A DNA stretch of 32,217 nucleotides from positions 1 to 32,217 of the forward strand of contig NZ_AKJF01000027.1 in the NCBI RefSeq assembly GCF_000282475.1. Reading direction: 5' to 3'. The first letter of the stretch is position 1, and the number at the start of each line of letters is the position of its first letter. A model generated the notes under the pieces. It worked only from the letters and a program-made list of their open reading frames with translations. It searched no databases and was not told where the DNA came from. This document shows, piece after piece, positions 1 through 32,217 of the stretch. Both the position numbers and the translations under genes were made by a program. This DNA comes from Pseudomonas sp. GM78. GTDB lineage: Bacteria > Pseudomonadota > Gammaproteobacteria > Pseudomonadales > Pseudomonadaceae.

Positions 1-21
1 CTGGGTGTCTTTAAGCTGCAT
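1..21 (-). CDS. gabD: Aldehyde dehydrogenase, N-terminus only (GabD-like)
   Basis: Only the first seven codons are inside the window (MQLKDTQ), reading off the left edge. A GGAA ribosome-binding site lies about 6 bases upstream of the ATG at 21. From memory, these residues match the usual start of Pseudomonas GabD, NADP-dependent succinate-semialdehyde dehydrogenase. The gene follows the acetolactate-synthase-like gene by 40 bases on the same strand, so the two are probably co-transcribed. Seven residues cannot prove identity; another member of the aldehyde dehydrogenase family is possible. Confidence 0.45.
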
Positions 22-61
22 GACGTTTCCTTTTCTGAATGAGGGGTTGGCGAGCGCTGGC

Positions 62-1705
62 TTAAACCAAAGCGCTACGTCTTTTCAGCTCATGGTTCAG
101 AATGAAATCGTTCTCGGAATAATCCACCGGGCAATCGATAACGTGCACACCTGGCTCACTGATGCAGCGCTGCAGTAGCGGCAAGAAGCCTTCGGCGCTT
201 TCCACCCGATGGCCCTTGGCACCATAGCTTCGCGCATACATGACGAAATCCGGGTTGCCGTAGTCCAGCCCAAAATCAGTGAACCCCATGTTGGACTGCT
301 TCCAACGGATCATGCCGTAGCCATCATCGCGTAGGATGATGACCGTCAGGTTCATCTTCAAACGTACGGCGGTTTCCAGCTCCTGGCTATTCATCATGAA
401 GCCTCCGTCACCGCACACAGCTACCACAGGACGATCCGGATAGACCAAATGTGAAGCCATCGCCGAAGGCAGGCCCGCACCCATCGTTGCCAAGGCATTG
501 TCTAACAGTACGGTGTTGGGTTTATGTGCCTTGTAGTTGCGCGCGAACCAGATTTTGTAGATGCCGTTATCCAGAGCCACGATGCCTTCGGAGGGCATGG
601 CACGACGCACGTCGGCGACAAAGCGCTGCGGGTAGATCGGGAAACGGTTGTCGTCCGCCCCCTCGATCACTTGGGCCTCGTTGGATTCACGGATCGTCAT
701 AAGGCGGGTGAAGTCCCAGTGTGAAGTGTCATTCAAGGACTCGCCGATCTGCCAAACAGCATTGGCGATATCGCCGATCACTTCGACCTGTGGGAAGTAC
801 ACCGGATCGACCTCGGCGGAGCGGAAGTTGATGTGGATGACTTCGGTGCCGCCACGGACCATGAAAAATGGCGGTTTCTCAATCACGTCGTGGCCAATGT
901 TTACGATCAGATCAGCTGCCTCGACGGCACGGTGCACGAAGTCGCCGGAAGACAGTGCGGCATTGCCAAGGAAGCGTGGATGACGCTCATCTACCACGCC
1001 TTTGCCCATCTGAGTGGTGACAAAAGGGATGCCGGTCTTGTCGATCAGTTGCTTGAGTACCTTGGCAGTCATCTTGCGATTGGCGCCGGCACCAATCACG
1101 AGAATTGGGCTACGGGCTGTCTGCAATTTCTCGACAGCGGCCTCGATGACCTTGTGTTCGGCCAGTGGGCGACGATGCAGGCTCGGAGGAATTGGCCGGC
1201 TTTCGGTCTGCTCCGCGGCGATGTCCTCGGGAAGTTCAAGATGAACCGCTCCGGGCTTTTCTTCCTCAGCAAGGCGGAAAGCTTCACGCACACGCGAGGG
1301 AATGTTGTCAGCGGACGCCAACTGGTGGGTGTACTTGGTCAGCGGTTGCATCATCCCAACAACATCAAGAATCTGGAAACGGCCCTGCTTGGACTTTTTG
1401 ATTGGCTTCTGCCCGGTAATCATGAGCATTGGCATTCCACCCAAGTAGGCATAGGCGCCAGCAGTGACCAGGTTCGTAGCGCCAGGGCCAAGGGTCGATA
1501 AGCTGACTCCCGTTTTTCCGGTTAACCGGCCATAGGTTGCCGCCATGAAACCAGCCGATTGCTCATGTCGAGTGAGAACGAGCCGGATGTTGGAGCGCCT
1601 GAGTGATTCAAGTAAATCCAGGTTCTCTTCACCAGGAATCCCGAACACGAACTCTACGCCCTCATTCTCGAGGCACTGCACTACGACGTCTGAAGCCTTG
1701 AGCAT
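62..1705 (-). CDS. Acetolactate synthase-like ThDP-dependent enzyme
   Basis: A 547-residue thiamine-diphosphate enzyme of the acetolactate synthase/pyruvate oxidase family. The start at 1705 is chosen because AGAGGAGAG lies 4 bases before it; an upstream ATG at 1747 has nothing comparable. The N-terminal ThDP domain carries the activating glutamate E48 (RHEQSAG) and LGPGATNL. A central domain follows, then the C-terminal pyrophosphate domain with the metal-binding GDGG at residues 432-435. The family condenses two pyruvates to acetolactate, or handles related 2-oxo acids. There is no small regulatory subunit beside it, as in catabolic AlsS-type enzymes. The downstream gene starts like gabD, so a decarboxylase plus dehydrogenase unit acting on another 2-oxo acid is an alternative. 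Substrate not determined. Confidence 0.8.
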   Translation of the reverse strand: MLKASDVVVQCLENEGVEFVFGIPGEENLDLLESLRRSNIRLVLTRHEQSAGFMAATYGRLTGKTGVSLSTLGPGATNLVTAGAYAYLGGMPMLMITGQKPIKKSKQGRFQILDVVGMMQPLTKYTHQLASADNIPSRVREAFRLAEEEKPGAVHLELPEDIAAEQTESRPIPPSLHRRPLAEHKVIEAAVEKLQTARSPILVIGAGANRKMTAKVLKQLIDKTGIPFVTTQMGKGVVDERHPRFLGNAALSSGDFVHRAVEAADLIVNIGHDVIEKPPFFMVRGGTEVIHINFRSAEVDPVYFPQVEVIGDIANAVWQIGESLNDTSHWDFTRLMTIRESNEAQVIEGADDNRFPIYPQRFVADVRRAMPSEGIVALDNGIYKIWFARNYKAHKPNTVLLDNALATMGAGLPSAMASHLVYPDRPVVAVCGDGGFMMNSQELETAVRLKMNLTVIILRDDGYGMIRWKQSNMGFTDFGLDYGNPDFVMYARSYGAKGHRVESAEGFLPLLQRCISEPGVHVIDCPVDYSENDFILNHELKRRSALV

Positions 1706-1790
1706 TTCACTCTCCTCTAAAATCATGTATCCGCGCTTGAGGTGCAACCTTGGACAATTCGCTTACGATGGATATTCAGAAACCAAAACA

Positions 1791-1836
1791 CTGCACTTGC
1801 CAGCAAAGCGACGTGGGCTTCGACCGGCAGGTGCAG
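1791..1836 (-). terminator. Probable terminator of the dhb operon
   Basis: Between the aldolase stop (1879) and the next gene (start 1705) lies an imperfect inverted repeat: 11-base arms at 1791-1801 and 1826-1836 with one mismatch, and a shorter AAGC/GCTT pair nested inside. On the minus strand the hairpin is followed by a T-rich stretch (TGTTTTGGTTT). The large loop makes it less than classical. Confidence 0.5.
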
Positions 1837-1878
1837 TAAAACTGGAATTCCTTAGTGTTATGCGGACGCGTGGATAAC

Positions 1879-2898
1879 TCAACGTCGTGTCAGGTCCAGT
1901 GCCACATCGACGATCATGTCCTCCTGCCCACCGACCATTTTTCGCCGCCCCAATTCGACCAGGATGTCGACGGTACGCAACCCGTAGCGCTGGGCCGCCG
2001 CTTCGGCATGACGCAGGAAGCTGGAATAAACGCCTGCATAACCCAGCGCCAGCGTCTCGCGATCTACCCGCACCGGACGGTCCTGCAGCGGACGGATGAT
2101 GTCATCGGCGGCATCCATCAAGGTGTAGAGGTCGGTGCCATGATTCCAGCCCAGTCGCTCGGCGGCAGCGATGAACACCTCCAATGGCGCGTTGCCCGCC
2201 CCCGCCCCCATGCCAGCCAGGCTGGCGTCAATGCGGTCACAGCCCTCTTCCACCGCGACGATGGAGTTGGCCACGCCCAGGCTTAAGTTGTGGTGCGCGT
2301 GCATGCCGGTTTCGGTTTCCGGCTTGAGCACCGCCTTGAACGCCCGGAAACGCTCGCGGATGTCCTGCATGTTCATCGCCCCACCGGAGTCGGCCATGTA
2401 CACGCAGGTCGCGCCGTAGCTCTCCATCAACTTGGCTTGGGCAGCCAACTGCTCGGCCGGAATCATGTGGCTCATCATCAAGAAACCGACGGTGTCCATG
2501 CCCAGCTCGCGGGCATATTCGATGTGCTGTTTCGACACATCGGCCTCGGTGCAATGAGTGGCGATGCGCACCACCCGGGCACCGGCGTTGTAGGCTGCTT
2601 TCAAGTCATGCACGGTGCCGATGCCGGGCAACAACAAGGTAGTGATCTTGGCGTGGCTGATCACATCGGCGGCGGCTTCGATCCATTCCAGGTCGGTGTG
2701 GGCGGCGAAGCCGTAGTTGAAGCTCGACCCTTGCAGGCCATCACCGTGCGCCACTTCGATCGAATCGACCTTGGCTTTGTCCAAGGCGCGGGCGATGTCC
2801 TGCACGTTTTGAAGCGAATACTGGTGACGAATCGCGTGGCTGCCGTCGCGCAGGGTTACGTCGGAGATGTAAATTTTTTTGCCGGGATTGAAAGTCAT
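1879..2898 (-). CDS. dmpG: 4-hydroxy-2-oxovalerate aldolase
   Basis: Class II pyruvate aldolase of the DmpG/MhpE/BphI family, 339 residues, close to the usual length. It splits 4-hydroxy-2-oxovalerate into pyruvate and acetaldehyde, the last carbon-carbon cleavage of the meta pathway. Expected active-site residues are present at the DmpG positions: R17, D18 and H21 (TLRDGSH), and metal ligands H200 and H202 (HAHHN). The acylating acetaldehyde dehydrogenase stop lies 10 bases upstream. In known systems these two form a complex that channels acetaldehyde. This is the last gene of the operon, followed by a probable hairpin terminator. In the dhb nomenclature of Pseudomonas reinekei it would be one of dhbC-H; the DmpG name is used because the assignment by family is firmer. 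Confidence 0.96.
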
Positions 2899-2908
2899 GA
2901 CGGTCTCC

Positions 2909-3847
2909 TCAGGCGTTGAGCATTGACTGCGCCATACGCTCGGCGGTGGCCAAGGCAGCGGAAGTCATGATGTCGAGGTTGCCTGCATAGGCTGGCAGGT
3001 AGTGGGCGGCGCCTTCGACTTCAAGGAACACTGAGGTCTTGAGGCCGGAGAACTTGCCAAGACCCGGTATGTTCAGTGGTGCGTCTTCGGGGATGACGTC
3101 GAACTGGACTTTTTGCTTGAGGCGATAGCCCGGCACATAGGCCTGTACGGCGGCCGCCATCTCTTCGATGGAGGCCTCGACCAGAGTCTGATCAGCGGCT
3201 TCGGACAGCACAAACACCGTGTCACGCATCATCAGCGGCGGTTCGGCCGGGTTCATCACGATGATCGCCTTGCCCTTGGCTGCGCCGCCGATCGCTTCGA
3301 TAGCCTTGGAGGTGGTTTCGGTGAATTCGTCGATGTTGGCACGAGTGCCGGGACCCGCGGACTTGCTGGCGATCGAGGCGACGATTTCGGCGTAGTGCAC
3401 CTTGGCCACGCGTGATACCGCTGCAACCATGGGGATGGTCGCCTGTCCACCGCAAGTGACCATGTTGACGTTGAGTTGGCCGAGATTCTGTTCCAGATTG
3501 ACCACCGGCACGCAATACGGGCCGATGGCTGCAGGTGTCAGGTCGATCAGACGGATACCGGGTTTGATCGAACGCAGGAAGGCGTCGTTCTTCACGTGGG
3601 CGCCGGCCGAGGTGGCATCGAAGACGAAATCGATGTCCTTGAATTCGTCCATGCGGGTCAGGCCTTCAACACCTTCATGGGTCACCGCCACGCCCAAGCG
3701 TTGGGCGCGGGCCAAACCATCAGAAGTCGGGTCGATGCCGACCATAGCGGCCATTTTCAGGTGCTTGCCGTGACGCAAAATCTTGATCATCAGGTCAGTG
3801 CCGATGTTGCCCGAGCCGATGATGGCGACGCTTATTGGATTGCTCAT
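2909..3847 (-). CDS. dmpF: Acetaldehyde dehydrogenase (acylating)
   Basis: Acylating acetaldehyde dehydrogenase of the DmpF/MhpF/BphJ family, 312 residues. It oxidises acetaldehyde with NAD+ and CoA to acetyl-CoA. An N-terminal Rossmann motif is visible (IIGSGNIG, residues 9-16), and the catalytic cysteine C132 sits in VTCGGQA at the family position. Start 3847 is preferred over an upstream in-frame start at 3871 because it matches the family N-terminus ([11 protein letters not shown]) and AGGA lies upstream. It lies between the tautomerase and its partner aldolase in a tightly packed operon, so acetaldehyde made by the aldolase is probably passed on directly. Confidence 0.96.
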
Positions 3848-3882
3848 TGTTATTCTGTCCTGTCGTTGCACACAGTCTGGGA

Positions 3883-4083
3883 TCAGGCGTTACCACGCCG
3901 GCGTTCGGCAAGGGTCTTGCCACCCGCAGCCCACTGCGTTTCGGGAATCTCTTGAAGCAGCACACGGACGCTATCTACGGGCACATCGAGGCTTTGCGCG
4001 ATGGCCTGGGTGACATTGACCAACAGCGCATGCTTCTTCTCTTCACTGCGTCCTTCGGCGAGGTGGATCATGGCGATAGGCAT
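3883..4083 (-). CDS. dmpI: 4-oxalocrotonate tautomerase
   Basis: Small tautomerase of 66 residues including the start methionine, the XylH/DmpI family. It converts 2-hydroxymuconate to 2-oxohex-3-enedioate, the substrate of the decarboxylase encoded just upstream. Counting from the proline exposed after methionine removal, the catalytic residues are Pro1, Arg11 (EGRS) and Arg39 (SVRV). Position 50, usually Phe in the Pseudomonas putida mt-2 enzyme, is Trp here (ETQWAAGG). Start 4083 is fixed by the need for an N-terminal Met-Pro. A GGAG site precedes it, in the 16-base gap after the decarboxylase stop. Confidence 0.95.
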
Positions 4084-4099
4084 GGTCGATAGCTCCGGA

Positions 4100-4903
4100 T
4101 CAACGCTGGCTGGACGAAGTGAAGCGCATGGAGACGCTGCCCAAATGCTGGTAGCGGACGGTGATGTTGTCCCCGGCAGCAACGGCAATGGCCTCGGTGA
4201 TGCCGCCGGTCATGATGAAGCAGCCCGCCGGCAGTTCACGCCCCTTGGCACCGAGCATGTTGGCCAGCATGGCGACGCTCTGCGCCGGGTGCCCGAGCAC
4301 CGCGGCGCCGGCACCGGTGGCGACTACTTCGCCGTTCTTTTCCAGCACCACACCCAGGCATTTAAGGTCAATGCCCTGCACGCCACTCATTTGTCCGCCG
4401 GTGACGAAGCGTGCCGAAGAGGTGTTGTCGGCAATGACGCTCTTGAGATCGAAGCGGAAATTCTCGTAGCGCGAGTCGATCACTTCAACTGCCGGCAAAA
4501 TAAAATCTGTAGCCGCCAATACGTCGCCAACATGCACGCCCGGTCCCTTGAGCGGATGCTTGAGGACAAAGGCGATCTCGGCCTCGACCTTGGGATGGAT
4601 CAACCCGTCAACATCGATAGCCGCGCCGTCCAGGCAAGAGCCGTAGTCCGTTAGGAAGCCGTGGATCGGATCAGTGACCCCCATTTGCTTCATTTTTGCG
4701 AAAGACGTCAGGCCCATTTTCAGGCCGGCGATACGTACACCGCGTGACTCTTTGCGTTGGCGAATGGTGTCCTGAATGGCGTAGGCGTCTTCCCAGTCCA
4801 TGTCCGGGTGGGCGTCGGTAATCTTGGCCACCGCCTCGCGGTTGAGCTCGGCGTTTTCCAGGTGTTCGGCCAGTTGGGCGATAGTGCTTGCAGAGAGATT
4901 CAT
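4100..4903 (-). CDS. dmpH: 4-oxalocrotonate decarboxylase
   Basis: 267-residue enzyme of the XylI/DmpH/NahK family. It removes CO2 from 2-oxohex-3-enedioate to give 2-hydroxypenta-2,4-dienoate. It belongs to the same fold family as the hydratase next to it; both share long blocks such as GAGAA(V/A)LGHPA and LEKNGEVVATG, and in characterised systems the two form a complex that protects the unstable dienol. ATG at 4903 is preceded by GAAGGAA about 8 bases away; a TTG at 4918 is possible but would overlap the hydratase stop. The assignment as decarboxylase rather than hydratase rests on the N-terminal sequence type, gene order and the presence of a separate clear hydratase. Confidence 0.9.
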   Translation of the reverse strand: MNLSASTIAQLAEHLENAELNREAVAKITDAHPDMDWEDAYAIQDTIRQRKESRGVRIAGLKMGLTSFAKMKQMGVTDPIHGFLTDYGSCLDGAAIDVDGLIHPKVEAEIAFVLKHPLKGPGVHVGDVLAATDFILPAVEVIDSRYENFRFDLKSVIADNTSSARFVTGGQMSGVQGIDLKCLGVVLEKNGEVVATGAGAAVLGHPAQSVAMLANMLGAKGRELPAGCFIMTGGITEAIAVAAGDNITVRYQHLGSVSMRFTSSSQR

Positions 4904-4914
4904 AAAGGATTCCT

Positions 4915-5697
4915 TCAAACGAAACGAACAGAAGCCGAGCCGATACCGCCCAGGCTGATGCGCAATTGATCACCGGCCTTGACCGGTACCATGGCCGCCA
5001 GTGAACCAGAGAGAATGACTTCGCCCTTATTCAGGCCAATGCCAAGTTCACCGAGTTTGTTAGCCAGCCAGGCCACGGCATTCGCCGGATGGCCGAGGGC
5101 CGCAGCACCGGCGCCGGTGGCAACCACTTCACCGTTCTTTTCCAGGGTCATGCCGACACAGGCCAGGTCAACGTCACGCGGGGACACGCCCTGCCCGCCC
5201 AGGACGAAAGCCCCGGCGGAGGCGTTGTCGGCGACGGTGTCCTGGATGCGGATCTTCCAGTCACGGATGCGCGAATCGACGATCTCGAAGCACGGCATCA
5301 CATAGTCAGTAGCCCGTAAAACATCAGCCACGGTGATACCGGGGCCATGCAGGTCTTCCTTAAGCACGAACGCGATTTCGCCTTCGGCTTTGGGTGCGAT
5401 CAAACCGTCGATGGCGATGGCGGCGCCGTCGGCATAGGGCATGTCCGAGAGCAGATGACCGAAGTCCGGTTGATCGACGCCGAGCATGTCCATCACTACT
5501 TTGCTGGTGACGCCGATCTTTTTTCCGATGACCCGCTGGCCGTCGTCAAGGCGTCGCTGGATCATCGCCAGCTGTACCTCGTAGGCCTGCTCCAGGGTCA
5601 TGTCCGGGTAGGTGTCGGTCAGTGGCGCCAGAGCCTGGCCGTTGCTGAGGGCCTGGTGCAGTTGCTGACCGAGTACGTGGATCTCTTGTTTATTCAT
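4915..5697 (-). CDS. dmpE: 2-hydroxypenta-2,4-dienoate hydratase (2-oxopent-4-enoate hydratase)
   Basis: 260-residue hydratase of the XylJ/DmpE/MhpD family. It adds water to 2-hydroxypenta-2,4-dienoate to give 4-hydroxy-2-oxovalerate, the aldolase substrate. Metal-binding acidic residues typical of the family are visible in the AEGEIAFVLKEDL segment. The frame is open much further upstream to 6384, but that part lies antisense-like over the dehydrogenase gene and is not coding. ATG 5697 has AAGGAG about 6 bases upstream and gives the family length. Its stop lies 11 bases before the decarboxylase start. Confidence 0.93.
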   Translation of the reverse strand: MNKQEIHVLGQQLHQALSNGQALAPLTDTYPDMTLEQAYEVQLAMIQRRLDDGQRVIGKKIGVTSKVVMDMLGVDQPDFGHLLSDMPYADGAAIAIDGLIAPKAEGEIAFVLKEDLHGPGITVADVLRATDYVMPCFEIVDSRIRDWKIRIQDTVADNASAGAFVLGGQGVSPRDVDLACVGMTLEKNGEVVATGAGAAALGHPANAVAWLANKLGELGIGLNKGEVILSGSLAAMVPVKAGDQLRISLGGIGSASVRFV

Positions 5698-5707
5698 GAA
5701 TGGCTCC

Positions 5708-7168
5708 TTACAGCCGCACGCAGACGTTGCGCAGTTCGGTGTAGAACTCAAGCGAATGCACGCCCCCCTCACGGCCGATACCCGACTGCTTGGCACCGCC
5801 GAAAGCGGTACGCAGGTCGCGCAGAAACCACGAGTTGATCCAGCAAACACCCACGTCCAGTGCACTGCCCAGACGATGAGCGACCTGCAGGTTGCTAGTC
5901 CACACGCTGGCAGCCAGGCCATAGGGTGTGTCGTTAGCCAGGCGGACGACTTCTTCTTCGGTATCAAAGGGGGCGATGTGGCAAACCGGACCGAAAATTT
6001 CCTCGCGTACCACGGCCGAGGTTTCGGCAAGGCCGGTCCAGATCGTCGGCTCGAACCAGGCGCCTTCGGCCAGGTGCTCCGGTACCTGCGCAATGCCACC
6101 GCCGTGGACCACGGTTGCACCATCGGCGACAGCCTGACGGCAGTAAGAGAGAATTTTTTCGCGGTGACCGAGCGAGATGACCGGCCCCATGGTGCTGTCG
6201 TGCTGGTTCGGATCACCCACTTTGATGCCTTCGGCGTGGGCCTTGAACGCAGCGACAAAACGCTCGAACAGCGGACGTTGCACGTAGATGCGCTCGGTCC
6301 CCAGGCAGACCTGGCCACTGTTCTCGAACACGGCGCGCCCCAATCCTTTGACGGCTTTTTCCAGGTCCGCATCGGCGAAAACAATACCGGCGTTCTTGCC
6401 GCCCAGTTCCAGCGATACCGGGCGGATACCCTTGGCTGCGGCCTTCATGATGATCTCGCCCGTGCCGGTTTCACCGGTGAAGGTGACACCATTGACCTCA
6501 GGGTGAGCGGTGAGGAAGGCACCGGCCGAGTCCCCGCCGAAACCATGCACCACGTTGTACACACCCGGTGGCACGCCGGCTTCATTCATGACTTCGGCGA
6601 GCAGAGTGGCGGTGGCCGGAGTCTCTTCGGAGGGTTTGACCACGACAGTATTGCCACAGGCCAGGGCCGGCCCAACCTTCCAGGTCATCAGCAACAGCGG
6701 CAGATTCCAGGGACAAACAACAGCGATGACGCCACGTGGTGCTCGCACGCTGTAGTTCACCGCCTTGCCACCGTCAGGGGTGTCCATCACGAAGCTTTCA
6801 GTCGGCACATTCTTGATCAGGTCGGCGAACACCTTGAAGTTGGCCGCCCCACGGGGAATGTCCAAGTGCCCGGCGAGTGCGCGGGGTTTGCCGGTGTCGG
6901 CCACTTCCGCAGCCACAAACTCTTCATGGCGACGTTCGATGCCCTCCGCCACTTTGTGCAACAAGGCCGTTCGCTGGGCGACAGTCATGCTGCCCCAAGG
7001 GCCTTTCAATGCTGCTTGCGCAGCTCGCACGGCGGCGTCGACCTCAGCCTTGCCGGCCTCGTGCACCAAGCCGATCAGGCTGTTATCGGCTGGGTTGCGG
7101 TTTTCGAAGGTACGGGTGCTACTCACCCATTCACCATTGATGAAATGGCGGAATTCTTTAGCAGGCAT
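5708..7168 (-). CDS. dmpC: 2-hydroxymuconate-6-semialdehyde dehydrogenase
   Basis: 486-residue NAD-dependent aldehyde dehydrogenase, the length of XylG/DmpC. It oxidises 2-hydroxymuconate semialdehyde to 2-hydroxymuconate, the tautomerase substrate. Visible features are the active-site segment VSLELGG with E254, the nucleophile C288 in SGQVCLG, and the C-terminal GGAKQSGIGREGG loop. Close relatives act on 2-aminomuconate semialdehyde, but the hydratase, decarboxylase and tautomerase partners favour the hydroxy substrate. It begins 18 bases after the DhbB-like stop, with AAGGAAC upstream of the ATG. Confidence 0.92.
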   Translation of the reverse strand: MPAKEFRHFINGEWVSSTRTFENRNPADNSLIGLVHEAGKAEVDAAVRAAQAALKGPWGSMTVAQRTALLHKVAEGIERRHEEFVAAEVADTGKPRALAGHLDIPRGAANFKVFADLIKNVPTESFVMDTPDGGKAVNYSVRAPRGVIAVVCPWNLPLLLMTWKVGPALACGNTVVVKPSEETPATATLLAEVMNEAGVPPGVYNVVHGFGGDSAGAFLTAHPEVNGVTFTGETGTGEIIMKAAAKGIRPVSLELGGKNAGIVFADADLEKAVKGLGRAVFENSGQVCLGTERIYVQRPLFERFVAAFKAHAEGIKVGDPNQHDSTMGPVISLGHREKILSYCRQAVADGATVVHGGGIAQVPEHLAEGAWFEPTIWTGLAETSAVVREEIFGPVCHIAPFDTEEEVVRLANDTPYGLAASVWTSNLQVAHRLGSALDVGVCWINSWFLRDLRTAFGGAKQSGIGREGGVHSLEFYTELRNVCVRL

Positions 7169-7186
7169 AAGGTGTTCCTTCTTTTT

Positions 7187-7891
7187 CTAGTTGGCTGGAG
7201 CGCTGGCTTCGGGATCACCCGCCGTCAGGTATTCCCACATACGTTCGTAAATTCGGCCGCTGGTGACAGCCCGTCGCGCGCAGGCCTGTGGGTCGAGTAC
7301 CGGCCCTTGGGTGGCAAGACCTGCGCTGTGCAGTTGCAACTCAATCCGCGCGGCGTCTTCCAGATACCAGGTCAGCGTCAACGCTTCGATCAGTGACGCG
7401 CCAACGACGATGGCGCCGTTGCCACGCATGACCAGCGCATTCCCCTGCCCTAATTGATTGGCCAAGGCGCTGGCTTGCTCGTCGCTGCGCAGCAGTTGCG
7501 GGTCGTCCCACAGCGGGATTGGCTGCTGAAAGTAGCTGCCCATGCCATGGCGCGGTTGAGGTGTGAGCCTTGCGCATGACAGGGTCATGACCTGGGCAGG
7601 CATGCTTCGGATCACGGCGTGGACGTCTGGGCGCCGACGATATATTTGCTGGTGGATACGAACCTCACCCAGCACGCCGTCGGGCAACTCACCTTTGACC
7701 GGTACCACGATTCCTGGCTCGCCCGGCTGGATCAAACCCATCGGTTGCGGGGCGCAGACCAGAAAGTGCTCCTCATCCAGACGCAGGCTGCAGTGCCCGT
7801 AGGCATGCACCAGACCCGCACGGGCCAAAGCGCGCGCAGCCACGCGCACCTGCGACTGCTCCTCGCGGCCGGGTAATGGCAAGCGACTCAC
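7187..7891 (-). CDS. dhbB: Ring-fission product decarboxylase, DhbB/CmtD type (class II aldolase fold)
   Basis: Class II aldolase/adducin-fold protein. Together with the dioxygenase it matches DhbB of the 2,3-dihydroxybenzoate pathway, related to CmtD, which decarboxylates the carboxylated ring-fission product to 2-hydroxymuconate semialdehyde. I prefer the GTG start at 7891: its GTGA overlaps the dioxygenase TGA, and GGAG lies about 8 bases upstream. ATG at 7927 would add 12 residues. The fold is visible in GHCSLRL and the RGNGAIVVG segment. The usual zinc ligands are missing: the H-x-H motif reads R95-S96-M97 and the third histidine is N158 (GTG numbering). The upstream Glu-xxx-His pair (E76, H80) is kept. 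Either this subfamily works without that metal site or it binds metal differently. Confidence 0.8.
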   Translation of the reverse strand: MSRLPLPGREEQSQVRVAARALARAGLVHAYGHCSLRLDEEHFLVCAPQPMGLIQPGEPGIVVPVKGELPDGVLGEVRIHQQIYRRRPDVHAVIRSMPAQVMTLSCARLTPQPRHGMGSYFQQPIPLWDDPQLLRSDEQASALANQLGQGNALVMRGNGAIVVGASLIEALTLTWYLEDAARIELQLHSAGLATQGPVLDPQACARRAVTSGRIYERMWEYLTAGDPEASAPAN

Positions 7892-8751
7892 GATTTGAAC
7901 TCCGGAATGTCTGGCTTCGCACCCCATGCGCAGAATCCCGCACCCTCCGCCGGAAACTGCCGAGGTTGGTGGGTTGCATCATTTTCTGGAGAGATCAGGC
8001 TGACCCCTGTCGAGTATTCGTATGTCATGCCGTCAGGTCCCTCGAAATAAAGGAACATCGCGCCCGAGGTGGGGTGGCGGCCCGGACCAAAGAGGATGCG
8101 TATGCCCCGCTCAACCAGGAAGTAATAGGCACGCATCAAGTCATCGACGGACTCCACCTGGTGGTTGATGTGTTGCACGCCGGGATGGGACGAAGGGAAC
8201 AAGGCGATCTTGTGATGGATTTCGTCGATACGCAGCAGTGGCGCCTCGCCAATTCGGTCACTAACCCTGGCGTTTGCCAGCTGAGTCCAGAACAGTTCAT
8301 CACGCCGGGCATTCATGGTGCGCAAGCCAATGTGGCTGAAACCGGTGATGCCGGCATCGCGACTAGGGAAATAGCGTCGCCCGCTTGCCTGGGGACGCAA
8401 GACCAGCTCGATGTTGTTGCCGCTGGGATCCTTGAAGCGAATGAAGTCGTCTACATAACGCACTTCAGCGTCTGCACGCGACCCATGCTGCACGCTGTAT
8501 TCATTACGCTCCAGCAAGACTGCCGCGTCCTCGAGGTCTTGGGCAGTCCTTACTTCGAATGCCGTCGTGGTTTCTTGCGGGTCACCCTCGTAGTAGCAAA
8601 GCGTATGGTCGCGACTGTCCGATCGGAAGTAGACCGCACCATTGGCTTCGCGGGCGATCTGCAATCCGAGAACCTGGGTGGCGTAGCGACGTGCCTCGTC
8701 CAGATTCGCGGTTCCCAGCCGAACGTATCGAATGTCATGCAGGTTGATCAT
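7888..8751 (-). CDS. dhbA: 2,3-dihydroxybenzoate 3,4-dioxygenase-type extradiol dioxygenase
   Basis: 287-residue type I extradiol dioxygenase with two VOC repeats. The C-terminal repeat has the full iron-binding set: H140 (GFSHIG), H194 (VQHIN) and E245 (YEYS), plus H226 and Y235 at second-sphere positions. The overall type matches CmtC (2,3-dihydroxy-p-cumate 3,4-dioxygenase) and DhbA of Pseudomonas reinekei MT1, whose product still carries the carboxylate. The next gene encodes the matching decarboxylase, overlapping by 4 bases. ATG 8751 is chosen because it gives the normal VOC start (MINLHDIRYVRLG); the frame extends to 8820 without support. Substrate by context: 2,3-dihydroxybenzoate; a 4-alkyl derivative is less likely since no hydrolase gene is present. 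Confidence 0.85.
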   Translation of the reverse strand: MINLHDIRYVRLGTANLDEARRYATQVLGLQIAREANGAVYFRSDSRDHTLCYYEGDPQETTTAFEVRTAQDLEDAAVLLERNEYSVQHGSRADAEVRYVDDFIRFKDPSGNNIELVLRPQASGRRYFPSRDAGITGFSHIGLRTMNARRDELFWTQLANARVSDRIGEAPLLRIDEIHHKIALFPSSHPGVQHINHQVESVDDLMRAYYFLVERGIRILFGPGRHPTSGAMFLYFEGPDGMTYEYSTGVSLISPENDATHQPRQFPAEGAGFCAWGAKPDIPEFKS

Positions 8752-8838
8752 GAGGGATGTCCTCTTATTTATAGTTGTCTGGGACTCATCTTCCCGTCGC
8801 CCGATGGATAAAAGAAGCAAATATTAGTTATTCGCACT

Positions 8839-8859
8839 ATCTGAAATCGTTATACAGAT
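8839..8859. promoter_or_regulatory. Dyad upstream of dhbA (possible operator)
   Basis: A 21-base segment has 5-base inverted arms (ATCTG / CAGAT) separated by 11 bases, about 90 bases before the dhbA start and inside the only non-coding stretch that can hold the operon promoter. I could not find a convincing -35/-10 pair. The short arms make chance possible. Confidence 0.25.
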
Positions 8860-8888
8860 GCCGACATCAAACTCCGATTTTCAAACGC

Positions 8889-8920
8889 AAAAAAAAGCCC
8901 CGTATCAGTAGATACGGGGC
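8889..8920 (-). terminator. Rho-independent terminator after the MFS gene
   Basis: A perfect 10-bp stem (8897-8906 with 8911-8920) with a 4-base loop is followed on the minus strand by eight T residues. It lies 24 bases after the MFS stop codon and separates the porin/MFS unit from the dhb operon promoter. Confidence 0.93.
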
Positions 8921-8943
8921 GGTATTAGGACCAACGAATCAGT

Positions 8944-10179
8944 TCACCCGATTGCCTCCTTGGCAATGTCTGCATTGGCGGACTGCGTACTCACCTCGCT
9001 CACTGTTTTGTTCCTTGGCATGGAGATCACAAACAATGCGGAGATGACGTAGAACCCGGCGCACACCATCAGTCCCGCCGCCAGGCTATAAAAGCTGGCA
9101 ATGCCACTGAGCAGCACGGGGGCAAAAGCCGCCAGGCCTCGGCCCACGTTGAAACAGAAGCCCGCCCCAAGCGTTCGCACCCGGATGGGGTACATCTCGC
9201 TGAAGTAAGAGCCGAACAACCCGGCGAATACCATGAAAAATGCGTACCCCGCCCCTATCCAGATCAGCGATTGGGTCTGGGTGGTATAGACATAGACCAG
9301 CGCCATCATGGATGTCAGCAACAGCGATATGACAATCGTAAGCCGCTTGCCAATGCGGTCGGCGATGAAGCCGAATACGTTCAGGCCAAAGAAATTCCCG
9401 AGATGCAATACCGCCATAAAGCTGGTCATCGACGCCAGACTCAAGCCACGGTCCTGTATCAGGTAGGTGGGCAGCCACGTGCTGACGCCCCACGAACCAA
9501 GCAACGCAAAGCTGGCTGCAAGAGACCCCAGCAGGGTGTAACGAAGTAACTCAGGCGAAAAAATCTCCTTGACCGATATCCGCTGCGCAGCAGTGCCCTG
9601 AGTAACGCGTTGAGCTTTCCAGGCCGGCGATTCCGGAATCAGAAAATACACATAAATAATCGGCAGTATCACCGAGGCGCCGGACACAAAAAACATCAAA
9701 CGCCATTCCGGCAGCATGAACTTTGCCGCCAGGGCAGCGGCGATGGCGCCAACCGGGAAGGCACTGATCACGAAGGATATGGCCCTGGCGCGCTGCTTGG
9801 GCGGCCACGTTTCAACGATATAAGCCGAGAGGATTGTCCATACCCCACCGAGCCCAAGACCCGAGATAAACCTCAGGCCCATCAGTACGTAGAGATCATG
9901 GGCGAATGCAAAGACGCACGTCAGTGCACCGAAGATCGCCAGCGATGCAATCAGTGCCTTGCGCCGGCCGAAGTTGTCGGAGTACCAGCCTGTGGCAACT
10001 CCGCTGACACCAATACCCAACAATGTAGCGCTAGCCAGCGCACCCACCTCGTGGAGGCTGAAACCCAGGTCCTGGCGGATAACGGGCAGTGCGAGCGTTA
10101 GCAGAATGATCTCCATTGCATCAAAAAGGTACGCAATGAATCCACCGATCAGTACGTGCCACTTGGATATTCCAGTCAT
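8944..10179 (-). CDS. MFS transporter, aromatic acid/metabolite:H+ symporter-like
   Basis: 411-residue inner-membrane carrier with about 12 hydrophobic segments. The loop between helices 2 and 3 carries the MFS signature (GWYSDNFGRRKALI). The N-terminal DAMEIILLTLALP resembles the conserved helix-1 motif of the aromatic acid:H+ symporter branch (DGFDxxxxxxxxP type), with DAME in place of DGFD. AGGTGA lies about 6 bases before the ATG. It follows the porin gene, with the terminator right after it, so the two are probably one uptake unit. By position it could serve either ring-cleavage pathway; co-direction with the 11399-14906 operon favours that one. Substrate not identified. Confidence 0.87.
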   Translation of the reverse strand: MTGISKWHVLIGGFIAYLFDAMEIILLTLALPVIRQDLGFSLHEVGALASATLLGIGVSGVATGWYSDNFGRRKALIASLAIFGALTCVFAFAHDLYVLMGLRFISGLGLGGVWTILSAYIVETWPPKQRARAISFVISAFPVGAIAAALAAKFMLPEWRLMFFVSGASVILPIIYVYFLIPESPAWKAQRVTQGTAAQRISVKEIFSPELLRYTLLGSLAASFALLGSWGVSTWLPTYLIQDRGLSLASMTSFMAVLHLGNFFGLNVFGFIADRIGKRLTIVISLLLTSMMALVYVYTTQTQSLIWIGAGYAFFMVFAGLFGSYFSEMYPIRVRTLGAGFCFNVGRGLAAFAPVLLSGIASFYSLAAGLMVCAGFYVISALFVISMPRNKTVSEVSTQSANADIAKEAIG

Positions 10180-10265
10180 GGTTTCACCTGATTTTAATTA
10201 TTGGACAGTGATATTCGTTCGATGGGCCGCCACGTTCTTATGACTTCCCATCAAGGACGCGACGT

Positions 10266-11225
10266 TCAGAATCGGTAAACAGCCTGCAGCCAGATGCGAT
10301 CACCTTCAGCTCGGTTCTCTACCATCGTCTCGTGCTGCCATTTCATGACAAACCCGATTGCCGGGGTCTGGTATTTGATCGCGGGGCCTATAGCGGCGAC
10401 TTGACCACGGTTACCATCCAAGTAGGTCTGGCCATTCTTTTCATCGTCGCTGAGCTGCTTGTACAAGTAGCCGTTCACGCCTACCTGCCATTCGCGGGTG
10501 ATGTTGTAGCCGATGTTGTAGTCGGCGTTGAACTCACGGCCAGAGCGATAGTTGGTTTCGGAGTTCTCGCCATTGATCATGTAGATGAGCTTGGCGCTGA
10601 CCTCCAGATTCTCCAGCGGATAGGCGGTAAAGGAATACCAGGGCCCGTAAGCCCACGTGTTTCGACCGGGGTTGAAAAGGCGGTCCTTGTCATAGGACCC
10701 GATGGGCGCAAACACATCCAGACCGAGTAACTGGTGGTACCGCGGAGAGCTCCACCCCAATACAAAAGGAACCACCGTCAGATCGCCGGCACCTTCTTGA
10801 TGGTCGCTGCGATGAATCCGACCGGCAGGCGTATCGACATCAAAACTGATGTCACCCTTGATCAAGGGCAAGGCAAGGCGACTGGCCAGTTTGGCTCCCA
10901 ATATCGTGAAGTCCTGATAGACATAATCCACTCGAATCGACAGTGCCTGAACATTAAGGTCGAAGTTGTGGATGCCTTGTTTCTTGTCGCCATCGCCGTC
11001 CAGCGTCTTGTTCGCACTGTAGTCGGATAAGTAAAAGAACTCGGTAAAGCCTGGCGGTGGCATCTTTCCCGCACCGACCGTATTCACACCCAGTGGGTAT
11101 GAACTGCCGCCGCCCTCTGTTGCCTGGGCCAGCGGAACGCAAAGAAGGCCGACGCAGAGGGAACAGATCCAGGCGCTTGTCGCGCGCAGAGCATTTGATC
11201 TTGGTGTGCTCATCTCATGTACCAT
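10266..11225 (-). CDS. Outer-membrane transporter, phenol-degradation MetA/SphA type
   Basis: About 319 residues with a Sec signal peptide (hydrophobic WICSLCVGLLCVPLAQA, probable cleavage AQA/TEGG) and a C-terminal phenylalanine (AVYRF) typical of outer-membrane beta-barrels. Alternating polar and aromatic strands fill the rest. The family (phenol MetA-pathway outer-membrane proteins, SphA-like) is commonly found in aromatic catabolic clusters and is thought to take up hydrophobic substrates. Two in-frame ATGs (11225, 11213) are possible, and neither has a good ribosome-binding site. It is separated from the FAH gene by about 170 bases containing a hairpin, so it likely has its own promoter and is co-transcribed with the MFS gene. 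Confidence 0.8.
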   Translation of the reverse strand: MVHEMSTPRSNALRATSAWICSLCVGLLCVPLAQATEGGGSSYPLGVNTVGAGKMPPPGFTEFFYLSDYSANKTLDGDGDKKQGIHNFDLNVQALSIRVDYVYQDFTILGAKLASRLALPLIKGDISFDVDTPAGRIHRSDHQEGAGDLTVVPFVLGWSSPRYHQLLGLDVFAPIGSYDKDRLFNPGRNTWAYGPWYSFTAYPLENLEVSAKLIYMINGENSETNYRSGREFNADYNIGYNITREWQVGVNGYLYKQLSDDEKNGQTYLDGNRGQVAAIGPAIKYQTPAIGFVMKWQHETMVENRAEGDRIWLQAVYRF

Positions 11226-11348
11226 TATTATTTTTGTATGATGGAGGAGAGTTTTTTTTGCAGCTTTCAGTGCTGGCGTTACTGAAAGGCGACTGGCAAA
11301 TTTCAGGCGCAGCGAAGCACACCGTCATTTGTCAGGACGCTGCAAACA

Positions 11349-11363
11349 GTTGAGTTATTCAAC
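11349..11363. promoter_or_regulatory. 15-bp dyad of T-N11-A form upstream of the porin
   Basis: GTTGAGTTATTCAAC has 5-base inverted arms and fits the T-N11-A pattern of LysR-type regulator boxes. It lies about 124 bases before the porin start, in the gap after the FAH terminator hairpin. The match is to a loose consensus and no LysR gene is in the window. Confidence 0.3.
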
Positions 11364-11386
11364 GGCCGGGCATTGATTGCCCGGCC
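11364..11386 (-). terminator. GC-rich hairpin after the FAH gene
   Basis: A perfect 9-bp stem (GGCCGGGCA / TGCCCGGCC) with a 5-base loop lies 12 bases after the FAH stop. It lacks a strong T-tract, so it may slow or only partly end transcription before the porin gene. Confidence 0.6.
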
Positions 11387-11398
11387 CTCAGCAAGGTG

Positions 11399-12352
11399 TT
11401 ACCGAATAGTGGTTTCCAGCTCGCCGAGCCCTTCGATGCAGACTTTCAATACATCGCCGCGGTCCAGGAATGTGTGGCTTTCCATGCCCACGCCCGCCGG
11501 TGTTCCCGTCAACAGAACATCACCGGGAAACAGATCGATGGTCTGGCTCAGATAGGAAATCTGCTCTGCAATGCCGTACATATGGTTGCGGGTATTGGAA
11601 TCCTGTACCCACACACCATTCCTCGACAGCTTGATATCCAGGTTCTCAGGATCTTTGACAAATTGTGCCGGCGTCAGGTACGGGCCCAGCGGGCAAGAAC
11701 CCGTGAAGCATTTGTGGCCAATCCAGTCGAAGCGAAACGGCGAGCTGGGGTCGACTTGCTCGCGACGCAGTCGATCACGTGCGGACAGGTCATTGGCGCA
11801 GGTGTAACCCGCCACATAGTCGAGCGCCTCTTCAATGGAGACACGCGATGCTCGCTTGCCAATCACCACCGCCAACTCGGCTTCCCAATCGAGCATGCGG
11901 ACACCTGCCGGAAAGTCTACCGCTTGCTTGTGTGCGACCAGACTACCGCGGCCAGGCTTGATGAAATGCCAGGGAGCAATGCCCTCGCTGCGCGGATCCA
12001 GCGACAGTTTCATGTTGAACGCACGGGCCATGGCTTCGACATGGTCTCGATAGTTTGCTCCCGCGCAATAGATCGTGCCTGGACGTTCCAGAAAAGGAGC
12101 AAAGTGCAATGTGGCTAGATCAAGCCGTTGCGATTCATAGAGCGCTGGCGCTTCAAACACTGCCATTGCAAGCTTTTGCAGCTGTGGATTGGACGTCTCC
12201 CAGCGCTCGAGCAATGCATCGACGGAAACTGCCGGCAATTCAAGGCCGGTCTTGGCCACAAGCTGACCAAGATCATAGGCGTATTCGCCAACCAGCAGGC
12301 CGGTAGCGTTTGACTGGACATCCGTCCGATAGGTGAAAAGCTGATACTTCAT
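11399..12352 (-). CDS. Fumarylacetoacetate hydrolase family protein
   Basis: 317-residue FAH-fold enzyme. The metal-binding acidic motif is present (LDWEAELAVVIG, with the downstream aspartate in CANDLSARD), together with the family C-terminal segment PGDVLLTGTPAGVG. FAH enzymes cleave C-C bonds in 1,3-diketo acids, or isomerise and decarboxylate ring-fission products. Start 12352 is supported by family length and the N-terminus MKYQLFTY; GGTGA lies upstream. It closes the operon that also encodes an extradiol dioxygenase, like the DntD/DntG pair of the 2,4-dinitrotoluene pathway. It probably acts on the ring-fission product. The exact reaction is inferred, not shown. Confidence 0.85.
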   Translation of the reverse strand: MKYQLFTYRTDVQSNATGLLVGEYAYDLGQLVAKTGLELPAVSVDALLERWETSNPQLQKLAMAVFEAPALYESQRLDLATLHFAPFLERPGTIYCAGANYRDHVEAMARAFNMKLSLDPRSEGIAPWHFIKPGRGSLVAHKQAVDFPAGVRMLDWEAELAVVIGKRASRVSIEEALDYVAGYTCANDLSARDRLRREQVDPSSPFRFDWIGHKCFTGSCPLGPYLTPAQFVKDPENLDIKLSRNGVWVQDSNTRNHMYGIAEQISYLSQTIDLFPGDVLLTGTPAGVGMESHTFLDRGDVLKVCIEGLGELETTIR

Positions 12353-12362
12353 GGGGTCACCA

Positions 12363-12740
12363 TCACAGGAGCGAAAAGCGTTGGTTGGAAAAGCTGACGT
12401 GGAGCGTGAGGCCGCCTTCCATGAGCAGCCACTTGCGCACATCCACGTCATAAACGCCGTGGGCGATAAAGGGATCTGACTGGACGATGCGCAGTGCTTC
12501 GGCATGATCCGCCGCACGCAAAATGCTCATACCCCCCAGCTGACCGGGAAGGGTCTGATCCGAGACAAAGGGCCCGGAAGCGAACAACTCGCCGCGTTGC
12601 TGCGCGAGAATCGCCCACTTCAAGTGGGCGTCCAGCAGCTCTGGTACGCGGGTCAGGTCCCGTGGCGTACGCATGACCACGAACAGCGGCTTGTTCAACA
12701 TCCCTGCCAACAGTTCCTTGGTCGTAGAGCTATCACTCAT
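12363..12740 (-). CDS. YciI-like small protein
   Basis: 125 residues with the YciI/dimeric alpha-beta barrel pattern: an N-terminal strand (LFVVMRTP), a helix with His (AHLKWA), GELFASGPF, GGMSILRA, and a C-terminal DPF..GVYDVDVRKW. YciI relatives include chloromuconolactone dehalogenase/isomerase-like enzymes (TftG) and many proteins of unknown role in aromatic clusters. Two adjacent ATGs (12743, 12740) are possible. The gene overlaps the dioxygenase stop by about 8 bases and ends 10 bases before the FAH gene, so it is translated with them. It may isomerise or dehydrate a pathway intermediate; this is inferred only from context. Confidence 0.8.
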   Translation of the reverse strand: MSDSSTTKELLAGMLNKPLFVVMRTPRDLTRVPELLDAHLKWAILAQQRGELFASGPFVSDQTLPGQLGGMSILRAADHAEALRIVQSDPFIAHGVYDVDVRKWLLMEGGLTLHVSFSNQRFSLL

Positions 12741-13665
12741 CATGCGCCGCCTCGAAGTTTTGAATGAAGGCTTCAGGCGGTGGATTGGTTGCCCACACGG
12801 CGATCACGTCTTTGGGCTCGCCGTCGATAGCCAGCCATTCGCTGTCGTCTTCGGGAATGACATCGATGTCCCAGAAGTATTCGACCATGCTGTCCCAAGG
12901 GTCGCGGATGTAGTGAAAGTAGTTGGAGCCGGCCACGTGTCGACCCAGGCCAAATGCGCTTGCATAACCCAGGCTCATCAGGTGTTGAGCGCCCAACTGG
13001 ATCTCATCGATATCCATCACTTCGAAACTGAGATGATGTAGGCCACTATGGCTGCTCTTTGCCAGGCCCAACACATGGTGATCACCACCACAGCCACAGC
13101 GCAGAAAGGCGATCTTGTCCCCCGCGCGATCAGAGACTTTCATCCCCAGCACCCGGGTATAGAAGTCGATCGAACGATCCACATCAGGGGTGAACTTGAT
13201 CAAGTGGCCCAGGCGCAAAGGCGTCACTCGGCGCAACTTCGAGGCCGGTGTGCAGCCGCGCTGACCGATGCGACGGTAACGGCCCGGGGTGTTCAACTCT
13301 GGCGTCGGCAAAGTCGCTACCGGCATGGAATCGGCGTCGGTGACGTGAACCCAATCTCCGGACGGGTCACGAAACCACAATCCGTCCTGCCCGATATCAA
13401 ACGGTGCCGGATGGATGACCACACCGTGGTAGCTGAGGTTTTCCCGAATCGTCTGCAGGCCCTCAGCATCGGTACCAAACGAGATATAACTCAGGCGCTT
13501 TGTGGTGCCGGGCATCAGTCGCACTTGATCCTGGGCTCGCCCTTTACAGCGCAACACCAAATGATCACCTGCCATGCGGGCTTCGAGCCCGACAGCTTCG
13601 TAGAAGGAGCGACCTACTTCCAGATCCGGAACAGTCATGCCTACGTGTTGTAGAGAACGAATCAT
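12733..13665 (-). CDS. Extradiol ring-cleavage dioxygenase (VOC family)
   Basis: 310-residue type I extradiol dioxygenase with two VOC repeats. The iron-binding set is intact: H154 (LGHLIKF), H211 (LHHLSFE) and E262 (SMVEYFW), with H243 and Y249 nearby. It is clearly different from the dhbA product and carries a longer linker between the repeats and an extended C-terminus (about 45 residues after E262). AAAGGAGC lies 8 bases before the ATG. It sits between NIPSNAP and YciI genes in a tightly packed operon with a FAH-family hydrolase. That pairing resembles trihydroxytoluene-type (DntD/DntG) chemistry more than classical catechol cleavage. Substrate unknown. Confidence 0.88.
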   Translation of the reverse strand: MIRSLQHVGMTVPDLEVGRSFYEAVGLEARMAGDHLVLRCKGRAQDQVRLMPGTTKRLSYISFGTDAEGLQTIRENLSYHGVVIHPAPFDIGQDGLWFRDPSGDWVHVTDADSMPVATLPTPELNTPGRYRRIGQRGCTPASKLRRVTPLRLGHLIKFTPDVDRSIDFYTRVLGMKVSDRAGDKIAFLRCGCGGDHHVLGLAKSSHSGLHHLSFEVMDIDEIQLGAQHLMSLGYASAFGLGRHVAGSNYFHYIRDPWDSMVEYFWDIDVIPEDDSEWLAIDGEPKDVIAVWATNPPPEAFIQNFEAAHDE

Positions 13666-13680
13666 CTTGGACGCTCCTTT

Positions 13681-13995
13681 TTAACGAATAGGGGAAAAGG
13701 GTGCGGCGCTCAAAAGTTCCACCTGTTGGGCAACCACCAGATGGCCGTTCTTGCCTAGGAACGTACGCCATCTTGGATCACTGGACAGCGCCGCTCGGCG
13801 TTGGGCACGGTCATCAAAGCTGGAATATCCCCACAACTGAATGACCCGATTGATGTCCCCCGTTTCCGGCTTGAAATAACCGATCAGGTTGCCCAGTGCC
13901 TCGCCCTGAAGTGGGAGTCCCTCCTCCTCGTAAGCACGTAGGAATTCGTGCAAGGCGCCAGGCTTGAGTTGATAGGTACGTTGTTCAATCAGCAT
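13681..13995 (-). CDS. NIPSNAP family protein
   Basis: 104-residue single ferredoxin-like (dimeric alpha-beta barrel) domain with NIPSNAP-type features: an opening IEQRTYQLKPG, the middle IGYFKPETGDINRVIQLWGYSSFDDRAQRR, and a WRTF segment. The molecular role of these proteins is not established; they often sit in catabolic operons. The gene overlaps the upstream dehydrogenase by 7 bases and ends 15 bases before the dioxygenase start. It is clearly part of the same transcript. It could be a small accessory or isomerase-like component. Confidence 0.8.
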   Translation of the reverse strand: MLIEQRTYQLKPGALHEFLRAYEEEGLPLQGEALGNLIGYFKPETGDINRVIQLWGYSSFDDRAQRRAALSSDPRWRTFLGKNGHLVVAQQVELLSAAPFSPIR

Positions 13996-14906
13996 GTTGT
14001 TTTCTCTTTTTTGGAAGGTGCCTGGGAGTCGGCTTTGGAGTCGGCTTCGATCAACTTGATCACTGCCGAGATATCTTCTTCACCGATGCCTTCTTCAATA
14101 GCCCTTAGAAAGTAGGGCTTGGCGGAATTGAACAAAGGCGCGGCGCTACCGAGTTCCTCGGACAGCTCACTGGCCATGTCGATGTACTTTTCCAGCGTGG
14201 CAAAAGGTCCTGGTGCCGGCAGGAAATGACGATCAGCCATCATCGGTGCTCTTGCGCTGAACATCGTTGAACCACCCGCGCTTTGGCGAATCACCTCAAC
14301 CACCTGCTGTGCGCTGAACCCCGCTTTCACGCCGAGGTTTAGCGCCTCAGCTGCGGCCAAGGTGTGAATAGTCACCAGATAGTTGGCGATCAATTTCATC
14401 GCGACTGCGCACCCAAACCCACCGATGTGGAACTGGATGTCGGCGATCGCATCGAGCACTGGCTTGCAGTGCTCCACCAAGTCAGGATCACCACCCAGAA
14501 ACAAGGAAGCCTTGCGTTGGGAAACCATTGATGGAGTACCACTGACCTCCGCTTCCAACACCCGCGCACCACGTTGCCCGATACGCTGAGCCATTCGTTG
14601 CTTGAAGGCTTTGTGATAGGTGCCGATCTCGATGAGCGTGTGCTGCGGCCCTATGGACTGAAGCAGGCCATCAGGCCCCTCCATGATTTCCATGTGGGCC
14701 ACTTCGCTGGGCAGGCAAGTGAGGATGAAGTTTGATTGCGCCGCTACGGCGGCAGGGCTTTCGAGCGCGATGCCGCCCTGACGGATGAAGGCCTCGCGAT
14801 CTCGACGTCGGTAACCGACAACGCGAAATCCGGCCGCAAGCAGGTTGGTTGCGATAGGAAGGCCAAGCTGGCCGATTCCCACCATACCGATGGTTATCAC
14901 AGGCAT
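13989..14906 (-). CDS. NAD(P)-dependent dehydrogenase, 3-hydroxyisobutyrate dehydrogenase family
   Basis: 305-residue beta-hydroxyacid dehydrogenase. An N-terminal Rossmann motif (MVGIGQLGLPIA), the substrate-binding EVSGTPS segment and the catalytic lysine K171 (AVAMKLIAN) are present, and the C-terminus ends in a lysine/serine-rich tail. The GIGQLG in place of the usual GLGxMG, and EVSGTP in place of DAPVSGG, place it away from the well-known HIBADH or tartronate semialdehyde reductase groups. It is the first gene of the second ring-cleavage operon, with AGAGG upstream. It may oxidise a hydroxy-acid intermediate or reduce an aldehyde product. It is not the same as the ltnD gene at 28874-29779. 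Confidence 0.85.
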   Translation of the reverse strand: MPVITIGMVGIGQLGLPIATNLLAAGFRVVGYRRRDREAFIRQGGIALESPAAVAAQSNFILTCLPSEVAHMEIMEGPDGLLQSIGPQHTLIEIGTYHKAFKQRMAQRIGQRGARVLEAEVSGTPSMVSQRKASLFLGGDPDLVEHCKPVLDAIADIQFHIGGFGCAVAMKLIANYLVTIHTLAAAEALNLGVKAGFSAQQVVEVIRQSAGGSTMFSARAPMMADRHFLPAPGPFATLEKYIDMASELSEELGSAAPLFNSAKPYFLRAIEEGIGEEDISAVIKLIEADSKADSQAPSKKEKTTC

Positions 14907-15208
14907 TTTTCGCCTCTCTTGTTGTTGTTCTTTTATGCAAAGCTTGAAGCTCGGCTAGGCGCTAACCTAGGCGCAGCCGGGTTTTGGAGCAAACAGCTCG
15001 AGTTATGAATAAGTAGAAGCTAGCGTTATACAAAGGGGGCGAAGTGGGCGGGATGCCTCAGCTAAAAGACTGGGAGTCCATGCAGAATGCGAGAGGTCGG
15101 TAGTCGATCTGAGGCTATTGATGATTTGATGACGAAGCAGAATTGAGAAAATGCAGCACGCGGCAGCTCTCTTCACCGTGCTCACCCACCAAAATGAGAT
15201 GAATTCGA
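14907..15208. other. Non-coding upstream region of the second ring-cleavage operon
   Basis: No gene found. It must contain the promoter for the minus-strand operon starting at 14906. The only pattern seen is a 7-base direct repeat TAGGCGC at 14956-14962 and 14968-14974 (12-base period), inside a weak CGGCT/AGCCG dyad. Confidence 0.4.
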
Positions 15209-15243
15209 CCTATAGGGGCTGACGCAGGCTGCGATACTTTTTT
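15209..15243. repeat. REP-like element
   Basis: The segment reading CCTATAGGGGCTGACGCAGG and onward into GCTGCGATACTTTT closely resembles the Pseudomonas intergenic REP unit (CCTGTAGGAGCTGC..AGGCTGCGATCTTTT type, from memory). It lies just after the decayed succinyltransferase gene, a typical 3'-end location. The assignment is by remembered similarity, without a search. Confidence 0.5.
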
Positions 15244-15253
15244 CGTAAGCTAT

Positions 15254-15695
15254 TTAAGCCGCTGATTGTTGCAAAGCAGGCAGTGCCAGACTCACCGCCC
15301 GCACCGAAGCCTCTGCCTTGGCGATTTGAGCGTCAACAATCAGCCTACCGGCCTGCAACTCGTGCCGCGGCCGCAGTAATCCGGCAATCGACAAGCTGAC
15401 GGTTATGAATCAAGTGTGTCGCTGCTAGCTCGCCCGGCGTGCCAATACTCAGTTGCTGTATCTGGCTATCGCGCACGGCACGAATATTCCCGGTGGCGCA
15501 CTCGATCAGTGGACCACTGTCAAAGATATCGATGTAGTCACGATGCTCAAAACCTTCCGCTTTGAGCATACCCAGTGCCGGTTCGTGTTTGGATGAACCC
15601 TTCCGAAGACCTTTCGTGCCCCCTCCGGCTACAAGCAGGTTGGCAAAGGAAGTTTTGGCCGGCATATCGTCAGATGTTGCAGGGTGGACAATCAT
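15254..15695 (-). pseudogene. Arginine/ornithine N-succinyltransferase remnant
   Basis: The first residues (MIVHPATSDDMPA) and the last third (AEGFEHRDYIDIFDSG, then GTPGELAATHLIHNRQL, then DCRITAA) match the two ends of arginine N-succinyltransferase (AstA/AruF type), which is normally about 340 residues. Most of the middle is missing: only about 20 poorly matching residues join the ends. Near 15350 one extra base breaks the frame; past it the frame continues AGRLIVDAQIAKAE and ends at TAA 15254. Its ATG overlaps the CtlX stop by 4 bases, so it was once translated with ctlX. The enzyme would have started the arginine succinyltransferase pathway; this copy cannot. Confidence 0.75.
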
Positions 15696-16630
15696 CGCGC
15701 GTGTTCTTGGGCGAACGAGTGCTTGGGCAGGAACACCTCTGCCAGCATGCAGCGCGCGCTGCCGCCACCAATGCGCTCGATGGTGTCAATGTTCACAGGC
15801 AATGGCGTGGTGTGGGTTTCGATCAAGCGACGCTGATCGGCGTCAAGCGATTGCCAGGCTGTGCGTGACATCACCAAAAGCGGTTCGCCCGCCGCGTTGT
15901 GCACTTCCAGCATGTTGCCAGCAAAGGACTCCAACTGCGCCCAGTTCAAGGCAACGACCTGTTTGCCGCTGGCCTCAAGGCGCGAGAGCAGCGCCGCGCG
16001 CTCACCCAAATGGGGCACGGACGCCAGGCAAGCCACCGCCACCCGGGTACCGACACTCATCATCACATTGGTGTGATAAATCGGCACGCCTCGGCGGTCC
16101 ACCGCGTTGAACGCACACAGTTGATAACCCAAATGGTTGACCAACTGATCCAGGGCCTGAGCATGGGTGCGTGTGGAATACCCGGCATAGCAAATCTGCT
16201 GCTGCCGATCGAGGACCATACTGCCGGTGCCCTCTAGGAAAACCTCATGCTCTTCGAGGCTGGACAGGTCCAGCACCTGCTCGACCCGGTATTCGTCCAG
16301 CAACCCGTCGAGTACACCTTTATCTCGCTCCAGACGCCGGTTGTGACCTTGCATTGGGTACAACACCAAGGTGCCGTCCGGGTGGCTGCTCCACCAGTTG
16401 TTGGGGAAGATCGAATCCGGGGTATGCGGCGCTTCGCGATCGTTGTGCACCAGAACCTTGACGCCGTGCCGTCGTAACGCGGCGACATAGCCATCGAACT
16501 CGGCAAGGGCCTTGAGTTGTACGTCTTCAGCAACTGTTGCCGGACGCTGGAAACGGTTGTTCGCCGCTGTGTCCTGATTGAAGGAGAAACGTGTCGGGCG
16601 AATCATCAATACGGTATTGGTGGTTTGCAT
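15692..16630 (-). CDS. ctlX: CtlX-type guanidino/ureido hydrolase (amidinotransferase fold)
   Basis: 312 residues of the arginine deiminase/amidinotransferase superfamily. Catalytic residues are placed as expected: acidic E133 (FLEGTGS), H186 (IYHTNVMM) and the nucleophile C294 near the C-terminus (GGGSARCMLAEVF). The closest family by appearance is CtlX, proposed to act in citrulline use; arginine- or dimethylarginine-type substrates are alternatives. Start 16630 (MQTTNTVLMIRPTRF) matches the family; an open frame runs on to 16969 across the Lrp terminator and is not coding. No ribosome-binding site is visible, and a dyad lies just upstream. It is followed by the succinyltransferase remnant. 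Confidence 0.8.
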   Translation of the reverse strand: MQTTNTVLMIRPTRFSFNQDTAANNRFQRPATVAEDVQLKALAEFDGYVAALRRHGVKVLVHNDREAPHTPDSIFPNNWWSSHPDGTLVLYPMQGHNRRLERDKGVLDGLLDEYRVEQVLDLSSLEEHEVFLEGTGSMVLDRQQQICYAGYSTRTHAQALDQLVNHLGYQLCAFNAVDRRGVPIYHTNVMMSVGTRVAVACLASVPHLGERAALLSRLEASGKQVVALNWAQLESFAGNMLEVHNAAGEPLLVMSRTAWQSLDADQRRLIETHTTPLPVNIDTIERIGGGSARCMLAEVFLPKHSFAQEHAR

Positions 16631-16641
16631 GGGCACAGACT

Positions 16642-16667
16642 CAATGAGGGGCGAGAGAGTCTCATTG
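16642..16667 (-). promoter_or_regulatory. Inverted repeat in the ctlX leader
   Basis: Seven-base arms CAATGAG and CTCATTG, 12 bases apart, lie 12 bases before the ctlX start and are flanked by AGAC and GTCT. In RNA it would fold next to the start codon; as DNA it could be a regulator site, for example for the neighbouring Lrp-type protein. Confidence 0.35.
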
Positions 16668-16768
16668 TCTGATTCGAGGCGGGAAAAACCCGGTTGATAA
16701 AGGCTTTTGCGGTGATGAAAACGGCTGAAGATTATTAGTTGTCCAGCCGATTCGGTGAGTCGAAAAAC

Positions 16769-16798
16769 AAAAAAAATCGCTGCTCTCGGCAGCGATTT
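16769..16798 (-). terminator. Rho-independent terminator after the Lrp gene
   Basis: A 10-bp stem (16774-16783 with 16789-16798) and 5-base loop lie right after the Lrp stop, followed on the minus strand by TTTTTTTTGTTTTT (the first Ts pair into the stem). It ends the ABC-transporter operon and separates it from ctlX. Confidence 0.93.
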
Positions 16799-16803
16799 TG
16801 AAC

Positions 16804-17283
16804 TTACTCCATGGAGGTCTTGACCATTGCCAGTTCCGGGTGGCTGACCAGTTTGTCGATGTGCAATTCCGGGTCGTCGAACCAGACTTCGGTCAACACC
16901 CGGTAATGCTCCATATCCCGGCATCGCATGCGCAGGCTGTAGTCGAAAGCGCCGCTGATCAGGCGACATTCCAGAACCTGTGGGCAGGCACGGACTTTGG
17001 CCTCGAAGGCCTTTTGCGCCGCGCGTCCGCTTTGGTTCGACAACGCTACCAGCACCAGCAACGACAAACCCGGCGTCAGTTTTTTCTCGTCAAGAATCGC
17101 ACCATAGCCGCGAATGACCCCAAGCTGTTCGAGTTTTCGAACCCGCTCCAGACAGGGTCTGGGAGTCAGGTGCACACGTTCGGACAGCTTTTGATAAGTG
17201 ATTCGCCCTTCGTGGCGCAACACTTCAATGATTGCCTGATCGATACGATCAAGCACGATCGACAGATCGCGGATATCCGCCAT
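16804..17283 (-). CDS. Lrp/AsnC family transcriptional regulator
   Basis: 159 residues: an N-terminal helix-turn-helix (residues about 10-60, with ITYQKLSERVHLTPRPCLERV) and a C-terminal RAM ligand-binding domain (from about 70, with the GAFDYSLRMRC segment). Lrp-family proteins bind amino acids and control their use. It starts 12 bases after the ABC ATPase stop (ATG 17283) with AAGG upstream, and a strong terminator follows, so it is the last gene of the transporter operon. Likely targets are its own operon, the divergent cyclodeaminase and perhaps ctlX. Effector unknown; arginine or ornithine is plausible by context. Confidence 0.9.
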   Translation of the reverse strand: MADIRDLSIVLDRIDQAIIEVLRHEGRITYQKLSERVHLTPRPCLERVRKLEQLGVIRGYGAILDEKKLTPGLSLLVLVALSNQSGRAAQKAFEAKVRACPQVLECRLISGAFDYSLRMRCRDMEHYRVLTEVWFDDPELHIDKLVSHPELAMVKTSME

Positions 17284-17295
17284 GTACGCCTTGCC

Positions 17296-18057
17296 TCACT
17301 TCAAACGACCCGATAGAAATTGTTGCAAACGTTCGCTGGTTGGCCGGTCGAGTATCGTAGCATCACCCTGCTCCTCGACTCGCCCTTGATGCAAGAACAA
17401 CACTTGGCTGGAGACTTGACGAGCGAAGCCCATTTCATGAGTCACCATCAACATCGTCCGGCCTTCTTCCGCCAGCGCCTGAATCACCTTCAGGACTTCA
17501 CCCACCAGTTCCGGGTCGAGTGCCGACGTCGGCTCATCGAACAACAGAATCTCCGGTTCCACCGCCAGGGCACGGGCAATCGCCACCCGTTGTTGCTGCC
17601 CGCCCGACAAAAATGCCGGATATTGATTGGCCACCCGCTGCGGCAATCCAACCTTGTCCAGATACGCCCGTGCGCTCTCTTCCGCGGCCTTGCGGCTCAT
17701 GCCCAGGACTCGACACGGCGCCAGCACGATGTTCTCCAGTACAGTCAGGTGGCTCCAGAGGTTGAAATGCTGGAACACCATCGCCAGTCGTGTGCGCAAG
17801 CGCTGCAACTGCTTGGGGTTGGCCACGCGCATGCCACCGACGCCTTGGCGGGTGAGGACTCGCTCTCCATCCAAAGCGATAGCGCCTTCGTCTGCGCGTT
17901 CCAGAAAGTTGATGCAGCGCAGCATGGTGCTTTTACCCGAACCGCTGGCGCCGATCATGCTCACCACATCCCCTGCCTGTGCGTTCAACGAGACGCCCTT
18001 GAGCACTTCATTGTCACCAAAACGTTTATACAGATTTTCAACTGTGAGTTTGTACAT
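17296..18057 (-). CDS. Polar amino acid ABC transporter, ATP-binding protein
   Basis: 253-residue ATPase of the HisP/AotP/GlnQ family. Walker A is GASGSGKST (36-44), the signature LSGGQQQRVAIA, and Walker B ILLFDEPTSALD, followed by a switch histidine (MVTHEM). It drives import together with the two permeases and the periplasmic binding protein encoded upstream. AGGAG lies 8 bases before the ATG. The 56-base gap to the upstream permease holds nothing notable. Basic amino acids (arginine, ornithine, lysine, histidine) are the likely cargo. Confidence 0.95.
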   Translation of the reverse strand: MYKLTVENLYKRFGDNEVLKGVSLNAQAGDVVSMIGASGSGKSTMLRCINFLERADEGAIALDGERVLTRQGVGGMRVANPKQLQRLRTRLAMVFQHFNLWSHLTVLENIVLAPCRVLGMSRKAAEESARAYLDKVGLPQRVANQYPAFLSGGQQQRVAIARALAVEPEILLFDEPTSALDPELVGEVLKVIQALAEEGRTMLMVTHEMGFARQVSSQVLFLHQGRVEEQGDATILDRPTSERLQQFLSGRLK

Positions 18058-18113
18058 GCGTGTACTCCTGAAGCGGCTGCCTCATGGGCGCCGCTCTGGA
18101 TAAAAAATGGAAG

Positions 18114-18824
18114 TCAGTGAGCCGGGCCCAGGAAGCTCAGCCAGCGTTTCTCTGCCAGCCGGAACGCCCCGACCAGCCCGAACGACAGCGTGAGGTACAA
18201 CAGGCCGGCAATGCCGAATGCCTGAAACGTCATGAAGGTCGCGGCGTTGGCATCCCGGGCGATTTTCAATATGTCCGGGATCGTCGCGGTGAACGCCACC
18301 GACGTCGCATGCAACATCAGGATCACTTCGTTGCTGTAGTACGGCAGCGCGCGGCGCAGCGCCGAGGGCAGGATCAGTTGCAGATACAGGCGCCAGCCAC
18401 TCAGGCCATAAGCATGAGCCGCTTCGATTTCGCCATAGGGGATGCTGCGGATCGCTCCGGCAAAAATTTCAACGGTGTACGCGCAGGTATTGAGGGTGAA
18501 CGCCAACAGCGTGCAATTCATCGCATCGCGAAAAAACGCTTCCAGCAGCGGCTGCGAACGCACCACTGCAACACCGTAGATCCCGCTGTAGCAAATCAGC
18601 AACTGGATATATAACGGCGTGCCGCGAAACACATAGGTGAACACCTGAACCGGCCAACGCAGAAGCCCCCAGCGGGACACGCGCAGGACCGCCAGAGGCA
18701 ACGACAGGACAAACCCCATCGCGATACTTGCTACCAGTAACCACAGGGTCATCGCCAGCCCGGTGACGGTTTCACCGTCACTGAACAGGAAGGGTTTCCA
18801 GTACTCGGCAATTAACTCGATCAT
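18114..18824 (-). CDS. Polar amino acid ABC transporter, permease (HisM type)
   Basis: 236-residue inner-membrane protein with about five hydrophobic segments and the ATPase-contact EAA loop (EIEAAHAYGLSGWRLYLQLI). It belongs to the HisM/AotM family and pairs with the permease encoded just upstream, whose stop it overlaps by 4 bases (ATGA), a sign of translational coupling. The FRGTPLYIQLL segment is typical of the family. Confidence 0.93.
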   Translation of the reverse strand: MIELIAEYWKPFLFSDGETVTGLAMTLWLLVASIAMGFVLSLPLAVLRVSRWGLLRWPVQVFTYVFRGTPLYIQLLICYSGIYGVAVVRSQPLLEAFFRDAMNCTLLAFTLNTCAYTVEIFAGAIRSIPYGEIEAAHAYGLSGWRLYLQLILPSALRRALPYYSNEVILMLHATSVAFTATIPDILKIARDANAATFMTFQAFGIAGLLYLTLSFGLVGAFRLAEKRWLSFLGPAH

Positions 18825-19546
18825 CGCGCCATCCCCCGTACGCCCTGGTTATAGCGGCGCTCCAGCACGCGCAGCACATAGTTCGACGCGCTGGTAATCA
18901 GCAGGTAAAGCGCCGCGGCCAGCAACAGGAAATCAAGCATGTTGAAGGTGCTCTTACCGGCCTCTTGCGCGACTTTTACCAGGTCTGATAACCCGATGAT
19001 CGATACCAGCGCTGTAGCCTTGAGTAGCACCAGCCAATTGTTGCCCAGGCTCGGCAAGGCGAAACGCATCATTTGCGGGAACACCACGAAACGGAAGCGC
19101 TGCCAACGGTTCAGGCCAAAGCACGCCGCAGCTTCCTGTTGCCCGCGTGGCACGCTCAGAATTGCCCCGCGAAACGTCTCCGTGAAATACGCGCCATAGA
19201 TAAAACCAAGCGTGATGATGCCAGCCACAAACGGGTCGATCTCCATGTAAGGCCACCCCATAGCCTCGGTCAGGGCGCTTAGCCAGCCTTGCAGGCTGTA
19301 GAAAATCAGCAGCATCAACACCAAATCAGGCACGCCACGGATCAGCGTCGTGTAAAAGGTCGCCGGTACATTCAACAGCTTCAGCGGCGACAGTTTGGCC
19401 GCCGCGCCGAGCAGGCCCAGCGCCATGCTCACCAGTAGAGCGAGAGCTGACAGTTTGAGGGTGACCCAAGTGCCGTGCAGTAACAAAGGGCCATAGCCTT
19501 GCAGGGCCGAAAGGTCGACCCCCAGAACATTCAGGAAGGAATTCAC
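18821..19546 (-). CDS. Polar amino acid ABC transporter, permease (HisQ type)
   Basis: 241-residue permease of the HisQ/AotQ family with the EAA loop (QQEAAACFGLNRWQRF) and the IRGVPDLVLMLL segment. I prefer the GTG start at 19546, which has GGTGA about 5 bases upstream; another GTG at 19555 adds three residues. A hairpin lies between this gene and the binding-protein gene upstream. It forms the membrane channel with the overlapping HisM-type protein. Confidence 0.92.
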   Translation of the reverse strand: MNSFLNVLGVDLSALQGYGPLLLHGTWVTLKLSALALLVSMALGLLGAAAKLSPLKLLNVPATFYTTLIRGVPDLVLMLLIFYSLQGWLSALTEAMGWPYMEIDPFVAGIITLGFIYGAYFTETFRGAILSVPRGQQEAAACFGLNRWQRFRFVVFPQMMRFALPSLGNNWLVLLKATALVSIIGLSDLVKVAQEAGKSTFNMLDFLLLAAALYLLITSASNYVLRVLERRYNQGVRGMAR

Positions 19547-19567
19547 GCCAGTCACCAGTCTTGATGC

Positions 19568-19598
19568 GCCCCGGTCGCTGTGTCACTGCGATCGGGGC
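19568..19598 (-). other. Intercistronic hairpin between binding protein and permease genes
   Basis: Arms of 11 bases (19568-19578 and 19588-19598) pair with one mismatch around a 9-base loop. There is no T-tract, so it is not an obvious terminator. Such hairpins after binding-protein genes can stabilise that part of the mRNA and give more binding protein than permease. Confidence 0.55.
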
Positions 19599-19605
19599 AC
19601 GAGGA

Positions 19606-20385
19606 TCAGTTGTTGTAGAGGTCCAGATCACCGAAGTGCTTCTGCTGGATCTGCGCGTAGATGCCCTTGTCGTGCAGGGCCTTGATGGCGGCATTGAGCA
19701 TGCCTTTGAGCTCTTCGTTGTCCTTGCGCACACCGATGGCGATTTCTGATGGCACCAACGGGTCACTGATACCTTCACTGTTTTGGAAGTTCTTCCCTTG
19801 GGGCGAGGTCAGGAAACTCATCTGCGCTTGCAACTTGTCCTGGATCGACGCATCGAGACGACCATAAACCAGGTCGGCATAGACCTGATCCTGATTCTGA
19901 TAGGCCCGCAGTTTCACCCCGCCCGGCCCCAGTTTGGCCTTGGCGTAGGTTTCCTGAATCGTGCCCTGCATGTAACCGATGGTTTTGCCGCGCAGCGACT
20001 CGGCGGTAGGCAGCAGTCCGGAGTCTTTGCGGGTGACAATGGCGGTCGGTCCTGCATACAGGCGATCGGTAAAATCGATCTGTTTTTTGCGCGCGTCGGT
20101 AACGGTCATCGAAGATTCGATGGCATCGAACTTACCGGCCTTGAGCCCCGGAATCAGTCCATCGAAATCATTGCTGACCCACACGCAGGTCAGCTTCAGC
20201 TCGGCACATATTGCATTGCCCAGATCCACGCCGAAGCCCTGAACCCCGCCATCGGCCGTGGTGGATTCAAAGGGTGGGTAACTGGGGTTGACGCCAAATC
20301 GCAGCTCCTTCCATTCCTTGGCACTGACGCCCGTGGTGCAGCAAAGCAACGCGAGTGCCGGCAAAGTCAGCCATTTGATGTTCAT
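19606..20385 (-). CDS. Periplasmic amino acid-binding protein of the ABC transporter
   Basis: 259 residues with a Sec signal peptide (WLTLPALALLCCTTGVSA, probable cleavage after VSA). The mature part is a family 3 solute-binding protein: an N-terminal LRFGVNPSYPPFES, the ligand-binding SSMTVTDARKKQIDFT, and a C-terminal lobe with IGYMQGT and YADLVYGRLDASIQD. This resembles the lysine/arginine/ornithine/histidine group. Start 20385 is chosen because it gives a proper signal peptide; the frame runs open to 20541. It is the first gene of the ABC operon, facing the ornithine cyclodeaminase gene. Ornithine or arginine is the likely ligand. Confidence 0.9.
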   Translation of the reverse strand: MNIKWLTLPALALLCCTTGVSAKEWKELRFGVNPSYPPFESTTADGGVQGFGVDLGNAICAELKLTCVWVSNDFDGLIPGLKAGKFDAIESSMTVTDARKKQIDFTDRLYAGPTAIVTRKDSGLLPTAESLRGKTIGYMQGTIQETYAKAKLGPGGVKLRAYQNQDQVYADLVYGRLDASIQDKLQAQMSFLTSPQGKNFQNSEGISDPLVPSEIAIGVRKDNEELKGMLNAAIKALHDKGIYAQIQQKHFGDLDLYNN

Positions 20386-20469
20386 CTTCTTGAGTCCCGG
20401 ATTATTTGGATTTATCGCGATCCAGCGCTTGCGTCGGACCACACTTTTTTGATAGGGGCAGAGAGTCGA

Positions 20470-20485
20470 TGCGGTGTTTACCGCA
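20470..20485. promoter_or_regulatory. 16-bp palindrome upstream of the ABC operon
   Basis: TGCGGTGTTTACCGCA has perfect 6-base arms and a 4-base centre. It lies 85 bases before the binding-protein start, a usual operator distance. The regulator is unknown; the Lrp-type protein of the same operon is a candidate, though its usual sites differ. Confidence 0.4.
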
Positions 20486-20656
20486 GCCGTTTTTGTTGTT
20501 GTTTTCAACTGGAAGCAGCCAGTCGTCGGAGTTGCATCCATCTCAAGCGGCGAACAACAAGTGCTTGAAACGGACCGTCAGAATGCCAATTGCCGGGAGA
20601 GTGCTGGTGTCGTAAGCCCATGTTCAAACAGCGTGCCTGTGCTGAACAAAGGACTT

Positions 20657-20684
20657 TCACAGCCGATTCTGTCGTCGGCTGTGA
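20657..20684. promoter_or_regulatory. 28-bp perfect inverted repeat in the divergent region
   Basis: TCACAGCCGA and TCGGCTGTGA form perfect 10-base arms around an 8-base loop, about 280 bases from each neighbouring start. No T-tract follows on either strand, so a terminator is unlikely; it may be an operator or an RNA hairpin. Confidence 0.45.
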
Positions 20685-20962
20685 GTCACCGCTTCTTCAC
20701 TCAGTGGAAGCTTCACAGGAAAGGTGGTTACCGTTAAGGCGTTTTTCATCTGCATAACGATGAGTAGTAAATCGCACCCGGCCGATTCCGCTGCGCGCGC
20801 TCTGTTTTCGACTGCTCTGGCTGTACCCAGGGTCAGCATTAGCCGAAATCTTCTCTCCATTAACTCGACAATAAGTCCGTTGCAAATAAATGGACCACCC
20901 CATCTCGAACGGAAAAAGGTAGTCCAGACCGGCACACTAAAAGACACGCAAAGGAACCCAAT

Positions 20963-22006
20963 ATGACCCGTTACATTGACGTGAATGATCTGAGCCACCT
21001 CGTACAGGAAAAAGGCTTGCCTCGCTGCCTGACCGAAATGGCCGAATACATCCGTCAGGACTACATACGCTGGCCAGATTTCGAAAAGTGTGCGCGCCTG
21101 GCGAACCACTCACCCGAGGGCGTCATCGAGTTGATGCCGGTGTCTGATGCAGCGCTCTACGCTTTCAAGTACGTGAATGGACATCCAAAGAACACGCAAA
21201 ACGGCATGCTGACAGTGATGGCGTTTGGTGCGCTAGGAGACGTCGATACCGGCAAGCCTGTGTTACTGAGTGAAATGACGCTGACGACTGCCATTCGCAC
21301 TGCCGCCACGTCTGCGCTGGCGGCCCGCTACCTCGCCCGACCGGACAGTCGCCGAATGGCGCTTATCGGCAACGGCTCGCAGAGCGAATTCCAGGCCCTG
21401 GCCTTCAACACATTGCTAGGCATTACTGAAATCCGTCTCTACGACATCGACCCTCGCGCTACGGCAAAGCTGGTCGCCAACCTGCGGGCCTACCCCGATA
21501 TTCAGGTGACCATTGCCAGCACCGTCGCGGAAGCGGTACGCGGTGCCGATATCGTGACCACGGTCACGGCCGACAAGGCCTACGCAACCATTCTGACGCC
21601 TGAAATGATCGAACCCGGCATGCACCTCAACGCGGTGGGCGGTGACTGTCCCGGCAAGACCGAACTGCACCGTGACATCGTGGAACGTGCGCGGGTCATG
21701 GTTGAGTACGAACCGCAAAGCCGTATTGAAGGGGAAATACAGCAGATGCCCGTCGATTCACCGGTTATCGAGTTCTGGAAAGTCGTCACTGGTCAGACTC
21801 AAGGTCGCCAGCATGCCGAGGAAGTCACTTTGTTCGATTCGGTAGGCTTCGCCTTGGAGGACTACTCCGCCTTGCGCTATGTGCTGGATGTTGCAAGAGC
21901 ACTGAACATTGGCAGTGATATCCAACTGGTGCCAGAGCTGCAAGATCCCAAGAACCTGTTCGCTCTGCTGCAGCCTTCAGCAACCGATGTAAGGCTTCGG
22001 GCCTGA
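20963..22006 (+). CDS. ocd: Ornithine cyclodeaminase
   Basis: 347 residues. It converts L-ornithine to L-proline and ammonia using bound NAD+. The key residues sit at the P. putida enzyme positions: K69 (YAFKYVNG), R112 (TTAIRTAA) and D228 (VGGDCPGKTE). The nucleotide-binding IGNGSQSEFQ segment is also present. AAGGAA lies 6 bases before the ATG. It faces the amino-acid ABC operon and is followed on the same strand by an amino-acid racemase, so imported arginine or ornithine could be fed to proline. The match is strong enough to prefer Ocd over alanine dehydrogenase-like or mu-crystallin relatives. Confidence 0.95.
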   Translation: MTRYIDVNDLSHLVQEKGLPRCLTEMAEYIRQDYIRWPDFEKCARLANHSPEGVIELMPVSDAALYAFKYVNGHPKNTQNGMLTVMAFGALGDVDTGKPVLLSEMTLTTAIRTAATSALAARYLARPDSRRMALIGNGSQSEFQALAFNTLLGITEIRLYDIDPRATAKLVANLRAYPDIQVTIASTVAEAVRGADIVTTVTADKAYATILTPEMIEPGMHLNAVGGDCPGKTELHRDIVERARVMVEYEPQSRIEGEIQQMPVDSPVIEFWKVVTGQTQGRQHAEEVTLFDSVGFALEDYSALRYVLDVARALNIGSDIQLVPELQDPKNLFALLQPSATDVRLRA

Positions 22007-22254
22007 CTCAACTCGACTCTTCAACGTGCTCATCTGGCGACCCTGCGGCTGCCAGGTGGCCCGCTGAACAAACCCTCGGTCGTTTCAGTCTGTTTTACAG
22101 CGCCATCCGCTGCGCGAGACACCTGGTTCCACATAAACAAACTTAGCCTTTGCATAAGAATTCCATGGCTGTTCGCCGCATGCCCGATGGATCTGGCTGA
22201 TGCCAAATCCACGGCCGCATGAAGCCTTTCCTCATCCACTATGGAAGACTCGAT

Positions 22255-23493
22255 ATGCCACGTTTCATGCTCAGCACGCTGACGCTCGCCCTGGCCTTGA
22301 CGGCAATGATGCCGGTGGCCAACGCTGCTCCTTTACTCGATCCCGCACCTGAACATACTCGTGCCGACAGTCAATCGGGCCAGGCCAATACCTGGCTGGA
22401 GATTGATCAGGCTGCTTTCGAAGGAAACATCACCAAACTTCAGCAACGCCTGGCGGGCAAAAGCCAGATGTGTGCCGTTATGAAAGCCGACGCTTATGGA
22501 AATGGCATTGCTTTACTGATTCCTTCCGCGATCAGGATGGGGATCACCTGTATCGGCGTGGCAAGCAACGAGGAAGCACGTGTTGCTCGGGAAAAAGGCT
22601 TCAAGGGACGCCTGATGCGTTTACGTAGCGCTACCTTTGAAGAGGTCGAGAATGCGCTGGGCTACAACATCGAAGAATTGGTCGGCAACCTGGAGGTTGC
22701 ACTTCAGCTCAATGAACTGGCCACCCGCAAGGGCCTGAAGCTGCCGGTTCACTTGGCGTTGAACTCGGCAGGCATGAGCCGAAACGGTCTGGAAATGAGC
22801 ACGTCTGCGGGGCAACAACAGGCGGTGGATCTGACTCGGCTGGACCATCTGAATATCGTCGGAATCATGACCCACTTCCCGGTCGAAGAGCGCGAGGATG
22901 TCCTCCAGGGGCTGGCCAAATTCAAGGAGCAGTCCGGCTGGTTGATCGAGCATGCCAAACTGGACCGCAGTCGGATCACCCTGCACTGTGCCAACACCTT
23001 CACCACCCTTGAGGTACCGGAGGGTTGGCTAGACATGGTTCGCCCAGGTGCCGCGCTCTACGGCTACCCAGTGGGTGGACATAACGAATTTCAACGGGTG
23101 ATGCAGTTCAAATCGCAGGTCGCGGCGGTCAATGCCTACCCGGCGGGCAGTACGATCAGCTACGACCGCACCTTTACCCTGAGCAAAGACTCGTTGGTCG
23201 CCAATATCCCGGCCGGCTATTCCGACGGCTATCGAAGAGCGTTCTCCAACAAAGCCTCAGTGCTGATCCACGGCCAACGCGCGCCGGTGATCGGCAAGGT
23301 CACCATGAACACCCTGATGGTTGATGTCAGTGGTATCAAGGGCGTGCGGGCGGGAGATGAGGTTGTACTGTACGGCAAACAAGGTGATGAAGAGATTACC
23401 CAGACGGAGCTTGAGACCATCAACGGCGCATTGTTGGCTGACTTGTATACGATCTGGGGCAATTCCAATCCGAAAGTCTTGAAGTCCAGGTAA
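22255..23493 (+). CDS. alr: Periplasmic broad-specificity amino-acid racemase
   Basis: 412 residues of the PLP-dependent alanine racemase fold with an N-terminal Sec signal peptide (LSTLTLALALTAMMPVANA, cleavage ANA/AP), as in the broad-specificity racemases of Pseudomonas putida and Vibrio (BsrV). PLP lysine K77 (VMKADAYGNG) and catalytic Y303 (ISYDRTF) are present. C73 and C99 flank the PLP lysine and could form the disulfide known in exported racemases. The preferred substrates of that group are lysine and arginine, often also ornithine. Start 22255 gives the signal peptide and has GGAAG upstream; an earlier ATG at 22219 does not. It lies 248 bases after ocd with a terminator behind it, suggesting racemisation of basic amino acids in the periplasm before uptake. 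Confidence 0.9.
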   Translation: MPRFMLSTLTLALALTAMMPVANAAPLLDPAPEHTRADSQSGQANTWLEIDQAAFEGNITKLQQRLAGKSQMCAVMKADAYGNGIALLIPSAIRMGITCIGVASNEEARVAREKGFKGRLMRLRSATFEEVENALGYNIEELVGNLEVALQLNELATRKGLKLPVHLALNSAGMSRNGLEMSTSAGQQQAVDLTRLDHLNIVGIMTHFPVEEREDVLQGLAKFKEQSGWLIEHAKLDRSRITLHCANTFTTLEVPEGWLDMVRPGAALYGYPVGGHNEFQRVMQFKSQVAAVNAYPAGSTISYDRTFTLSKDSLVANIPAGYSDGYRRAFSNKASVLIHGQRAPVIGKVTMNTLMVDVSGIKGVRAGDEVVLYGKQGDEEITQTELETINGALLADLYTIWGNSNPKVLKSR

Positions 23494-23500
23494 GGTAGAT

Positions 23501-23530
23501 AAAAGAAGGTGCGCAGGCACCTTCTTTTTT
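23501..23530 (+). terminator. Rho-independent terminator after the racemase gene
   Basis: A perfect 12-bp stem (23501-23512 with 23517-23528) and 4-base loop, with a run of Ts at the end of the right arm, starts 8 bases after the racemase stop. The A-rich left arm could make it work in both directions. Confidence 0.93.
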
Positions 23531-23606
23531 GTCTGATCCAGAAGCAGATTCGCTACTATGGTTGTCCGTCTTCATCGTTTGCGGATTTATTCATTCTGGA
23601 GCCCGA

Positions 23607-24428
23607 ATGCCAAGTCAAAAGGACATCGCCACCGAAAGCGGCGCACCGATGATCCCTGAACAGCGCCGTGAATTGATGCTGCGACAGTTGCGAAAGCATC
23701 AGGTGCTCAGTGTTCATCAATTGATGGAAATGTTCGACTGTTCGCACATGACCATACGCCGCGACATCGCGTTGCTGGAGCAGGAAGGTCGTGCTTATTC
23801 GGTAACGGGTGGTGTGCGAATTGCCAGCCAGTTGCACAGTGAGCCCAGCCATCAGCTCAAGGCGGTGGTGGAGTTGCCGCAGAAGCAGGCAATGGCCAAA
23901 CTCGCCGCCCGGCTACTGCATGCCGACATGACGATTTACCTGGACGCGGGAACCAGCACCCTGGAAATCGTCCCCTACATCAAGGCATTGTCGGGCATGA
24001 CCGTGGTGACCAACGACTTCGGCGTCGTCCAGGCACTGATCGAAGCGCCCCATGTCACCGTAATTCATACCGGCGGGCAACTGGATCACTCCAATCAATC
24101 ATGCGTGGGCGGTCTGGCAGTGGCCACCTTGCGTCAGGTCGTCACCGATATTGCGTTCATATCGACCAGCTCATGGGATTTGCGTCGCGGACTCACCACA
24201 CCGTCGGCACTGAAGGTGGAGGTCAAGCAGGCCGCGATGCAATCGGCTTCGCAAGTGGTGCTGGTGGCCAGCAGTTCGAAATACGGCACCTTTAGTATGT
24301 ACAAGATCGCCGGGCTCGAGCAGTTCGATATCATCCTCAGCGATGATGCCTTGACCCCTGCCGCGGCCGACGGCATTCGCAAGCAAGGTGTCGAACTTTT
24401 GCTACCGTCTGATAATCCCGTGGTCTGA
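23607..24428 (+). CDS. DeoR-family transcriptional regulator
   Basis: 273 residues: an N-terminal DeoR helix-turn-helix (about residues 15-70, with QRRELMLRQLRKHQVLSVHQ and DCSHMTIRRDIALLE) and a C-terminal DeoRC sugar-phosphate sensor domain (YLDAGTSTLEIVPYI, VVTNDFGVV, TGGQLDHSN). Start 23607 has TGGAG 6 bases upstream; ATG 23649 is an alternative. It is encoded convergent to the acid-sugar operon, ending 48 bases from its last gene. DeoR-family repressors usually respond to a sugar phosphate, so a threonate/erythronate-pathway intermediate is a likely effector. This link is from position only. Confidence 0.88.
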   Translation: MPSQKDIATESGAPMIPEQRRELMLRQLRKHQVLSVHQLMEMFDCSHMTIRRDIALLEQEGRAYSVTGGVRIASQLHSEPSHQLKAVVELPQKQAMAKLAARLLHADMTIYLDAGTSTLEIVPYIKALSGMTVVTNDFGVVQALIEAPHVTVIHTGGQLDHSNQSCVGGLAVATLRQVVTDIAFISTSSWDLRRGLTTPSALKVEVKQAAMQSASQVVLVASSSKYGTFSMYKIAGLEQFDIILSDDALTPAAADGIRKQGVELLLPSDNPVV

Positions 24429-24433
24429 AACGA

Positions 24434-24459
24434 CGGGCTCCCGCATCCAGCAGAGCCCG
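24434..24459. terminator. Possible bidirectional terminator between convergent genes
   Basis: CGGGCTC and GAGCCCG arms (7 bases, 12-base loop) lie between the DeoR-gene and otnI stops. There is no T-run, so function is uncertain. Confidence 0.4.
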
Positions 24460-24475
24460 CGAGCTACCTGCCCTG

Positions 24476-25264
24476 TTAAGCCTGACGCGCCTTCCAGTCA
24501 CGCAACCATTGCAAGCCGGCAGACGTGTTGCCACGCGGCCGGTATTCACACCCTACCCAGCCGTCATAACCCAACTGGTCGATCAGCTCGAACAGGTAGG
24601 GATAATTGACTTCTCCCAAGTCCGGTTCATGCCGGTCCGGCACGCCAGCGATCTGGATATGCCCAATACCGTCGAAGTCCCGACGCAGTTTGGTGGCCAG
24701 GTCGCCTTCGACGATCTGGCAATGGTAGCAATCGAACTGAACCTTGAGGTTACTGGCGCCCACTTCCTTGCAGATTGCCTGGGCCTGGTCCTGCCGGTTG
24801 AGGAAAAAGCCCGGCATGTCCCGTGTATTGATCGGTTCGAGCAACACGGTGACACCTGCCTTGGCGGCCTGAGCCGTGGCATAGGCGAGGTTTTCCAGGT
24901 ACACGCCGTGATGCCGTGGCCGGTCACTCTCGGATGGCAGCAGGCCGGCCATGACATGAACACGCGAATTACCCAGCACGCTGGCGTATTCCAGGGCGCG
25001 ATCCAAACCGCTACGAAATTCACTCTCACACCCCGGCAACGACACCGTCCCCCGCTCGCCCGCCGCCCAATCACCGGGTGGCGCATTGAACAGAGCCTGT
25101 ACCAGGCCGTTGTCGCTCAGGCGTTGCTTGAGCTCCTGAGCGCTGTAGTCGTAGGGGAACAGATACTCGACCGCTTCGAAACCATCGGCAGCCGCGGCGG
25201 CGAAACGATCCAGAAACTCATGTTCCGGGTAGAGCATGCTTAGATTGGCAGCAAAACGAGGCAT
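24476..25264 (-). CDS. otnI: 2-oxo-tetronate isomerase (hydroxypyruvate isomerase family)
   Basis: 262-residue TIM barrel of the Hyi/OtnI family. The metal-binding set is visible: LLEPINTRD (Glu), the QFDCYHCQ segment (Asp, His), [14 protein letters not shown] and GCEYRP (Glu). The hydroxypyruvate isomerase name is common for this family, but in operons with otnK and otnC it interconverts 2-oxo- and 3-oxo-tetronate. It is the last gene of the operon, 21 bases after the GntP gene, with AGGAG before the ATG. The start at 25264 is the only good one. Confidence 0.88.
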
Positions 25265-25285
25265 GGTAGCTCCTGAAATAATGGG

Positions 25286-26746
25286 TTAGACAAAAGGCCA
25301 GATCAGCAGGGTAATACAGAAACCCAAAGTACCGAGCAACGTGGTCAATACCGTCCAGGTGCGCAGGCCATCGGCCACGTTCAGCCCGGACAATTTGGTG
25401 AAGATCCAGTAACCGGCGTCATTGATATGGGACATGGCCAACCCCCCACCGCCCATGGCCAGGCACAGCAGGGCCATGTGGTTCGGCGTCAGATTAAGGG
25501 TCACGATCAGCGGGCTGATGATACCGGCAGTGGTCACCAGTGCCACAGTGGTCGAGCCCTGCACCGCACGCAACAGCATGGTCAGCAGAAAACCCAGCGC
25601 CAGCACCGGCAGGCCGGTGGTGCGCAACATATCGGAGACCACGGCACCGATCCCGGTATCCACCAGTACCTTGCCGAACACGCCGCCGGCACCGGCGATC
25701 AGGATCACCATCGCCACGCCGGGCAAGGCCGAGCCGATCACATCCGACACCTGAGTGCGGCTCCAGCCCCGACGCGAACCTAGCAGCCAGGCACACAGCA
25801 AGGTGTCGATCAGCAATGCCACCAGCGGTGCACCGAGCACAGTCATGATTGCGCGCACAGTCGATTCGGCGGGCAGCAGCGAGGTGGACAGCGTCCCCAA
25901 CAGAATCAGGATAATGGGTAGCAGGATCAAGCTGACGATCAGACCAAAACCCGGCGCGGGTGCCGGCGGCAGTTTGGACACGATGCTGCTGGTGGACTCT
26001 TCCAGACCCATGTGCGATACGGCTTCTGCCGCGCGCTCGGGGTTCGTGTCGCTGCCGTTGGTCCAGGCGGCCAGGTCTTCGTTGGTGACATGCGGGCCAT
26101 AGACCTCAGCACGAATATCGTCGGTCATCGGGTACACCCGACGGGTCATGCGCCCGGCCACGCGGTAGCCTACGTAGCAAAGGAAGGCTGTGATGGGCAG
26201 GCCGAACATCAGCACACGGCCCAGGTCCGCGCCCAATTGGCTGGCAGCGGCCACGGCGCCCGGGTGCGGCGGCAGGAAGGCGTGTACGGTCAACAAGGCC
26301 GCGCACATCGGCAACGCGAACACCAAAAGCGGCTTGCGTGCGCGCCGGGCTATCCCATAAGCAAGCGGCATGAGGATGATCACGCCCACCTCGAAGAACA
26401 CCGGCACCCCGACCATGAAGCCGGCAATCGTCAACGCCAGGGGCGTACGCCGATTGCCGAAACGGGTAATCAGGGTCTTGGCCAACGCCTCGGCACCGCC
26501 AGAGAGCTCGATGATCCGCCCGATCATCGCGCCCAGGGCAATGATGATCGCAATATGGCCTAAGGTTTTGCCCATACCACCTTCGATCGTAGCGACCAGA
26601 TCAGCCGGCTTCACTCCGGCCACCAGCGCTACCAGAATGCTCACCAGCATCAAGGCCACGAAGGGCTGGAACTTGTACTTGAGCACCAGGAACAACAACA
26701 GAGCGATGCCCGCCCCAGCGGTAATCATCAGGATTAACGGGCTCAT
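25286..26746 (-). CDS. GntP family permease
   Basis: About 486 residues with many hydrophobic helices, of the GntP gluconate:H+ symporter family. Family segments include FMVGVPVFFEVGVIILMPLA, PPHPGAVAAASQLGADLG and the C-terminal AMGGGGLAMSHINDAGYW. A soluble stretch of about 60 residues in the middle (around residues 215-275) separates the two halves. ATG 26746 matches the family start; a GTG at 26800 is open but unsupported. In this operon it should import the four-carbon sugar acid (threonate or erythronate). The 189-base gap upstream of it contains no gene. Confidence 0.9.
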   Translation of the reverse strand: MSPLILMITAGAGIALLLFLVLKYKFQPFVALMLVSILVALVAGVKPADLVATIEGGMGKTLGHIAIIIALGAMIGRIIELSGGAEALAKTLITRFGNRRTPLALTIAGFMVGVPVFFEVGVIILMPLAYGIARRARKPLLVFALPMCAALLTVHAFLPPHPGAVAAASQLGADLGRVLMFGLPITAFLCYVGYRVAGRMTRRVYPMTDDIRAEVYGPHVTNEDLAAWTNGSDTNPERAAEAVSHMGLEESTSSIVSKLPPAPAPGFGLIVSLILLPIILILLGTLSTSLLPAESTVRAIMTVLGAPLVALLIDTLLCAWLLGSRRGWSRTQVSDVIGSALPGVAMVILIAGAGGVFGKVLVDTGIGAVVSDMLRTTGLPVLALGFLLTMLLRAVQGSTTVALVTTAGIISPLIVTLNLTPNHMALLCLAMGGGGLAMSHINDAGYWIFTKLSGLNVADGLRTWTVLTTLLGTLGFCITLLIWPFV

Positions 26747-26935
26747 TTCAAAAGCCCCCCACGCCGGGTCAATGAAACGGTGCTGCCAATGGATCTGCAC
26801 ATGCCGCAGTGAAGGTGAGCCATGCTTGGATTTCCTGTTGTTATTGTTTTTTCAGGCAAGCCGCGTCCGTCGAGAGTCGCAGTGCGCCTCCCAGGCAGGG
26901 CTTGCAGTATCGTTTTGTTGTGTTAAGCCCGTGCG

Positions 26936-27574
26936 CTACCAGTGCGCGCCAAACGTTTCTCGCAGCTCATCCAGCGCCGCCTGGTCGAGCGGCTCTGGCT
27001 TCGGATTGCTCATCAGCCACAGTCGCGCGGTTTCCTCAAGTTCTTCCAAGGCGTAGCTGGCTTTGGATACCGAACTCTCCCAGACCACCGGACCGAGCCG
27101 CTCCAGCATCACGCCGCGAACGCTATTGGCCAGTTTTGCAACCTGTTCGGCTACCTTCGGCGAGCCGGGGCGCTGGTAGCCAATCAACGGGATATGCCCG
27201 ACTTTCATGACCTGATACGGCGTCAGCGGCGGCAGAATGTCATTGGCCTGCCAAACGCCTGCCAGGGTCAATGCCACCAGATGGGTCGAGTGGGTATGCA
27301 CCACGCCGCCGACAGTCGGGTTGCGGTCATAGACCTGGCGATGCAGTGCCAGGGTCTTTGAAGGCTTGTCCCCGGACACCCATTTGCCGGCCAGGTTGAC
27401 CTTGGCGATGGTCGCCGGATCGAGGCGCCCGAGGCAGACGTCAGTCGGCGTGATCAACCAACCATCATCCAGCCGTGCGCTGATATTGCCCGCGCTGCCG
27501 ACGGTGTATCCGCGCTGATAAAGGCTAAGGCCTGTCTCACAGATTTCTTCGCGCAAGGCGTTTTCGTTAATCAT
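26936..27574 (-). CDS. otnC: 3-oxo-tetronate 4-phosphate decarboxylase
   Basis: 212-residue class II aldolase of the OtnC (YgbL) group, which removes CO2 from 3-oxo-tetronate 4-phosphate to give dihydroxyacetone phosphate. The fold is marked by GSAGNISARL, the PSKTLALH segment and the metal motif HTHSTH. In the third metal site, where the usual motif is NHGPVV, this protein has RLGPVV, so His is replaced by Leu. That may be normal in this subgroup or may alter metal binding. It overlaps the kinase stop by 4 bases (ATGA), as expected for consecutive pathway enzymes. Its length equals the family. Confidence 0.88.
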   Translation of the reverse strand: MINENALREEICETGLSLYQRGYTVGSAGNISARLDDGWLITPTDVCLGRLDPATIAKVNLAGKWVSGDKPSKTLALHRQVYDRNPTVGGVVHTHSTHLVALTLAGVWQANDILPPLTPYQVMKVGHIPLIGYQRPGSPKVAEQVAKLANSVRGVMLERLGPVVWESSVSKASYALEELEETARLWLMSNPKPEPLDQAALDELRETFGAHW

Positions 27575-28863
27575 TGAACACCTCCGGCGAGTTGGTTCAG
27601 GGCTTTAGTGAAGAAGTCCCGGCCACCGAAGTTGCCCGACTTGAGTGCCAGCGCCAAAGGCTCGTCAGTGCTGCTGACCGTCGCCGGAACACCCGGATCG
27701 ATCTGCGCGCCGATCTGCAGAAGCTGCACGCCCAGCGCTTGAACCACGGCGCCTGATGTTTCTCCGCCGGCGATCACAAAGCGACGCACGCCGCTCTGAC
27801 GCAGACCCTCTGCGATTTGGCCAAAGGCGTTTTCCACCAGGCTGCCGGCTTGAACCACACCCAGTTGCCGCTGCACCGACTTGACCTCTTCCGGCGAGCT
27901 GGTGGCATAGATCAATACAGTTTGTTCGTTCTCGCGAGCGAAGGTCAGGGCTTGTGCTACCACCGGCTCACCGGCAGCCAGGGCCAACGGATCGATGCGC
28001 AAGGCCGGACGACCGGCTTCGAGCCAGGCCGCCACTTGTCCATTGGTGGCAATCGACGCACTGCCGGCCAACACCACTTCCCCGCCGGACACCGCCGGGA
28101 GTTTCGAGGCATCGAGGTCACGCAGCTTGCCGGCCCGACGGAAGTTCTCCGGCAGGCCCAGGGCCAGCCCCGAACCACCTGTCAGTAACGGCAAATCGGC
28201 GCAGGCGCTACCAAGGGTGTACAGATCGCGGTCCGACAAGGCATCGGCGATGGCCATGCCCACACCTTGAGCCCTCAGTTCGGCGATGCGAGCCTTCACC
28301 TGCTCAGCGCCTTGGGCAATGGTGTCGTAGCGCAGCAGACCGACACTCAGGCCGGTTTGCGATTGCAGGACCCGAACCAGATTGGCGTCGGTCATCGGCG
28401 TCAGCGGGTGATGTTGCATGCCCGATTCACTGAGCAACTGATCCTGCACAAACAGGTGGCCGCGGAAGATCGTCCGGCCATTTTCCGGGAACGCTGGGCA
28501 CGCCAGGGTAAAATCACTGCCCAGTGCAGCCAGTAGCGCTTCGCTGACCTGGCCGATATTGCCGGCGGCGGTCGAGTCGAATGTCGAGCAATATTTGAAA
28601 AAGATCTGCTCGCAACCTTGTTCGCGCAGCCAGGTTAGCGCAGCGAGGGACTGTCCGACTGCTTCGGCGACCGGTGTGGTACGGGATTTCAGGGCAATGA
28701 CGATCGCATCGGCATCAAGCCCAGCGGCAACTTCCGCGCTCGGGATACCGATGCTTTGCACGGTGCGCATACCGCCGCGTACCAGCATGTTGGCCAGATC
28801 CGTGGCACCGGTGAAATCGTCGGCGATGCAGCCCAGCAGCGGGCGTGCGGTGGTTGTAGTCAT
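27571..28863 (-). CDS. otnK: 3-oxo-tetronate kinase (DUF1537)
   Basis: 430-residue acid-sugar kinase, formerly DUF1537. The N-terminal domain has the substrate segment GCIADDFTGATDLA and KYCSTFDSTAAGNIG; the C-terminal nucleotide domain has VIAGGETSGAVV and ALKSGNFGG. It phosphorylates 3-oxo-tetronate at C4 for the decarboxylase. The assignment as OtnK rather than DtnK follows from the presence of otnC and otnI in the same operon. It starts 10 bases after the dehydrogenase stop, with AGGAAC before the ATG. Confidence 0.93.
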   Translation of the reverse strand: MTTTTARPLLGCIADDFTGATDLANMLVRGGMRTVQSIGIPSAEVAAGLDADAIVIALKSRTTPVAEAVGQSLAALTWLREQGCEQIFFKYCSTFDSTAAGNIGQVSEALLAALGSDFTLACPAFPENGRTIFRGHLFVQDQLLSESGMQHHPLTPMTDANLVRVLQSQTGLSVGLLRYDTIAQGAEQVKARIAELRAQGVGMAIADALSDRDLYTLGSACADLPLLTGGSGLALGLPENFRRAGKLRDLDASKLPAVSGGEVVLAGSASIATNGQVAAWLEAGRPALRIDPLALAAGEPVVAQALTFARENEQTVLIYATSSPEEVKSVQRQLGVVQAGSLVENAFGQIAEGLRQSGVRRFVIAGGETSGAVVQALGVQLLQIGAQIDPGVPATVSSTDEPLALALKSGNFGGRDFFTKALNQLAGGVQ

Positions 28864-28873
28864 GGGGTGTTCC

Positions 28874-29779
28874 TCAAACGGGCTCTGGCTTAGCAGTCGG
28901 CAATTCGATGCCCGGGAAAATCTTGATCACCGCTGAGTCGTCCTCACGGCCGAATCCGGCACTGGATGCCTGCATGAACATTTGGTGTGCGGTAGCTGAC
29001 AGCGGCAGCGGGAATTTGCTGGCACGGGCGGTATCCAGCACCAGGCCCAGGTCCTTGACAAAAATGTCGACTGCGGACAACGGCGTGTAGTCGGCCTTGA
29101 GAATGTGCGGCACGCGATTTTCGAACATCCAGGAATTGCCGGCGCTGTGGGTGATCACTTCATATAGGGCATCGGCATCAACCCCTTCACGCAGGCCCAA
29201 CGCCATGGCTTCGGCAGAAGCGGCAATATGCACCCCGGCCAGCAGTTGGTTGATGATTTTGACCTTCGAACCCAGGCCGTGGGCGTCACCCAGGCGATAC
29301 ACCTTGCCGGCCATGCCCGCCAGTATCGATTCGACCTTGGCATAGGCGTCGGCCGGGCCCGAGGTCATCATGGTCATTTCGCCGGCGGCAGCCTTGGCGG
29401 CACCACCGGAAATCGGAGCATCCAGATACAGCAGGCCCAGCGCAGCCAGCCGCTGGCCAAGATCCACGGCATAAGTCGGAGCGACCGTGGCGCAACCGAT
29501 CACCAGACTACCCGGGCGCAGTGCAGCCACGGCACCACCCTCACCGAACAGCACCGTTTCGGTTTGCTCGGCATTCACCACTACGGTAATGATCACCTCG
29601 CACTGCGCAGCCATGTTCGAAGGTGACGGACAAGCCACACCGCCCTCCCCAGCGAACTGCTCTGTTACGGCAGCACGCACATCACAGGCATGCACATTGA
29701 AACCGCTGCGCAACAACGAGCGGGCAATGCCCAGCCCCATTGCGCCCAGACCGACTACACCGACATTCTTGTTATTCAT
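28874..29779 (-). CDS. ltnD: L-threonate dehydrogenase (HIBADH family)
   Basis: 301-residue beta-hydroxyacid dehydrogenase. Rossmann motif GLGAMGLGIA, substrate loop DAPISGGAAKA, and catalytic K174 in GSKVKIINQLL. In operons with otnK, otnC and otnI this family oxidises L-threonate to 2-oxo-tetronate. A DAPISGG loop is normal for the family, unlike the paralogue at 13989-14906. It is the first gene of the operon (GGAG about 7 bases before the ATG). Closely related family members use 3-hydroxyisobutyrate or tartronate semialdehyde, so threonate is assigned from the operon. Confidence 0.9.
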   Translation of the reverse strand: MNNKNVGVVGLGAMGLGIARSLLRSGFNVHACDVRAAVTEQFAGEGGVACPSPSNMAAQCEVIITVVVNAEQTETVLFGEGGAVAALRPGSLVIGCATVAPTYAVDLGQRLAALGLLYLDAPISGGAAKAAAGEMTMMTSGPADAYAKVESILAGMAGKVYRLGDAHGLGSKVKIINQLLAGVHIAASAEAMALGLREGVDADALYEVITHSAGNSWMFENRVPHILKADYTPLSAVDIFVKDLGLVLDTARASKFPLPLSATAHQMFMQASSAGFGREDDSAVIKIFPGIELPTAKPEPV

Positions 29780-30019
29780 GGGGTACTCCAGAGGAAAGCA
29801 GCGACTGCTTCAACACCTGCAAGGCGCAGACGTTGGCCGCGTTGTAGATGCAGCAGATCATCCACCAATGAACGGATTATGTGAAGTATTTTTTCTTCAT
29901 AACATTTTTTAACATCGCTTTCATTGTGCAGAGTGACGTGATGCTGCCTTCTTGCGGGAGATAACGCCGACGCCGGCGAATTGAGGGTTTCAACGAGGTC
30001 GTGATCTTCATCACCAACA
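29780..30019. other. Upstream region of the acid-sugar operon
   Basis: No gene found. An AT-rich dyad at 29877-29902 is listed separately; the promoter for ltnD should lie in this stretch. Confidence 0.4.
29877..29902. promoter_or_regulatory. AT-rich dyad upstream of ltnD (possible operator)
   Basis: TTAT(GT)GAAG and CTTCATAA form inverted arms (8 bases with a 2-base bulge) around 8 bases, about 100 bases before the ltnD start. An AACAT direct repeat follows (29901-29915 region). It could be the binding site of the DeoR-type regulator. Confidence 0.35.
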
Positions 30020-30337
30020 CGCCTCACGCTGGTATTTGATGGTGTGAAACAGTACGGAAATCAAAGGCGCAGGCGGTATCAGCGCGTTGCCTGCGCCGGA
30101 TGAAATGATCGATGCGTGGCTGCGCATGATGCGACTCATGGATCGCCCTCATGAGGCTGCGATCCTTGCGCCGATGATTGAGCGCGAGATTCTGTTCCAC
30201 GCATTGCAGGGATCGCAGGGAGACATTCTTCGCGATGTTGTGCAACCGGATGGCCGGATGACACAGATTCGCCGTGTCACCCAATAGATTCGTGATTACT
30301 ACCCGAGCCTTTTCCGTGTGGAACCGCTATATCGGCC
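30020..30337 (+). pseudogene. AraC-type regulator remnant
   Basis: From about 30048 the frame reads into WLRMMRLMDRPHEAAILAP, then MIEREILFHALQGSQGDILR and QIRRVTQ, which fits the end of the AraC N-terminal (AraC_N) domain. At 30285 a TAG replaces the tryptophan usually found before IRD; after it the same frame continues IRDYYPSLFRVEPL, the start of the AraC DNA-binding part, and then loses similarity. A possible piece of the domain start (TLVFDGVKQYGNQ) is in another frame at 30020-30084. Most of both ends is missing, so this is a dead gene. Confidence 0.65.
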
Positions 30338-30561
30338 CTGCTGCTTTGGGCTAAAGTGCTCGTTGAATGACAGAAAACTCATCAATTATCTGGCTAAGCT
30401 GCTAGTAATAGTCGAACGTGATCGTCCGCTCTGTGTCGCCTGCTATCCCTCGCGACAGGCAACAATCGGCCAAAAGCTGCCGGTCACGGTCTCTGCTTAA
30501 GGCCTCCCTCGTTGGGATCTCATCCGAATTATGTTTACCTCCCGGCATCGGCAGGCCAACG
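30338..30561. other. Stretch with no recognisable feature
   Basis: I see no gene, hairpin or repeat here. It lies between the AraC remnant and the stop of the DUF1254 gene and may be decayed coding DNA. Confidence 0.4.
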
Positions 30562-32100
30562 TCACTTCACCTTCTCGATGTCACCGGGCTTCCAGCTCTT
30601 ATCGATAGCGGGTTCCTTAGGGCCGTAGAGTCGGATGATCGCGAAATAACCTTTGCCGGGCACAGTGGCGAGCCAGTTGGCTTTCTTACCTTCGGGTACT
30701 TTTGGTCCGAGGTAGAGGTCGGTGCTGCGGTCGGCGTTCTGCACCGGTTTGTCACGCGAACCGAGGGAGGGGAACGGCTGGCCGTTGTCGAGACCGGAAG
30801 CATTTGCGGCATCGTAAAGCGTCACCGACCAGAACAAGTCGGCAGGAATGTTGGCCGGCAGGTTCAGGCGATAGTTGGTGTCACCCGACAAGGGCGTGCC
30901 CCCGCTGTCGGTGAAACTGATCATATATTTGGCACCCTTGCCTGGGGTTTGGGACATCATTCCCGGGCTTATCGAGTAGTAATTGGTGAACATCCAGATT
31001 CGAGCATCAAGGGCCAGATACGGATAGGCTCCGGCGACATTTTCCCAACTATCATTCTTCGATCCGCCCGGATTCGCGGGAGTACCGTCGGCGAAAGGAT
31101 TAAGCCACTGGCGGTCTGGATAAACTCTAAACGAGAGACCACTCACCTTGTCTGAAAAGCCAATGACACGGCTCATTTCATAGCCGGTCTTGGCGGACCG
31201 ATCGAGGATCTCGCGTGTTCGCGCATCAGGATTGAACGGTTGCCCCTTGACTATGCCGATCGCCGCCAGCATACCGAGCCAATCGGGACCGGCGAGGTTG
31301 GCGCCTTCACTGTCCACAAGCAGCTTGAGCTGATCGAAGGCATTGCCGTCGCTGCTCGGCAGCATGTTGACCGGGACGCCGGAGGCATCGGGGTATGTCA
31401 TCGGTTTCGCCTCGGCCGCGCCGTTCAGTGGATATATCTTTGTCTGTTCAAGATGCGTAACCGTCGGCGTTAGATTCTTCGGGTCTTTATAGAACCCGCG
31501 TAGAAAGACAAAGACATTATTTGTGGCAGAGCGGTACACGTAATAGCCCTCCGGCACTTCGCCCTTGTAGCCGGGTGGCAAGAGGAGAAACTTGCCGCCC
31601 TTTCCCTCATCCGGTCCAAACAGACCAACGTCACCGAAGAACTTGCCACCATCGACCGGAATGGGACGCTGCCAGACATCCAGCAGGATGCCTTGCAACT
31701 CAGGCGGCGCTTCCATCACCATCGGTCCATCCCTTCCCAAGTCGATGTAGCTCATCGCGTAAAGGACATCGGAATTGGGGGTCGTCACCAGGGTCTTGGC
31801 ATCGAGTCTGCGCTTCCAGATCGGCAAGACGTTGTAGCCGGCGCCGAATGTCTTTTCCGAGCCCACCTGCATGCCAAGGGTGTTGATCAAAGGCAGCGCC
31901 CAGAGATACGTCTGCGTCGCCCGTTGAAAAAGCAATTCGTCGCGTAGTATCTGCGCGGCCTCCTGCGTGGGTCGGCCTTGCGTGAACGGCAGGTCGGCGA
32001 GTTTATTGAAGCTGGTTTCCTGAGCGAAGGCTTGCGTTGCCAATTCGCTCATTACTAACGCGCCCACGAGCGCAGCGGCGATCAAGTTCTTTAGATTCAT
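30562..32100 (-). CDS. DUF1254/DUF1214 exported protein
   Basis: 512 residues with a Sec signal peptide (LIAAALVGALVMS then TQAFAQ, cleavage near AFA/QE). An N-terminal DUF1254 domain (TYLWALPLINTLGMQ, TTPNSDVLYAMSYIDL) is followed by a C-terminal DUF1214 domain (FWSVTLYDAANASGLDNGQ, SRDKPVQNADRSTDLYLGP, GYFAIIRLYGP). The function of this pair of domains is not established. ATG 32100 has AGAGGAT 8 bases upstream. A second gene of the same family ends 22 bases upstream on the same strand, so the two form a tandem pair. Confidence 0.9.
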   Translation of the reverse strand: MNLKNLIAAALVGALVMSELATQAFAQETSFNKLADLPFTQGRPTQEAAQILRDELLFQRATQTYLWALPLINTLGMQVGSEKTFGAGYNVLPIWKRRLDAKTLVTTPNSDVLYAMSYIDLGRDGPMVMEAPPELQGILLDVWQRPIPVDGGKFFGDVGLFGPDEGKGGKFLLLPPGYKGEVPEGYYVYRSATNNVFVFLRGFYKDPKNLTPTVTHLEQTKIYPLNGAAEAKPMTYPDASGVPVNMLPSSDGNAFDQLKLLVDSEGANLAGPDWLGMLAAIGIVKGQPFNPDARTREILDRSAKTGYEMSRVIGFSDKVSGLSFRVYPDRQWLNPFADGTPANPGGSKNDSWENVAGAYPYLALDARIWMFTNYYSISPGMMSQTPGKGAKYMISFTDSGGTPLSGDTNYRLNLPANIPADLFWSVTLYDAANASGLDNGQPFPSLGSRDKPVQNADRSTDLYLGPKVPEGKKANWLATVPGKGYFAIIRLYGPKEPAIDKSWKPGDIEKVK

Positions 32101-32122
32101 GGTTGCATCCTCTGCCGTTCGA

Positions 32123-32217
32123 TCACTTCACCGTCGCGATGGCCGGTGGCTGCCACGTGCCGTCGAGTATGGCTTTGTCAGCCCAATAGGCACGAATGTA
32201 GAGCGAGAATGGGCCGC
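32123..32217 (-). CDS. DUF1254/DUF1214 protein, C-terminus only
   Basis: The last 31 codons of a gene that continues past the window edge. The translation ([19 protein letters not shown] followed by [11 protein letters not shown]) fits the end of DUF1214 proteins and parallels the end of the neighbour (FAIIRLYGPKEPAIDKSWKPG). It is therefore a paralogue in tandem with the 30562-32100 gene, 22 bases apart and probably co-transcribed. Confidence 0.7.

Follow-up and report, generated by a model that had tools for sequence, protein, structure and literature searches.

What is broken down by the five tightly packed genes that lie beside a dhb-type cluster in Pseudomonas sp. GM78, and do they form a pathway of their own? 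Plants use salicylate and the dihydroxybenzoates in defence; the same compounds also occur as parts of siderophores and as pollutants, and the bacterial routes for them are thought to be well mapped. We examined the locus in a window of 32,217 nucleotides (contig NZ_AKJF01000027.1; the whole stretch of DNA that was analysed) and in related genomes. The five genes of the module, here called HIB, NIP, EDO, YCI and FAH, are real and lie where the preliminary description had placed them, and each matches its Pfam family above the gathering score (Table 1). The mechanically called FAH frame, which runs to 12517, is too long, and the Met that gives 317 aa agrees with the orthologues. Overlaps of 7 and about 8 bases had been claimed; the 7 bases shared by HIB and NIP were confirmed, whereas the EDO/YCI overlap is 11 bases when counted from the first Met and 8 when counted from the second. 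Gaps of 15 bases (NIP-EDO) and 10 bases (YCI-FAH) separate the remaining genes.

Table 1. Features of the module and its surroundings (positions in the window)
Feature	Positions	Strand	Basis and remarks
HIB, 3-hydroxyisobutyrate/tartronate-semialdehyde-dehydrogenase-like	13989..14906	-	305 aa; Pfam NAD_binding_2 and NAD_binding_11; probable first gene
NIP, NIPSNAP protein	13681..13995	-	104 aa; Pfam NIPSNAP; accessory
EDO, two-domain type I extradiol dioxygenase	12733..13665	-	310 aa; Pfam Glyoxalase, catalytic residues, model
YCI, YCII-family protein	12363..12743	-	126 aa; Pfam YCII, model
FAH, fumarylacetoacetate-hydrolase-family protein	11399..12352	-	317 aa; Pfam FAA_hydrolase; without canonical lid Glu
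GC-rich hairpin between FAH and porin	11364..11386	-	fold; no T tract, not scored terminator-like
Porin, Phenol_MetA_deg family	10266..11225	-	Pfam; probably part of the unit in pseudomonads
MFS carrier, nearest the aromatic acid/H+ symport family	8944..10179	-	TIGR00895, 196.8 bits, below the cut-off of 418.55
Intrinsic terminator-like site between MFS and dhbA	8897..8920	-	10-pair stem, 8 T
dhbA-like dioxygenase, first gene of a separate downstream dhb-type unit	7888..8820	-	Pfam; context

No terminator-like site was found in the gaps between the seven genes from HIB to MFS and a strong one precedes dhb, so that HIB-NIP-EDO-YCI-FAH-porin-MFS looks, from its sequence, like a seven-gene unit apart from dhb. 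The strong site has the longest stem of the 10 terminator-like sites found; 8.1 such sites are expected from shuffled sequences. A similar hairpin with a T run occupies the MFS-dhbA gap in 6/6 related loci, with a stem in L052 that is imperfect and was not formed by the fold. A scan of positions 7100-15700 gave no sigma-70-type promoter, and shuffled sequences gave 4.2. A porin orthologue follows FAH in 11/11 pseudomonad loci. The porin and MFS genes that had been noted after the five genes are present and appear to belong to their unit, which, as the preliminary description proposed, seems to be a second ring-cleavage operon beside dhb but distinct from it; nor is there a ring hydroxylase among the unit genes in the window. 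The 2,3-dihydroxybenzoate (dhb) pathway is a direct neighbour with which the module has type I extradiol chemistry in common, but it is a separate unit with different enzymes. Its genes include those scoring over the cut-offs for 2-hydroxymuconic semialdehyde dehydrogenase, 2-oxo-3-hexenedioate decarboxylase, acetylating acetaldehyde dehydrogenase and 4-hydroxy-2-oxovalerate aldolase, and the FAA-domain proteins among the scanned dhb-part proteins are that decarboxylase and its neighbour. The best NCBIfam match of the LysR protein is BsrA, below the cut-off, which was counted against the reading that we prefer below.

The catalytic positions of EDO were assigned by alignment to BphC. The iron ligands H154, H211 and E262, and the acid-base set H197, H243 and Y252, are invariant in 39/39 aligned rows (L057, where EDO matches in two pieces, has no row, and L042 ends at a contig end), and the His/His/Glu iron site is intact, as had been described; we take these residues to have the catalytic roles of their BphC counterparts. 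The EDO model (pLDDT 87.2) matches the fold of 3b59 and of other solved extradiol dioxygenases. Residues and fold both support the prediction that EDO is a type I (VOC) extradiol dioxygenase. In the EDO tree, which includes the distant row L075 ungrouped and excludes the DhbA-like protein as too distant (at most 26% identical to any row), the module EDOs form a clade of their own, separate from their relatives (support 100/99).

A check of co-occurrence across genomes, which had been suggested, bears out the set: orthologues of EDO (at least 70%), YCI (at least 55%) and FAH (at least 64%) were found in the same three genomes among 398 sampled Pseudomonadaceae. Of the 37 related loci, 34 carry HIB, EDO, YCI and FAH at nearly their whole length, as counted from tblastn matches. 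In summary, the five genes form a conserved, travelling set whose co-occurrence exceeds chance. The carriers are not independent, because L030/L032 (99.8%), L048/L050 (98.6%) and L040/L041 (99.96% over 5.4 kb) are nearly identical. NIP is absent or fragmentary in 8/37 loci, and NIPSNAP is dispensable to the module. Where the locus lacks a full NIP, the whole genomes of G415 and G417 gave no NIP homologue at E <= 1e-10, and those of G407 and G413 gave only partial homologues of 43-45%. We considered whether NIPSNAP might supply the missing hydroxylase activity, as an analogy to cofactor-free quinol monooxygenases would suggest; as a core step this is unlikely, given its loss or truncation in these loci.

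HIB scored below every NCBIfam cut-off in the eight families that it matched (its highest score, 140.9 bits, compares with a cut-off of 350) and reached 116.5 bits in the HIBADH family, where the equivalog cut-off is 291.6. K171 and N175, presumably the catalytic Lys and Asn of the beta-hydroxyacid dehydrogenase superfamily, are invariant in 32/32 rows, six rows whose tblastn match continued through a stop codon having been dropped; the presence of HIB was recounted by coverage. In FAH, Ala stands three residues after the lid His in 36/36 module rows. The lid His-x-x-Glu is, we assume, the motif of acylpyruvate hydrolases, and the Glu is kept by the neighbouring FAHs at 13/13 compared EDO-relative loci (L006 excluded), as well as by one fumarylpyruvate-hydrolase-like protein. 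The Pfam domain and the predicted fold of YCI (pLDDT 83.8; structural matches HI0828, TftG and ClcF) both place it in the YCII superfamily. TftG (5-chloro-2-hydroxyhydroquinone dehydrochlorinase), which by its name acts on a hydroxyquinol, and ClcF (5-chloromuconolactone isomerase/dehalogenase) are the nearest structures of named function, at 17-25% identity in structural alignments, but the window genes, unlike these two, imply no halogen chemistry. A His-Asp dyad has been reported for TftG (PMC7641849); in YCI, H40 and D90, which are invariant in 37/37 rows of a sequence alignment, are candidates for such a pair.

We looked for an association of the module with salicylate 5-hydroxylase (S5H) and salicylate 1-hydroxylase (S1H). 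S5H was found in 15/16 beta-proteobacterial carriers and in 12/299 controls, and S1H in 7/9 pseudomonad carriers and in 39/395 controls (2/3 against 39/395, p 0.03, for the carriers inside the 398-genome sample alone), where the controls may be undercounted since 4-5 candidates were scored per control genome and all candidates per carrier. Among the correlates tested, salicylate hydroxylases are the clearest genomic correlate of the module. Their genes lie beside it in 15/37 fetched loci, S5H within 10 of the 37, and 22/37 have neither S1H nor S5H in the fetched stretch. Four loci (L019, L048, L050 and L053) have none of the 18 markers sought, although for L048, L050 and L053 S5H is present elsewhere in the genome. 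Neither hydroxylase was found in the window genome, where the best S1H match reached 23.9 bits over 83 residues and the best S5H match 41% over about 213 residues; nor was either found at the thresholds used in GM74 (G398), and LB400 (G410) has only a 42% relative of S5H. Since the window genome has no S1H or S5H, its substrate is probably imported.

Taken as a whole, these results make it fairly probable that the genes are a self-contained extradiol ring-cleavage module, whose predicted substrate is most likely a salicylate-family hydroxybenzoate of the catechol or benzenetriol type. The host would probably transcribe the seven genes together, ending at the terminator before dhb, and would take up the substrate by way of the porin and the aromatic-acid-type MFS carrier. 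EDO would then use Fe(II) and O2 to open the ring beside a pair of neighbouring hydroxyls, as its residues and modelled fold support. YCI, with the fold of TftG and muconolactone isomerase, may isomerise the ring-opened product, decarboxylate it or catalyse an elimination from it, in each case without redox chemistry; FAH, of a metal-site family but without the usual lid Glu, may cleave or decarboxylate a 2,4-dioxo or 2-hydroxydienoate intermediate; and HIB may reduce or oxidise the resulting short semialdehyde or beta-hydroxy acid, with NIPSNAP as a putative accessory. In other hosts, where it sits beside salicylate hydroxylase genes, the module could dispose of products that are unusable for the main catechol or gentisate routes. 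A more far-reaching version, which we put forward tentatively and hold to be possible rather than probable, is that the mobile core of EDO, YCI, FAH and HIB is an unrecognised route for salicylate-family acids, which, outside the known catechol and gentisate routes, takes a di- or trihydroxybenzoate through extradiol cleavage and then through a new step of YCII and the lid-altered FAH, and which moved as a unit between beta- and gamma-proteobacteria.

The position of the module suggests instead that it might degrade 2,3-dihydroxybenzoate, or serve the dhb route as an additional meta-cleavage branch. The dhb genes adjoin it here as well as in six related loci of Pseudomonas, and such a role would explain why there is no hydroxylase, with the uptake genes being sufficient. 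However, the terminator-like site parts the module from dhb, no dhbA orthologue was found in the fetched stretch of 31/37 loci, and the seven dhb-linked cases are one close clade, for which a single insertion event is enough. Nor does any of the five genes appear in the table of the opa genes with which strain PTH10 uses 2,3-dihydroxybenzoate (PMC6362003). We therefore regard this role as unlikely, and the narrower proposal that the five genes are an extension of dhb was rejected on account of the site and the distribution. The linkage of S5H in 10/37 loci also raises the question of whether EDO is a non-orthologous gentisate/hydroquinone 1,2-dioxygenase, with the module acting after S5H as a second gentisate pathway, which would suit the 8/25 carriers that have no gentisate 1,2-dioxygenase over the cut-off. 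Those eight are also without S5H (E <= 1e-100), though, and each of the 16 beta-carrier genomes searched encodes a canonical gentisate dioxygenase, L039 holding S5H, this dioxygenase and the module in one locus; hence, a second gentisate pathway is very improbable. As a general role, the replacement of gentisate dioxygenase was rejected, since 17/25 carriers already have the canonical enzyme. By the same count, gentisate needs no help in these 17 carriers, which goes against our preferred reading of a salicylate-family module.

A further comparison is with the (methyl)hydroxyquinol pathways, in which an enzyme of the MhqB/DntD type would give a 2,4,6-trioxo acid, FAH would release pyruvate and a semialdehyde, and HIB would reduce the semialdehyde. 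MhqA/MhqB (methylhydroquinone, fenitrothion) and DntD/DntG (2,4-dinitrotoluene) resemble the module, to judge by their descriptions, in the pair of a two-domain type I extradiol dioxygenase and an FAH-family protein, and ring cleavage in the fenitrothion route is reportedly assigned to MhqB. Of the 12 sampled genomes with EDO relatives at 35-44% identity, 11 have an FAH-like frame adjoining EDO, and in the plasmid relative L022 a flavin hydroxylase also adjoins it, a layout that by analogy looks like that of MhqA/MhqB; the nearest outgroup clade of the module EDOs likewise has mostly the EDO and FAH layout of Mhq/Dnt. The naming of TftG points the same way, as might an HIB-like enzyme suited to malonate or methylmalonate semialdehyde. 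According to a figure legend, the compounds of the fenitrothion route include 2-methylhydroquinone, trihydroxytoluene and 2,4,6-trioxoheptanoate (PMC8571283). Unlike Mhq/Dnt, however, the module has its own EDO clade, an FAH whose lid Glu is replaced by Ala, and the additional YCI, HIB and NIP, and it contains neither a quinol hydroxylase nor, in the window unit, a flavin or other triol-making hydroxylase; a ring-hydroxylase-like flavoprotein lies elsewhere in 4/37 loci. The likeness to DntD/DntG drawn in the preliminary description therefore stands for the gene pairing and fails for the FAH lid and the EDO clade, and we consider a pathway of this type quite unlikely.

The salicylate-family reading also touches the hyb cluster (ICEclc-JB2, pA81), in which the salicylate 5-hydroxylase genes hybABCD are joined to the ABC uptake genes hybEFGHI. 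On plasmid pA81, the module comes after S5H-like and ABC transporter genes, with FAH split into two ORFs; the window genome differs from hyb in having no S5H. In JB2, hybABCD converts salicylate to gentisate, and a gene called mhqB and predicted catabolic enzymes adjoin it; the passages of that description on these genes give the module-like ones no role (PMC6050381). The genes on the mhqB side are probably the same as those of the module. That the system is undescribed, as had been thought, holds for its function, as a full-text search of open-licence papers gave no published study of the five-gene set among the matches listed, but not for its sequence, which is already public in pA81 with no explanation attached. 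The module reading would account for these unassigned genes of pA81, and the pathway maps for salicylate and the dihydroxybenzoates would gain a missing piece from a conserved extradiol module whose distribution follows that of salicylate hydroxylases, while YCII and NIPSNAP, two barely characterised families, would gain a testable place in a pathway. A distant YCI in G155 (L075) lies in another cluster with EDO-like (32%) and FAH-like (33%) frames, which hints at a YCII-extradiol-FAH link; this cluster also holds TRAP transporter genes, a SnoaL-like gene and an aldehyde-dehydrogenase-like frame.

The extradiol dioxygenase (EDO), YCII-family (YCI), FAA_hydrolase-family (FAH) and 3-hydroxyisobutyrate-dehydrogenase-like (HIB) genes of the module form a true unit. 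When their co-occurrence was checked across genomes, as the preliminary description had proposed, EDO, YCI and FAH orthologues (at least 70%, 55% and 64% identity, respectively) were confined to the same three of 398 Pseudomonadaceae genomes (G000, G142 and G218), and 12 further genomes of this sample had EDO relatives of 35–44%. A pattern-based scan with one genome per species gave 35 loci; with four plasmid loci added and two alphaproteobacterial loci left out (L054 and L055, where EDO is at 49–52% and the other four genes are missing), 37 loci were compared. HIB, EDO, YCI and FAH were each found at at least 45% identity and at least 80% coverage in 34 of these, the exceptions being plasmid pA81 (FAH as two ORFs), L042 (contig end) and L057 (EDO match in two pieces). 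The genes share a single strand and a single order within 5 kb in 30 of the 34, and in the other four, all Variovorax, FAH-HIB is inverted beside NIP-EDO-YCI. The module EDOs (window and 36 loci) occupied one side of a branch with a support of 100/99 and in 200/200 bootstrap trees. The complete five-gene set was present in 27/37 loci. The NIPSNAP gene (NIP) is outside the core, since it is missing or truncated in 8/37 loci; in two of four NIP-deficient genomes searched whole, no NIP homologue was found at E ≤ 1e-10, the other two had only partial ones (43–45%), and in L039 NIP lies 3 kb apart from the module.

In the window, the five genes lie where they had been placed (Table), and each exceeds the gathering score of a Pfam family. 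The sole real correction is to FAH, where the gene stands and its start does not, as a 317-aa protein fits the orthologues, in contrast to the 372-aa mechanical frame. The HIB/NIP overlap is indeed 7 bases; that of EDO and YCI is 11, and the claimed length of about 8 matches only when counted from the second Met of YCI. A porin gene follows FAH after 173 bases and an MFS carrier gene follows the porin after 86, and no terminator-like site was found in either gap in the window; a GC-rich hairpin after FAH has no T run. The terminator-like site beyond MFS has the longest stem among ten sites found, where shuffles lead one to expect 8.1. A comparable hairpin and T run occupies the MFS-dhbA gap in all six related loci (imperfect stem in L052), and a porin orthologue follows FAH in 11/11 pseudomonad loci, including five whose fetched stretch lacks dhbA. 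Given this site after MFS and the retention of the porin, the predicted unit in the window likely comprises seven genes (module, porin and MFS), with dhb, the 2,3-dihydroxybenzoate-type unit, a likely neighbour and not a part of it.

Coordinates of the features discussed
Feature	Position	Strand	Remark
Five-gene module	window 11399-14906	minus	
FAH, 317 aa	window 11399-12352	minus	
Terminator-like site, 10-pair stem and eight T	window 8920-8897	minus	after MFS, before dhbA
Second beta-hydroxyacid dehydrogenase	window 28874-29779	minus	
Acetolactate-synthase-type TPP enzyme	window 62-1747	minus	after dhb-type cluster
116-aa frame	window 15345-15695	minus	
LB400/Pusillimonas minor common stretch	L040 7324-12703 and L041 7324-12703		sequence comparison
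pA81 stretch in common with LB400	L017 11324-16038		
Distant YCII cluster, G155	L075 2506-10827		

Sequence comparison indicates that the module travels from lineage to lineage: a stretch of 5380 bases containing it is 99.96% identical between chromosome 1 of Paraburkholderia xenovorans LB400 and Pusillimonas minor, and pA81 and LB400 have 4.7 kb in common at 99.7%, identities between replicons that imply a very recent transfer.

A salicylate 5-hydroxylase (S5H)-like Rieske system was found in the fetched stretch of 10/37 loci, nine of them with the ABC transporter permease marker; the large subunit of L046, used as the S5H marker, scores 809 bits against the enzyme structure 7c8z, and the other large subunits are 67–89% identical to this marker. 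In five loci, all Pseudomonas, the stretch has a flavin hydroxylase of the salicylate 1-hydroxylase (S1H) type, along with genes for catechol 1,2-dioxygenase and muconate cycloisomerase; the marker here, taken from L058, scores 809 bits against the salicylate hydroxylase structure 5evy, and four of the five hydroxylases are 56–57% identical to the marker. Neither hydroxylase was found in the fetched stretch of 22/37 loci. In P. reinekei MT1, the LysR gene adjoining the module has its best solved match in 1uth/1utb (180.8 bits), which we take to be DntR, and its best NCBIfam match in BsrA, below cut-off.

Across whole genomes, S5H (E ≤ 1e-200) was found in 15 of the 16 beta carriers searched, out of 22 from the pattern scan, versus 12/299 other Burkholderiales, which may include module carriers (Fisher p = 1.6e-17), and S1H (E ≤ 1e-60) in 7/9 pseudomonad carriers searched, GM18, GM48 and GM49 omitted, versus 39/395 non-carriers (p = 5e-6); the carriers are related and not independent, and all their candidates were scored, versus 4–5 per control genome. 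Restricted to carriers of the 398-genome sample, S1H was found in 2/3 versus 39/395 (p = 0.03). Judged from its distribution, the module is probably more than a substitute gentisate dioxygenase: the canonical enzyme scored above cut-off in all 16 beta carriers searched and in none of eight of the nine pseudomonad carriers. Since whole-genome searches found neither hydroxylase in the window genome, nor in GM74 at these thresholds, and only a 42% S5H relative in LB400, the module substrate would there have to be made by other means or imported. The porin and MFS genes would be consistent with import.

The nearest described systems are the trihydroxytoluene pathways Mhq and Dnt. A figure legend for the Mhq route names 2-methylhydroquinone, trihydroxytoluene and 2,4,6-trioxoheptanoate (PMC8571283). 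The proposed analogy to DntD/DntG holds, at the level of the described layout, for the pairing of an extradiol with an FAH enzyme; however, the FAH lid of the module differs and its unit has no hydroxylase. As no study of the five-gene set was found among the matches listed in the open full-text literature, and these two features differ, we regard the set as uncharacterised, as had been suggested, Mhq/Dnt-like but distinct. In P. aeruginosa JB2, the hyb cluster is reported to convert salicylate to gentisate and to adjoin a gene named mhqB (PMC6050381); pA81 appears to have this layout as well, together with the five genes.

Elsewhere in the window, a second beta-hydroxyacid dehydrogenase shares the Pfam domains of HIB; the genes grouped with it, apart from the module, encode a sugar-binding/nucleotide-binding-domain protein, a GntP permease and a TIM-barrel protein of the xylose-isomerase-like kind. 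The acetolactate-synthase-type enzyme (PRK08322, 921.8 bits) is of a kind missing from the opa gene table, the published list for 2,3-dihydroxybenzoate use in strain PTH10. The match of the 116-aa frame to AstA, arginine N-succinyltransferase, is confined to the C-terminal region (profile 231-310 of 337), and the frame may be an ast gene remnant; it adjoins an arginine-type group (dimethylarginine-hydrolase-like protein, AsnC-type regulator and ABC transporter). In the Variovorax loci (L033, L034, L038 and L044), the divergent halves are about 1.25 kb apart, with a frame of the LysR cluster in the spacer, and a large amidohydrolase and a flavin hydroxylase each lie nearby in 3/4. A distant YCII protein is also encoded in a further Pseudomonas genome, G155, in a cluster that includes EDO-like (32%) and FAH-like (33%) frames as well as TRAP transporter genes and a SnoaL-like gene.
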